NCBI GenBank assembly: GCA_006218045.1
Contig: VBWB01000008.1
Coordinates: 1 to 64,000 of the forward strand
Reading direction: 5' to 3'
Source: Stygiobacter sp.
GTDB taxonomy: Bacteria; Pseudomonadota; Alphaproteobacteria; Rhodospirillales; Magnetospirillaceae
DNA: 64,000 nucleotides
In this document: piece after piece, positions 1 through 64,000 of the stretch
Layout of the letters: every line of letters begins with the position of its first letter
Numbering within the stretch: the first letter of the stretch is position 1
Notes under the pieces: generated by a model
The model's database searches: none
The model's input: only the letters and a program-made list of their open reading frames with translations
Told to the model about the DNA's origin: nothing
Position numbers and translations under genes: made by a program

Positions 1-36
1 TGGACCTGGGGGCGCCGTGAAAAATCCCGGACAGCA

Positions 37-60
37 GTGCGCCTGCGCGGGAATGACGAT
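37..60. repeat. Partial copy of the CATTCCCGC...GCGGGAATG family short palindromic repeat
   Basis: 'gtgcgcctgcgcgggaatgacgat' matches one arm of the full repeat at 57756-57851. Confidence 0.5.
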
Positions 61-97
61 TGAGACGTGGGATGCATCGCATTTAAGGCTCGATGAT

Positions 98-1549
98 CTA
101 TTCCTGGAACTTCTTGACGATCAGCTCGTTCAGCATGCCGGGATTGGCCTTGCCTTGCGTCGCCTTCATCACTTGGCCGACGAACCAGCCGATCAGCTTA
201 TCCTTGCCGGCCTTGACCTCGGCCACCTTGTCGGGGTTGGCTTCCATCACCTCGGCGATGGCTTTTTCGATGGCCCCGGTGTCGGTGACCTGCTTCAGGC
301 CCTTTTCCTCGACGATGATCACGGGGTCTTTGCCCGATTCGACCATGAAGATGAACACGTCCTTGGCCAGACGGGTGGAAATGGTGCCGTCCTTGATCAG
401 GTCGATCATCTTGCCCAGGTTAACAGCCGAAACCGGCGGCTTTTCCCACGAATACTCGCCGGAATTCATGGCGGCGAAGAAATCGCCCATGATCCAGTTG
501 GCGGCCATCTTGGCATCACGTCCGGCGGCGACGGCTTCAAAAAAATCGGCGGAGGCGCGTTCCGCCACCAACACCCCGGCATCATAGGCGTTCAGGCCGA
601 AATCGGCCATGAAACGGGCCTTCTTCGCGTCGGGCAGTTCCGGCAAGGTGGCTTGGATGGCGTCGACGAAATCCTGTGCCACCACCAAGGGCAGCAGATC
701 GGGATCGGGGAAATAGCGGTAATCATGCGCATGTTCCTTGCTGCGCATGGACCGGGTCTCGCCCTTGGCCGAATCGAACAGGCGGGTTTCCTGCTTGATC
801 TCGCCGCCGTTCTCGTAGACGTCGATGTGGCGCCGGGCCTCGTATTCGATGGCCTGCTGGACGAAACGGATGGAATTGACGTTCTTGATCTCGCAGCGCG
901 TACGCAATTCGGTGCTGCCCACCGGGCGGACCGAGACGTTGGCGTCGCAACGCATAGAGCCTTCCTGCATGTTGCCGTCGCAGGTTTCCAGGTAGCGCAG
1001 GATGGTGCGCAGCTTGGTCAGATAGGCGCCGGCCTCTTCCGGGGAACGCATATCGGGCTTGGAGACGATTTCCATCAACGCCACGCCCGACCGGTTCAAG
1101 TCGATATACGATTTGGTCGGGTGCATGTCGTGGATGGACTTGCCGGCATCCTGTTCCAAATGCAGGCGCTCGATGCCGATGGCGCGGGACGTGCCGTCGG
1201 CCAGATCGATCAAAAGCGTGCCTTCACCGACGATGGGCAGGTCGTACTGGCTGATCTGATAGCCCTGCGGCAGGTCAGCGTAGAAATAGTTCTTGCGGGC
1301 GAAGACCGAGGTCAGGTTGATCTTGGCCTTCAGGCCCAGACCGGTGCGCACCGCCTGTTCCACGCATTTTTCATTGATCACCGGCAGCATGCCGGGGAAG
1401 CCGGCATCGACGAAGCTGACCTGATCGTTGGGCTCGGCACCGAAATCGGTGGCGGCGCCGGAAAATAGCTTGGACTTGGAAATGACCTGGGCGTGCACTT
1501 CCAGACCGATGACGATTTCCCAATCGCCGGTGTCACCCTGAATGATCAT
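98..1549 (-). CDS. gatB: Asp-tRNA(Asn)/Glu-tRNA(Gln) amidotransferase subunit B
   Basis: Protein '[33 protein letters not shown]...'; overlaps gatA stop by 1 nt; the upstream part of the ORF is spurious. Confidence 0.97.
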
Positions 1550-3021
1550 CACACGCCCTCCGGCAGGTGGGTGAACTGGGCGGCGGCTTCCATCACGCCG
1601 GCCACCTTGAACACGGTTTCCTCGTCGAACGGACGACCGATCAGTTGCAGGCCCAAGGGCAGGCCGCTGGCATTCAAGCCGGCGGGCAACGACAGGCCGG
1701 GCAGGCCGGCAAGGCTGGTGGGGATGGTGAAGATGTCGTTCAGCCACATGGTCACCGGATCGTCGGTGTTCTCGTCCATGCCGAAGGCCGCCGACGGTGC
1801 GGTGGGCGTCAGGATGACATCGACCTGCCGGAACGCCTGGGTGAAATCCTCGGCGATCAGGCGGCGCACCTTCTGCGCCTTGGAATAATAGGCGTCGTAA
1901 TAGCCGGCGGAGAGCACATAGGTGCCGATCATGATGCGGCGCCGAACCTCCGAGCCGAAACCGGCGGCGCGGGTCTTCTTGTACATGTCGTCCAGCGTCT
2001 TGCCCTCGACCCGAAGGCCGAAGCGCAGGCCGTCATAGCGGGCCAGATTGCTGGACGCTTCCGCCGGGGCGACGATGTAATAGGTGGGCAAAGCGTATTT
2101 GGTGTGGGGCAGGCTGATCTCCACCGGGGTGGCGCCGGCCTCCTTCAGCCAGGCGATGCCCTGTTCCCACACCGCCTGGATTTCATCCGACAGGCCATCG
2201 GGGCGGTATTCCCTGGGGATGCCGACCTTGAGGCCACGGATGTCGCCGGTCAGTGCCGCCTCGAAATCGGGCACGGGCATGGGAGCGGAGGTGGAATCCT
2301 TGGGATCATGTCCGGCCATGGTGCCCAGCATGATGGCGCAATCACGCACGGTTCGCGCCATGGGACCGGCCTGATCGAGCGAACTGGCGAAGGCGACGAT
2401 GCCCCAGCGCGAGCAGCGGCCATAGGTCGGCTTGATGCCGGTGATGCCACAGAAGGCGGCGGGCTGGCGGATCGAGCCGCCGGTATCGGTGCCGGTGGCG
2501 CCCATGGCGATGCGGGCGGCGACCGCCGCCGCCGATCCGCCGGAGGAGCCGCCGGGGACCAGTTGCTTGGCCGGTTCCGAGGTGGATTTCCACGGGTTGG
2601 TGACCTTGCCGTAATAGCTGGTCATGTTGGACGAGCCCATGGCGAACTCGTCCAGGTTGAGCTTGCCCAAGGTGACGGCGCCGGCATCGAGCAGCTTGCC
2701 CGACACGGTGCTTTCATAAGGCGGCGTGAAGCCTTGCAGGATGTGGCTGGCGGCGGTGGTCTGGACGCCCTTGGTGCAGAACAGATCCTTGATGCCCAGC
2801 GGAATGCCTTCCAGGGCACCAGCCTTGCCGGCCTGTCGGCGCAGGTCCGAGGCCTTGGCCTGCTCGCGCGCCAGATCGGCGGTTTCGGTGATATAGGCGT
2901 TCAGGTCGCGCTTGGCTTCCATGGCCCGGAGATGGGCCTCGGTCAGTTCGGTCGCGGTGAAGGCGCCCTTGGCCATCTCGTCGCGGGCCTGGGCGATGGT
3001 CAGCTTGGTGAGCTCGGTCAT
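1549..3021 (-). CDS. gatA: Asp-tRNA(Asn)/Glu-tRNA(Gln) amidotransferase subunit A
   Basis: Amidase signature '[45 protein letters not shown]'. Confidence 0.98.
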
Positions 3022-3308
3022 TATTCCACCACCTTGGGAACGGTGAAGAAGCCGTCATCGGCAGCGGGGGCATTGGCCAATACGGCGGCCACTTGGCCGC
3101 CATCGGTGACCTCGTCCTTGCGCATGGGCAGGGTCAGGTCGGCCACCGACGACATGGGGGCGACGCCATTGGTATCGACCTCGGCCAATTGCTCGACGAA
3201 GTGCAGGATGCCGGAAAGTTCGCCGGCCAGATGATCGAGTTCCTCGTCCGCCACTTCGATGCGGGCCAACTCGGCGATGGCGCGGACGGCTGCTTTGTCC
3301 AGGGACAT
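3021..3308 (-). CDS. gatC: Asp-tRNA(Asn)/Glu-tRNA(Gln) amidotransferase subunit C
   Basis: '[46 protein letters not shown]', directly upstream of gatA. Confidence 0.95.
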
Positions 3309-3411
3309 GCGGTGATGTTCTCCGTAAGCCAGAGCAAGATATCTTGCATTTGGATGAAGTTGGCCGGACGTTAACACCCGCACCCGTCAATCGCAACCCC
3401 GCCAAGGGCTC

Positions 3412-3559
3412 ATACCAAGTCTCGATGAGCCATGCTCATCAAGACTTGGTTAGGCCCAAGGGGCCGCGCGGCGCATGCCGCGGGAGGCAAGGGGGGCGGA
3501 GCAACCCGCCCGCCGCTTGAGGGCGCCGCTGATCGGGCACGATCAGCGGGATATGATAT
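3412..3559. repeat. Short dispersed repeat, family A copy 1 (148 bp), hairpin-containing
   Basis: Shares 'ttggttaggcccaaggggccgcgcggc..atgccgcgggaggcaagg..gcggagcaacccgcccgccgctt' and '(c)gatcagcgggatatg(a/g)tat' with 63212-63344; begins with hairpin ACCAAGTCT..AGACTTGGT. Confidence 0.85.
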
Positions 3560-3571
3560 AAGGCCTCCGTC

Positions 3572-4267
3572 ATGAGCAGCTTCGAATACCGTTTGCAGCG
3601 CGTCCCGCAAGGCGTGGTCATCCTGGATCGGGACCGCTGTGTGGTGTCGGCCAACCGGCTGGCCCGGCGCATGCTGGAAGCCCAGGGCGGCACCCACGGC
3701 GTGGCGGTGATCGGCACCCCCATTCTGGATTTGCATCCGGCCATGGTCCGGCCCAAGGTGCAATGGCTGCTGGATCTGGCCCTGGCCCAACCGGACGAGC
3801 CGGCCTCCATGGCCATGACCCTGCCCCTGGGCACCCTGGTCGCCCGGGTGTCGCTGGTGGAAGGCGCCCACGGCCCCGGCTATTGCCTAGTGTTCCATCT
3901 GGTCGAGGCGCTGCCCCAGGCCCCGGTCGAGCCGCTGTTGAAGCTGCCGCTCGACGCCCGCCACGGCGTTCGCCTGCTGGATGTGGCGCTGGCCGCCGCG
4001 TTCCGCGCCGAACGCCATTATTCCCGCATCATCGCCACCGACGGCAGCCAGCATCCCTGCACCATGGGCTTCGCCGAGTTGAGCGGGCGGCTCGACCCGG
4101 TCACTTTTTTGCAGGTGCACCGGTCGTGGATCGTCAATCTGCGCCGGGCCAGGGCGGTTGAGCGGGTGGACGGCCAATGGCGCATCGTCCTTGATGTGCC
4201 CGGCGCCGAGCCGGTGCCGGTCAGCCGCGGCAAGGTCGAGGTGTTGCGGCAGCGTTTGGCGCTGTGA
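3572..4267 (+). CDS. PAS-LytTR single-component transcriptional regulator, RcoM/RcoA-like (putative haem CO sensor)
   Basis: N-terminal PAS ('GVVILDRDRCVVSANRLARRML...ILDLHPAMVRPKVQWLL') and C-terminal LytTR ('RHYSRIIATDGSQHPCTMGFAELSGRLDPVTFLQVHRSWIVNLRRA'); next to cowN. Confidence 0.8.
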   Translation: MSSFEYRLQRVPQGVVILDRDRCVVSANRLARRMLEAQGGTHGVAVIGTPILDLHPAMVRPKVQWLLDLALAQPDEPASMAMTLPLGTLVARVSLVEGAHGPGYCLVFHLVEALPQAPVEPLLKLPLDARHGVRLLDVALAAAFRAERHYSRIIATDGSQHPCTMGFAELSGRLDPVTFLQVHRSWIVNLRRARAVERVDGQWRIVLDVPGAEPVPVSRGKVEVLRQRLAL

Positions 4268-4268
4268 C

Positions 4269-4320
4269 GCATTTGGGGCGGCTCCGGTGCATTTGGGGAA
4301 AACCCCGGTGCCGTTGGCGG
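4269..4320 (+). promoter_or_regulatory. Candidate LytTR/RcoA operator: three direct repeats GCATTTGGGG / GCATTTGGGG / GCCGTTGGCGGGG
   Basis: TT of the TTnnnG-type motif at 4272, 4292 and 4313, spaced 20 and 21 bp, between the regulator and cowN. Confidence 0.5.
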
Positions 4321-4393
4321 GGTCATGGTTGAGCCCTGGTCCGGGCCCGGTCATGGTGGCGGTGCTGCCGCCCCACAGCCAAGGTTGAACGTC

Positions 4394-4690
4394 ATGACCA
4401 CCATCACTCCGCCCGACCGCTATGTCAGCTTTGGCGGCATCGACTGCGAAGGCCACGCCAAGACGGTGATCGAGCACGTCCTGGTCCTCATCGCCGATCC
4501 GGCCAAGTCCAACGCGCTTTGGGACCGTTTCGTCATCCGGCTGGCCGAGGCCGGCAAGGTCGGTTTCCGCAAGGCCGACGAGCTGTGTCTGGCGTGCAGT
4601 CACACCTATTACATCGAAGAACTGTTCGAGGAACACGGCGACGAGATCGGCCTGAACGCCCTGCGCATGCTGGAGGACGAGTGCTGCTAG
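4394..4690 (+). CDS. cowN: CowN, protein sustaining N2 fixation in the presence of CO
   Basis: 98 aa 'MTTITPPDRYVSFGGIDCEGHAKTVIEHV...IEELFEEHGDEIGLNALRMLEDECC'; family hallmarks DRYVSFxGIDC and terminal E(D/E)ECC. Confidence 0.85.
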   Translation: MTTITPPDRYVSFGGIDCEGHAKTVIEHVLVLIADPAKSNALWDRFVIRLAEAGKVGFRKADELCLACSHTYYIEELFEEHGDEIGLNALRMLEDECC

Positions 4691-4817
4691 AGCAGTTTCC
4701 GTTCACACGGAAACTGCTCTAGCATCTGCCTCTGGCGCCCGTGGCCGGGCTCGCTCAGCGCCGCGCGGGCCGGTCGCCTTTTCCGCCATGACTTCATCAG
4801 AGCGGAAAAGGCTCTAG
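4685..4817. repeat. Short dispersed repeat, family B copy 1
   Basis: Perfect 17-bp stem TGCTAGAGCAGTTTCCG/CGGAAACTGCTCTAGCA plus end GCGGAAAAGGCTCTAG; related in inverted orientation to 40360-40481. Confidence 0.75.
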
Positions 4818-7024
4818 GCGTTCTCCGCCGTCGGCAGCCAGACATGCACGGTGGTGCCCTGCCCCGGGATCGAGTCCAGCCACAACCGACCGCCATGGGC
4901 CTTGGCGATCTTGTCGCATGACGCCAGCCCCATGCCGGCACCGGGATACTGGGAGCGGGGGTGGAGACGGGCGAAGGGTCTGGTCACCTTGTCCAGATAC
5001 TCGGCCTCGATGCCGATGCCGTTATCGGCCACGTCGATGCGCCAGCCGCTGCCGTCACGTTCGGCGCTGACCGCGATTTTCGCCGCCACGGCGGGGCGGG
5101 CGAACTTGATGGCGTTGGCGAACAGGTTGTGAAACAGCATGACCAGCAAGACCGGGTCGCCACTGACCACCGGCAGGGGGGACCAGTGCACCCCCAGGAT
5201 ATCGGGGGCGCCCAGGGTGTTCTTGCATTCGCTCCATGCCGCCTCGGCGGCCTTGGCGCAATCGACCGGGACGAAGGCGGCCATGGGCCGGCCCGAGCGG
5301 CTGTAGGCGGACAGGCCCGACACCAGAAGGCTGATCTGGCGCGCCCCATCGGCGATGGTGCGCATGGTGTCGCGGGTCGCCGCCCCCAGTTCCGCCGGGA
5401 TTTCCCGTTCCAGCTTCTGGCAAAAGATCTGGATGGTGCGCAACGGCTCTTGCAGGTCGTGCGAGGTGGCGAACAGCATGCGCTCGATGTCGGCATTGGC
5501 GTCGAGCAGCAGGTCGGCGTTGCGCTTTTGCTGGGTGATGTCTTCCTTCAAGGCGATGTAATGGGTGATGCGCCCGGCATGGTCGCGCACCGGCGAAATC
5601 ACCGTGCTTTCCCAGAACAATTCGCCGCTTTTCTTGCGGTTGACCAGATCACCGCGCCAAGTCAGCCCCGAGGACAGGGTTTTCCACATCTCGCGATAGG
5701 TGGCGGCATCCACCTCGCCCGATTTCAGCAGGCGCGGGTTTTCACCGATCACCTCGGCCTGGGCATAGCCGGTCAGCGCCAGAAAGGCCGGGTTGACGTA
5801 TTCGATGGCGGCGTCGGCATCGGTGATCACCACCGCCACCGGGCTTTGCTCGACCGCCGCCGTCAACTTACGTAACTCGGTTTCGGTGCGTTTGTCGTCG
5901 GTCAGGTCGGTGAACAGGCAAACCAGCCCGCCGGACGAGGTATGGCGGCTGCGAAACAGGTACCAGCGCCCGGTCTGGCGGTCGCGCAACAGCAATTCCT
6001 GGGCGTGATCGGTGTCGGTGGGGATGACCGGGCGGTTGACCGCCTCCAGCCGCGTCCCCATGGTCCGCATCAATTCGTCGAAGGCGCCGATGGGGGCGGG
6101 GGTGTCGAGCAGACGGTCATAGCCTTGGTTGGACAGCACCAGATGGCGCTTCCTGTCGAACAGGGCGAAGGCCTCGGACAGCGAGGTCACCGCGTCGACC
6201 AGTTGGGCGCGGGCCACCAAGGTGGCGTCGTGGGCCTTGGCCTGACGGTGGATGGCCCAGCCCAGGGCCACGAACAGCAAAACGGTGGAGATTTGCAGCA
6301 GGCGGCTAAGGGTCGTGGTGCGATCCTGGCGGATGGCGAAAGCGGCCATGTAATCGTGGCGCGCCGCTTCCATGATCGTCTGGCTGGGGATGGCGAAATA
6401 GGTGTCGATGGCTTGGCGCAACAGGTCTTGCTGCTCTGACAAGGTGCGCATGTGCAAGGCGATGGAGCGCAATTCCTGGTCTGGACTGGCGGCGAAGCGG
6501 TCGATCTCCTGCGTCAGGCCGGTGGATTGGCTGGTGTCGCCCCTATTTTCGGTGTCAAGGGCGATCAGCGCCGCCTGTACCCGCCGGGCGGTGCCGTGGT
6601 CGGCGCCGGCGGCGAAGCCGGTGACGGCGAAGGGCAGATAGCTGATCTCGCGCCGGACGAAGGCGCTGACCGCCTTGATCTGCTCGGCCGCCTGCATCTT
6701 GTCGGCCACATGCCGGCGATACCGCGCCAATTGGTCGGCGGGGATATCGCCGTGAAGATTGAGCCCGTCCAGCCCGTCCAGTCCGTCGCGCAATTGGCGC
6801 TCATAGGCCAGCATGGTGTCGTAATGGGGCAACAGGCCGGCTACCACCTGCAACAGGTCGCGGTCGAAGCTGGCCTCGACCCGCGATTGGGTGTCGAACG
6901 TGGTGACCACCTGGGCGTGACGTTCGCTGTCGACGGTGTTGCGGGCGGCGAAGAAGATCATCACCCCGGCCATGGTGGCGGCGGCGGCGAAGGCCAGTAC
7001 CGCCGGGCGCAGCAAAGTTCTCAT
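4814..7024 (-). CDS. Membrane-anchored PAS sensor histidine kinase
   Basis: N-terminal TM segment, PAS ('AVVITDADAAIEYVNPAFLALTGYAQAEVIGENPRLLKSG'), HisKA 'ATSHDLQEPLRTI', HATPase 'DNGIGIEAEY..GAGMGLASCDKIAKAHGG'. Confidence 0.93.
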   Translation of the reverse strand: MRTLLRPAVLAFAAAATMAGVMIFFAARNTVDSERHAQVVTTFDTQSRVEASFDRDLLQVVAGLLPHYDTMLAYERQLRDGLDGLDGLNLHGDIPADQLARYRRHVADKMQAAEQIKAVSAFVRREISYLPFAVTGFAAGADHGTARRVQAALIALDTENRGDTSQSTGLTQEIDRFAASPDQELRSIALHMRTLSEQQDLLRQAIDTYFAIPSQTIMEAARHDYMAAFAIRQDRTTTLSRLLQISTVLLFVALGWAIHRQAKAHDATLVARAQLVDAVTSLSEAFALFDRKRHLVLSNQGYDRLLDTPAPIGAFDELMRTMGTRLEAVNRPVIPTDTDHAQELLLRDRQTGRWYLFRSRHTSSGGLVCLFTDLTDDKRTETELRKLTAAVEQSPVAVVITDADAAIEYVNPAFLALTGYAQAEVIGENPRLLKSGEVDAATYREMWKTLSSGLTWRGDLVNRKKSGELFWESTVISPVRDHAGRITHYIALKEDITQQKRNADLLLDANADIERMLFATSHDLQEPLRTIQIFCQKLEREIPAELGAATRDTMRTIADGARQISLLVSGLSAYSRSGRPMAAFVPVDCAKAAEAAWSECKNTLGAPDILGVHWSPLPVVSGDPVLLVMLFHNLFANAIKFARPAVAAKIAVSAERDGSGWRIDVADNGIGIEAEYLDKVTRPFARLHPRSQYPGAGMGLASCDKIAKAHGGRLWLDSIPGQGTTVHVWLPTAENA

Positions 7025-8022
7025 GATCCACCGGGCAGCGTGTCGGGCGGCAGGGTGCCCAGGAACTTGACGATCAGGGCGATGTCGGCATCGGGGATGT
7101 CGCGGCCCAATTGGTAGCGGCCCATGATGCGGATGGCCTCGTCCAGGCTGGCCACCGAGCCGTCATGGAAATAAGGCGGGGTCAGCACCGCCAGACGCAG
7201 GCTGGGAACCTTGAACACGTGTCGGTCCGCCTCGCGTCCGGTGACGTTGAAGCGCCCCAGGTCGGCATTGGTCACCGGCCCACCGCGATCCTTGAACCAA
7301 TTGCCGAAGAAGCCCAGCTTCTGGAACAGGTTGCCGCCCACATTGGCGCCCTGGTGGCACGAGGCGCAGCCATAGGATTTGAACAGGGCATAGCCTTTCT
7401 TCTCGTCGGCGGTCAGTGCCGCCGCCTCGCCCCCGAGCCAGCGGTCGAAGCGCGATCCGGTGGCCACCAGCGAGCGCTCGAAAACGGCCAGGGCGCGGCG
7501 TACCAACTCGGGGCTGGGATCGGCGCCATAGATGGCGCGAAAGCGCGGGGCATGGTCGCTGCGGCGCAGGCGGGCGATGGTCTCGGGCCAACTTGATCCC
7601 ATCTCCACCGGGTTTTGCAAGGGGCCATCCACTTGCTGCTCCAAGGTGATGCTGCGCCCGTCCCAGAATTGGGCGATGTTGTAGGCGGCGTTGAACACGG
7701 TGGGCGTGTTGACGCTGCCCTTGGCGCCGCCGATCCCCGCCGAGACCGCCACGTTGTCGCTGCCGCCGCGGTCCAGAGGGTGGCAGGTGGCGCACGACAC
7801 CGAGCCGTCGCGCGACAGCAGGGCATCGTGGAACAAGGCGCGGCCCAGCATGATCTCGGCGGGGTCGAGACGCGCCATGGCCGCCAGTGGGCGGATCGGC
7901 TCTTGTTGCGCCTGGGCCGGATTTGCCGCGGCCGCCACGGCCAGGACCACGGCAGCGCCCAGACGTCGCAGGCGGTGTGTCCCCCGAATTTGTCGGTATC
8001 CCCGGTTTTGTCGATATCCCAT
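7021..8022 (-). CDS. Di-haem cytochrome c peroxidase / MauG-family protein
   Basis: Two CxxCH motifs (CATCH, CASCHQ), signal peptide, 'VPSLRLAVLTPPYFHDGSVASLDEAI'; exact start uncertain. Confidence 0.9.
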   Translation of the reverse strand: MGYRQNRGYRQIRGTHRLRRLGAAVVLAVAAAANPAQAQQEPIRPLAAMARLDPAEIMLGRALFHDALLSRDGSVSCATCHPLDRGGSDNVAVSAGIGGAKGSVNTPTVFNAAYNIAQFWDGRSITLEQQVDGPLQNPVEMGSSWPETIARLRRSDHAPRFRAIYGADPSPELVRRALAVFERSLVATGSRFDRWLGGEAAALTADEKKGYALFKSYGCASCHQGANVGGNLFQKLGFFGNWFKDRGGPVTNADLGRFNVTGREADRHVFKVPSLRLAVLTPPYFHDGSVASLDEAIRIMGRYQLGRDIPDADIALIVKFLGTLPPDTLPGGS

Positions 8023-8153
8023 GTGTCTCCCCACACCTTTGGGATTTCATCCTGCGCACAGGATGCGCTTGTGATGCGAAAGTATGCACAAGTTTTTTGT
8101 CATGGCGGTGTCGCGTTTGTTGCGCGATGACGCCGGGCGTGGTGGATTAGCGC

Positions 8154-8681
8154 ATGCCCGTCTTACCGCTCACCGAACTGAAGGCCGTCCTGCCGCGCCA
8201 TGCGCGGCTGATGGGTCTGGATCTGGGGACCAAGACCATCGGTCTGGCCCTGTCGGACGTGCGCCTGTCCATCGCCAGCCCGTTCGACACCATCCGCCGC
8301 ACCAAGTTCACCAAGGACGCCGAAGCCCTGTTCGCCGCCCTCGACAAGCACGAAGTCGCCGGCATCGTTCTTGGCCTGCCGGTGGAAATGGACGGCAGCG
8401 AAGGGGCGCGCTGTCAATCCACCCGCGCCTTCGCCCGCAATCTGCTGGGCTTGCGCGACCTGCCCATCGTCTTCTGGGACGAGCGGCTGTCGACGGCGGC
8501 GGTCACCCGCACCCTGCTGGAGGCGGATTCCAGCCGGGCACGACGGGCGGAAGTGGTCGACAAGATGGCCGCCGCCTATATCCTGCAAGGCGCCTTGGAT
8601 TTTCTCGGTCGGGATTTCCCCGCCGATCAGACCGGTCGGCTTCCGAACGGACTCGCGCCAGCGAGCCCGAGCGGCGATTGA
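8154..8681 (+). CDS. ruvX: Holliday junction resolvase-like protein RuvX (YqgF)
   Basis: 'LMGLDLGTKTIGLALSDVRLSIASPFDTI...GIVLGLPVEMDGSEG...FWDERLSTAAV'. Confidence 0.95.
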   Translation: MPVLPLTELKAVLPRHARLMGLDLGTKTIGLALSDVRLSIASPFDTIRRTKFTKDAEALFAALDKHEVAGIVLGLPVEMDGSEGARCQSTRAFARNLLGLRDLPIVFWDERLSTAAVTRTLLEADSSRARRAEVVDKMAAAYILQGALDFLGRDFPADQTGRLPNGLAPASPSGD

Positions 8682-9157
8682 GCCTTACCGTCTCGGCATG
8701 AACTGACCCAAAGGGTCAGTTCATTCCCCCATTGCCGCCACAGCATGGCGCTGGCGGTTTCCACCGCCGCCGCCACCAAGGGCGTCAGCCCGGCGGAAAA
8801 CGGCACCTGCAAGGCCGCCACCGCCCCCAGGATTTCGGTTTCCGGCGGCCTTTGCATAAGCCGGCGCATGGCGGCGACGATACTGGCCGGGCCGGCCCCC
8901 AGCGGGCCCTGCGGATCGGCGGGAATTTCGGCTTCGGTCAGCCGCAACACCTGTCCCGGCGGCCCCAATCGGCTGGAGAGGGCGGTGATCAGCACCGCTT
9001 GGCGGCACTGACGCAGGATGTCCAGCACCCCGCCTTCGCTGCCATCATGCAGGCAGACATGCCGGGGCCATGGGCGCGCGGCGAGGCGCCGGTGCACGGC
9101 GGTGCCGAAACCATCGTCGGCATGCAAGGAATTGCCAAGGCAGATCAGGCCGATCAC
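8627..9157 (-). CDS. Hydrogenase maturation protease-like protein
   Basis: 'MIGLICLGNSLHADDGFGTAVHRRL' N-terminus typical of HycI/HupD peptidase M52 family; 3' end overlaps ruvX antisense. Confidence 0.65.
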   Translation of the reverse strand: MIGLICLGNSLHADDGFGTAVHRRLAARPWPRHVCLHDGSEGGVLDILRQCRQAVLITALSSRLGPPGQVLRLTEAEIPADPQGPLGAGPASIVAAMRRLMQRPPETEILGAVAALQVPFSAGLTPLVAAAVETASAMLWRQWGNELTLWVSSCRDGKAQSPLGLAGASPFGSRPV

Positions 9158-9333
9158 GGCGGCTCCGTCGGTGTTTGCGTCAGTCTAGACATTAATGACG
9201 CGGCTGGCGAGTAATAATACTAAGGGTATAGGCTTTGGGATAAGGCGAGGCGTGTTTCTACAACATTAGTGTAAGATGTGTGCGTATTGACTTGATTCCA
9301 GTCCGCGTCTCGGTCTAGGGTTTCCCATCAAGA

Positions 9334-9369
9334 CCGTCCACCACTTTGGGGTGTGGCGGCTTTTTTTTT
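9334..9369 (+). terminator. Hairpin plus T9 tract upstream of the hemerythrin gene (terminator or attenuator)
   Basis: 'ccgtccaccactttggggtgtggcggcttttttttt'. Confidence 0.55.
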
Positions 9370-9415
9370 GCCGGCTACGTCCGGCGGATGCGGCCGTGGC
9401 AACGGGGGGTGGGAC

Positions 9416-9829
9416 ATGCTGGCCTGGGAACAGGGCTACAAGATCGGGCAATGGGAGATGGATGCCGAGCATCTGATCCTGTTTTCTCTGCTCAATCAGT
9501 TGGACATCAACATCAACGCCGATCTGGCGGAGGAATGCGTCCACGATGTGCTGGCGGCGCTTGACGCCTATATCGACTATCATTTCGCCCATGAAGAGGC
9601 GTTGATGAAGGCCTGGGGCTATCCCGGCCTGGAACAGCATTCCGGCTTGCATCATCAGTTCATGAACGAGGTCGGTCGTCTGCGCGAAGCGGTTAAGATC
9701 GACGACACCGTCAAGGCGGCGCTGAAGGTCCGCGGTTTCGTGCTGGAATGGTTGCTCAACCACATCATGGAAACCGACGCCGAGTATGCCCGCTTCATCG
9801 CTGAAAAGTCGAAGAAGTCCAGCGCCTAG
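9416..9829 (+). CDS. Bacteriohemerythrin
   Basis: 'DAEHLILFSLLNQL...YIDYHFAHEEALMKAWGYPGLEQHSGLHHQF...WLLNHIMETDAEYARFI' has the hemerythrin His/Glu ligand pattern. Confidence 0.92.
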   Translation: MLAWEQGYKIGQWEMDAEHLILFSLLNQLDININADLAEECVHDVLAALDAYIDYHFAHEEALMKAWGYPGLEQHSGLHHQFMNEVGRLREAVKIDDTVKAALKVRGFVLEWLLNHIMETDAEYARFIAEKSKKSSA

Positions 9830-9872
9830 GTCTGGTCGGGTTTGCACAAGCATCAGCAAGGGGTCTGTTGCC

Positions 9873-11045
9873 ATGCGCGTGACGGAAATGGAACGTGCCT
9901 TCCTGCACGAATTGCATGCCATCAAGAAGGATCCGCTGGGCAAGCGGGTCATTCACTTCTGTGTTTCAGCCGGGACGGCGCAAGCCGATCAGACCCGGCG
10001 CATCGAAAGCGCCAAGCATTTCATCGGCAAAAGCTTTGCCCGTTCACCCTATTGCAAGGTATTCGTCGCCCATAACGGCGATCTGTTCGTCGCCTATTCC
10101 CACGTCACCGTATCGGAAGTACTGGGGGTGTGCGCCAAGGTGGAAAAGCTGTTCCTGGACGAAGAAACATTCAGCCGACGCAACGCTTACGGTGAATATT
10201 CGTTCTATAAGATCGCCGATGCCACCAAGGATCTGGACGTGGTGTTCCACGCCTTCAAGACGATCATCGCCGATCAGCCCGAGGCGGCGCGGGCGTTGAA
10301 AAAGCCCATGAACGCGGAAAACCTGCACCAATTGTCGGAAAAAATCCGCAATCTCGACCTGCGGCACTGCATCTTCAACCAGCCGGTCTATTTCATCGGC
10401 GAACAGGTGCCGTCCATCGAGTTCCTGGAATTCTTCGTTTCCACCAAGCAGATCGAGGAAAACTTTCTGCCCGAGGTCAGCCTGACCGGCTCGCCCTGGC
10501 TGTTCCATGCGCTGAAGGAAGACCTGGACCGCGCCACCCTTCGCATCATGGCCAAGGAGATTCCCGAATACCGGCACAAGGCATTCAGCGTCAATCTCAC
10601 CCTGGCCACGGCCAGCTCGAAGGAATTCGAGCAGTTCAACAATGCGTTGCCGGGCCGCTTGGCCGGGCGCATCGTCATCGAGGTGCACAAGACCGACGTG
10701 GTCCAACACATGGACCTGTACCGCGACCTGCGCAAATCCACTGCCAAGATGGGGTTGAAACTGTGTATCGACGGTCTGGAATGGCAGGATTTCGACATGC
10801 TCTCGCTGACCCGGCTACACCCTGATTTCGTCAAGATCGGCTGGAGCGAAACCATGCTGGCGCCGTCGGCGGAAGCGTTGCAAGCCCTGGTTGGCGGCCT
10901 CAAGGGGTTGAACGGCCATGGTCAGGCGGTGCTGTCGCGCTGCGACAACCCCAAGGCATTCCCCTTTGCCCGCGGTCTGGGGATCCGCTACGTCCAGGGC
11001 CGACTGGCCGATCAGTTTTTCAAGACCGGGATGAAACTGCAATAA
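9873..11045 (+). CDS. Degenerate EAL-domain-like protein
   Basis: C-terminal half has EAL fold landmarks (IVIEVHKTD, LCIDGLEWQDFDMLSLTRLHPDFVKIG) but lacks canonical EAL and DDFGTGYSS motifs. Confidence 0.55.
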   Translation: MRVTEMERAFLHELHAIKKDPLGKRVIHFCVSAGTAQADQTRRIESAKHFIGKSFARSPYCKVFVAHNGDLFVAYSHVTVSEVLGVCAKVEKLFLDEETFSRRNAYGEYSFYKIADATKDLDVVFHAFKTIIADQPEAARALKKPMNAENLHQLSEKIRNLDLRHCIFNQPVYFIGEQVPSIEFLEFFVSTKQIEENFLPEVSLTGSPWLFHALKEDLDRATLRIMAKEIPEYRHKAFSVNLTLATASSKEFEQFNNALPGRLAGRIVIEVHKTDVVQHMDLYRDLRKSTAKMGLKLCIDGLEWQDFDMLSLTRLHPDFVKIGWSETMLAPSAEALQALVGGLKGLNGHGQAVLSRCDNPKAFPFARGLGIRYVQGRLADQFFKTGMKLQ

Positions 11046-11051
11046 TTCGGT

Positions 11052-11292
11052 GCCCGTGGAAAAGTCCTTCGCTTCAGTGTACTTTTCCCCGTTGAGTGAA
11101 GCGGAAAAAAATAGGCTTGGGGCGGCCTTGCGCCTATTTTTCGCTTTTGCGTTTTACCGCCTTTGCGGGGTAAAGGCGGGAGAAAGACTGAAACTCGCGC
11201 GGAAAGCACGCTTGAGCACGGGTTTTCATCGCAGGAATCGGGAAAAAGTACACCGAGGCGAAGCCGAGGGACTTTTTCACGGTCGACTAATT
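11052..11292. repeat. Family C element: ~240 bp bounded by inverted copies of CGTGgAAAAGTCC(c)TCGgcttcgcctcgGTGTACTTTTtcCC
   Basis: Left end 'cgtggaaaagtccttcgcttcagtgtacttttcccc'; right end (reverse complement) 'cgtgaaaaagtccctcggcttcgcctcggtgtactttttcccg'; further copy at 63352-63399. Confidence 0.65.
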
Positions 11293-11362
11293 CCCCCATG
11301 CCGGAAGGTTGCCCCCGGACGCGCCACCGCGTAATGTGCGCCAAGGGTGTGAAGGGGACTAG

Positions 11363-12214
11363 ATGCGTCACGCTTGGACTTTTCTGATCGGGTTGTTCTT
11401 TGCCGGCTTCGTCATGATGTGGTCGGCGCCCATCGGCATTGCGGTGGTGGTGCTGGCCGGATTGGGCGGTCAGATCAACCTGTTTCATGCCTTTTCCGGC
11501 GAATCGGTGTTCGGTGTGCGCGATGTTGACGGTCGGCTGCAAGGCCGCATGGTCAATGTCAGCTTCCGCCCGACCATGGTGCCGGTGATCGGCGAGCCGC
11601 GCCCGCGCCGCCTGCTGCTGCGTCTGGAAGTGATCGATATCGACGTCTTCGATGGTTCCAACGGCCTGGGCCGGGTCCGTCTGGATGCCTGGCCGCTGGA
11701 TGGTGCCGTCGATGTGTTGCAGCCGCCGCTTTACACGGTGGTGGCGCCCGGGCGCAAGGCGATCATCGATGACGAAAACGTGCTCAGCGTGGAAAACGGC
11801 AATCGCCGCAGCGCCTATTCCCTGGCCACCGGCGAGTGGTTGTACGATGCCGACGGCGCTGTCGTCACCTATACCACCGAAGGCGATCGACGTCGATTGT
11901 TGGCGGCGGCGGCGGCTGATGACGAAATGCCGCCGGGTTCGGTGGCGGTGGTGACCCTGGCCAGTCCGCAAGGGGTGTTGAAGCGCCTGCTGATCGCCGC
12001 CTCCGATCCCACCCGTGCCCGCCTGTTGCGCACCTCGGTGTCATTGATCCGCGCCGGCATCCGCACCGAACCCGCCGGGCTGCGTTGGGTCGATCTGGCC
12101 ATGCCGGCCGGCACCATCCGGGTCCCCCTGAGCGGCGACGTTCTCGACCTCGGTCGAGCGGAGGTGCCGGTGGGGCTGAAGATCACTGAATTCAAGGCGT
12201 GGCCGCAGCGGTAA
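11363..12214 (+). CDS. Hypothetical membrane-anchored protein
   Basis: 283 aa, one N-terminal TM helix 'WTFLIGLFFAGFVMMWSAPIGIAVVVLAGL'; no family recognised. Confidence 0.7.
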   Translation: MRHAWTFLIGLFFAGFVMMWSAPIGIAVVVLAGLGGQINLFHAFSGESVFGVRDVDGRLQGRMVNVSFRPTMVPVIGEPRPRRLLLRLEVIDIDVFDGSNGLGRVRLDAWPLDGAVDVLQPPLYTVVAPGRKAIIDDENVLSVENGNRRSAYSLATGEWLYDADGAVVTYTTEGDRRRLLAAAAADDEMPPGSVAVVTLASPQGVLKRLLIAASDPTRARLLRTSVSLIRAGIRTEPAGLRWVDLAMPAGTIRVPLSGDVLDLGRAEVPVGLKITEFKAWPQR

Positions 12215-12235
12215 ACGCGGCGGGGGCGGCGGCTT

Positions 12236-13903
12236 CTATCCGACGATCAGGGCGGCGGCGGCGGCGCGGGCGTGATCGGTGACGTTCTCGCCCGATAGCA
12301 TGCGGGCGATTTCCTCGGTCCGTGCGCTTGCCGACAAGGCGTCGACGCTGGTCAGCACCCGGCCCGGCTCGACCTCGGTCTTGGCGACGCGGTAATGCGA
12401 GGCGCCGCGCGCCGCCACCTGGGGCGAGTGGGTGACCACCAGAACCTGCACATCCCTGCCCAAGCGGCCCAGACGTTCGCCGACAGCCGCCGCGACGGCG
12501 CCGCCGATGCCGGAATCCACCTCGTCGAACACCATGGTCGGCGTACTCGAGCTTTGCGCCAACACCACTTTCAAGGCCAGCATGAAGCGGGACAATTCGC
12601 CGCCCGATGCCACCTTGCCGAGGGAAGCGGGCGGGGCGCCGGGATTGGTGGCGACCAGGAAGGCCACCTTGTCCAGGCCGTCCGGCCCCCAGTCGTTTTC
12701 ATCGCCCGGCTGCACCTGGGTGATGAAGCGGGCCTTGTCCAGCTTCAACGGTGGCAATTCCGCCGCCACCGCCCCATCCAGGCGGGCGGCGGCTTCGCCG
12801 CGGGCTTTTGACAGGGCGCGGGCGGCTTCCACATAGGTGGCGCGGGCGGCCTGCTCGGCCTTGGCCAGCTTGGTCAGATCGTTGCCGCCGCCATCCAGCG
12901 CCGCCAGTTGCGCCCCCAGACGGTCGCGCAAGCCGGCCAGGCTGTCGACGTCGACGCCGTGCTTGCGGGCGGCGGCGCGCAGGGCGAACAGCCGTTCCTC
13001 GGCTTTTTCCAGGGCGCGTGGGTCCAGATCGATCTCCGCCGATACCCGTTCCAACTGGCCGATGGCCTCGGCGGCTTCGTCGGCGGCGCGGTCGAGGGCG
13101 GCGATCACCGGGGCCAGCTTGCCTTCGGCCTTGTCGGCGACCCGTTCCAAGGTGCGCTGGGCCGAGCGCAACGATGCCTCGACGTCGCCCTTTTGCGTCA
13201 AAGCGGTCTGGGCGGCGTTCATCGCCTCGATCAGCTTTTCGCTGTGCTGCATGACCGCGCGCTTGGCCGCCAACTCGCTTTCCTCGCCCGGCTTGGGCGC
13301 CAGGGCATGCAATTCGTCATGGGCATGGCGCAGGGAGTCTTCTTCGGCCCGGGCCTGCTTCAGCGCCGCTTCGGCCTCGGACCGGGCCTTGGCCGCCGCG
13401 CGCCAGGCGTTCCAGGCGGCGCGCACCGCGCCCCGGCTTTGCCCCAATCCAGCGAAGGCATCCAGCACCGGCAGATGGGTGGTTTCGTCCAGCAGGCCAT
13501 GGCTTTCAAACTGGCCGTGGATTTCCACCAATTCGTCCCCGACCTTGCGCAGCAAGCCGACGCTGACCGCCTGATCGTTGACATAGGCGCGCGAGCGCCC
13601 ATCGGCGGTGACCACCCGGCGCAGCACCAAGGGGCCGTCCTGGGTCTCCATGTCCTGGGCGGCCAGCAGCACGCGGGCCGGATGAAAGGGCGGCGGGTCG
13701 AATTCGGCGATGACGGTCAATTGCGGGGCGCCGTGGCGCACCAGCCCGGAATCGGCCCTGGCCCCCAGGGTCAGGGATAGGGAATCCAGCAAGATGGATT
13801 TGCCGGCGCCGGTTTCGCCGGTGAACACCGACAGGCCGCCGGCGAAGCTCAGGTCCAGCTTTTCGATCAGGACGACGTCGCGGATCGACAGCGAAGCCAG
13901 CAT
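12236..13903 (-). CDS. recN: DNA repair protein RecN
   Basis: 'MLASLSIRDVVLIEKLDLSFAGGLSVFTGETGAGKSILLDSL...ASGGELSRFMLALKVVL..VFDEVDSGIGG'. Confidence 0.97.
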   Translation of the reverse strand: MLASLSIRDVVLIEKLDLSFAGGLSVFTGETGAGKSILLDSLSLTLGARADSGLVRHGAPQLTVIAEFDPPPFHPARVLLAAQDMETQDGPLVLRRVVTADGRSRAYVNDQAVSVGLLRKVGDELVEIHGQFESHGLLDETTHLPVLDAFAGLGQSRGAVRAAWNAWRAAAKARSEAEAALKQARAEEDSLRHAHDELHALAPKPGEESELAAKRAVMQHSEKLIEAMNAAQTALTQKGDVEASLRSAQRTLERVADKAEGKLAPVIAALDRAADEAAEAIGQLERVSAEIDLDPRALEKAEERLFALRAAARKHGVDVDSLAGLRDRLGAQLAALDGGGNDLTKLAKAEQAARATYVEAARALSKARGEAAARLDGAVAAELPPLKLDKARFITQVQPGDENDWGPDGLDKVAFLVATNPGAPPASLGKVASGGELSRFMLALKVVLAQSSSTPTMVFDEVDSGIGGAVAAAVGERLGRLGRDVQVLVVTHSPQVAARGASHYRVAKTEVEPGRVLTSVDALSASARTEEIARMLSGENVTDHARAAAAALIVG

Positions 13904-13910
13904 GGCGCGC

Positions 13911-14726
13911 CTACCACATCCAGCCGAACCAGCCGGAATCCTTCTTCTCCGCCTGGGTGGCGGATTGGCCGGTATTGACCATGGAGAAGGTATCCTCGTA
14001 CCAGTCGCTGCCGGGGAAGTTGTGACCGATGACCGCCGCCGTCTTCTTGGCCTCGTCGGTCAGGCCCAGGGTCAGGTAGATTTCCACCATGCGGTGCAGC
14101 GCCTCGGGGACGTGGCTGGTGGTCTGGTACTGCTCGACCACGATCTTGTAGCGGTTCAGCGCCGCCAGCCACTGGTCGCGATTTTGGTAATAGCGGGCGA
14201 TGTTCATTTCCTTGCCGGCCAGGTGGTCGCGGGTCAGGTCCACCTTCAGCTTGGCGTCGCGGGCATAGGAACTGGCGGGATAACGGTCCACCACCTCTTG
14301 CAGCGATTTCAGCGCCATTTCGGTCATCTTCTGGTCGCGGGCGACGTCGGTGATCTGTTCGTAATAGCACAGCCCCTTGAGGTAATAGGCGTAGGGCGCG
14401 TCCTTATTGCCGGGATGCAACTGGATGAAGCGATCCAAGGCCACCAGGGCGTCGGGGTATTTGTTGCGCTCGTACAGCACATAGGCGTTCATCAATTGCG
14501 CCTTGGTCGCCCATACCGAATAAGGATGCTGGCGGTCGACTTCGTCGAAAGCCTGGGCGGCTTTGTAATATTCGCCCTGTTCGACCAGATCCATGGCCTC
14601 GTTGTACAATTCCTCGACCGGACGCTCGACGTATTCATCCTTTTTGTCCGCGCAGGCGGACAGCAGGAGAGCGGTGGCGATCAGGGTGGCACCGGCAAGG
14701 CGGCGGGAAAGGGCGAGGCGAATCAT
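13911..14726 (-). CDS. bamD: Outer membrane assembly lipoprotein BamD
   Basis: Lipobox 'LLLSACADKK' and TPR-like 'YNEAMDLVEQGEYYKAAQAFDEVDRQHPYS'. Confidence 0.95.
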   Translation of the reverse strand: MIRLALSRRLAGATLIATALLLSACADKKDEYVERPVEELYNEAMDLVEQGEYYKAAQAFDEVDRQHPYSVWATKAQLMNAYVLYERNKYPDALVALDRFIQLHPGNKDAPYAYYLKGLCYYEQITDVARDQKMTEMALKSLQEVVDRYPASSYARDAKLKVDLTRDHLAGKEMNIARYYQNRDQWLAALNRYKIVVEQYQTTSHVPEALHRMVEIYLTLGLTDEAKKTAAVIGHNFPGSDWYEDTFSMVNTGQSATQAEKKDSGWFGWMW

Positions 14727-14810
14727 GGAATCCCTTGGGCCTTAAACTGTTGTGCCGGACTATAGCACGCCGCCGCCCCAGGGGAAGAGGGCAGGGAAGT
14801 GCCGTGGCAT

Positions 14811-14847
14811 GAAAAAACCCCCGCAGGGCCTTGCGGGCTGCGGGGGC
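14811..14847 (-). terminator. Rho-independent terminator of lpxC / dcw operon end
   Basis: Minus strand GCCCCCGCAGCCCGCAAGGCCCTGCGGGGGTTTTTTC. Confidence 0.8.
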
Positions 14848-14884
14848 GGAAGGTGTTCGTCCTACGGAAAGCCAGGAGGGAGGG

Positions 14885-15907
14885 TCAGCCGTTGACCACC
14901 AGCTTGTCCGGACCGGCCAGGGCCAAGCCCTGGGCTGCGGCGGAGCCGGCGGCGATGGTGGTGTAAGCCCAGGCGGTCTGGTCGGCGAACAGGGCGCGCA
15001 GCAATTGGTTGTTGAGCGCATGGCCGGAACGGATGCCGTCATAGACGCCCAGGAGCGGTGCGCCGGCCAGGAACAGATCACCCACCGCGTCCAAAATCTT
15101 GTGACGGACGAATTCGTCGCCGTAGCGCAGGCCATCGTCATTGAGCACGCGGGTGCCGGTGCTGTCGATGACCACGGCATTGTCGAGCGAGCCGCCACGG
15201 GCCAAGCCGTTGGCGCGCAGGTAAGCGACCTCGTGCTCGAAGCCGAAGGTGCGGGCGCGGCTGATCTCGGCCTTGAAGGTGCCGCGATTGAGCGCCACCG
15301 AAAAGCTTTGCTGGCCGATGGCGGCAGAGGCGAAATCGATGTGGAAATTGAGGCGGAAGCCACCGGCGGCCGGGCTCAAGCTGGCGGTCTTGTCGCCGTC
15401 GGTGACCGAAACCCGCTTCAGCACGCGGATAGCGCGGCGCGCTACGGCCTGCTCGACGGTGCCGGCGCATTCGATCAGGAACAGGAAGGGAGCGGCGGAG
15501 CCGTCCATCACCGGCACTTCCGGGCCGTTGATCTCGATGATGCAATTGTCGATGCCCGAGCCGGCCAGGGCCGACAGCAGATGCTCGACGGTGCCGACAT
15601 GGATGCCGTCCTGGTTGGTCAGGCAGGTGTTCATGCGGGTGTCGCCGACATTCGACCACAGGGCCGGAACATGGGCGCCACGCCCGGCGATGTCGCTGCG
15701 GCGGAAGACGATGCCGGTATCGGCGGCGGCGGGGTGCAGCACCATGGTGACCTTGGCGCCGGAATGCAGGCCAACGCCCGAGCAGCCGATGGCCGTCTTC
15801 AAGGTACGCTGGCGGAGAACGTTGGTTTCAACCGAGGTTTCAACCGAGGCCTTGGATTCGGCAGAAGATTTGAAGGTGGCAACCACGTCGGTCTTGTTGA
15901 TCTTCAC
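14885..15907 (-). CDS. lpxC: UDP-3-O-acyl-N-acetylglucosamine deacetylase
   Basis: '[30 protein letters not shown]...[34 protein letters not shown]'; likely GTG start near 15907. Confidence 0.95.
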
Positions 15908-16081
15908 GACTAAACCCCTTCCTCGTCGGACGCCCCTTGGTGAAAGGTTCACCAATCTTCCCGGCATCCGGCCCAATTCGATGGTTATCTTCTACTCCCT
16001 GGCTCTCAACCCCTCAAATCAATCATTATTTCGGTTTGTTACATCCGCTTCGGCGGTGCGGTAACTACCGGCGGGCGGGAA

Positions 16082-16117
16082 AAAGAAAGGGGTCCGATCC
16101 GGTGGGACCGGACCCCG
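16082..16117 (-). terminator. Rho-independent terminator downstream of ftsZ
   Basis: Minus strand CGGGGTCCGGTCCCACCGGATCGGACCCCTTTCTTTTT. Confidence 0.75.
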
Positions 16118-16149
16118 AGGGTATAATCAGCGCGGTAACGAGCCCCGAC

Positions 16150-17841
16150 TTAATTGGCCTGACGGCGCAAGAAGGCGGGGATGTCCAGATCCTCACCGGC
16201 ACGGGCCACGCTGGGCTCGCTGCGGGTGGCCATGTTGCCCATGCGGGCCGGTTCCTGGCGCGGTTGCTGCGCCATGGGGGCCGGTTCGTGGCGCTGCGGC
16301 TGCGGCACGGTCTGGGCCGTGGCGGGACGACGCAGCAGGCCGAACAGACCGCCGGCGCGGCGGGCTTCCGGCTCGGGTTGGCGTTGCGGCTGCGGCGCCT
16401 GCTGGCGCTGGATTTCCGGCTGGCGTTGCGGCTGCGGTGCCATCTGGGCGGTTTCGGCGATGTGCGACACCGCCTGGCTGAGATGGCCCATGTCGGGATC
16501 GGCGCGGAAATCCGCTTGCAGCGAGGTGGTGGCGGGAACCGGACGTTCCAGCACCGGGTCCAGACGCAGTTGCGGATCGGGGCGGAAGGTCTCGGCCATG
16601 GGCTGCGGGGCCGGACGTGCCGCCGGTTGCACCCGCATCTGAGTGCTGATGACGGGGGCGGTGACGACGGCGGGCTGGTGCGCCGGCTGGGCCAGGGTGC
16701 GCGCTTCCATCTGCGGCTGCGCCTGGGAGACGGCGACAGCGGCGGCGGGGGCCGCCTGGGCGGTGACCACGGCGGGACGGAAACCGGCATTGTTTCCGCC
16801 GCCGGCGGCGACACGGGGTTGCGGCTGGGCCGGCGGGGTGTTGAGCGACACCACGGTCGGCTTGGGCTGGGCGGCGGCTTCGCTGGCGATGCCGGTGGCG
16901 ACCACCGAGACGCGCATCTTGCCGTTCAGCTTTTCGTCGAAGGTCGAGCCGAAGATGATGTTGGCTTCGGGGTCGACTTCGTCGCGGATGCGGTTGGCGG
17001 CCTCGTCGACCTCGAACAAGGTCATGTCCATGCCGCCGGTGATGTTGATGAGCACGCCCTTGGCGCCCTTCATCGAGGTGTCGTCCAACAGCGGGTTGGA
17101 GATGGCGGCCTCGGCGGCCTCGATGGCGCGCTTGTCGCCCTCGGCCTCGCCGGTGCCCATCATCGCCTTGCCCATTTCGCTCATCACCGTGCGGATGTCG
17201 GCGAAATCCAGATTGATCAGGCCGGGCATGATCATCAGGTCGGTGACGCCGCGCACGCCCGAATACAGCACGTCGTCGGCCATCTTGAAGGCGTCGGCGA
17301 AGGTGGTGCGTTCGGTGGCGACGCGGAACAGGTTCTGGTTGGGGATGATGATCAAGGTGTCGACGTATTGCGACAGGTCCTCGATGGCGCCTTCGGCGGT
17401 GCGCATGCGGTGCGCGCCTTCAAAGTGGAACGGCTTGGTCACCACGCCCACGGTCAGGATACCGTGGTCGCGGGCGGCCCGCGCGATGACCGGCGCGGCG
17501 CCGGAACCGGTGCCGCCGCCCATGCCGGCGGTGATGAACACCATGTTGGCGCCGGCGATCTGGCCGATCACCTCTTCCAGGCTTTCCTCGGCGGCGGCGC
17601 GGCCGATCTCGGGACGCGAACCGGCACCCAACCCCTGGGCGACGGTGGTGCCCAACTGGACGCGGCGTTCGGTGCGCGACTGGTTGATGGCCTGGGCATC
17701 GGTGTTGGCGACGATGAATTCAACGCCCTCAAGACGCGACGCGATCATGTTGTTGACCGCGTTGCCGCCGGCTCCACCGACCCCGATGACGGTGATTTTC
17801 GGCTTTAGATCCTGGGGGTTCCCCGGAAGAAAGTTAAGCAT
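16150..17841 (-). CDS. ftsZ: Cell division protein FtsZ
   Basis: '[21 protein letters not shown]...[15 protein letters not shown]', C-terminal peptide '[13 protein letters not shown]'; long P/Q/A-rich linker. Confidence 0.98.
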
Positions 17842-17883
17842 CTGGTACCTCCGCGCTGTATGGCCGTTTTCGGCCTATTGAAC

Positions 17884-19128
17884 CTAGAAATTCCGCTTCA
17901 ACCACGATCCGATACGGCCCCAACCGCCCGGACTTTCTTGCTCTTGGATCGCTTTGCGACCGCTTTTGGCCATGGGCTGATGGGCCATGGCATATCGGAT
18001 CAGGCCGGCGCAGGTGGAAAACGCCGGACCATTGGTGGATTCGGGCAGGCCGTGCAGGCCGACCGGACGGCCCAGGCGGACCTGTTTGTCCAGCACCAGC
18101 CCGGCCAGATCGCGCACGCCCTGCATCTGGCTGGCGCCGCCGGTCAGCACCACCCGGCGCCCGGCCATCTTGTCGAAGCCGCTTTTCTCCAGGTGCGAGC
18201 GCACCAGTTCCAAGGTCTCTTCCAGCCTGGGCTGGATGATCTGGATCAGCATGGAGCGCGGCACCTGATTGGAGGCGCCGTCCTCGTCCTCGCCCACCAG
18301 CGGCACCTTCAGCATCTCGCGGTCGTCGGACGGCGACGGGATGGCGCTGCCGTACAGGGTCTTCATGCGCTCGGCATAGGACAGCGGCGTCGACAGGCCG
18401 CGGGCGATATCGTTGGTGACATGGTGACCGCCCACCGGGATGACGTCGGTGTGCACCAACTGGCCGGCGACGAACACGGCGATCGAGGTGGTGCCGCCGC
18501 CCATGTCGATGCAGGTGACGCCCAGTTCCTTTTCGTCGTCGACCAGACAGGCCAGACCGGCGGCGAAGGGGCTGACCACCCGGGCCTCGATGTCCAGATG
18601 GCAGCGATGGACCACGGTCATCAGGTTGCGCACCGGCCCGGTAGCGGCGGAAATGACGTGGATGGCCACCCCCAGGCGCTCGCCGTACATGCCGCGCGGA
18701 TCGCGGATGCCTTCGTTGCCGTCGATGGTGTAATCCACCGGAATGGCGTGGATCAGGTCGCGTTCGGCGTTTTCATGATGGGCGCGGCCATGGTCGAGCA
18801 TGCGGCGGATATCGGCTTCGTTGACCGCGTGGCCGTTCATGGACACCTCCACCTTGACATTGGTGGAGCCCGGGTTGCCGCCCGACAGATTGACCACCAC
18901 GGCGCGCACCCGTTCATTGGCCATGTCCTCGGCGGCATCGACGGCGGCGCGGATGGAATGTTCCAGTTCCTCAAGGTCGACCACGGCGCCGGCGCGCATG
19001 CCGCGCGCCACCTGATGGCCGATGCCGACGATGCGGGGCATGCCGTCGTCCTGGACGCGCGCCAGGAAGCAGCACACCTTGGTGCTTCCCACATCCAGCG
19101 CGGCGATCAGTCCGTTACGCATGCTCAT
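17884..19128 (-). CDS. ftsA: Cell division protein FtsA
   Basis: 'GLIAALDVGSTKVCCFLARV...GVTCIDMGGGTTSIAVFVAGQLVHTDVIPVGGHHVTNDIARGL'. Confidence 0.97.
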   Translation of the reverse strand: MSMRNGLIAALDVGSTKVCCFLARVQDDGMPRIVGIGHQVARGMRAGAVVDLEELEHSIRAAVDAAEDMANERVRAVVVNLSGGNPGSTNVKVEVSMNGHAVNEADIRRMLDHGRAHHENAERDLIHAIPVDYTIDGNEGIRDPRGMYGERLGVAIHVISAATGPVRNLMTVVHRCHLDIEARVVSPFAAGLACLVDDEKELGVTCIDMGGGTTSIAVFVAGQLVHTDVIPVGGHHVTNDIARGLSTPLSYAERMKTLYGSAIPSPSDDREMLKVPLVGEDEDGASNQVPRSMLIQIIQPRLEETLELVRSHLEKSGFDKMAGRRVVLTGGASQMQGVRDLAGLVLDKQVRLGRPVGLHGLPESTNGPAFSTCAGLIRYAMAHQPMAKSGRKAIQEQESPGGWGRIGSWLKRNF

Positions 19129-20086
19129 CAGGCTCCGTTATCCTTGCGGTGGCTGGCGTCGGGCGGCGTCGCCGCCCGCTCGGTCTTCAGGATCATGCGG
19201 TCGGGGACGCGCAGATCGACCATGCGCACTTGGCGACTGCTCAGGCTCTGGCTGGTCTCCAACTCGGCCAGTCGTTTCCAGGCGGCTTGCGCCTCGTCTT
19301 CCGGCAGGCGCACCTCCAGACCGTTCTGGGCATCGTCCAGCATCAGGTTCCAGCGGCGGTTGCCGACGCGGATGGCGGCCTTGACCCGGGGCGCCAGCTT
19401 GGGCTCGGTGGCCAGCATGGCCAGCAATTCGCTGGCCCGGCTGCCGGCGCCGTCGCCCACCACCATGGGCAGCCGTTCAAGGCCGGCGACGGAGCCGGGA
19501 ATGACGTGGCCGTCCTTGTCCACCAGCATGTGGGTGCCGTTGTTCTGCCAGATGGCGATGGGCTGGCGTTCGATGATGGCGATGTGCAGCGAGGCGGGCA
19601 GGCGGCGTTCCACCGCCGCCCCTTGGCCTGTTCCAGGTCGAGCGACAGGATCGGGCTGCCGTGACCGGCGCCCAGGGCGGCGGACAATTGGTCCATGGTG
19701 GTGCGGCCGCGCCCGGCCACGGTGATTTCATCGACGCGGAAGCCGGCGCGGGCGGTGGCCTGCATCACCTGGGTGATGGCCGTCTGGGTGGTGCGCTGGA
19801 TGATGCCGGAAGACCAGACCACCGCGCCGCCCACCACCAAGGTGGTGACGGCGATGCCCGCCGCCGACAGCTTTTGCAGCGGCGTGAAGTTGAGACGCGG
19901 AAACGGGATGCGGCGGCGCAGCTTGCCCTTGGGCTTGGTCTCGGGCCGGCCTTCGCCGCGCACTTCGCGCTTTTCCGTGGCCGCCGTGCGGCGCGGGCGT
20001 GACAGGCGCGGCATGGGCACGGTGTCGGCGGTGGTCGACGGCCTGATGCGGTCTTCGGGGCTGATGATGATGTCGCTGTCGCTCAT
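19128..20086 (-). pseudogene. ftsQ: Cell division protein FtsQ, reading frame interrupted at ~19614-19630
   Basis: N-terminal part in ORF 19343..20086 ('FRVDEITVAGRGRTTMDQLSAALGAGHGSPILSLDLEQAKG'); C-terminal part in a different frame, ORF 19128..19613 ('VERRLPASLHIAIIERQPIAIWQNNGTHMLVDKDGHVI'). Confidence 0.8.
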
Positions 20087-21003
20087 CCGTCACACTCCGC
20101 TTGTTCGACCATCCAGCGCACCAGTTCGGGGAAGCTGATGCCGCAATAAGACGCGATGTCGGGGACCAGAGAGGTGGCGGTCATCCCCGGCTGGGTGTTG
20201 ACTTCCAACACGATCAGACGCGGCTTTTCACCGGGTTTGGTGTCGTCATAGCGCAGATCGGCGCGCGACACGCCGCGGCAGCCCAGCACGCGATGGGCCT
20301 CCACCGCCAGCCGGCAGGCCTCGGCGTAATCGGCAGGGGGAATGGGGGCGGGCATGATGTGCTTGGAGCCGCCCGGCGCATACTTGGCGTCGTAATCGTA
20401 GAAGCCGCGTTCCGAGGTGATTTCCAGGCAGCCCAGGGCGCGATCCCCCATCACCGCCACGGTCAGCTCGCGCCCCGGCACGAATTCCTCCACCAGCACG
20501 CGGTCGGACTCGAACGGCCAGTCGACCAGGGGGGCGCGGTTGTCGCCCGGCTTCATCACATGGACGCCGACGGACGAACCTTCGTTGATGGGCTTGACCA
20601 CGAACGGACGCGCCATGGGATCGGCGCCGCCATCGGTCTTTCTCACCACCACGCCATGGGCCACCGGGATACCGGCCTGCTGGAACACTTGGCGCGAAAA
20701 CGCCTTGTCCATGGCCGCCGCCGAGGCCAGCACACCGGAATGGGTGTAGGGAATGGCCAAAAGGTTGAGCAGGCCCTGGACGCAGCCATCCTCGCCGAAG
20801 CGGCCATGGAGCGCGTTGAACACCACGTCGGGGCGGCTGTCGGTGATGGCCAGGGCCAGGGCAGCGACGTCGCGCCCGGCATCGATGGTGGCGACGGTGA
20901 AGCCGGCTTGCTCAAGGGCTGCCGCCGCGGCGGCGCCCGAGCGCAACGACACTTCGCGTTCGGCGGAGGCCCCGCCCATCAGCACGGTGACGCGGCGGCT
21001 CAT
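20083..21003 (-). CDS. ddl: D-alanine--D-alanine ligase
   Basis: '[21 protein letters not shown]...[15 protein letters not shown]...[16 protein letters not shown]'. Confidence 0.97.
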
Positions 21004-21926
21004 GGCTCGTCTCCTTGTATGCCGACGCGGCGGATTTCCCATTCCAGCTCGATTCCGCTGGTTTCCAACACCCGGCGCCGCACTTCGTCGCCGAGATTTT
21101 CGATGTCGGCGGCGCTGGCTTCGCCCAGGTTGAGCAGGAAATTGCAGTGCTTTTCCGACACCTGGGCGCCGCCCATGACCAGACCGCGGCAGCCGGCCCG
21201 GTCGATCAGCTCCCACGCCTTTTGTCCCGGTGGATTGGCGAAGGTGGAGCCGCCGGTGCGCACCCGGGTCGGCTGGCTGTCCTCGCGCGCGGTCTTGATC
21301 TCGGCCATCTTGCCAGCGATGGCCGCCGGCTGGCCGTGCTTGCCTTGCAGCGTCGCCGACAGGAAGATGTATTCCTCCGGGCAGCCGCAATGGCGATAGC
21401 CCATGTCCAGGTCGGGCAGGGTCAGCAATTGGGTGGTGCCGGCACGGTCGATGGCGGTGGCCGACAGGGTGATGTCCTTCATCTCGCCGCCGAAGGCGCC
21501 GGCATTCATGCGCAGCGCCCCGCCGATGGTGCCGGGCACGCCGGACAGGAATTCCATGCCGGTCAGGCCGGCTTCCGCCGCATTCAGGGCCACGGTCAGG
21601 TCCAGGGCGGCGGCCCCGGCGGTGATGATGTCGCCCATGACGTCGATATGGCCGAACGATCCGGCCAGACGCACGACGACGCCGGGCACGCCGCCGTCAC
21701 GCACCAGCAGGTTGGAGCCGACGCCGATGACGGTGACCGGGATGTCCAGCGGCAATTGCATCAGGAATTCGGCCAGATCGTCCACGTCGGCGGGACGGAA
21801 CAAAACCTCGGCATTGCCGCCGACGCGGAACCAGGTCAGCCCGCCCAGGGGCGCGTCCACGGTCAGGCGACCGCGCGTCTTCGGCAGCGACGTGATCCAG
21901 GCTTTCCGCGCGCCAGGGTTCATCAT
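21000..21926 (-). CDS. murB: UDP-N-acetylenolpyruvoylglucosamine reductase
   Basis: '[21 protein letters not shown]...[20 protein letters not shown]...[20 protein letters not shown]'-type core. Confidence 0.97.
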
Positions 21927-23347
21927 TCGGCCCCCTTGTCGGCGGGCAGGGCTTCCAACTGGCCGGGCAGCGCGTGCGCCCATTGGGTGATGTTTCCGGC
22001 CCCCAGGCACACCACCATGTCGCCGGAATTGGCCAGGCCGCCGACGATGCCGGCCAGGGCGGAGGAATCGGGCAAGGCGATGACGTGACGGTGGCCGTGT
22101 TCCTGCAAGCCCATCACCAGATGGTCGCGGTCGGCGCCCTCGATCGGCTGTTCGCCGGCGGCATAGACGTCGGCGACGATCACCGTGTCGGCGTCGTTGA
22201 AGCAGGTGCAGAACTCTGGGAACAGGCTGGACAGGCGGCTATAGCGATGGGGCTGGACCACGGCGATGACGTTGCCGGTGGTGGCGCTGCGTGCCGCCTT
22301 CAACACGGCGGCGATCTCCACCGGATGGTGGCCGTAATCGTCGATGATTGTGACGCCCTTGGCCTCGCCGGTCTTGGTGAAGCGGCGTTTGACGCCGGAG
22401 AAGCCGCCCAGCGCCTTCCTGACCACGTCGTTGGTCAGGCCCAGTTCATTGGCGCAGGCGATGGCGGCCAGCGAGTTCAAGACGTTGTGTTCGCCGTACA
22501 TGGGCAGGCGGACATCGTCGATGATGCGGGTGGCGCCGGTGACGCGGTCGGTGATGACCACGTCGTAACGGGCGCCGCCGGGGCCGATTTTCACGTTGGT
22601 GGCGCGGATCAGCGCTTGCGGCGAGAAGCCGTAGGTGACGATCTTGCGGTCGGGCACGCGGGCGATCAGCGCCTGGACTTCCGGGTGGTCGATGCAGCAG
22701 GCGGCGAAGCCGTAGAACGGGATGTTCTCGACGAAGGTGCGGAAGGCGTCGCGCAATTTGTCGAACGAGCCGTAATGGTCCATGTGCTCGGGGTCGATAT
22801 TGGTGACGACGACGCAGGTGGCCGGCAGCTTGGTGAAGGTGCCGTCGGATTCGTCGGCTTCCACCACCATCCAGTCATTGGCGCCCAGGCGCGCATTGGT
22901 GCCATAGGCGTTGATGATGCCGCCATTGATGATGGTCGGGTCCATGCCCGCCGCGTCCAGCATGGCCGCGACCAGCGAGGTGGTGGTGGTCTTGCCGTGG
23001 GTGCCGCCGATGGCGATGGCCGATTTCAGCCGCATCAGCTCGGCCAGCATCTCGGCCCGGCGGACGACGGGGACCATCTTCGAGCGCGCCGCCACCACTT
23101 CCGGGTTATCGGACTTGACCGCCGACGACACCACGACGACGCGGGCCTGATCCAGATTTTCCGCCTTGTGGCCGATATGGACGGTGACGCCCAGCTTGCG
23201 CAGGCGCTCGACGTTGTAATTGTCGGCGATGTCCGAGCCCTGGACGGTATAGCCGAGATTGACCAGAATCTCGGCGATGCCCGACATGCCGATGCCGCCG
23301 ATGCCGACGAAATGGATGGCGCCGATGGAAAGCGGCATGGTTCTCAT
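21923..23347 (-). CDS. murC: UDP-N-acetylmuramate--L-alanine ligase
   Basis: '[28 protein letters not shown]...[20 protein letters not shown]'. Confidence 0.97.
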
Positions 23348-24456
23348 GAGCGGGACTCCTGCAAATTCGCGGTTTCGGCCACCAGATCGGCCAGCCTTGC
23401 CGCGGCGTCGGGACGGCCGGCGGCCATCGCGCATTCCGCCGCGCGGGCCAAGGTGCCGGGTTGGGCAAGCAGCGCGCCCAGACGGGCCGCCAGGGTTTCG
23501 GCGTTGAAGCCGGTCTGCGGCATCAGCCAGCCGCCGCCGGCTTCGTCGAGCGCGCGGGCATTGGCGGTCTGGTGGTCGTCGGTGGCATGGGGATAGGGCA
23601 CCAGGATGGCCGGACGGCCCAGATAGGTCAGCTCGGCCATGGTCGAGGCGCCCGAGCGGGCGATGACCAGATGGGCGGCGGCCATGCGTTCGGGGATATC
23701 GCTGAAGAAGCTGTCCAGGCTGGCCTTGATCGGGCTTTCGGCATAAAGGCCGCGCACCATTTCCAGATCTTCGGGGCGGCATTGCTGCGCAATCTCCAGG
23801 CGCGCCTGCAACGCTGTCGGCAGGGCCAGCAGAGCAGCGGGAATCACCTCCGACAGCACCCGCGCGCCCTGGCTGCCGCCCAGCACCAGCAGACGGATGG
23901 GGCTGGCATCGTCGAGTGCCGGATAGGGCGTGCCGCGCAAGGCGGCGATGGCCGGGCGCACCGGCATGCCGGTGTGGCGCAGCTTGGCTTTCCATTCCTC
24001 CGCCACATGGGTCACCTGGGCATAGGACACGGCGATGGCGCGGGCGCGGGCGGCCAACAGGCGGTTGGCCCGGCCCAGCACGCCGTTTTGTTCATGCATC
24101 ATCGTGGGGATGCCCAACAGGCTGCCGGCGACCATGGCCGGCACGCTGGCATAGCCGCCGAAGCCGACGATGATTGCGGGGCGTTCCCGTTTGAGGATGG
24201 CGCGGGCCTGGATGATGCCCAGGGCCAGTTCGGCCATGGCGCCCATGCGGGCAGCCAGACCGCGCCCGGCGATGCCGCCGGCACGGATGCGGAAGGTTTG
24301 CAGCGAACCCAGGGTGCCGCCATAGGTCTGGCCGCGCCGGTCGGTGACCAGACCCAGGCGCCAGCCGCGCCCGATCAGTTCGGCGGCCAGGGCCTCGGCC
24401 GGGAAGACGTGGCCGCCGGTACCGCCGGCGGCAAGCAGGGCGAAGGGGCGGGTCAT
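23344..24456 (-). CDS. murG: UDP-N-acetylglucosamine--N-acetylmuramyl-(pentapeptide) pyrophosphoryl-undecaprenol GlcNAc transferase
   Basis: '[42 protein letters not shown]...[15 protein letters not shown]'. Confidence 0.97.
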
Positions 24457-24527
24457 GGCAGCCTCCGGCGGCACAAAACGCAATCAAAAGCGCCGCCGGC
24501 GGCCAGCAGGGCGAAGGGCTTGCTCAT
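24453..24527 (-). other. 24-codon micro-ORF duplicating the 5' end of murG ([24 protein letters not shown])
   Basis: Start ATG overlaps ftsW stop (ATGA); stop TGA overlaps the murG start; first ~12 codons near-identical to murG codons 1-12. Confidence 0.8.
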
Positions 24528-25648
24528 TGTTCAAGCTCCTCGTCGCCATAGCGCTTGCGGGTCAGCGCCAGCACCATGCCCATGCCCAGCGCCAGGGCCA
24601 GCATGGACGAACCGCCATAAGAGATGAACGGCAGGGTCATGCCCTTGGTCGGCATCAGTCGCAAGGTCGAGGCCATGTTGATGATGGCCTGCAAGCCGAA
24701 CTGCACCAACAGGCCGGCACTGGCCAGCACCACGAACAGATTTTCATCCTTCATCAGCCGGGCGAAGCCTCTGAGGACGATGAAGGCGAACAGCAGCAGC
24801 ACGAACAGGCAGAGCGCAACGCCGAATTCCTCGCCGCCGACGGCCAGGATGAAATCGGTATGGGCGTCGGGCAACACCAGCTTGATCCGGCCTTCGCCGG
24901 GACCGCGGCCCAGCAGGCCGCCCGACTTGAAGGCGTTCAGCGCCGTGGTCACCTGATAGGCGCCGTCGCCGGACGGGTCGAGGAAACGGTCGACGCGGGT
25001 CTGCACGTGGCCGAAGACGAAATAGGCGCCGATGCCACCCAGCACCGCCAATACCCCGCCCACCACCACCAGCAGCATGGGTAGCCCGGCCAGGAAGAAT
25101 TGGACGGCGAAAATGGCGGTGATCACCAGGGTCTGACCGACATCGGGTTGCTTCAACAGCAGGCCGGCGACGATGGCGTAAAGGAAGCTGGCGATGGCCC
25201 GACCGGGAAAGCCGGGATTCAGCCGGCCTTCGGCGAACATCCAGGCGGCGATGATGGCAAAGGTCGGCTTGGCGAATTCGCTGGGCTGGATGGTGATGCC
25301 GGCCATGCTCAGCCAACGGGTCGAGCCCTTGATCTCGGGGGCGAACAACAAGACGGCCACCAGCAGCAGCACCGAGCCGCAATAGCCCAGCACGCCCAGG
25401 CGGCGCACCTGCTTGGGGTTCAGCAGTGACACCCCCAGCATGACCAGCACCGCCGGGACCAGAAAGACGAACTGGCGGCGGATGAAATGGAAGGAATCGG
25501 TGCCGATGCGGTCAGCCACCGCCGGGCTGGCGGCCATGGTCAGCAGCACGCCGATAGCGATCAGGGCGAAGATGGCGGCGATGGTCCAGCGGTCGACGGT
25601 CCACCACCAGCGGCCAATGGTCGAGGTATCGGTGCGGCCCAGGCTCAT
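24524..25648 (-). CDS. ftsW: Lipid II polymerase / SEDS protein FtsW
   Basis: 'TIAAIFALIAIGVLLTMAASPAVADRIG...STRWLSMAGITIQPSEFAKPTFAIIAAW...GMTLPFISYGGSSMLALALGMGMVLALTR'. Confidence 0.97.
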   Translation of the reverse strand: MSLGRTDTSTIGRWWWTVDRWTIAAIFALIAIGVLLTMAASPAVADRIGTDSFHFIRRQFVFLVPAVLVMLGVSLLNPKQVRRLGVLGYCGSVLLLVAVLLFAPEIKGSTRWLSMAGITIQPSEFAKPTFAIIAAWMFAEGRLNPGFPGRAIASFLYAIVAGLLLKQPDVGQTLVITAIFAVQFFLAGLPMLLVVVGGVLAVLGGIGAYFVFGHVQTRVDRFLDPSGDGAYQVTTALNAFKSGGLLGRGPGEGRIKLVLPDAHTDFILAVGGEEFGVALCLFVLLLFAFIVLRGFARLMKDENLFVVLASAGLLVQFGLQAIINMASTLRLMPTKGMTLPFISYGGSSMLALALGMGMVLALTRKRYGDEELEQ

Positions 25649-27036
25649 TGGGGCCTCCCCGCCGTCTGTGACGGCGCCGCGTCTTCGACACGAGGCAGCG
25701 CCTCCACCAACTGGCGGAAGGTTTCGCCGCGATGCTCGAAGCTGGTGAACTGATCCCACGAGGCGCAGGCCGGCGACAGCAGCACCACTTCGCCCGCTTG
25801 GGCGTTGACGGCGGCTTCGGCGACGGCGCGGGCCAAGGTGCCGCATTGGCTGAAGGCGACCTTGCCCGCCAGCGTCTCGGCAAAAGCCGGGGCGGCATCG
25901 CCGATCAGATAGGCGTGTTTGATGCGGTGGAAGTGACGCTCCAGGCTGGCGATGCCGCCTTCCTTGGCCTGGCCGCCGATGATCCAGTGAATCGCGTCAT
26001 AGCAGACCAGGGCCACTTCCGCCGCCTCGGCGTTGGTGGCCTTGGAATCGTTGATGAAGCGTACGCCGTTCCGGGTGCCGACCTCTTGCTGGCGATGGGC
26101 CAGACCGGGATAGCTGGCGATGCCGGCGGCGATGGCGGTGGACGGGATGCCCAGGGCACTGACCAGGGCGAAGGCGGCGCAGGCGTTTTGCCAATTGTGG
26201 CGACCGGGCAGGGTGGGAATTGCGGTCAGGTCGAAGATTTCGACGCCGTCCTGGCGCAACACCCCGTCCGGGGCGCTGATGCCGTGATCCAGCACTTGCT
26301 TGACCGAAATGGCGGTGTGCTTGTGGCCGGCGCCCAGCAGCCAGTCGGCGATGCCGCGCGTCGGCGCGTCGTCGAGACCGATGACCGAAACGCCGTCGGC
26401 AGCGATGAAGTCGTAAAGCCGGCGCTTGGCGGCGATATAGCCATCCATGCCGCCATGGCGCCCCAGATGATCGGGGGTGATGTTGAGCAGCACGCCGGCC
26501 CGCGCCCGCAAGCTTCGGGTCAGTTCCAACTGATAGGACGACAGTTCCAGCACATAGATGCCGTCGGCGTCCAGATCGGGCAGGTCCAGGGCCGGGGTGC
26601 CCAGATTGCCGCCGGCGGCATTGGCGATGCCGGCACTACTCAGGATATGGGCGACCAAGGTGGTGGTGGTCGACTTGCCGTTGGTGCCGGTGATCAGCAC
26701 GAATTTGGCCTCGGGCTTGGCGATGGCCAGCAATTCCACATCGCAGACCAGCGGGATATCGGCGGCCCGCGCCGCCTCGGCCAACGGATGGGGCTGCGGG
26801 AAGGTGTGGGGGATACCCGGGCTCCACACGATCATGTCGACCTCTGACGGATCAAGCGCCAGCGGATCGGCCAGGGGGATGCCCATGGCTTGGGCGGCGT
26901 CGCGGGCGGCCTGGTTGTCGTCCCAGCCGGTGACCCGCGCGCCGCTTTCGACCAAGGCGCGCAAGGTGGCGCCGCCGGACTTGCCCAGGCCCAGCACCAC
27001 CACACGCTTATCGGTCAGGAAGGGGACGCGGATCAT
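25645..27036 (-). CDS. murD: UDP-N-acetylmuramoylalanine--D-glutamate ligase
   Basis: 'KRVVVLGLGKSGGATLRALVESGARVTGWDD...LITGTNGKSTTTTLVAHIL'. Confidence 0.96.
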   Translation of the reverse strand: MIRVPFLTDKRVVVLGLGKSGGATLRALVESGARVTGWDDNQAARDAAQAMGIPLADPLALDPSEVDMIVWSPGIPHTFPQPHPLAEAARAADIPLVCDVELLAIAKPEAKFVLITGTNGKSTTTTLVAHILSSAGIANAAGGNLGTPALDLPDLDADGIYVLELSSYQLELTRSLRARAGVLLNITPDHLGRHGGMDGYIAAKRRLYDFIAADGVSVIGLDDAPTRGIADWLLGAGHKHTAISVKQVLDHGISAPDGVLRQDGVEIFDLTAIPTLPGRHNWQNACAAFALVSALGIPSTAIAAGIASYPGLAHRQQEVGTRNGVRFINDSKATNAEAAEVALVCYDAIHWIIGGQAKEGGIASLERHFHRIKHAYLIGDAAPAFAETLAGKVAFSQCGTLARAVAEAAVNAQAGEVVLLSPACASWDQFTSFEHRGETFRQLVEALPRVEDAAPSQTAGRPQ

Positions 27037-27041
27037 GGTCT

Positions 27042-28130
27042 CTACCTCAGCTTCAGGGTCGACAGGCCGACCAGGGCCAGGATGCCGGCGATGATCCAGA
27101 AGCGGATGACCACGGTCGGTTCGGCCCAGCCCTTCTTCTCGAAGTGATGGTGCAGGGGCGCCATGCGGAACACCCGTTTGCCGGTCAGCTTGAAGCTGGC
27201 CACCTGGACGATGACCGACACGGTTTCCAGCACGAACAGGCCGCCGACGATGGCCAGCACCAGTTCATGCTTGGTCACCACCGAGATGGCGCCCAAGGCC
27301 CCGCCCAGGGACAGCGAGCCGGTATCGCCCATGAACACCATGGCCGGCGGCGCGTTGAACCACAGGAAGCCCAAGCCGGCACCGACCAGGGCGCCGCAGA
27401 ACACCGCCAACTCGCCCGAGCCGGGGACGTAATGGATTTGCAGGTAATTGGCGAAGACGGCATGGCCGACCAGATAGGAGATCAGGGCGAAGACACCGGC
27501 GGCGATCATCACCGGCACGATGGCCAACCCGTCCAGGCCGTCGGTCAGGTTGACGGCGTTGGAGGCGCCGATGATGACGAAGACGGCGAAGGGGACGAAG
27601 AACCAGCCCAATTGGATCAGCAGGCTTTTCAGGAACGGCACCGCCAAGGTGCCGGCCAGGGGTTCGCGCTGGATGGCATAGACCCACAGCGCCGCGACCA
27701 GGGCGATGGCGATCTGGCCGGCCAGCTTCAGCTTGCCGGGCAGGCCCTTGGGGTTCTTCTTCGACACTTTCAGGAAATCATCGAGGAAGCCCAGCAGGCC
27801 GTAGCCCAAGGTGACCATCAGGACGATCCAGACGTAATGGCTGCGCAGATCGGCCCACAGAAGCGTGGCGACGGCGAGCGCGATCAGGATCAGGAAGCCG
27901 CCCATGGTGGGCGTGCCCTTCTTGGTCAGCAGATGGCTTTCCGGGCCGTCGGCGCGGATGGGTTGGCCCTGCTTTTGCCATTGACGCAGCCAGCGGATTA
28001 GGCCGGGGCCGATGACGAAGGCGACGACCAGCGCCGTCAGCACCGCGCCGCCGGTGCGGAAGGTCAGGTATTTGAAGAGGTTGAACAAGGCAACCTCGTC
28101 GGCAAGGGGATAGAGTAGGTTGTAGAGCAT
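27042..28130 (-). CDS. mraY: Phospho-N-acetylmuramoyl-pentapeptide-transferase
   Basis: '[21 protein letters not shown]...[17 protein letters not shown]...[25 protein letters not shown]'. Confidence 0.97.
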
Positions 28131-28140
28131 GTTTCCCCCG

Positions 28141-29529
28141 TCACCCTTCCAGCAAGATTTTGACCACCTGGGCCATGCGCGACCCGGCTGATCCTTTGAT
28201 CACCACCACGTCGCCGGGCCTGATCACGGTTTTGATGAGACCCGCCAATTCCGTCGAATCGGCGGCATGGATGCCGCGTCGCCCAGCCGGCAGCGCCTGA
28301 TGCAGATGGGCCATCAAGGGGCCTGCGGTGCACACCAGATCGGTGTTCCACAACGCCGCCGCCTCGGCCAGATGGGCGTGCAGCGCCGGGGCCGCATCGC
28401 CCAGCTCCAGCATGTCGCCCAACACCGCGATACGGCGCCCGTCCGTGCCCGGACGGGCGGCGGCCAAGGTGGCGATGGCCGCTTTCATGGACACCGGGCT
28501 GGCGTTGTAGCTTTCGTCGATGACTTCGATACTGCCGCCTTTCCAGGCGACCACATGGCGCTCGCCCCGGCCTTTCGGCGGGCGCATGGCGGCCAGGGAT
28601 TGGGCGGCCTTGTCGGCGTCGCCGCCCAAGGATTCCACCGCCAGCAGCACGGCCAGGGCATTCATGCCCCAATGCAGGCCGGGGACGCCGACGCGGAAGG
28701 CCAGGGCGTGGTCGTGCAGCAGGGCGAAGACAGCGGTGTCGTCGGGATCGACGGCGCAATCGAGCATGCGGGCATCGGCGTCGATATGGCTGCCGAAGCT
28801 GTGGCGGTGGCCGATGCCGGCGGCCTTGGCGGCGGCGTTCAGGCGACGGAAATGGCGGTTGTCGCGCGGCAGGATGACACTGCCGCCGGCTTCGACGCCC
28901 AGGAAGATTTCCGCCTTGGCGTCGGCGATGTCCTCGGTGGTGGCGAAAAAGGCCGAATGCACCGCCTCGATGGTCGTGATCACCGCCACATGGGGGCGGA
29001 CCATCCGGGTCAACGGGATCAACTCGCCCGCATGGTTCATGCCCAGCTCGAACACGGCGAAGGCGCAATCGGCGGGCATGCGGGCCAGGGACAGCGGCAC
29101 GCCCCAATGATTGTTGAAGCTGCCCACCGAATAGTGGGTCTTGCCCTGGCGCGACAGGGCCAAAGCCAGCATTTCCTTGGTCCCGGTCTTGCCGACCGAG
29201 CCGGTGACGGCGACGATACGGGCCTGGGTACGGGCGCGGGCGGCGCCGGCCAGATCCTGCAAGCCGATCATGGTGTCGGCGACCAGCAACAGCGGCAGGC
29301 CGTCGCAGCCTTCCGGCAGCTTGTGCACCAGGGCCGCCGCCGCGCCGGCCCCAAGGGCGGCCTTGACGTGGTCGTGGCCGTCATGGTTGGGACCGGAAAG
29401 CGCGATGAACAGATCGCCGGCAGCGATGGAGCGCGAATCGATGGACACGCCGTGGGCGGTCCAGTCACTGGCCCCCATCAGGGTGCCGTGGGTGGCGGCC
29501 TGCGCCTCGGCGGCATTCCACAAGCTCAT
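28141..29529 (-). CDS. murF: UDP-N-acetylmuramoyl-tripeptide--D-alanyl-D-alanine ligase
   Basis: '[45 protein letters not shown]'. Confidence 0.96.
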
Positions 29530-30956
29530 ACCGGGCCTCCCGCCGCCTGACGGCATTCCTCGGCATCGTCGAAGGGCAGGGTGTGGGCGCCGACGATCTG
29601 GCCGCTTTCATGGCCCTTGCCGGCGACCACCAGAACGTCACCCTGGCGCAACAGCGAGACGGCGTGGCGGATGGCTTGGCGGCGGTCGGCGATTTCCACC
29701 GCGCCCTTGGTGGCGGCGATGATGGCGGCGCGGATCAGGCCAGCGTCTTCCGAACGCGGGTTGTCGTCGGTGACCAAAACGATATCGGCCAGACGGGTGG
29801 CGATTTCCCCCATTTGCGGGCGCTTGCCGGGATCGCGGTCGCCGCCGCAGCCGAACACCACGACCAGACGATTGCGGGCATGGGGGCGCAACGCCGTCAG
29901 CACGGTTTCCAGGGCGTCGGGGGTGTGGGCGTAATCGACGAAGATGGGGGCATTGTCCTTGTCCGCCACCTTTTGCAGGCGACCGGGGATTTCCGTCAGG
30001 GTTTCCAGGGCATGGATGGCGGCGTGGGCATTGCCGCCGCAACCGATGACCAGACCGAGGGCGGCCAGGGCGTTGGCGGCCTGGAAGGTGCCGGCCAAGG
30101 GCAGGCGGATGCTGGCGCCGTGGCCCAGCACGTCCAAATCCAGCACCTGGCCATGGGCGTCGGGGCGAATGTCCTTCAAGGCCAGTTCGGCGCCCGAACG
30201 ACCGAAGCGCAGCACGCGGCGGGCACCGGCGGCCTGGGCCACCTGCGCCGCCACCGGGCAATCGGCGTTGATGACGGCGACGCCGTCCTCGGGCAACAAT
30301 TCGCTGAACAGACGCAGCTTGGCGGCCAGATAGGCCTGCATGTCGCCGTGATAATCCAGGTGGTCGCGGGTCAGGTTGGTGAAGCCGGCGGCGTGCAGCT
30401 TGACCCCGTCCAGGCGGAACTGATCCAGGCCGTGGCTGGACGCCTCCATGGCCGCATGGGTGATGCCGGCCTGGGCCAGTTCGGCCAGGGCGGCGTGCAG
30501 GTCGGCGGGATCGGGGGTGGTCAGGCTGGGACGGCTGGGCCAACCATCGGCGATGATGCCCAAGGTGCCGAGCGCGGCGGCGCGGTGGCCCAGCGCGGCC
30601 CAGATCTGGCGGGTGAAGTTGACGCACGAGGTCTTGCCGTTGGTGCCGGTGACGGCGGCCATCACCTCGGGCTGGCGGGCGTGGAAGCGGGCAGCGGCCA
30701 GGGCGTAGGCGCGGCGCGGGTTGTCCACCGTGACCAGCAGGGCGGCGCCGGTTTCGGCCGCGGTTCCGGTTTCGGCGACGATGACGACAGCGCCCTGGGC
30801 CACGGCCTGGGGGATGAAGGCGCGGCCATCGGCCGTGCTGCCCGCCAGGGCGAAGAACATGGTGCCGGGGCCGGCTTGGCGCGAATCGCAGGTGATCGCG
30901 GTGATCAGCGGATTGCCAGGGTGGGTGCCGGCGATCAGGTCAGCGAGATTGGGCAA
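29526..30956 (-). CDS. murE: UDP-N-acetylmuramoylalanyl-D-glutamate--2,6-diaminopimelate ligase
   Basis: 'AAVTGTNGKTSCVNFTRQIWAALGH...DDNPRSEDAGLIRAAI'. Confidence 0.95.
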   Translation of the reverse strand: MPNLADLIAGTHPGNPLITAITCDSRQAGPGTMFFALAGSTADGRAFIPQAVAQGAVVIVAETGTAAETGAALLVTVDNPRRAYALAAARFHARQPEVMAAVTGTNGKTSCVNFTRQIWAALGHRAAALGTLGIIADGWPSRPSLTTPDPADLHAALAELAQAGITHAAMEASSHGLDQFRLDGVKLHAAGFTNLTRDHLDYHGDMQAYLAAKLRLFSELLPEDGVAVINADCPVAAQVAQAAGARRVLRFGRSGAELALKDIRPDAHGQVLDLDVLGHGASIRLPLAGTFQAANALAALGLVIGCGGNAHAAIHALETLTEIPGRLQKVADKDNAPIFVDYAHTPDALETVLTALRPHARNRLVVVFGCGGDRDPGKRPQMGEIATRLADIVLVTDDNPRSEDAGLIRAAIIAATKGAVEIADRRQAIRHAVSLLRQGDVLVVAGKGHESGQIVGAHTLPFDDAEECRQAAGGPV

Positions 30957-32700
30957 GGTCGCCTCCCTTGCTGGGCAGCGGCTTGGCGGCGGCGCTGGCC
31001 TCGGGCAGGGTTTTCGGCGCCACGCCCAGCATGGGGGCGATCTGGGCGATGATGCGCCCGGCCGCCGGCGCGGCGGTCCAGCCGGCGGTGATGTAGCCGT
31101 AGGTTTCCTTGGTCCCCTGCGGTTCGTCGATCATGGCGATGACCACATAGCGCGGGTTGTCCATGGGGAAGGCGGCGACGAACGACGACAGCACCGCTTT
31201 TTTGCGATAGCCGCCATGGGCGGCCTTTTCCGCCGTGCCGGTCTTGCCGCCGACCTCGTAACCGGGCACGTCGGCCTTTTTGCCGGTGCCTTCGGTCACC
31301 ACCATGCGCATCAGGTTGCGCATATGGGCCGAGGTCTTCTGCTTCAACACGATCTCGCCGGGAACCGGGGTGTCGTCGGGGCGGTGGACCAGGGTGAGCG
31401 GATGGAAAACCCCGCCATTGACCAAGGCGACGGTGCCGGCCATCAACTGGGCCGGGGTCACCGACAGGCCATGACCGAAGGAGATGGTGATGGTGTTGAT
31501 CTCGCGCCACGGGTTGGGCACCTGAGGGGCGCCCACTTCCGGCAGTTCCAGGGTGGGAGAATCCAGCATGCCCAGGCGGTCCATGAAGCGGCGCTGGAAA
31601 TCGCCGCCGGCTTCCAGGGCCATGCGGGCCGAGCCGATATTGGACGAGTGGATCAGGATCTCGGGGACGCTCATCCAGCGGTTCTGGGCGTGGTCGTCGT
31701 GGATGGTATGGCTGCCGAACTTCAGCGGCTTGGTGGCGTCGAAGCTGGAATTGATGTTCACCCGCCCGCTTTCCAGCGCCATGGCGGTGTTGAACAGCTT
31801 GAAGGTCGAGCCCATTTCGTAGGCGCCCTTGGTGGCGCGGTTGAACAAGGCCTCGTTGGTGCCGGCGGGCGGATCGTTGGGGTCGAAATCGGGCAGGCTG
31901 ACCATGGCCAGCATCTCGCCGGTGTGGACGTCGGCGACCATGCCGGTGGCGCCCAGGGCGTTGAATTGCTGCACCGTCTTTTGCAACTCGGCGCGCACCA
32001 CGTTTTGCACGCCCACATCCAGGGACAGGGCCAGGGGGGCGGAATTCTCGGTCAGCCGCCCATCGAAAAAGCGCTCGATGCCGGCGATGCCCTTGTTGTC
32101 GATATCGGTCATGCCGACCACATGGGCGACCAGATTGCCATGGGGATAGACCCGGCGTTCGCCTTTTTCAAAATAAAGGCCGGGAATACCCAGGGCGTTG
32201 ACGTCGTATTGCTGGCGCGGCGTCAGGTTGCGGCGCAGATAGACGAAGGTCTTGCCGCCTTGGATACGGGCGCGCACATCCTCGGCCTCCAGGTCGGGCA
32301 GGGCGGCGGCCAGCTTCCTCGCCGCCTCGGCCACGTCGACGCGGGCCTCGATCATGTCTTGCGGGCGGGCGTACAGCGACACGGTGGGCAGGCTGGTGGC
32401 GAGAACGGCGCCACCGCGGTCGGTGATGTCGGCGCGACCCATTTCCAGCCCCTGCATGCGCGCCTGCGGCAGGGCGCGCGGCTTGGCCGGATTGGCGTCA
32501 AGCACGGCGACATCGATCATGCGGGCGCCGATGATGCCGAAGATGGACAGGAAAACCAGGGCGGTGACCAGCAGGCGGGTACGGCTGGTCTCGATGGCGC
32601 GTGAGCGCACGCCGTCCAGGCGCAGGGCGCCGGGATTGTTTTGCAGATCTTCGCCCGGATGGATGCCGGGGTGATAGGGGGTGCGGGAAAACAGGCTCAT
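30940..32700 (-). CDS. ftsI: Peptidoglycan D,D-transpeptidase FtsI / PBP3
   Basis: 'KGAYEMGSTFKLFNTAMALESG...IHSSNIGSARMAL...YEVGGKTGTAEKAAHGGY'. Confidence 0.96.
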   Translation of the reverse strand: MSLFSRTPYHPGIHPGEDLQNNPGALRLDGVRSRAIETSRTRLLVTALVFLSIFGIIGARMIDVAVLDANPAKPRALPQARMQGLEMGRADITDRGGAVLATSLPTVSLYARPQDMIEARVDVAEAARKLAAALPDLEAEDVRARIQGGKTFVYLRRNLTPRQQYDVNALGIPGLYFEKGERRVYPHGNLVAHVVGMTDIDNKGIAGIERFFDGRLTENSAPLALSLDVGVQNVVRAELQKTVQQFNALGATGMVADVHTGEMLAMVSLPDFDPNDPPAGTNEALFNRATKGAYEMGSTFKLFNTAMALESGRVNINSSFDATKPLKFGSHTIHDDHAQNRWMSVPEILIHSSNIGSARMALEAGGDFQRRFMDRLGMLDSPTLELPEVGAPQVPNPWREINTITISFGHGLSVTPAQLMAGTVALVNGGVFHPLTLVHRPDDTPVPGEIVLKQKTSAHMRNLMRMVVTEGTGKKADVPGYEVGGKTGTAEKAAHGGYRKKAVLSSFVAAFPMDNPRYVVIAMIDEPQGTKETYGYITAGWTAAPAAGRIIAQIAPMLGVAPKTLPEASAAAKPLPSKGGDLAQSR

Positions 32701-33080
32701 CGCATGTCCCCCACGTTCGGCCTGGTTTCGGCCAGGGCCGGGGCGGGGCGGGCGGCGGGCGGTTTGGGGGCGGCGGCGACCGAGGCATGGGGCGGCGGCG
32801 CGTCGTGACGCAGGGCCTGCATGGTGGTGACCTGGGTCGGCGCCATCACCTTCATGTCCAGGTACTTTTCCGACAATTGCTTCAGGCGCGCCGGGTCATT
32901 CAAGAAGCTCCATTCCGCCTTCAAGACGTGGATGGCTTCCTGGTTGGCGCGGATTTCCTGGTTCAACTCGGCCAAGCGGACTTCCTGCTCCTTGACCTCG
33001 TGCTTGACGAAGAACAGGCCGATGCCGACGACGCCGGCGGCCAAGGCTGACAGGATCGTGCCGACGAGGCCCGGGATCAT
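32697..33080 (-). CDS. ftsL: Cell division protein FtsL
   Basis: Small single-TM coiled-coil protein between rsmH and ftsI: '[43 protein letters not shown]'. Confidence 0.85.
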
Positions 33081-34063
33081 GCTGGCCTCCCCGCCGTCCA
33101 GGCGACGGCATCGGTGCGCAAGGCGGCGCGCAGCTTGGCCGAGCGGGCGCGCGGATTGGCCCGGCATTCGGCGTCGGAAGGCGCGATGGCCTTACGCGAC
33201 AGCAGCGTGAAGGTGGGGGCCGGGCCGGCGGCCTGGGCCGGCAGATGGCGCGACGGCGCCGGCATGTCGCCGGAACGCTTTTTCAGGAAGGTCTTCACCA
33301 CCCGGTCTTCCAGCGAATGGAAGGTGACCACGGCCAGCCGACCGCCGGGGGCCAGCAGCCGCTCGGCCGCTTCCAGTCCGCGCTCGAGCTCGCCCAATTC
33401 GTCGTTCACATGGATGCGCAGGGCCTGGAAGGTGCGGGTGGACGGGTCGATGCCGTCGCCCGATTTGCGCACGGCGCCGCGGATGACGTTGGCCAGTTGC
33501 AAGGTGCGGGTGAAGGGGGTGTCGAGGCGGGCGGCGACGATGGCGCGGGCGACGCGGCGGGCGTACTTTTCCTCGCCCAGATGATAGATGATGTCGGCCA
33601 GTTCGGCTTCCGACGCGGTGTTGACCACATCCGCCGCCGACGGGCCGCTTTGTTCCATGCGCATGTCCAAGGGGCCGTCCTTGGCGAAGGAAAAGCCGCG
33701 CTCGGCCTGATCGATCTGCATGGACGACACGCCGATATCCAAGGCGATGCCGTCGACCCGGGCGATGCCGGCCTGGGGCAGCAACAGATCCATGTCGCCA
33801 TAACGGCCCTCGATCACGCTCAGGCGGCCATCGGCGGCTTGCGGCAGGCGCAGGCCGGCGGCGATGGCCGACGGGTCGCGGTCGATGCCGAAGACGCGGA
33901 TGCGGGCACGCTCCAGCAAGGCCAGGGAATAGCCGCCGGCGCCGAAAGTGCCGTCGACCATGATGTCGCCGTCTTTGGGGGCCAGGGCCTGGACCACCTC
34001 GGCCAGCAGGACCGGGATATGGGGGCGGGATTCCGAGTCCGTGATTGGGGCGGGGCTGGTCAT
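33077..34063 (-). CDS. rsmH: 16S rRNA (cytosine1402-N4)-methyltransferase
   Basis: '[39 protein letters not shown]...[18 protein letters not shown]'. Confidence 0.97.
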
Positions 34064-34539
34064 TTGCCGTCTCCGCCGGTGGGTTTGACGGCGGCTTTCA
34101 ACGGCAGGGTCGGCCGGTTCTTCAGGGCGCGGGCGCGGATTTCGGCTTCCATCGCCTTATAGGCTTCGGGCTGCCAGATCTGGAAGGTCTGGCCCTTGCC
34201 GACGAAAGCGGCGGTCTCGTTCAGGGCAGCATGTTCGATCAGGTCTTCGGGCAACAGGATGCGGCCTTCGGGGTCCCAGGCCAGTTGGCGGGCATCGGCG
34301 AAGATCAGGGCGGAGATGTCTTCCTGTTCGGGCGAGAAGGCGTCGAAAGTCTGGGCGCTGTCGGACAGGCGCTCCATGAAGTCCATGCCGCAGCCCTCGA
34401 CGCAGGAGGCGGTGAACGACCGATAGGCGATGATGCCTTGGAAAAGCTGCTGGGACAAAGTCGTGCGGAAGCTTGCCGGAACGGAAACCCGCCCCTTGCG
34501 ATCAACCTTATTCACGATCGTGGAAAGGAAAAGTCCCAT
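34060..34539 (-). CDS. mraZ: Transcriptional regulator MraZ
   Basis: '[19 protein letters not shown]...[21 protein letters not shown]'. Confidence 0.95.
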
Positions 34540-34625
34540 CCCCCGTGTCCGCCTTGCCGAAATGTGCCCGTTATCCCCAGAACCCCCCTACCGCGACGCA
34601 CACTTCGCCCTAAGGCGTCTCTCGG

Positions 34626-34700
34626 TGGGTATTTATGGGATAACATGGGTAAACATGGGCGTCAATGGTATTGACTAGTAAAACCATGGTCAGAAATGGT
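34626..34700 (-). promoter_or_regulatory. Candidate MraZ-box array (TGGG-type direct repeats every 10 bp)
   Basis: TGGG at 34626, 34636, 34646 and 34656, TGG at 34666; further TGGT at 34687 and 34697. Confidence 0.65.
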
Positions 34701-34888
34701 TACCGTCAAATCAATTGACATTCTCGCAAAGTAGACGAACAAAGTCGCACAACACCTTGATTCATTTGAATGAATCGGTGTCGAAAGGTAAACAGAAGGT
34801 AAATTTGTTCGAGAATTGTTCCGCCCGGCGGGTGGTCGCCGCCGGAAGATTCCCATGGGATGGCATGGGATGGGAGGTGGGAAAATTT

Positions 34889-35282
<394 letters not shown>

Positions 35283-35480
35283 CATGGTGGCGATTGCGAC
35301 CGATGGCGTCAAGGCTGGCGTTATCACAGTAAGTAAAGAAAATTTTATGCAAAATTCCTTGGCATTTACTGTGCCGGCCATCAGGTGATGGCGTGGCAAC
35401 TTATGAATGCCTGGAGCTGATGCTGTTTATTGACAAAGCCTTAATAAGAAAAAGTCGGTACTGCCAAGGGCGCACCCACC

Positions 35481-36503
35481 TCACCAGCGCATGGTGCCGC
35501 CGATGGGCTTTTTCTTGCCGACTTCAAAGCCGCGCTTGGTCACCAGCACCCATTCGTTCACCTGCATGAATCGGGGCGCCAGGAACTGGTAGAGATCGCG
35601 GATGCGGTTGGTGTTCTCGTCCGAGCGCACGGCGTAAAGCGACTTCCAGATGGGGACGAAATCCTCCCACGGCAATTGCCGGCGGTGCACCTCGTCGCGG
35701 ACCGAGCGGATATAATCGATCTGGTTGTCGATGTTCTTCAGCATGGACAGGATTTCGCCGGTCTGGGCATCCACCTGCTCGAAATAATCGCGGAACACCT
35801 TCAAGGCCCGTTGCGACAGCCGCGCCACCTGGTCGGTGGTGTCGATCATGGAGCGGTCGGCGGAATAGATGCGCCGCAGGGTCTGCACCTTTTCATCGAT
35901 CTTGCAGATTTCGGCGAAGAAATCCCGCTCGGACTCGATATAGGCCAATTCCTTGGCCAGGGTCTCGATGTATTGCACCACCTCTTCGCGGCGCTCGCGC
36001 CCCAGCCCCAGCTCCTCCGCCGCCTCGGCGAAGGCCAGGTTGATGTTCTTCTTCACCTGCGGATCTTCGGCCACCTGCATCAGTTCTTCCGACGAGGTGA
36101 AGATATGTTCGTTGCCGGTCAGCCAGGTGACCAACTGCATGGTCAGGCGCTGGCGGGCGACGCGGCGATGGCGTTCGGTCGGATCCCACGACGCCTCACG
36201 CGTGGTCACTTCCTTGGGCAGGGGCTCGCCCGGACGCAGGCCGCGGACGTACTGCAGTCCCTCCGCCACCTTATCCAGCATCTTGGCATCAGCGGAATCG
36301 GGCTTCAGCATGAATTCGCGTTTGATGCCCTCGAAGCCGAGGATGGCTTCGTTGGTGGCCAGTTTCAGCACCGCCACCGCCTCGCCGGTATCGGTCAGGC
36401 GAAAGTACAGATCATCGAACGAGCCGAAAAATTTGTGCTCGAAACGGATGATGCCGTCATCGCTGTCATTCGTCTTGGCGCTGCTGCTGACTGCCTCGGC
36501 CAT
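35481..36503 (-). CDS. Conserved hypothetical protein
   Basis: 340 aa coherent ORF 'MAEAVSSSAKTNDSDDGIIRFEHKFFGSFDDLYFRLTDTGEAVAVLKLATNEAILGFEGIKREF'; no family recognised; start approximate. Confidence 0.8.
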   Translation of the reverse strand: MAEAVSSSAKTNDSDDGIIRFEHKFFGSFDDLYFRLTDTGEAVAVLKLATNEAILGFEGIKREFMLKPDSADAKMLDKVAEGLQYVRGLRPGEPLPKEVTTREASWDPTERHRRVARQRLTMQLVTWLTGNEHIFTSSEELMQVAEDPQVKKNINLAFAEAAEELGLGRERREEVVQYIETLAKELAYIESERDFFAEICKIDEKVQTLRRIYSADRSMIDTTDQVARLSQRALKVFRDYFEQVDAQTGEILSMLKNIDNQIDYIRSVRDEVHRRQLPWEDFVPIWKSLYAVRSDENTNRIRDLYQFLAPRFMQVNEWVLVTKRGFEVGKKKPIGGTMRW

Positions 36504-36609
36504 TTCCCCTGTCCCCATAACCAACCTGGCCGGCACAAGCCCCCTTGCACCGACGTTCACCCCGAGATTGGATTATGCCCAGGGTTGAAGGCGCGAACAA
36601 GAGGCGCCG

Positions 36610-37551
36610 TCAGACATCCGCCTGGATATAAGCATGGCCTTCGCGGCCATGAAAATAGCCATTGGCGAATTCCGCCCGCGGACACAGATCGGCCAGCCGC
36701 TGGCCAGCCTCCTCGGTATCGATCAGGCCATCGGCGGCGGCACGGAACAAGGCGGCCACCGCCACCATGTCCACATCGTGCGGCCACAGGCGGAAGCGGT
36801 TGACGCCCAGGCGCCGCAACGCGCTCAGTTCGGCCAGTAGTCCGAGGTAATGATAAGACATGGTCTGGGTGCCGTTGACCGCCAGGAACGGATCGTCGTC
36901 CAGGGTATCCACATCCATGCCGTCGGCATCCTCGGCGCAGACATATTGGCAACCGTCCTTGGCCAGATTGCGCGAGCGGGCGTGATAACACCGGGCCGAA
37001 ATGGCCAGGGGCAGGCGACCGAAGCTCTGCACCTCGATTTCGGGGCCAGACCCAGCGGCAAGGGGGCCGGCAGCCAGGGCGGCGATGACGCTTTCGGGCA
37101 GTTCCGCCGGCAGACAGGCGCGGCTGGCGCCCATGCGGTGCAGATAGGCCAGCGTGCCTTCATTGTAGATGTTGAGCAGCGGCCCGGCCACGAACGGACG
37201 GCCCGCCATCATCGCCACCACCGACACGTCATTGGCTTCCACCAGCATGCCGTCGGTCATGGTCAGTTCACGCGCCTGTTCGGCCTCGCGCGCGGTCATG
37301 ATCAGGGCCAGCGACGACAGGATCACCTCCTTGCCCGCCGCCTGCAACCGCTCGATCACCTCGGGCAGATAGGGAGTGAAGAACGGCGTGCGCTTGGAAC
37401 ACACCACCTCGCCCACACAGACGCTGTCGACACAGGATTCGTCGGCCAGACGGAAATAGAAATCCCGCAGTTTTTCCGGCTTCCAGTTGAACAGAACCGG
37501 CCCCAGGGTGAGGCGGACCGGGGACAGGGAATCGCGCTTGTTCATCGCCAT
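36610..37551 (-). CDS. ubiV: UbiV, O2-independent ubiquinone biosynthesis (U32 family)
   Basis: 'LTLGPVLFNWKPEKLRDFYFRLADESCVDSVCVGEVVCSKRTPFFTPYLPEVIERLQAAGKEVILSSLALI'; pairs with ubiU. Confidence 0.88.
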   Translation of the reverse strand: MAMNKRDSLSPVRLTLGPVLFNWKPEKLRDFYFRLADESCVDSVCVGEVVCSKRTPFFTPYLPEVIERLQAAGKEVILSSLALIMTAREAEQARELTMTDGMLVEANDVSVVAMMAGRPFVAGPLLNIYNEGTLAYLHRMGASRACLPAELPESVIAALAAGPLAAGSGPEIEVQSFGRLPLAISARCYHARSRNLAKDGCQYVCAEDADGMDVDTLDDDPFLAVNGTQTMSYHYLGLLAELSALRRLGVNRFRLWPHDVDMVAVAALFRAAADGLIDTEEAGQRLADLCPRAEFANGYFHGREGHAYIQADV

Positions 37552-38531
37552 GCCTTTTCATAGGCGCCGGTGGTCTGGCGCCCGCCTTCGGTGATGCTGT
37601 CCAGATCCGTCGCCGGCAGCGGACGGCCGTCCATCACCGCGTCGATCCCGGCGCGGAAGGCCTGGACCACCGCCGCCACATAGGCGCGACCGCGCTGGCG
37701 GCCCTCGATCTTGAAGGCGGTGACCCCGGCCTTGATCAGATCGGGCAGCATGGTGAGCGTGTTGAGCGAGGTCGGCTCCTCGAACAGATAGCTGGTCTTG
37801 CCGTTGGCGTTGAAGCGGCCCTTGCACAGCGTGGGATAGCCCGCCGGTTCGTTGAGGCCGAACTGGTTGATGGTGAAGCCGGCCAGTTGCGAGGTCACGC
37901 CGCGCCCGCTTTCCACATAGCGCACATGGCTGGCGGGCGAGCAGACGCCGTTCATGTTGGGCGACTGGCCGGTGGCATAGGACGACAGGGCGCAGCGGCC
38001 CTCGGCCATGACGCACAATCCGCCGAAGACGAAGACCTCGGTTTCCACCGGGGCCACGGCACCGTTGATGGCGGCGATTTCCGGCACCGTCAGCACCCGC
38101 GGCAGCACCACCCGGCGGACGCCGAAATTACCGGCGTAAAAACCGATGGATTGCGGGTTGGACGCCGCCGCCTGCACCGACAGATGCAGGCGCAGCTCAG
38201 GATGGGTGCGGGCGGCATAGTCGATCAGGCCGATATCGGCCAGGATCACCGCGTCGGCGCCGAGCCGGGCCGAATCGTCCACCGCCCGGTGCCACAAGTC
38301 CGGGTAACCGGCACGGGGAAAGGTGTTGATGGCCACCAGCACCTTGGCGCCCCTGGCATGGGCATAGGCGATGCCTTCTTCCAGCTCCTTGCGGCTGAAA
38401 TTGAGGCCGGGGAAGTTCCGCGCGTTGGTTTCGTCACGAAAGCCCACATAGACGCAATCGGCCCCGGCATCGACGGCGCTTTTCAAGGCGGCGGGGGTGC
38501 CGGCGGGGCAAACCAGTTCGGGGCGGATCAT
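37542..38531 (-). CDS. ubiU: UbiU, O2-independent ubiquinone biosynthesis (U32 family)
   Basis: 'ELVCPAGTPAALKSAVDAGADCVYVGFRDETNARNFPGLNFSRKELEEGIAYAHARGAKVLVAINTFPRAG'. Confidence 0.9.
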   Translation of the reverse strand: MIRPELVCPAGTPAALKSAVDAGADCVYVGFRDETNARNFPGLNFSRKELEEGIAYAHARGAKVLVAINTFPRAGYPDLWHRAVDDSARLGADAVILADIGLIDYAARTHPELRLHLSVQAAASNPQSIGFYAGNFGVRRVVLPRVLTVPEIAAINGAVAPVETEVFVFGGLCVMAEGRCALSSYATGQSPNMNGVCSPASHVRYVESGRGVTSQLAGFTINQFGLNEPAGYPTLCKGRFNANGKTSYLFEEPTSLNTLTMLPDLIKAGVTAFKIEGRQRGRAYVAAVVQAFRAGIDAVMDGRPLPATDLDSITEGGRQTTGAYEKAWR

Positions 38532-39172
38532 CGGCTGGTCCCCCGACGGGCGGCCTTGCGCAGCGCCTTGACCTCGTCTTCCAACTCGGCCAGACGGGCG
38601 TCGCGGGCGGCGGCGTTGTGCATGGCCGGGGCGATCAGCGCCTGACGGACGGTCTCGACGCTGCCGCGCAACGACGACAGCAGGTCCAGCACGCCGGTGG
38701 CGGCGCGCTGGGCCGGATTGGCCAACGGCCCCAGGGTCGAGGCCAGATCGGCCACCAGATCGATGCCGGCGCCATCGATGGCGTTTCTGAGCGCCACCAC
38801 CACTTCGGTGTCACCTTCCACCACCAATTGGCGGGAGAAGAACAGGGCGTCGCCGTCCACCTTGCCCTCGGCCAGGGCGATCAGGGTTTCCAGCGGACCG
38901 CGAATGGTGGCGTGCACCTCGCAGGCATCGACGTAACGGCGCACGGTCAGGCGCGGCTGTTCGGGATCGGGTTCCAGCAGCAGGGCGAAGGGCAGGTCGA
39001 CCGGGTCGATGCACACTATCCGGTCGCCATAGGCCTCTAGGCGTTCCAGGATATCGGGGTGACGGCTCCGCACCAGCCGCAGCATGGCGTCGAACACGGG
39101 TTGCAAAAGCACCGGGCGGACCGGGCGTAGGGCCAGCCCCAGCAGCAGAACCGGAGAAAACGGCGGCGTCAT
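38528..39172 (-). CDS. ubiT: UbiT, SCP2-domain accessory factor
   Basis: SCP2-like 'LERLEAYGDRIVCIDPVDLPFALLLEPD..DACEVHATIRGPLETLIALAEGKVDGDALFFSRQLVVEGDTE', in operon with ubiUV. Confidence 0.85.
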   Translation of the reverse strand: MTPPFSPVLLLGLALRPVRPVLLQPVFDAMLRLVRSRHPDILERLEAYGDRIVCIDPVDLPFALLLEPDPEQPRLTVRRYVDACEVHATIRGPLETLIALAEGKVDGDALFFSRQLVVEGDTEVVVALRNAIDGAGIDLVADLASTLGPLANPAQRAATGVLDLLSSLRGSVETVRQALIAPAMHNAAARDARLAELEDEVKALRKAARRGTSR

Positions 39173-39266
39173 GGGTTTCGTCCCCGGCCGGAATTGCCCT
39201 TCCATCATATGATACCATCCTTTGAAGGAGGGGTCGGATATTCGCCAGAGGTCATAGACCCGCGCG

Positions 39267-39280
39267 TTGATCACCGTCAA
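39267..39280. promoter_or_regulatory. Candidate FNR-family box TTGAT-CACC-GTCAA
   Basis: 9 of 10 match to TTGAT-N4-ATCAA, ~95 bp upstream of the ubiT start codon. Confidence 0.5.
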
Positions 39281-39385
39281 GCGGCCTGCGGACGGACCAG
39301 ACGCCGCTTGGAACGAAACTTGTTTATCGCTAGAAAGAGGCATCTTACTCATAGGTCGCCAACCGGGCGCGAGGATACACGAACC

Positions 39386-40363
39386 ATGATCGTCGACATC
39401 GACCTCAGCACCATCACCGTGCTGATCATCGATGACAGCCGTTATGCCAGATCGTTCATCAAATCGGCGCTGCAATCCTTCGGCGCCCGACAGGTGGTCG
39501 AGGCCGGCGACGGCCCCGAAGGGGTGGAAGTCCTGCGCGACCGCAAGATCGATCTGGTGCTGGTGGATTACGACATGCAGCCCCTGGACGGCATCGCCTT
39601 CACCAGGCTGATCCGCGCCGGCGAAGTGCCGCCGTGCACCGATCTTCCCATCATCATGGTCTCGGGTGCCGCCGACATGGACACGGTGGTCCTGGCCCGC
39701 AATGCCGGCATCACCGAGTTCCTGGCCAAGCCGGTTTCGGCGGAATCCCTGTTCCGCCGCGTGCGCAGCGTGTTGTTGAACCCGCGCCCCTTCGTCCGGG
39801 CCGACGCATTCGTCGGCCCCTGCCGGCGCACCATGGACCGCCCGCCGCCCGAGGGCGTCAACCGCCGCCGCGCCGCCCCCTTGCTCAAGCCCCGGCCCTT
39901 GATCGAAATCCCGCCGGGCATCGCCCAACCCATGGTGCGTCTGGCCATGGACCAGAGCACCCAGGCGGCCCGAACCGGCGGCGAGCGGTCGTCACGGCGC
40001 CGTTTCAAGGCGGGGGAGACGATCTTCGCCGAGGGCGATGCGGGCGACGAGGCCTATGTCATCGAAAGCGGCCGGGTTTCCATCTTTAAAGTCGTCGGCG
40101 ACCAGAAAGTGGTGTTGGGTGAGTTGATCGACAACGGCGTCTTCGGTGAAATGGCCCTGATCGATGACGAACCGCGCATGGCCTCGGCCGAGGCCTTGGC
40201 CGATACCGTCTGCCTGGTGCTGCCCAAGGCGGCGCTGAAATCCCAGCTCAACCGCACCCCCGATCTGGTCATCCTGGTGCTGGAAACCCTGCTGCACGAC
40301 ATCCGCAAGATGGGGCGCGAACTGGCCGAGGCCCGCGCCCGCGTCCGTGCCCGCCGGGGTTAG
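39386..40363 (+). CDS. Response regulator receiver domain fused to cyclic-nucleotide-binding-type domain
   Basis: 'TVLIIDDSRYARSFIKSALQ...LVLVDYDMQPLDG...LAKPVS' followed by 'GETIFAEGDAGDEAYVIESGRVSIFKVVGDQKVVLGELIDNGVFGEMALIDDEPRMASAEAL'. Confidence 0.9.
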   Translation: MIVDIDLSTITVLIIDDSRYARSFIKSALQSFGARQVVEAGDGPEGVEVLRDRKIDLVLVDYDMQPLDGIAFTRLIRAGEVPPCTDLPIIMVSGAADMDTVVLARNAGITEFLAKPVSAESLFRRVRSVLLNPRPFVRADAFVGPCRRTMDRPPPEGVNRRRAAPLLKPRPLIEIPPGIAQPMVRLAMDQSTQAARTGGERSSRRRFKAGETIFAEGDAGDEAYVIESGRVSIFKVVGDQKVVLGELIDNGVFGEMALIDDEPRMASAEALADTVCLVLPKAALKSQLNRTPDLVILVLETLLHDIRKMGRELAEARARVRARRG

Positions 40364-40481
40364 AGCATTTTCACGCAAAGCGTGGATATGCGATAAGCCT
40401 GAGCGGCGCCTGAGCGGCCCGTCACGGGCCATTTGTAAGAGTTAGAAGACCAGTTTCCGCTTTAGCTGAAACTGGTCTAAC
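40360..40481. repeat. Short dispersed repeat, family B copy 2
   Basis: Ends GGTTAGAGCATTTTCACGC and (reverse complement) AGTTAGACCAGTTTCAGC; internal GAGCGGCGCCTGAGCGGCCCGTCACGGGCC related to 4740-4780 in inverted orientation. Confidence 0.7.
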
Positions 40482-42420
40482 TCCCCCCCGCCCGCTTGAT
40501 CGCCGCCAGCACCTCCTCCGCGCTCAACAATTCGGGCAAAGCGATGCCGCCGGGGGCCTTGGGGCCGTAGACGGCGTTGAACGGAATGCCATAGCGCCCG
40601 AACGACGCCAGATAGCCGGCGATGCCGTCATCGGGATTGGTCCAGTCGGCGCGCAACGGCAACACCGATCCATCGCCCAGCCGCGCCGCCACCGGGTCGC
40701 GGTCGAGCACGGCGGCCTTGTTGACCTTGCAGGTGATGCACCAATCGGCGGTGACGTCGACCAACACCACCTTGCCCGCAATCACCGCCTGATCGACCAA
40801 GGCTCGATCGAACTTGCCCCAGGCCACGGCGCTGGCCGCCTTGGACGTATCGGCCACCCACAAGCCGGTCTGGGTGGCCAGGATCGCGCCCAGCCACAGG
40901 GCGGTGCCGGCCAGGGCCACGCCCATGGCCTGACGCACCCGCACCATCCACCGTCCCGGTTTGGGCAAGGCCCGCGCCGCCTGCGGATAGAGCGCCACCA
41001 GCATATAAGGCAGGGCCATGCCCAGGCCGAGGGCGGCGAAGATGGCCACGATCTCCACCGGGCCGCGGGCCAGGGCGAAGCCGATGGCGGTGCCCAGGAA
41101 CGGGGCCGAACACGGCGTCGCCAGCAAGGTGGCGAAGGCGCCCGAGAGGAAATGGCCCAAAAGCGTGTGATGGGCGCCGCCGGCCCCCACATTCATCAAT
41201 ACCGACGGCAGCCGGATCTCGAACAATCCCCACAGATTGAGGGCGAAGCCCAGCAGCAGGGCGATCATCACCGCCAGGAACCACGGCTGCTGGAACTGGA
41301 TGCCCCAGCCCACCGCGGCGCCCGCCGCCTTGACGGCGATGGCGACGGCGGCCAGAACCAGGAACGAGACGACGATGCCCAGGGCCGAGGCGACGAAGGC
41401 GGCGCGGATATGGCCGAGATGACCGCCGCCATGGCTGAGCGCCCCCAGCACCTTGATGGACAGCACCGGCAGCACGCAGGGCATCAGATTGAGGATCAGC
41501 CCGCCGAGGACGGCGATGGCCAGCATGGACCACAGGGCCGGCGCCTCGGGCGCGGTGCTTGCCGCCCCGGCCTGGGCGGGGACCGGGGTGAGGGTGGTTT
41601 CCAGCGACCGGGCGCCGTCCACCAGGGTGATGGTCAGCGGCCCGTCGGTCAGGGCGCCGGTCAGGGTGCCGGGGACCACCCGTGCTTCCAAAGTGGCGTG
41701 GCGGCCATCGGCGGAGAGTTGCACGGAGGGCGCCTCGAAGCCGGCGCGGTCGGGCGGTTCGATGAACATGTCGGGATGGTCGAAAGCATCGTCGGCGCGG
41801 ACCGTCAGCCGCAGCACCGAGGCATCGCCCGCCCCCGTCGCCTCGACGGCGGTCACCGTCAGACCGTGGCGGTCACCCGTCCCCGGCACCTGGGCGGCAT
41901 AACGGCTGATCAGATGGGCGAAGGCGGATGGCTGCGCTGTCCCGGCGGGCAGATCCAAGGCCAGCGCCGCCTGCATGGGCACGCAAATCTGGGCGCAGGC
42001 CAGATAGTCCAGGTTAAGCCGCAACGCCACCGGTTGACCCGGTCGGGCCACCGGCAGGTCCACGGGCAGCACCACTTCGCCCGTATAACCGTGGTTCTGC
42101 AAACCGGCCAGGACGAAACGCTTGGGTGCCGGCCATAAAATGGCCGCCTCGCCCACATTGGCCGATCCGGCCCAGTCGAGCTTGGGCGGATAGCCGGCAT
42201 CGCCGGGGGTGCGCCAATAAATCTTCCAGCCCGGCGCCAGTTGGAAATGCAGGCCTAGGCGCACGGAAGCCGCCGTGCCGACGGCATCGGCGGCGGCCAG
42301 CAGGCGGACCTTGCCGGCTTCGTTGCCCACCCAATCCGACGCCGCACTCTCCGCCGCCCGCCCCTCGTGGCCAAGCAAAGCCATCAATCCCAACACCGCC
42401 ACCCACAACCGACGCATCAT
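40477..42420 (-). CDS. DsbD/ScsB-like protein-disulfide reductase (thiol:disulfide interchange)
   Basis: DsbD-like N-terminal domain, 'GGLILNLMPCVLPVLSIKVLG', and thioredoxin-like C-terminus 'VLVDVTADWCITCKVNKAAVL'. Confidence 0.92.
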   Translation of the reverse strand: MMRRLWVAVLGLMALLGHEGRAAESAASDWVGNEAGKVRLLAAADAVGTAASVRLGLHFQLAPGWKIYWRTPGDAGYPPKLDWAGSANVGEAAILWPAPKRFVLAGLQNHGYTGEVVLPVDLPVARPGQPVALRLNLDYLACAQICVPMQAALALDLPAGTAQPSAFAHLISRYAAQVPGTGDRHGLTVTAVEATGAGDASVLRLTVRADDAFDHPDMFIEPPDRAGFEAPSVQLSADGRHATLEARVVPGTLTGALTDGPLTITLVDGARSLETTLTPVPAQAGAASTAPEAPALWSMLAIAVLGGLILNLMPCVLPVLSIKVLGALSHGGGHLGHIRAAFVASALGIVVSFLVLAAVAIAVKAAGAAVGWGIQFQQPWFLAVMIALLLGFALNLWGLFEIRLPSVLMNVGAGGAHHTLLGHFLSGAFATLLATPCSAPFLGTAIGFALARGPVEIVAIFAALGLGMALPYMLVALYPQAARALPKPGRWMVRVRQAMGVALAGTALWLGAILATQTGLWVADTSKAASAVAWGKFDRALVDQAVIAGKVVLVDVTADWCITCKVNKAAVLDRDPVAARLGDGSVLPLRADWTNPDDGIAGYLASFGRYGIPFNAVYGPKAPGGIALPELLSAEEVLAAIKRAGGS

Positions 42421-42547
42421 CCGTTCCTTTGGTAAAACCGCATGGGCAGCACAGCAAACCCCTCCCCCCTCTGTCAACTTAACTGCCGGTCATGCGGAGC
42501 GGTTTTGTGGGGTTGCACCCAAACGCGTTCCGGCCTATCTGTGGATC

Positions 42548-43120
42548 ATGAGCATGCAAAAGACCCTTGGCTATCTGGCCGGACAATTTCTGATCGCCAT
42601 GCCGCAGCAGCAGGATCCCCGCTTCGCGCGCACGGTGGTCTATCTGTGCGCCCATTCGGCCGAAGGCGCCATGGGCCTAGTGATCAACCGTCTGTTCGAC
42701 GGCCTGACCTTCGCCGAGTTGCTGGAACAATTGGGCATCGAAACCGGCCCCGATTGCGCGTCCATCCGCGTCCATCTGGGCGGGCCGGTGGAGGGCGGGC
42801 GTGGTTTCGTCCTGCATTCCGACGATTACCGGCACGATTCGACCATGCTGGTGCAAGACGGCATCGCGCTGACCGCCACCGTCGATGTGCTGCGCGCCAT
42901 CGCCCAGGGCGCCGGCCCCGACCAAAGCATCCTGGCCCTGGGCTATGCCGGCTGGAGCGCCGGCCAACTGGATGCCGAGATCAAGGAAAATGCTTGGCTC
43001 AACGTCCCCGCCGATCCGCAATTGCTGTTCGGTACCGATCTGGACGGCAAGTGGGAAGCGGCCATCCACAAACTGGGCATCGATCCCCGCCTGTTGTCGG
43101 TGGAAGCCGGGCACGCCTGA
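42548..43120 (+). CDS. YqgE/AlgH family protein
   Basis: 'GYLAGQFLIAMPQQQDPRFARTVVYLCAHSAEGAMGLVINRL...VHLGGPVEGGRGFVLHSDDY'. Confidence 0.95.
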   Translation: MSMQKTLGYLAGQFLIAMPQQQDPRFARTVVYLCAHSAEGAMGLVINRLFDGLTFAELLEQLGIETGPDCASIRVHLGGPVEGGRGFVLHSDDYRHDSTMLVQDGIALTATVDVLRAIAQGAGPDQSILALGYAGWSAGQLDAEIKENAWLNVPADPQLLFGTDLDGKWEAAIHKLGIDPRLLSVEAGHA

Positions 43121-43133
43121 CGCACCCGGCCCC

Positions 43134-43181
43134 GCCCTTTACCGCCCCCGCGCCCTTTACCGCCCCCGCGCCCTTTACCGC
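43134..43181. repeat. 18-bp tandem repeat, 2.7 copies (GCCCTTTACCGCCCCCGC)
   Basis: Copies at 43134-43151, 43152-43169 and 43170-43181 (partial). Confidence 0.9.
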
Positions 43182-43765
43182 AACGCGTCGCGGATGCGGG
43201 CATCCAGCAGCCGATCCATGAACTGACGGAACGCGGCCTTCGCCCCCTCCAGCTTGGTGGACGGCAAATTCATCGATTCGTTGTCGTTGACCTGCTTGTC
43301 GGTCACCGCGTTCCTGGCCAGGACCGCGCCGGATTGGTCGCGCACCTCCGCCTCGGCGTTGAAATGGGCCGAGGTGGTGAACATGGAATCGCTTTTCCAA
43401 TCCTTGACCGTCACCAGCAAGGTCCGGTCCGTGGCCATGCGGGCCGTGGCCGGCACCGCCTCGACGCCGCCTTGCTTCAGACTGTCGATGATGGACGTGG
43501 TCAAATCGGCGGAAAGCGGCGCGCCGGAAACCGTGTGCACGCCGAACGGATTGCCGAAGCCGCCGCGCACCATGCCCACCCATTGCGGCGTATTGTCGCC
43601 GGCCAGCACATAGGGGCGCTGATCCACCGCCTCGACCGCCACGCTCTTGCCTCCCGACACCCCCAAGGGCGGCACCACGTCACGATAATCCACCGTGTTG
43701 CCGACGGCGCAGGCGGCCAGCGCCAGGGTTAAACCGAAAGCGACGCACAAGGATTTGACCGACAT
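43175..43765 (-). CDS. Putative lipoprotein (YajG-like)
   Basis: Signal peptide/lipobox 'LTLALAACAVGN' and 'SVAVEAVDQRPYVL...LTTSIIDSLKQGGVEAV'. Confidence 0.6.
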   Translation of the reverse strand: MSVKSLCVAFGLTLALAACAVGNTVDYRDVVPPLGVSGGKSVAVEAVDQRPYVLAGDNTPQWVGMVRGGFGNPFGVHTVSGAPLSADLTTSIIDSLKQGGVEAVPATARMATDRTLLVTVKDWKSDSMFTTSAHFNAEAEVRDQSGAVLARNAVTDKQVNDNESMNLPSTKLEGAKAAFRQFMDRLLDARIRDALR

Positions 43766-43820
43766 CACACGACACTCGCAATAATTTCATGTGCAAAAAT
43801 ATATCGCACATTGCGTGTCG

Positions 43821-44888
43821 TCATAACAGCGCCAACTGATCCCCGGCCTTGGGCGGCGGTCGGAATTGCGTGCTATCCAGCCGCCACCCCCGTTCATGCC
43901 CCAGGCCCAGCTTGCGGCAGGCCAGGTTGAAGCGCTGCGACAGCATGGCGCCATGGGGGCCGCTGGCGGTCATGCGCTGGCCGAAGCGGGCGTTGTTCAG
44001 TCGGCCATCACGGTTCTGGCGCAGCAGCGACAGCACGTGGCCAGCGCGGTCGGGATAATGCTGGGCCAGCCATTGGCCGAACAGATCACCGACCTCGTGC
44101 GGCAGGCGCAGCAGAATGTGCATGGCTGAACCGGCCCCGGCCCCGGCCGCCGCTTCCAGGATGGCCTCGATTTCGTGGTCGTTCAGCCCCGGGATCACCG
44201 GGGCGACCATGGCGGTCACCGGTACCCCGGCCCCGGTCAGCTTGCGCATGGCCGCCAGCCGGGCGGCGGGGACGGCGGCGCGCGGCTCCAGCAAGCGGCA
44301 CAGATCGCGGTCCAAACTGGTCAGCGACAGCCCCACATGCAGCAACCCCTTGGCCGCCATGGGCGCCAGAATGTCGAGATCGCGCACGATCAGATGGCCC
44401 TTGGTGACGATGGTCAGCGGGTGGTTGAAATCGCGCAACACCTCCAGGCATTGCCGCATCACCCGCCATTTATTCTCGATCGGTTGGTAGGGGTCGGTGT
44501 TGGTGCCGAAGGCGATGGGGGCGGGCACATAGGATTTCTTGCGCAATTCCCGCTCCAGCAACTTGGCGGCGTCGGGCTTGGCGAACAGCCGGGTCTCGAA
44601 ATCCAGCCCCGGCGACAAGCCCAGATAGGAATGTCCCGGACGGGCGAAACAATAGACGCAGCCATGCTCGCAGCCGCGATAGGGATTGATGGAGCGGTCG
44701 AAGGGAATATCGGGCGACTGGTTGCGGGTGAGGATGGAGCGGCTGGCATCCACCTGCACCGTCGTGGCCAGGGGCGGCAGCGGTTCGTCGGCCAAATCCC
44801 AGCCATCGTCGACGGCCTGACGCCGATGGGTCTCGAAGCGGCCATCGGGATTGCCCGAAACGCCGCGATGGGGGATGCTGTGCGACAT
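43821..44888 (-). CDS. PA0069-family radical SAM protein (SplB-like)
   Basis: 'SINPYRGCEHGCVYCFARPGHSYLGLSPGLDFETRLFAKPDAAKLLERELRK', CxxxCxxC cluster. Confidence 0.92.
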   Translation of the reverse strand: MSHSIPHRGVSGNPDGRFETHRRQAVDDGWDLADEPLPPLATTVQVDASRSILTRNQSPDIPFDRSINPYRGCEHGCVYCFARPGHSYLGLSPGLDFETRLFAKPDAAKLLERELRKKSYVPAPIAFGTNTDPYQPIENKWRVMRQCLEVLRDFNHPLTIVTKGHLIVRDLDILAPMAAKGLLHVGLSLTSLDRDLCRLLEPRAAVPAARLAAMRKLTGAGVPVTAMVAPVIPGLNDHEIEAILEAAAGAGAGSAMHILLRLPHEVGDLFGQWLAQHYPDRAGHVLSLLRQNRDGRLNNARFGQRMTASGPHGAMLSQRFNLACRKLGLGHERGWRLDSTQFRPPPKAGDQLALL

Positions 44889-44999
44889 GGGGACAGCATA
44901 ATCTATGTTCGCTTTTTGTTCCAGATAGATTCGACTTGTTTTCCTACGACTATATTAGCGTATCATGCTGATAAGAATTCCAGCCAGGAGGCCCGTCCC

Positions 45000-46019
45000 G
45001 TGAGCCATTCAGCCCCGTCGCCGCAAGAACATCCCTTTGCCCAATACGTGCGCATCCTGGGCAAGGGGCCGAATCTGTCGCGGCCGCTCAGTCTGGACGA
45101 GGCCCGCGCCGCCATGGGCATGATCATGCAAGGCCAGGTGGAGCAGGCGCAATTGGGCGCCTTTCTCTGCCTGCTCCGGGTCAAGACCGAATTGCCGGAA
45201 GAAGCCGCCGGCCTGGCGCTCGGCATCAAGGATCACCTGAACCTGCCCGCCGACCTGCCCGCCGTTGACGTGGATTGGGCCTCTTATGCCGGCAAGTCGC
45301 GGCAATTGCCTTATTACATCCTGGCGGCGCTGTGTCTGGCCCAGCATGGTATCAGCGTCTTCATGCACGGGGCCGAGGGCCATACCGCCGGGCGGGTCTA
45401 TACGTCGGAAGTACTGGCGGCCCTGGGGGTGCCGGTGGCGGAAAGCTTCGCCCAGGCGGCGGAACACCTGAACGGCCACAAATTCGCCTATATGACGCTG
45501 GAGCATCTGTCGCCGCCCCTGCATCAGGTCATGGGGTTGCGCCAGTTGCTGGGGCTGCGTTCGCCCATCCACACGGTGGCGCGCATGGTCAACCCGCTGA
45601 ATGCCGCCTTCTCCATCAACGGCGTCACCCATCCGCCCTATATGCCGGTGCACCAGCAAGGCTCGCGCCTGATGGGCGAGCGGGCCATGGCGGTGTTCAA
45701 GGGTGATGGCGGCGAGGTCGAGCGCCGCCCGGAAAAGCCCTGCGAAGTGATGTTCCTGCAAGACGGGGAAGCCGGGACGGAAGGCTGGCCGGCCCTGGTC
45801 TCGGGCGTGCGGGAAAAAGAGGAAAGCTTGGATCTGGCCCGCCTGAGCGCGTTGTGGAGCGGCGAGGTGGCCGACGAGATGGCCGCCGCCGCCATTGCCG
45901 GCACCATGGCCATCGTGCTGCGCTATTCCGGTCGGGCCAAATCGGTGGCCGAGGCCGAGGGCGCCGCCCAGGTCCTGTGGCGCGACCGCATCAAGACGGC
46001 GTTGCCGGGCCGCGCATGA
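45000..46019 (+). CDS. Glycosyltransferase-family / anthranilate phosphoribosyltransferase-like protein (YbiB-like)
   Basis: 'YVRILGKGPNLSRPLSLDEARAAMGMIMQGQVEQAQLGAFLCLLRVKTELPEEAAGL'; GTG start after AGGAGG. Confidence 0.8.
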   Translation: MSHSAPSPQEHPFAQYVRILGKGPNLSRPLSLDEARAAMGMIMQGQVEQAQLGAFLCLLRVKTELPEEAAGLALGIKDHLNLPADLPAVDVDWASYAGKSRQLPYYILAALCLAQHGISVFMHGAEGHTAGRVYTSEVLAALGVPVAESFAQAAEHLNGHKFAYMTLEHLSPPLHQVMGLRQLLGLRSPIHTVARMVNPLNAAFSINGVTHPPYMPVHQQGSRLMGERAMAVFKGDGGEVERRPEKPCEVMFLQDGEAGTEGWPALVSGVREKEESLDLARLSALWSGEVADEMAAAAIAGTMAIVLRYSGRAKSVAEAEGAAQVLWRDRIKTALPGRA

Positions 46020-47422
46020 GTTATCGCCCCGCCCCCCGGTTGCTGATCTCGGCTGCGCATAAATCATCGGGCAAGACCACGGTGAGCGTCGGCCTGACCG
46101 CCGCCCTGACAGCGCGGGGATTGCGGGTGCAGCCGTTCAAGAAAGGCCCCGATTACATCGACCCGCTGTGGCTGGGCGCCGCCAGTGGGCGGCAATGCCG
46201 CAACCTGGATTTCCACACCCAGCCGCCCAAGGAAATCCGTGCCCTGTTCGACAGCGCCAGCCTGGACGCGGATATCAGCCTGATCGAGGGCAACAAGGGC
46301 CTGTTCGACGGCGTCGACCTGGAAGGCGCCAATTCCACCGCCAGTCTGGCCCATTGGCTGGACGCGCCGGTGGTGCTGGTGGTCGACACCTCGGGGATGA
46401 CCCGTGGCATCGCCCCCCTGCTGCTGGGCTATCGCAATTTCGACACCGGTTTGCGCATCGCCGGGGTGATCCTCAACAAGGTCGGCGGCCCCCGGCACGA
46501 AAAGAAACTGCGCGAGGTGGTCGCCCATTACACCGGCATTCCGGTCTTGGGCGCGGTGCAGCGGTCAGGGGCCATGCGCATCATGGAACGCCATCTCGGT
46601 CTGGTTCCCGCCAACGAGGCGGAGCAGGCGGAAAGGGCCGTCGCCGCCTTGCGCGATTGCGTCGCCGCTCAGGTGGATCTCGATGCGGTGATCGCCCTGG
46701 CCGGCGACACCATCCCCATCGAAACATCGCCCCATCACGCTCCTGCCTTGCCCGCGCCCGACATGACCATCGGCGTCATCCGTGATGCGGCCTTCGGCTT
46801 TTACTACGCCGACGATCTGTTGGCCTTGCAGCGGGCCGGGGCGCGGCTTTTGTTCATCGACGCCCTCAAGGATGCCAAGCTGCCGGAAAACCTGGACGGG
46901 CTGTTCATCGGCGGCGGCTTCCCCGAAACCCAGGCCCGGGCCTTAGAGGCCAATGCCGCCTTTCGCGCCGATCTGGCGGCCAAGGCCGCCGGCGGCCTGC
47001 CGGTCTATGCCGAATGCGGCGGGCTGATGTATCTGTCGCGCGCCATCGTCTGGAACGGCGAGCGCCGCCAAATGGTCGGAATCATCCCCGGCGACGCGGT
47101 GATGCATGCAAGGCCCCAGGGGCGCGGCTATGTGCGCCTGCGCGAAACCGCCGATTTCCCCTGGCCGCGGCTGGAACCCGGCCCCGGCATCACGCCGGCG
47201 CACGAATTCCATCATTCCCGCCTGGAGAATCTGGAGGGCGAGCCGCGCTTCGCCTACGAAGTGGTGCGCGGGGCCGGCATCGGCCAGCACCGCGACGGGC
47301 TGGTCATCGGCAATGTCTTGGCCAATTACGCCCATATGCGCAGCGTCGGCGCCAGCCCGTGGGCGCCGCGCTTCGTCCAGTTCTGTCGCGGACTCAAAAG
47401 CGGCCGGGGGGTTTCCGGTTAA
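46016..47422 (+). CDS. cobB: Cobyrinate a,c-diamide synthase
   Basis: 'RLLISAAHKSSGKTTVSVGLTAALTARGLRVQPFKKGPDYIDPLWL...LPVYAECGGLMYLSRAIV'. Confidence 0.93.
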   Translation: MSYRPAPRLLISAAHKSSGKTTVSVGLTAALTARGLRVQPFKKGPDYIDPLWLGAASGRQCRNLDFHTQPPKEIRALFDSASLDADISLIEGNKGLFDGVDLEGANSTASLAHWLDAPVVLVVDTSGMTRGIAPLLLGYRNFDTGLRIAGVILNKVGGPRHEKKLREVVAHYTGIPVLGAVQRSGAMRIMERHLGLVPANEAEQAERAVAALRDCVAAQVDLDAVIALAGDTIPIETSPHHAPALPAPDMTIGVIRDAAFGFYYADDLLALQRAGARLLFIDALKDAKLPENLDGLFIGGGFPETQARALEANAAFRADLAAKAAGGLPVYAECGGLMYLSRAIVWNGERRQMVGIIPGDAVMHARPQGRGYVRLRETADFPWPRLEPGPGITPAHEFHHSRLENLEGEPRFAYEVVRGAGIGQHRDGLVIGNVLANYAHMRSVGASPWAPRFVQFCRGLKSGRGVSG

Positions 47423-47799
47423 GGCTGAGGTCTCGTTTCGCGGCAATAACGCTCGACCTCGTCGAGCAGTTTGCGCACGGAAATGGGTTTGGTGATGACT
47501 TGATTGAAGCCTTCCGACAGGAAGCCGTTGACCGATTCCGGATCGGCGAAGGCGGTCACCGCCAGCACCGGAATGGCGCGGGTGCGCGGGTCGTCGCGCA
47601 GTTCCTTCAGCAGATCGACGCCCGAGCGTTTGGGCAATTGGATGTCCATCAACACCACCTGGGCGCCGTCGGCGGTCAGTTCCACCAGGTTTTCCCCATC
47701 CGAGGATTTAAGCGTGCGATAGCCGGCGATGGTCAGCGCCTGATCCAGCAGCTTCATGTTCATGGCGTTGTCTTCGACGATGACCACGGTGCCGCTCAT
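47419..47799 (-). CDS. Single-domain response regulator
   Basis: '[27 protein letters not shown]...[39 protein letters not shown]'. Confidence 0.93.
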
Positions 47800-50700
47800 G
47801 CTTTTCCCCCCTTAGCCCAGGACGATCCGTCATAGCCGGCGGCAAAGACGGCGAAATCCGCCACCGGCATGGGGCGACCGATCAGATAGCCCTGGATTTC
47901 ATCACAGCCGTGATGCAGCAGCAACGAAGCCTGGGCTTCGGTTTCCACACCTTCGGCGATGGTTTTCAAATTCAGCGAATGGGCCAAGGACACGATGGCC
48001 TTGGCGATGGTGCGGCCATCCTCGTCGTGATCGAGGTCGCGGACGAAGGCGCGGTCGATCTTGACGGTATGAACCGGGAAACGCTTGAGATAGGCCAGGC
48101 TGGAATAGCCGGTGCCGAAATCGTCGATGGACAGGGTGATGCCCAGATCGGCCAGTCGGCGTAGGACTCGCAACGTGCTTTCGCCATCGGCCATCAGCAT
48201 GCTTTCGGTCAGTTCCAGGTCGAGCAGGCGGGCATCGATGCCGCTGCCGCGAATGACCTCGGCCACGGTTTCGGCCAGATCGGCCTCGCGGAACTGGCGG
48301 CCCGAGATGTTGACGCCCATGCGCAGTTGGCCCAGCTCCTGATCCTGCCACAGCCTCAACTGCCGGCAGGCCTGTTCCAGTACCCAGCGGCCCAGGGGCA
48401 CGATCAGGCCGGTTTCCTCGGCGACGGGGATGAACTTGTCGGGCGCGATGGTGCCCAGTTCGGGGTGGCGCCAGCGGATCAGCGCCTCGGCCCCGATCAG
48501 GGCATAATCCGACAGCCGCACCTGCGGCTGGTAGAACAGCTCGAACTGGCCGGCCTTCAACGCTTCTTTCAGCGACCGTTCCAGGGTCAGGCGTTCCGAT
48601 ACCGCATAGGACATGGCGGTGTCGAAGAAGCCCAGGCGCTGATCCTCGCGCTTTTTCACCTGATGCAGCGCCATCTCGGCGTTGCGCAGCAGGTCCAACG
48701 GCTCGTCGCCGTCACGCGGGAACACCGAGACGCCGATATCCACCGGCAAGGCCAGATCGCTGCCGCCGACGCTCATGGGCCGGTTCAGCATTTCCAGCAC
48801 CTGCTCGGTGCCGGCGCTGACTCCGGCCAGATCGCGCAAGCCGGGCAGGATGACGGCGAATTCGTCGCCGGCCAGTCGGGCGGCGGTGCCGTTATGCAGG
48901 CCCACCCATTGCGCCAGTCGCCGCGCCGTCTCGCGCAGCACGCCGTTGCCGACGTCATGGCCAAGGGAATCGTTGATCATGGTGAAGCCGGCCAGATCGA
49001 TGGTCATCACCGCCACGTGCAGGCCGGTGCCGCGCGCCGCCGCCAGCGCCTGGCCCAGGCGGTCGCACAACAATGTGCGGTTGGGCAGGTCGGTGAGCGA
49101 ATCGTGATTGGCCAGATAGGCGACCCTTTGGGCCAATTGCTTGTTTTCGGTCAGGTCGCGGATGGTGCCGGTGAACAGGCGGCGCTTGTCGAGCCGCAGT
49201 TCCGACACCGACAGATGCACCGGGAACAGCGATCCGTCCTTGCGCCGGGCCATCACCTCGCGGCCCGAGCCGATCAGTCCGCCGCCCTGGCCTTGCAGGT
49301 AGTTCTTGATATAGCTGTCGTGGCGCCCGGCATCGGGTTCGGGCATCAAGGTCGACACATTGGCGCCGATCAGTTCCGACAGCGGATAGCCGAAGATGCG
49401 TTCCACCGATAGATTGGCCGAGACGATCAGGCCGTCCTCGTCGATGGTGACGATGCCGTCCAAGACGGTATCCATGATGGCGCGGATACGATGTTCACGC
49501 GCCGCCACCGCCCGCATGGCCGCCGTCACCTCGGTGGTGTCGCGCCCGACCAGCAGGGCGGCGGTATGGCCGTCGCGGCGCAGGGGCACGGCGTTGATTT
49601 CCACGTCGCGCACGCGCCCGGCGAAGGTCACCACCTTGACCGGGACCGGGTGATCCTCTTCGTACAGGGCCTCGATGCCCATGTCGAACAGGCCGCGATA
49701 ATCGGGATGGATGAAATCGACGAAGGGCTTGCCCTCGCAGGCGCTGGCCGCGGGCGCGCGCAGCAGACCCAGGCCGGCGGCGTTGATGCGCTCGATGGCG
49801 CCATCGACGCAGACGCAGATCAGATCGGGCGACAGTTCCACCAGATCGCGATAGGACGACTGGTCCTTCAACAGCGCCGATTCCAGCATGGAGACGTCGG
49901 TGATGCGGTCCAGCATCTTCAGGATCTGCGTGCCCGAGGCCAGGATGGTCTCGCCGTATTCGCGATAGCCGGCGGGGGTCAGCGGTCCCAGCATCTCGGT
50001 GGCGATCATCTCGGCGAAGCCGATGACGTCGTTCAAGGGGGTGCGGATATCGCGGCTCATGCGGCCCATGAACTCGGTCTTCGACCGGTTGGCCAACTCG
50101 GCCTCTTCCTTGGCGGCCTCGAGGTTGGCCGCCGCCGCCCGTTCGCCCGAGATGTCGCGCGAGAAAATGGCGCAACGGCGCGCAGCCCCCTCGGCCCCCA
50201 CCGCCAGGAAGCGATGGGTGAACCAGCGCGGACCGTCATTGTCCTCGGACTGGATGGTACGGCCCGATGCCAACGCCTTGGCGAAAAAGGCGCGGCGGCG
50301 GTCGGCCAGATCGGGCGGCATCAAGGTGAAAACGTCCACGCCTTCCAGTTCTTCCGAACGGTGGCCAAAGGCCTCGGCGGCCTGGACGTTCAAGGTGATG
50401 ATGTGGCCGTCCTCGTCCAGCAGCAGGGCCATGTCGTGGCTGGCGTCCAGCAGCGCCTGCGCCGTCTGGTGCGACAGTTCCAGCGCCGTGCGCGATTGCT
50501 GGCGTTCGATGGCGTGGCGGATGACCCGGGGCAGCATGTCGAGGCCGGCCAGCGACTTGACCACGTAATCCTGGGCGCCGGCGCGGATGGCGTCTTGCGC
50601 CACCCGTTCGTCATCCAATCCGGTCAGCACCACCAGCGCCTTGTCGGGAGCGGCCTCCTTCAGCCGCAGCACCGAGGTCAGGCCGGCGGCGTCGGGCAGG

Positions 50701-50885
50701 CCCAGATCGGCCAGGATGCAGGCGTAATCGTTGGCCTCGGCCAGGGCGACGCCATCGGCCAAGGTGGCGCGGCAATCGGCCTTCCAGCCCGACATGGCCT
50801 CAGCGAGTTTGATCTCGATGAGACGCTGGTCGCCAGGATTGTCCTCGATGACGAGGAGCCGTTTGAGTTGTACGCTGCCATTCAT
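47796..50885 (-). CDS. Rec-PAS-(vestigial HisKA)-PAS-PAS-GGDEF-EAL protein
   Basis: REC '[18 protein letters not shown]', PAS repeats, '[18 protein letters not shown]', '[14 protein letters not shown]', '[13 protein letters not shown]', '[29 protein letters not shown]'. Confidence 0.92.
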
Positions 50886-50958
50886 GGTTCGATGAAGATG
50901 ACGCATCGACGCCGGCTTGTAAACGTACTGAAAACAAATGTGTCAGCCGGAAAACCGG

Positions 50959-52197
50959 TCATAGCAGAATACCGACCACGGCGCCGGTCAGGCATGACGC
51001 CAAGGTGCCGGAGATGATGCTGCGTCCGCCCAAGGCGACGATGTCGTCGCGGCGCTCGGGGGCCATGGCGGCGAGACCGGCGATCATGATGCCGAGCGAG
51101 CCGAAATTGGCGAAGCCGCACAGCCCATAGGTCATGATGACGCGTGAACGTTCCGACAGCGCCCCTGCCGGCAGATGGGCCAGATCCACATAGGCCAGCA
51201 ATTCGTTCAGCACCGTCTTGGTCCCCATCAAGGCGCCGGCGGTCATCATTTCTTGTGCCGGAATGCCCATCAGCCAGACGATGGGGGCCATGACCAGCCC
51301 CATCAGCCGTTGCAAGGTGACCGGCGCCCCGGCCACGTCGGGCAGCAGCGCCAACAGCCCGTTGGCCAGGGCGACCAGGGCCACCAGCACGATCAGCATG
51401 GCGATGATGTTGATCAGCAGGCCGACACCGTCGGCGGTGCCCCGGACCACCGCGTCCATGCTGGAGGCATAGACCATGGGCTGGTCGTCGTGGCCGCCGG
51501 TGCGGGTATCGTCGGGGATCATGATCTTGGCCACCATGATGGCGGCGGGGACGCTGATCAGCGACGCGGTCAGCAGATGGCCGATGGGATCGGGGATCAC
51601 CCCGGCGAGGAAGGTGGCGTACAGCACCATCATGGTGCCGGCGATGGTGGCCATGCCGCCGGTCATCACCACGAATAACTCACCGCGCGATAGCTTGGCC
51701 AGATAGGGGCGGATCAGCAAGGGCGCCTCGACCATGCCGACGAAGGCGTTGGCCGCCGACGACACCCCCACCGCGCCGCCCAGGCCCAGGCTGCGTTCCA
51801 GCAGCCGCGAAAACGCCTTCACCACCAAAGGCAGGATGCGCCAGTGATAAAACAGCGCCGACAGCGCGCTCATCAGCAGCACCAGGGGCAGGGCCTGGAA
51901 GGCGAGGACGAAACCGGCGCCCGGATCGGTGACGGCGAAGGGCGAGCGCCCGCCGCCCACATAGCCGAACACGAACGAGGTGCCGGCGATGGTCGCCGCC
52001 TGCACGGCGTCGACCAGCCGGGTCAGGCCGAGGAACAGGGCTTGCGACGGCGGAAACTTCAGCAGCAGCAGCGCCAGCAGGAACTGGACGATCAGGCCGG
52101 CGGCGATGATCCGCCACGACACCCGACGGCGCTGTTCCGACAGCGCCCAGGCGATGGCCACCAATCCGGCGATGCCGACGGCGCTTTGAGCGACCAT
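50959..52197 (-). CDS. Concentrative nucleoside transporter (NupC/CNT family)
   Basis: 'GGAVGVSSAANAFVGMVEAPLLIRPYLAKLSRGELFVVMTGGMATIAGTMMVLYATFL...TYGLCGFANFGSLGI'. Confidence 0.94.
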   Translation of the reverse strand: MVAQSAVGIAGLVAIAWALSEQRRRVSWRIIAAGLIVQFLLALLLLKFPPSQALFLGLTRLVDAVQAATIAGTSFVFGYVGGGRSPFAVTDPGAGFVLAFQALPLVLLMSALSALFYHWRILPLVVKAFSRLLERSLGLGGAVGVSSAANAFVGMVEAPLLIRPYLAKLSRGELFVVMTGGMATIAGTMMVLYATFLAGVIPDPIGHLLTASLISVPAAIMVAKIMIPDDTRTGGHDDQPMVYASSMDAVVRGTADGVGLLINIIAMLIVLVALVALANGLLALLPDVAGAPVTLQRLMGLVMAPIVWLMGIPAQEMMTAGALMGTKTVLNELLAYVDLAHLPAGALSERSRVIMTYGLCGFANFGSLGIMIAGLAAMAPERRDDIVALGGRSIISGTLASCLTGAVVGILL

Positions 52198-53306
52198 CAG
52201 GCGCGCGGCTGCCGGGCCAGCCATTCCATGACGGTGGGAACCATGGCCTTGCAGGTCAGGGCGAAGGACGTCATCAGCTTGTCCTTTTCCTGGCTCATGT
52301 GCAAAAGGTTGTCGACCACCTTGCGCAGGATGTCCTTGCCCAGATTGGGATGCCCCAGCACGATCGGCGCCTTGTTGCCGAAGGCGGCGGTCAGCGAACT
52401 GACCAGCACCTCGGCCTTGTCGATGTTGAGGCGCTGGATTTCCTCCAGGTTCTCGGCGGCGATATAGCACAAGACGTCGCCGTAGACCTTGGCGTTGGCC
52501 TTGTCGAGGGCGGCGACGACGTTGAAGAAGCTCTTGTCGCGGGCGAAGAAGTCCCAGGCGTGATCGCCCAGGAGCTTGCGGTAGAACTCGTACATGTCGC
52601 GGTTCCACACGGCGACACCGGCGATGGCCTGGGGCCGGTTCAGCAGGATGTCGACGAAATCGGGGCCGGCGGCGGCCTTCACCTTGGTCAGGATTTCCGG
52701 GGTGAACTTGCCCACCGTGGCGATGGCATCGGCGCTGCGCAGGGCGAGGACGTCTTCCTCGATGGCCATGACCTGCTGGTAATGCAGGTGCTGGCGATAG
52801 GCTTCCAGCAGCGGCAATTGCCAGCCATAGGCGATATAGCGCATCAGCTCGCGCACCTTGCGTTCCTCGATGGGATCGGCGGCGACGCGGGTGACTTCCA
52901 CCTGCTCGGTCTTCTTGATCAGGCCGAACAAAGCCTTCTTGGTCACCGTCTCGGTGACCGTCTGTTCGGTCTTTTCCGCCTCGAACACCTTCTTGGCGCA
53001 GGTGCGCACCAGCAATTGCTGGATCTGGTTCAACGAGACGTTGCAAACCAGCATCTTGTCGTCGTCGCGGACCGGCTTGCCGTCCTTGGCGACGACGATG
53101 TCGTCGCACTGGTCGCGGTGGGCGATGAAGACGGTGATGAAGTGTTCCAGCGGCTGCGGGTTGGCGATCAGATCCTGATAGCTCAGGTTCGGATCGATCA
53201 GTCCGGCTTGCTGCATCCGGGCCAGCACCCTTTTCAGGCCGTCGATGATGGCCTTCTTGGTGTTGCCGTCGATGTCCACCGGCGGCGGAAGAGTGATGGC
53301 GGTCAT
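52197..53306 (-). CDS. Conserved hypothetical protein
   Basis: 369 aa coherent ORF 'MTAITLPPPVDIDGNTKKAIIDGLKRVLARMQQAGLIDPNLSYQDLIANPQPLEHFITVFIAHRDQ'. Confidence 0.8.
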   Translation of the reverse strand: MTAITLPPPVDIDGNTKKAIIDGLKRVLARMQQAGLIDPNLSYQDLIANPQPLEHFITVFIAHRDQCDDIVVAKDGKPVRDDDKMLVCNVSLNQIQQLLVRTCAKKVFEAEKTEQTVTETVTKKALFGLIKKTEQVEVTRVAADPIEERKVRELMRYIAYGWQLPLLEAYRQHLHYQQVMAIEEDVLALRSADAIATVGKFTPEILTKVKAAAGPDFVDILLNRPQAIAGVAVWNRDMYEFYRKLLGDHAWDFFARDKSFFNVVAALDKANAKVYGDVLCYIAAENLEEIQRLNIDKAEVLVSSLTAAFGNKAPIVLGHPNLGKDILRKVVDNLLHMSQEKDKLMTSFALTCKAMVPTVMEWLARQPRA

Positions 53307-53380
53307 GCGCTTAAAAACCCTGGATTAGTGCGGTCCCCGAAATGGTGTACCGCGTCGGGGCCGGCGAGGCAACATTGCCT

Positions 53381-54322
53381 TCAGTTTTCCTTCTTACGAA
53401 GGACCCAGGTCAGTTCATGCTTATTGTGCGACAGGTGCAGCAGCCTTGACCCGGGGATGGCGGCGAAAGCGGCGGCGGTGGCGTGGTCGGTGTCGCCCTG
53501 GAACTTGATGGTGCACAGGAAGTTATCCACCTGGCCCTTGTCGCGCCAGGCCTGCACCAGCCGGTACAGGCGCTCGGGGTAGCAGATGATGTCGGAGAAC
53601 AGCCAATCCACCGGCCCCAGGCTGGCGGGGTCCAGGCCGAAGGCGCTTTCCTGGCGGATCGACACCCCAGGCATGGCCGCCACCTTGGGGTCCAGCGGCG
53701 CCTTGTCGACGGCGATGACCTTGGCCCCCAGGGAGGCCAGCACCCAGGTCCAGCCACCGGGGCAGGCGCCCAGATCCAGGCAGGTCTCGCCCGGCTTGGG
53801 GCCGAAACCCAGCACGGTGAAGGCGTCCCACAATTTCAGGTAGGCGCGACTGGGCGGATTGACCCGGTCCTCGATCAACACGCATTCGCCGTTGGGAAAG
53901 GGCGAGGAACAATGGGGCGCGGCCAAAAGCGTGTATTCGTCCAACAGGGTGAACGACCCCAACGGCGCGGTCGGCGCCGGTTGGCCAAAGCTCAGCGGCT
54001 TGGCCGACACCTTGGGCAGCTTTTCCACCATCAGCGCCGTGCGCCGATGCAGGTCGGGGGTATAGGGCCACCAATTGCGTTGCAGCGATTTCAGCACCCG
54101 CGCGCCTTCGCCGATGGAGGCGATGGGGATGCGGAGCACGTCGTGCCAGATGTTCTGCGCCCAGGCGGCGGGCTTGGCCGGGCCGGGGGACAGCAGCAGC
54201 CGGCCATGTTCTTGGACGATGTCGCCCAGTTCATGGCGCAATTCGGCCTCGAAGCCTTCGGGCGCCAGATAGCCGGTGAGGCCGGTGGGCTGGGGGACGG
54301 GCAGGGGGGATGGCTCGCTCAT
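53381..54322 (-). CDS. FtsJ/RlmM-like SAM-dependent rRNA methyltransferase
   Basis: 'CLDLGACPGGWTWVLASLGAKVIAVDKAPLDPKVAAMPGV...DWLFSDIICYPERLYRLVQAW'. Confidence 0.88.
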   Translation of the reverse strand: MSEPSPLPVPQPTGLTGYLAPEGFEAELRHELGDIVQEHGRLLLSPGPAKPAAWAQNIWHDVLRIPIASIGEGARVLKSLQRNWWPYTPDLHRRTALMVEKLPKVSAKPLSFGQPAPTAPLGSFTLLDEYTLLAAPHCSSPFPNGECVLIEDRVNPPSRAYLKLWDAFTVLGFGPKPGETCLDLGACPGGWTWVLASLGAKVIAVDKAPLDPKVAAMPGVSIRQESAFGLDPASLGPVDWLFSDIICYPERLYRLVQAWRDKGQVDNFLCTIKFQGDTDHATAAAFAAIPGSRLLHLSHNKHELTWVLRKKEN

Positions 54323-54357
54323 GCGCCGCTCTATAGCATAGGCGGGGCGCCGATGCC

Positions 54358-55125
54358 TCACCTGTCCGGCGTGGTCAGGTCGCTTTCCAGCAGGGATTGA
54401 TAATGGGCGATGATGCGGTCGTATCCGCCATTTTCCCGCAACGTCTTGAGCCCGCGGTTGAAATCGGCGCACAGGCCTGGGTCGCGGAAGGCGACGTAAT
54501 GGTCGGTGGGCGGAAACAACGGATGCAAGCGCAGCTTCTGCGTTACGTCCACTTTGCTTCGTACATCGGGCTGGGCGGCGTACCAGCGCAGGATGTTGGC
54601 GTCGGCGACCACCGCCTGTATCCGACCGCTGTAAAGCAGCATGGCCTGGACCACCTGATTAGCCTCTTCCCGATAGCCGGGGTTGGTTTGTACCGCCTTG
54701 TGGTAGGCGTCGCCCAGATAAAGATGGGCATTTTGGAACGCCACCACCGATTTGTCGGCGAGATCGGCGATGGTATCGATGTGGATATCGCGGCTCTCCA
54801 GGGAGATGGCGTAGTTGCGATAGGCGATATGCGTGTCGGAGTAGCAGGCGTCGGTGCCGGTCTCGGGCCGCATGGTCATGGCGGCATCGATGGTTCCGGT
54901 TTGCATTTCCTTGGGGATGCGAGCCAGCACGGTCAGCATGGGGGTCATGGTGTGGCCGGCATTGGCCAGAGCCTGTTTGACGATGTCGTATTCGATACCG
55001 GTCAGGCTTTTCGGGATGACATAAGGCGGCCCCCAGCGGGGCACCGCTATTTTCAGGTCCGTGGCATTGGCGGCCATGGGGACGGCCAAGGTCAGCGCGG
55101 CCATGATCAGTCGGCAGTTGAACAT
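54358..55125 (-). CDS. Periplasmic substrate-binding protein (PBPb, amino-acid type)
   Basis: Signal peptide and 'VPRWGPPYVIPKSLTGIEYDIVKQALANAGHTMTPMLTVLARIPKEMQTGTIDAAMTM'. Confidence 0.85.
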   Translation of the reverse strand: MFNCRLIMAALTLAVPMAANATDLKIAVPRWGPPYVIPKSLTGIEYDIVKQALANAGHTMTPMLTVLARIPKEMQTGTIDAAMTMRPETGTDACYSDTHIAYRNYAISLESRDIHIDTIADLADKSVVAFQNAHLYLGDAYHKAVQTNPGYREEANQVVQAMLLYSGRIQAVVADANILRWYAAQPDVRSKVDVTQKLRLHPLFPPTDHYVAFRDPGLCADFNRGLKTLRENGGYDRIIAHYQSLLESDLTTPDR

Positions 55126-55126
55126 G

Positions 55127-55567
55127 CTAATTCACCTCTTCCGTTTTGCGTCGATGCTGTGTCATGCCGACCTCGTCCAGGAAGATCTGTTCCTTGCGGT
55201 CGGCTTCCTCCTGTTCGCGCTTCTCGCGGTTGGCCTGGGTGACCTCATAGGTTTTCTGGGTGCGGAAGGCCTCGGCCAATTCGTCGCGGGCCAGTTCGAT
55301 CTGGTGGCGCAAGGTGCCCAGGCGGGCGAACAGATTTTGCCGCTCGGCCATCCAGGCGCGGTGATAGGCGCCATACATGAAGCCGATGCCGACGGCGTCG
55401 CTGGCCGCCAGTTCCTGTTCCTTGCGCAACCGCACTTCCGATTGCAGGATGTCGTGCAGGGTTCTTTCTTCTTCGGCCTGCAAGGCGGTCAGCACCCGGC
55501 GCTTTTCGTCCACCTCGAACTTGGCCAGCCGGATCAGGGTTTTGAGCCCCTTGGCTTGCTTGGCCAT
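55127..55567 (-). CDS. fliJ: Flagellar FliJ-like protein
   Basis: 147-codon coiled-coil ORF directly downstream of fliI: 'LKTLIRLAKFEVDEKRRVLTALQAEEERTLHDI'. Confidence 0.75.
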   Translation of the reverse strand: MAKQAKGLKTLIRLAKFEVDEKRRVLTALQAEEERTLHDILQSEVRLRKEQELAASDAVGIGFMYGAYHRAWMAERQNLFARLGTLRHQIELARDELAEAFRTQKTYEVTQANREKREQEEADRKEQIFLDEVGMTQHRRKTEEVN

Positions 55568-55570
55568 GGC

Positions 55571-56923
55571 TTAGCGCTTGCCCATGCCGTCGCCGTCGAA
55601 CGGCATGCCCAGCACCTGGGCCAGTTGGGCATAGCAATCGCGCAACGAGGTGGCGTCCTTCTTGCCCTGGGTCAGCAGCTTCTCGATCATCGGATAATAA
55701 TGGATGGCCTCGTCCACCGCCGGATCGGTGCCCTTGCGATAGGCGCCCAGGCGGATCAGCTCGGCCATGTCCTCGTAGGTGGCCAAGAGCTTGCGGGCGC
55801 GGCTGACCAGGGCGTTTTCCTGCTCGTTGTTGCAGCCGGGCATGGTGCGCGAGACGCTGCGCAGGATGTTGACCGCCGGATAGCGACCGCGGTCGGCGAT
55901 GGCGCGATCGAGCACGATATGGCCGTCGAGGATGCCGCGCACGGCATCCGAGATGGGTTCGTTGTGGTCGTCGCCGTCCACCAGCACGGTGAACAGGCCG
56001 GTGATCGAGCCCTTGCCGATGCCGGGGCCGGCGCGTTCCAGCAGGCGCGGCAATTCGGCGAAGACGGTGGGGGTATAGCCCTTCGACGCCGGCGGTTCGC
56101 CCGCCGACAGCGAGATTTCGCGCTGGGCCATGGCGAAGCGGGTGACCGAATCCATCATGCACAGCACGTCCTTGCCCTGATCGCGGAAATATTCCGCCAC
56201 CGACAGGGTCAGATAGGCGGCCTGGCGGCGCATCAGCGGGCTTTCATCCGAGGTGGAGACCACCACCACCGAGCGTTTCATGCCCTCTTCGCCCAGATCG
56301 TCCTCGATGAACTCGCGCGCCTCGCGCCCGCGTTCGCCGATCAGGCCGATGATGGAGACGTCGCACGAGGTGTTCTTGGCCATCATCGACAAAATGGACG
56401 ATTTGCCGACGCCGGAACCGGCGAAGATGCCCATGCGCTGGCCCCGGCACATGGTCAGGAAGGAGTTGACGGCGCGCACCCCCAAATCGACCTTGCCGGC
56501 GACACGGCTTCGCGCATGGGCGGAAGGCGGGGTGGCGCGGATGGGATAGGCATTGTCGCCCAAGGGCAGCGGCCCCAGCCCGTCGACCGGCTGGGCGAAG
56601 GCGTTGATGACCCGGCCCAGCCAGGCATCACTGGGGTGGACCACCGGTTCCGATTCGTGCACTTCGGTGCGGCAGCCCAGGCCGATGCCGTCGATGGCGG
56701 TGAACGGCATCAGCAGCGCCCGGCCATTCCTGAACCCCACCGCCTCGCACGGCACCCGGCGGCCATCGCGGGCGATCACGTGGCAGCGGTCACCGACGGA
56801 AATCTGTCTTTGCACGCCGCCGGCCTCGATCAGCATGCCCTGGACGCCGGCCACCCGGCCGTAAACCTGGATGCCGGCCAGACGTTCGATATCGGTGGTG
56901 ACGTTGCGGACGTGAAATTTCAA
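55571..56923 (-). CDS. fliI: Flagellum-specific ATP synthase FliI
   Basis: '[51 protein letters not shown]'. Confidence 0.97.
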
Positions 56924-57023
56924 GGCGATATCCCGACTGGGCGCGTGCTTGGCGACTTGCAGTCGCCAGCTTACCCCCGTATGGTTACTGAATCCTCAAG
57001 ACGTGGGTGCGGGGACAACAGGT

Positions 57024-57725
57024 ATGCGTGTGCTGGTGGTCGAGGACGACCGGATGATGGCTCAGGTCATCGAGACCATGCTGAAGGCCGAGGGGATGGT
57101 GGTCGACACCACGGCCTTGGGCGAGGATGGGCTCGAGATCGGCAAGCTTTATGATTACGATATCATATTGCTGGACCTGATGCTGCCCGACATGGACGGC
57201 TATGAAGTGCTGCGGCGGCTGCGCGCCTCGCGCATCGAGACGCCGGTACTGATTTTGTCCGGCCTGACCGAGCCGGACAAGAAGATCAAGGGCCTGGGCT
57301 TCGGCGCCGATGATTACCTGACCAAGCCGTTCGACAAGGGCGAGCTGGTGGCGCGCATCCAGGCCATCGTCCGGCGCTCCAAGGGCCATGCCCAATCGGT
57401 GATCAAGACCGGCAAGCTGGCGGTCAACCTGGACCAGCGCACCGTCGACGTCGGTGGCGAGCCGCTGCACCTGACCGCCAAGGAATACGGCATCCTGGAA
57501 TTGCTGAGCTTGCGCAAGGGCCAGACCCTGACCAAGGAACAGTTCCTCAATCACCTTTACGGCGGTATCGACGAGCCGGAACTGAAGATCATCGACGTCT
57601 TCATCTGCAAGCTCAGGAAAAAGCTGTCCACCGCCACCGGCGGCGATAATTACATCGAAACCGTGTGGGGTCGCGGCTATGTGCTGCGCGATCCCGATGG
57701 ACTGGGGCAGGCGCACGCGGTTTAG
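57024..57725 (+). CDS. ctrA: Cell cycle / motility response regulator CtrA
   Basis: '[67 protein letters not shown]...[52 protein letters not shown]'. Confidence 0.95.
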
Positions 57726-57755
57726 GCGACCGCGGGAAAACACCTATTTTTCTTT

Positions 57756-57851
57756 CGTCATTCCCGCGTAGGCGGGAATCCATGCTTCAGCACACGTGGA
57801 TCGATCGCGATATTGCCCCCAGCATGGACCCCCGCCTGCGCGGGGGTGACG
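57756..57851. repeat. Palindromic 'CATTCCCGC' short repeat (REP/NEMIS-like)
   Basis: 'cgtcattcccgcgtaggcgggaatccatgc ... gcatggacccccgcctgcgcgggggtgacg'. Confidence 0.9.
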
Positions 57852-57883
57852 GCTCAGAGAGTGGCAAATAGAGTTTTTACGCC

Positions 57884-58789
57884 CTAGGCGGCAAAGACCC
57901 GGGCGGCGGTCAGCACGCTTTCCACCCAGTCGATGAACGCGGTCACCCTGGGTGAGCGGTGGCGGCGGTGCGGATAAAGCACCGTCATCGGCAGGGGCGG
58001 TGGGCGGTAACCGGCGAGAACCTCGACCAATCGACCGTCCGTCACCTGCGGGCGAATGCCATAGACCGGCACCTGGATCAGCCCCAAACCGGCCATGGCG
58101 GCGGCCACCTGGGCCTCGGCGTTGTCCACCGCCAGACGGGCCGGGACGACGATCTGGCGAGGGCGCCCCGCCTCCATGTACTCCCAACTGAAATCGGCGC
58201 CCTGGGGGCCGACATAGCCGATCAAGCAATGGCCGGGCAAATCGGCGGGATCGGTCGGGGTGCCGTGTGCCGACAGATAAGCCGGGCTGGCGAAGCTGCC
58301 TTGGGCCATGGTGCCCAGGCGGCGCCCGATCAGGCGTGAATCCCTCAATTCTCCGGCGCGGATGACGCAATCGACGCCCTCGCCGACCAAGTCGACGAAG
58401 CGGTCGGTGACCGCCAGTTCCACCTGCACGCCAGGGTATCGGGCGAGGAAGGCGGGCAAGGCCGGGATCAGCGTGTGGTTGGCCAGACGTTCGGGCAGAC
58501 TGACCTTCAACCGCCCCTTGACCTGGTCCGGCCCCTGGCGGAACAGCGCGTCCATGTCGTCCACATCGTCGAGCAATCGGCGGCAGCGCTCCAGATAGGC
58601 GGCACCGTCCGGGGTCAGCGCCACCCGTCGGGTGGTGCGGCTGAGGAGCCGGGTGCCCACCCGCGTCTCCACCGCCTGGACGGCGGTGGTCACACTGGCC
58701 CGCGGCAGGTTCAGGGCTTCGGCGGCGCGGCTGAAGCTGCCGGACTCGGCGACGCGGATAAAGACGCGCAATGCGGCAAGGTGGTCCAT
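57884..58789 (-). CDS. LysR-family transcriptional regulator
   Basis: 'MDHLAALRVFIRVAESGSFSRAAEALNLPRASVTTAVQAVETRVGTRLLSRTTRRVALTPDG'. Confidence 0.95.
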   Translation of the reverse strand: MDHLAALRVFIRVAESGSFSRAAEALNLPRASVTTAVQAVETRVGTRLLSRTTRRVALTPDGAAYLERCRRLLDDVDDMDALFRQGPDQVKGRLKVSLPERLANHTLIPALPAFLARYPGVQVELAVTDRFVDLVGEGVDCVIRAGELRDSRLIGRRLGTMAQGSFASPAYLSAHGTPTDPADLPGHCLIGYVGPQGADFSWEYMEAGRPRQIVVPARLAVDNAEAQVAAAMAGLGLIQVPVYGIRPQVTDGRLVEVLAGYRPPPLPMTVLYPHRRHRSPRVTAFIDWVESVLTAARVFAA

Positions 58790-58899
58790 GATTATTCCAA
58801 AAACTGAAATAGTGTTGCGGATTCTGTCGTATTTATCGACCAAGGCAAGACAATCATGATTTCGCCATGGCATCCCGCCATCCAGCGAAAGGAACCATC

Positions 58900-59649
58900 A
58901 TGATTTTGACCGGAAAAGTCGCCCTGGTCCTGGGCGCCTCGCGCAGCATGGGCCGCCTGTTCGCCCTGGATCTGGCCGCCCAAGGCGCCGCCGTGGCGGT
59001 GCATTACAACAGCTCGTCATCGCGGACCGATGCCCAGGCGGTGGTCGCCGAAATCGGTGCCAGTGGTGGCAAGGCGGCGTTGTTTCAGGCGGACATGACC
59101 CGGCTGGACCAGTTGAGCGGCTTGTTCGACGGGGTGGAAGAGGAATTCGGCGGCATCGACATCGTCGTCAACACCGCCGGCAAGATCATCAAGAAGCCGG
59201 TGACCGAGGTGACCGAGGCGGAATTCGACGATCTGCACGCGGTCAACAACAAGGCCGCGTTCTTCACCTTGGGCGAAGCGGCGCGGCGCCTGCGCGACCA
59301 GGGACGTATCGTTTCGGTCAGCACCTCGCTGACGGCGGCGACCACCGGACTTTACAGCGCCTATGCCGGCGGCAAGGCGGCGCTGGAGGCCTATACCCGA
59401 GCCTTGGCCAAGGAAATCGGCGGGCGCGGCATTACCGTCAACGTCCTTTGCCCCGGCCCCTTGGACACCCCGTTCTTTCACGCCAATTCCAGCCCGGAAG
59501 CGGTGGCCTGGGCCAAGGCCATGAGCGTCACCGGCCAATTGGGCGACATCCGTGATCTGGTCGGGCTGGTCCGCCTGCTGGTCTCGCCCGAGGGCCGCTG
59601 GATCACCGGCCAAGCCATTCTGATCAATGGCGGAATGGTGGCGCGCTGA
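58900..59649 (+). CDS. SDR family oxidoreductase
   Basis: '[33 protein letters not shown]...[41 protein letters not shown]'. Confidence 0.95.
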
Positions 59650-59786
59650 TTTTTTGCCGGGCGGGGGCGTGCGCAAGCGCGATCCCGCCCCATATCATGG
59701 GGAAATGCGGGCTTGACGCTGCAAACGTGAAAGCGTTTGCTGAGCGCCGGTTCGTCCTTGAACATCCCCAGCGCCAAAGGCCCTTC

Positions 59787-61154
59787 ATGTCAGCACCCGC
59801 CAAACCCAGCCTCGAGCCCATCACCTCGCGGGCGCAACTGGCCGACTGGCTGGCATCGGGCAGCAAGCCCAAAGAAAACTGGCGCATCGGCACCGAGCAC
59901 GAGAAATTCGCCTTCACCACCGACGATCTGCGTCCGCTGCCCTATGACGGTCCGCGCGGCATCAAGGCGCTGCTCGATGGATTGCTGCGCTTCGGCTGGC
60001 ACCCGGTGGCCGAAAACGGCAATGTCATCGCCCTGGTCGACGATAGCGGCGCCTCGGTGACGCTGGAGCCGGGCGGCCAGGTGGAATTGTCGGGGGCGCC
60101 GCTCGCCGACCTTCATCAGACCAATTGCGAAACCTATACCCACCTGAAGCAGGTGAAAGAGGTGGCCCACGATCTGGGCATCGGCTTCCTCGGCATGGGC
60201 TTCCAGCCCAAATGGTCGCGTGCCGATATCCCGTGGATGCCCAAGGGCCGCTACAAGATCATGCGCGACTACATGCCCAAGCGCGGCTCGAAGGGCCTGG
60301 ACATGATGCTGCGCACCTGCACGGTGCAGGTGAACCTGGATTTCGCCTCGGAAGCCGACATGGTCAGGAAGTTCCGGGTGTCGCTGGCCTTGCAGCCCCT
60401 GGCCACGGCGCTGTTCGCCTCCAGCCCGTTCATCGACGGCAAGCCGTCGGGGCTGTTGTCGTCGCGCTCCGACGTGTGGACCGACACCGATCCCGACCGC
60501 TGCGGCATGCTGCCCTTCGTTTTTGAAGACGGCTTCGGTTTCGAGCGCTATGTCGATTACATGCTCGACGTGCCCATGTATTTCGTCTATCGCGACGGCC
60601 AGTACATCGACGCCTCGGGCCAGTCGTTCCGCGCCTTCCTCGACGGTCGGCTGCCGGCCTTGCCCGGACAGGCCCCCAATATCGGCGATTGGGCCGATCA
60701 CATGACCACCGCCTTCCCCGAGGTGCGGCTGAAGAAATTCCTGGAAATGCGGGGGGCCGATGGCGGGCCGTGGCGGCGGCTGTCGGCGCTGCCGGCCTTC
60801 TGGGTCGGCCTGCTCTATGATGCGGACGTACTTGATGCCGCCTGGGACGTGGTCAAGGACTGGTCCATGGCCGAGCGCGAGCAATTGCGCGCCGATGCGC
60901 CGCGCCTGGGCTTGCGGGCGCAGGTGGGCGGACGGTCGTTGCGCGACATCGGCGTCGAGGTGCTGGATCTGGCGGCCCAGGGCTTGCGCAACCGCCAGCG
61001 CTTCAACGATTCGGGCCGCGACGAAAGCATCTATCTGGACACGCTTCAGGCCATCGCCGCCGCGGGACGGACCCCGGCGGAAGACATGCTGGAGGCCTAT
61101 GAGGGCCGCTGGGGCGGCAGCGTCGACCCGATCTTTTCCGAATACGCGTATTAA
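59787..61154 (+). CDS. gshA: Glutamate--cysteine ligase (class II/plant-like)
   Basis: '[35 protein letters not shown]...[37 protein letters not shown]'. Confidence 0.95.
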
Positions 61155-61167
61155 AGGGAGTGGGAGC

Positions 61168-61470
61168 ATGGTGGTGAAGTGCGGGAATCTGGGCGAGGTG
61201 CGGGACAATATCGACCGCCTGGATCGCCAGATCGTGCCGCTGCTGGCGGAACGGGCGGGCTATGTGCGTCAGGCCGCCGGCTTCAAGCAAACCAAGGCGG
61301 CGGTGGTCGATCAGGCCCGCATCGAGGCCATCGTCCTCAAGGTCCGCCACATGGCCATGGAAGAAAGCTGCGACCCCGACGTCATCGAGCGCATCTATCG
61401 ATCCATGATCGACGCTTTCATCATCTTTGAAAGCAAGGAGTGGATGCATATCCACGACGCCAAAGAGTAA
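61168..61470 (+). CDS. Chorismate mutase (AroQ type)
   Basis: 'VRDNIDRLDRQIVPLLAERAGYVRQAAGFKQTKAAVVDQARIEAIVLKVRHMAMEESCDPDVIERIYRSMIDAFI'. Confidence 0.92.
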   Translation: MVVKCGNLGEVRDNIDRLDRQIVPLLAERAGYVRQAAGFKQTKAAVVDQARIEAIVLKVRHMAMEESCDPDVIERIYRSMIDAFIIFESKEWMHIHDAKE

Positions 61471-61471
61471 C

Positions 61472-61487
61472 TTAAGAGTCCGTTAAC
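61472..61487 (+). promoter_or_regulatory. CtrA-type binding site TTAA-N7-TTAAC
   Basis: 'TTAAgagtccgTTAACC' ~68 bp upstream of the chemoreceptor start codon. Confidence 0.6.
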
Positions 61488-61553
61488 CTTCACTTTTGCA
61501 GTGCAGCATTCACGCATAAGGTGGCCCCCGATCAGGAATGATAGGGGGGCGTC

Positions 61554-63212
61554 ATGCGGATCAATTCCTTGTCCATCAGTCAGCGCATGCTGGGTGGATT
61601 TTCCACGGTTCTGCTGATTTTGGCGGTTGTGGCCGGTTTCGCCTTTGACGGCATGAGCCGGGTTGACGGACAACTGGATCGCTTGCGTCATACCCAGCAG
61701 GTGACCTTGGCGGCCAAGCAGGTGGAACGCGAGTTCCTGGTGCTGCGCCGGGCCCTGCGGGAATATTCGTTGACCGCCAACGCCGACAACCGGGCCGGCG
61801 TCGATGCCGCCGATCAGGCGCTGAACGGGGCCATCGCCGCCCTGGTGCGGATGGATGAGCAAGATTCCCGGCTGGCCGAGCTGAACACGGTGTTCACCGC
61901 CTATCACGCCGGGATGGCCGGGCTGGTGGCGGAAATCGAAGCCACCGGCGGTATCACCGCTGAAACCAATAAATCCATGTTGGCCCTGGGCACCCGCACC
62001 ACCGATTTGGTGGGGCGCATCGCCGCCGATTATCTGGGGCAAAGCACCCGGGCCGGCGAGGTCGCCGAGGCCATTTCCCATCACGCCCGTGATCGGGTTC
62101 TGGTTGGTGCGGCGCTGGCCCTGGTCGTCGGGTTGGTGCTGTCGGCGTTGCTGACCCGGTCCATCGCCGGGCCGCTCAAGCAGATGACCAACGCCATGAA
62201 CGCCTTGGCCCAAGGCAATCTGTTCGTCGACATTCCTTCGTGGCGCCGCTCGGATGAGGTCGGCGCCATGGCTCGGGCCATGGAGGTGTTCAAGACCAAT
62301 TCCCTGGGCCTGGAGAAAATGCGGCAGGAGCAGGAAGCGGCCAAACGGCGCGCCGATGCCGAGCGCACCCAGGCCATCCACGACATGGCCCGGGTGTTCG
62401 AGGAACGGGTGGCCGGGGTGGTCACCCAGGTGTTCGTCTCCGCCAATACCCTGCGCCATGCCGCCGACAGCATGAACAACGGCGCCAGCCATGCCGGCCA
62501 TCATGCCGCCAGCGTGGCGCAATCGTCGGAACAGGCGTCGGCGGGGGTGCAAAACGTCGCCACCGCCACCGAAGAGCTGGCCGCTTCGATCCGCGAGATC
62601 GCCCGTCAGGTGACCATGTCCGCCGATACCAGCCGGGTGGCGGTGGGCGAGGTCGACAAGGCCATGGCCAGTGCCGACCAGTTGGCCGAGGTGGCCAAGC
62701 ATATCGGTCAGGTGGTGACCTTGATCAACGAGATCGCCGGGCAGACCAATTTGCTGGCCCTTAACGCCACCATCGAGGCGGCCCGCGCCGGGGAAGCCGG
62801 CAAGGGTTTCGCCGTGGTCGCGGGTGAAGTGAAATCCCTGGCCAACCAGACCACCCGGGCCACCGCCGATATCGCCGCCCAGATCGACCAGATCCGTGCC
62901 GCCGCCACCGAAGTGGTCGGCGCGATCGGCGGGGTCGGTCAGACCATCCGCGCCCTGGACGGCATTTCCCAGGGTATCGCGGCGGCGGTGGAGGAACAGG
63001 AGGCGGCGACGGCGGAAATCGCCACCTCGCTGGAGCGGGTGGCCGGCAGCGCCCAGGCGGTCAGCGACAGCATCGTCGAGGTCAGCCAGGCCAGCGATAC
63101 CAACGCCCAGGCGGCGGAAACCGTTCTGGTCGCCGCCAACGACCTGAACGGCCATTCCCAGATCCTGGGCGAGGCGGTCGAGGGCTTTCTGTCCACCGTC
63201 CGCGCCGCCTGA
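61554..63212 (+). CDS. Methyl-accepting chemotaxis protein
   Basis: TM-HAMP-MCP signalling domain '[54 protein letters not shown]'. Confidence 0.97.
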
Positions 63213-63344
63213 TACCAAATCCCGGTGAGTCTAACTCACCGGGATTTGGTTAGGCCCAAGGGGCCGCGCGGCTTATGCCGCGGGAGGCAAGGGTTGCGGA
63301 GCAACCCGCCCGCCGCTTGGGTTACGATCAGCGGGATATGGTAT
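63212..63344. repeat. Short dispersed repeat, family A copy 2 (133 bp) with terminal inverted repeats ATACCAAATCCCG/CGGGATATGGTAT
   Basis: Perfect 17-bp hairpin ACCAAATCCCGGTGAGT/ACTCACCGGGATTTGGT and shared core with 3412-3559; first base lies in the MCP stop codon. Confidence 0.88.
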
Positions 63345-63351
63345 GAGGTGG

Positions 63352-63399
63352 TACCCGTGGAAAAGTCCCTCGGCTACGCCTCGGTGTACTTTTTCACGA
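63352..63399. repeat. Family C repeat copy 3
   Basis: 'gtacccgtggaaaagtccctcggctacgcctcggtgtactttttcacg', matching both ends of 11052-11292. Confidence 0.75.
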
Positions 63400-64000
63400 T
63401 CCCGCCAGCGCCGGATAATCCACATAGCCCTTGGCTCCGCCGCCATACAGGCTGGCGCGGTCAAGGGCGTTGAGGGGCGCGCCCCGGCGCAGGCGTTCGA
63501 CCAGATCGGGATTGGCGATGAAGTCGCGCCCGAACGACACCAGATCGGCTCTTTTGTCGTCGATGGCCGCCTGGGCGCTGGCCAGGTTCAGGCAATTATT
63601 GGCCATGTAGACGCCGCTGAAACGGCGGCGCAACGCCTGGAAATCCACCACCGGATCGGTGTCGCGGCTGGCGCCGGTGATGCCCTCGATCATATGGATA
63701 TAGACCGGACCGATGGCGTCGAGCTTGTCCACCGCCAGCTCGAACAGGGCTTGCGGGGCGCTGTCGGCGCAATCGTTGATGGGGCCGGCGGGCGACAGCC
63801 GCACGCCGACGCGGTCGCGCCCGATCTCGGCGCAGACGGCGGCGGTGACCTCGGCCAGCAGGCGGGTGCGGTTGTCGCTGGAACCGCCATAGGCATCGTC
63901 GCGCCGGTTGGCGCCATCCTTCATGAATTGATCGATCAGATAGCCGTTGGCGCCATGAATCTCGACACCGTCGAAGCCGGCCAGGGCCGCATTGGCGGCA
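63394..64000 (-). CDS. Old-yellow-enzyme family NADH:flavin oxidoreductase (C-terminal part, runs off window)
   Basis: '[43 protein letters not shown]...[36 protein letters not shown]'. Confidence 0.93.

Follow-up and report, generated by a model that had tools for sequence, protein, structure and literature searches.

A probable CO-response module of the RcoM-cowN type in Stygiobacter sp., with a candidate RcoM operator in front of cowN

Two neighbouring genes in the window (the whole stretch of DNA analysed, 64,000 nucleotides) probably make up a CO-response module of the RcoM-cowN type, in which a regulator gene is followed by cowN and the spacer between them carries three candidate RcoM boxes. 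The pairing of rcoM with cowN is already on record and is not new, as the RcoM gene of Rhodospirillum rubrum adjoins cowN according to PMC4257681, which cites Kerby and Roberts 2011; what this analysis adds is the putative RcoM-type operator in front of cowN. In the mechanism we propose, the PAS domain of the regulator would hold haem through His55 and Met80, CO would displace Met80, and the CO-bound dimer would bind the three boxes between the genes and recruit RNA polymerase to a weak promoter, so that more CowN would be made and Mo-nitrogenase could go on turning over in CO. That the regulator binds haem, senses CO and controls cowN is predicted from sequence, and the basis for the module as a whole is the two protein families, the His/Met positions, the three repeats, the -35-like element and a layout that is kept across genera. 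Against it stand the missing Cys94, a poor -10 element and, in the window's clade, two boxes out of three that deviate from the published motif. NifA may be a further regulator of cowN, although the spacers gave no match to a NifA-type site. The features are collected in Table 1.

Table 1 Features of the regulator-cowN region (window positions unless residues are given)
Feature	Position	Strand	Remarks
RcoM-type regulator gene	3572..4267	+	231 aa; PAS + LytTR
Regulator PAS domain	about residues 5-110		predicted haem ligands His55, Met80
Regulator LytTR DNA-binding domain	about residues 122-231		C-terminal
RcoM box 1 (candidate), CATTTGGGGCG	4270..4280	+	clade-specific variant
RcoM box 2 (candidate), CATTTGGGGAA	4290..4300	+	20 bp from box 1
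RcoM box 3 (candidate), CCGTTGGCGGG	4311..4321	+	21 bp from box 2
-35-like TTGAGC	4329..4334	+	7 bp past box 3
cowN	4394..4690	+	98 aa; nitrogenase-protecting protein family
Perfect 18-bp inverted repeat	4685..4724	.	overlaps cowN stop codon, no T-run

The LytTR domain of the regulator was matched well above the cut-off (PF04397, E 6.7e-14, 52.3 bits against a cut-off of 22.6), but the PAS region was weak in Pfam, where PAS_4 (E 0.0033) stayed below the cut-off. A profile built from 40 relatives of the regulator reached haem PAS proteins such as DosP (E 1.1e-4) and, weakly, FixL. In the AlphaFold2 model (pLDDT 89.6, pTM 0.53), the LytTR part matched 3d6w and AgrA structures with E from 4.5e-8 to 8e-4, and the PAS part gave weaker matches to several PAS structures, some of which bind haem; sequence and fold searches of the PDB turned up no RcoM structure. 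The PAS-LytTR architecture claimed by an earlier sequence-only reading was thus confirmed, for LytTR directly and for PAS through the relatives' profile and the model. The protein is an N-terminal PAS domain fused to a C-terminal LytTR domain without a receiver domain, which is the RcoM architecture, and it is the single LytTR protein of its genome. Judged by its sequence, it is a regulator of the RcoM type.

As RcoM reference we used an annotated LytTR regulator (L112) that lies divergent from a coxMSL-type cluster on plasmid pBN2 of Paraburkholderia aromaticivorans. In BxRcoM, His74 is a haem ligand and Cys94 a ferric-state ligand. Residues His75, Cys95 and Met105 of the reference are numbered one higher than the BxRcoM ligands (74, 94 and 104). 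In PMC9670170, Met104 of RcoM is named in the title of a reference and a His/Met ligand pair in the text. His75 of the reference aligned with His55 of the window regulator, a position that was invariant in 58 of 58 sequences, and Met105 aligned with Met80, a placement that depends on the alignment, with Met82 present too. His55 and Met80 are therefore at the RcoM ligand positions in this alignment, in agreement with the earlier likening of the protein to RcoM/RcoA, and they are the predicted haem ligands of the window regulator. The Met80 column held Met in 43/58 sequences and Leu or Ile in the other 15, some of which are from Magnetospirillum molischianum, Xanthobacter and Rhodoblastus (Leu/Ile loci L003, L005, L011, L013, L017, L070, L079, L090 and others). 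Many of these Leu/Ile proteins carry a Met a few residues on (TPMGS or TAMGS), and their CO-replaceable ligand may have shifted position. The equivalent of Cys94 is absent from the window regulator; since this alignment column is a gap here and in most relatives, Cys94 was not taken as defining RcoM.

The second gene encodes the sole CowN of its genome. The product matched Pfam PF20543 over nearly its full length (E 2.3e-31, 108.7 bits against a cut-off of 27) and the NCBIfam equivalog NF033689 (97.4 bits against 48), so the 98-residue protein that the sequence-only reading had taken for CowN passed the profile search on which that reading had staked its identity. The segments which it had quoted from the two proteins were all found in the translations ('ILDLHPAMVRPKVQWLL', the CowN pattern DRYVSFxGIDC as 'DRYVSFGGIDC', and C-terminal 'EDECC'). 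An in-frame ATG at 4325 would give a protein of 121 aa, but 4394 is the likely start because conservation begins near the DRY motif. CowN keeps nitrogenase turning over in CO in Gluconacetobacter diazotrophicus (PMC8047169), and the window CowN is likely to protect nitrogenase against CO in the same way. Around the two genes, the repeat over the cowN stop codon is possibly a terminator or a repeat element. Further inverted repeats lie after cowN at 4776-4812 (16 bp at 88%, no T-run, possibly a repeat element) and upstream of the regulator at 3414-3450 (17 bp at 94%) and 3526-3549 (10 bp, perfect). Downstream of cowN on the minus strand are a gene for a DAHL-PAS-PAS histidine kinase with a NifL-like PAS part (4814-7024) and one for a di-haem cytochrome c peroxidase (7021-8034), which overlap by 4 bases.

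The rcoM-cowN spacers hold direct repeats of CCGTTCRYGCA about 20 bp apart, which match the published RcoM box TTCNNGCA; the RcoM-1 operator consists of three such repeats with a spacing of 12-13 bp (PMC11347149). A box matrix was started from the known core and then refined on the 49 spacers that do not belong to the window's clade. It found box pairs 19-23 bp apart in 47/49 of these spacers; dinucleotide shuffles gave 0.2 on average. As the matrix had been refined on the spacers that it scored, a fixed-pattern repeat test was added: TTCNNGCA was found at 53 sites (1.7 in mononucleotide shuffles), and the shortened published core TTCNNGC gave pairs in 32/49 spacers against 0.025 in shuffles; the loci are related, so these counts are not independent events. 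The box-bearing loci span Azospirillum, Telmatospirillum, Magnetospirillum, Xanthobacter, Azorhizobium, Rhodoblastus, Hyphomicrobium and Azospira. Boxes were also present in four cowN upstream regions outside the training set, where rcoM is convergent (L011), divergent (L097 and L099, both Azospira) or not on the stretch at all (L009), which means that the boxes remain in front of cowN where rcoM has moved. A TTG stands exactly 7 bp past the third box at 38/49 loci outside the clade, and likewise at L097 and L099. By contrast, the five CooA-paired cowN upstream regions carry TGTC-N8-GACA sites and lack an RcoM array, with a single isolated box-like match at L103. In the RcoM-paired spacers no CooA site and no NifA site was found, and the search for sigma-54 sites gave nothing but one sigma-54-like match (L002). 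The cox promoter region of P. aromaticivorans had weak box scores only, so the cowN-trained matrix does not describe RcoM boxes in general. The boxes are probably DNA-binding sites of the RcoM-type sensor.

In the window itself the boxes read CATTTGGGG, CATTTGGGG and CCGTTGGCG at 20 and 21 bp, against the published TTCNNGCA triplet, a form that relatives outside the window's clade do have; among them, box 3 comes closest to the general consensus. When the window spacer was shuffled 20000 times, 41 of the shuffles held an exact 9-mer repeat at 20 or 21 bp. The genome holds a single copy of the pair CATTTGGGG-N11-CATTTGGGG, and three mismatches are required to find it elsewhere; the general box-pair search gave 30 matches (18+12) against 5+7 for a reversed-pattern control, and by eye these looked like chance. 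The -10 hexamer is poor (CATGGT at 4352-4357), and the sigma-70 and terminator scans found nothing.

The window's species, which is placed near Magnetospirillum on the basis of the closest named cowN loci, and five other Magnetospirillum-like species form one clade, with a support of 1.0 in the RcoM tree and 0.98 in the CowN tree. Box 2 is CATTTGGGGAA in all six species, while box 1 is CATTTGGGG in three and closer to the general form in the other three; the box register of L023 and L028 was set by eye, the automatic fit having picked another place. The LytTR domains of the clade carry G148R, R181Q and H192R. Outside the clade, position 148 is G, position 181 is R, and position 192 is H in 51 sequences and Y in one. 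At position 181 lies the FhRhHRS-motif arginine, which matches AgrA Arg198, a residue that contacts DNA; the matching VirR residue is involved in DNA binding (PMC4227749). R181Q together with the altered boxes is thus a possible specificity shift. A tentative reading, less probable than not, is that in this clade the LytTR domain of RcoM and the operator of cowN shifted in step, a natural switch of LytTR operator specificity in which some living species would be intermediates. General drift may also explain these changes, because 20 positions differ between the clade and the others and the stem branch is long (0.64).

The same changes could instead mean that this RcoM relative has partly decayed or changed its role in the clade, that it has ceased to control cowN via the three boxes and that another factor drives cowN, for example through a partial dyad, TTTGGGG-AAAA-CCCC, that overlaps box 2. 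The off-consensus box 2 lies within this dyad in the six species, and the three substitutions fall at otherwise (nearly) invariant LytTR positions on the long stem. However, the clade retains the 20/21-bp register, box 3, the -35-like TTG and the PAS ligands, the gene order is kept in 6/6 species, and such a dyad, with four matches in the window's genome, is uncommon as a site. We consider decay improbable, and keep the RcoM-cowN module as the preferred reading.

The window's genome has nifD (G000:C51, 853 bits, over the cut-off). At E 0.001, neither TIGR02416 nor TIGR01702, the models for aerobic and anaerobic CO dehydrogenase, gave a match. The CooA search gave CRP/FNR-type matches only, which were 29-34% identical (best 7.8e-9), and a CooA may be among them. 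As no CO dehydrogenase was matched, the module most likely serves nitrogenase protection only and not growth on CO; given also nifD, the one LytTR protein and the unique box pair, it is likely to be a single-target switch for that purpose. The suggestion drawn earlier from direct adjacency, that the two genes are a self-contained CO-response cassette, is supported by the conserved RcoM-type boxes just ahead of cowN, the genome-unique box pair, nifD and the lack of a CO dehydrogenase match.

In the order, CowN was present in 49/317 genomes, and the nifD model was matched by 48 of the 49, a few below the curated cut-off; the exception is a genome that is 79% complete. At 30 cowN loci from this survey, an RcoM-like gene was within the stretch at 22 and an MHYT-LytTR gene at one. 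At 80 named cowN loci of the GTDB collection, an RcoM-like gene was adjacent or near at 52/80 and a CooA-like gene at 5/80, with one CooA-like match verified as CRP-family. Several loci depart from the RcoM arrangement. At L016 (family f28 genome), a gene for an MHYT-LytTR protein of CoxC-like architecture (284-1363, plus strand) replaces RcoM in front of cowN, and the spacer has TGACAYTGGTG repeats exactly 20 bp apart; this is presumably a third kind of CO sensor at cowN. The related genome of L014 is without the MHYT-LytTR gene. Five Pleomorphomonas loci (L082, L087, L096, L101, L107) have cowN preceded by a CooA-type site (near -180) and by a sigma-54-type promoter (near -86); they lack RcoM boxes, and no CooA gene was found within the fetched stretch. 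At L021, from a relative in the window's family, cowN stands next to a gatC-like reading frame, and both the RcoM gene and the boxes are missing, which suggests that the regulator was lost there.

The PAS domain could also sense something other than CO, such as oxygen, NO or the redox state, with cowN forming part of a broader nitrogen-fixation response. PAS domains are versatile, and the relatives' profile also reached oxygen sensors, but the conserved His/Met pair is shared with the cox-linked RcoM, and other lineages pair cowN with CooA, another CO sensor (PMC8047169), so we regard this as slightly less probable still than decay. That the two genes are chance neighbours with unconnected regulation is very unlikely, in view of the box arrays ahead of cowN and of RcoM-like genes beside or near it at most of the named loci, in many genera. 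For the RcoM-cowN module, the comparative operator map ties RcoM to cowN over Alphaproteobacteria and Betaproteobacteria, in contrast to the CooA-wired loci, and both the interchange of CO sensors at one target gene and LytTR specificity become testable with small DNA fragments.

Among known systems, rcoM/rcoA-cowN of R. rubrum likewise has the RcoM gene beside cowN in a nitrogen fixer (PMC4257681); R. rubrum also has CooA and coo CO-oxidation genes, whereas the window's genome gave no CooS or CoxL match. RcoM-1 and RcoM-2 of Paraburkholderia (Burkholderia) xenovorans are PAS-LytTR proteins with His and Met haem ligands, and a triplet of direct repeats spaced by about 20 bp precedes their target (PMC9670170, PMC11347149); the window shares the architecture, with predicted ligands and candidate boxes of this kind. 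They control cox genes, and their box is TTCNNGCA against CATTTGGGG in the window. Unlike the window regulator, P. xenovorans RcoM has Cys94. In G. diazotrophicus and Rhodobacter capsulatus the CO sensor CooA controls cowN, and in the former the CooA gene is also a neighbour of cowN (PMC8047169); these systems differ from the RcoM-type window in their CRP-family sensor, TGTC-type site and the additional involvement of NifA. CoxC of Afipia carboxidovorans resembles the window regulator as a CO-responsive LytTR regulator with three direct repeats (PMC11347149), but it is a cox repressor with a membrane-bound MHYT sensor (copper), an architecture that stands beside cowN at L016 and not in the window.
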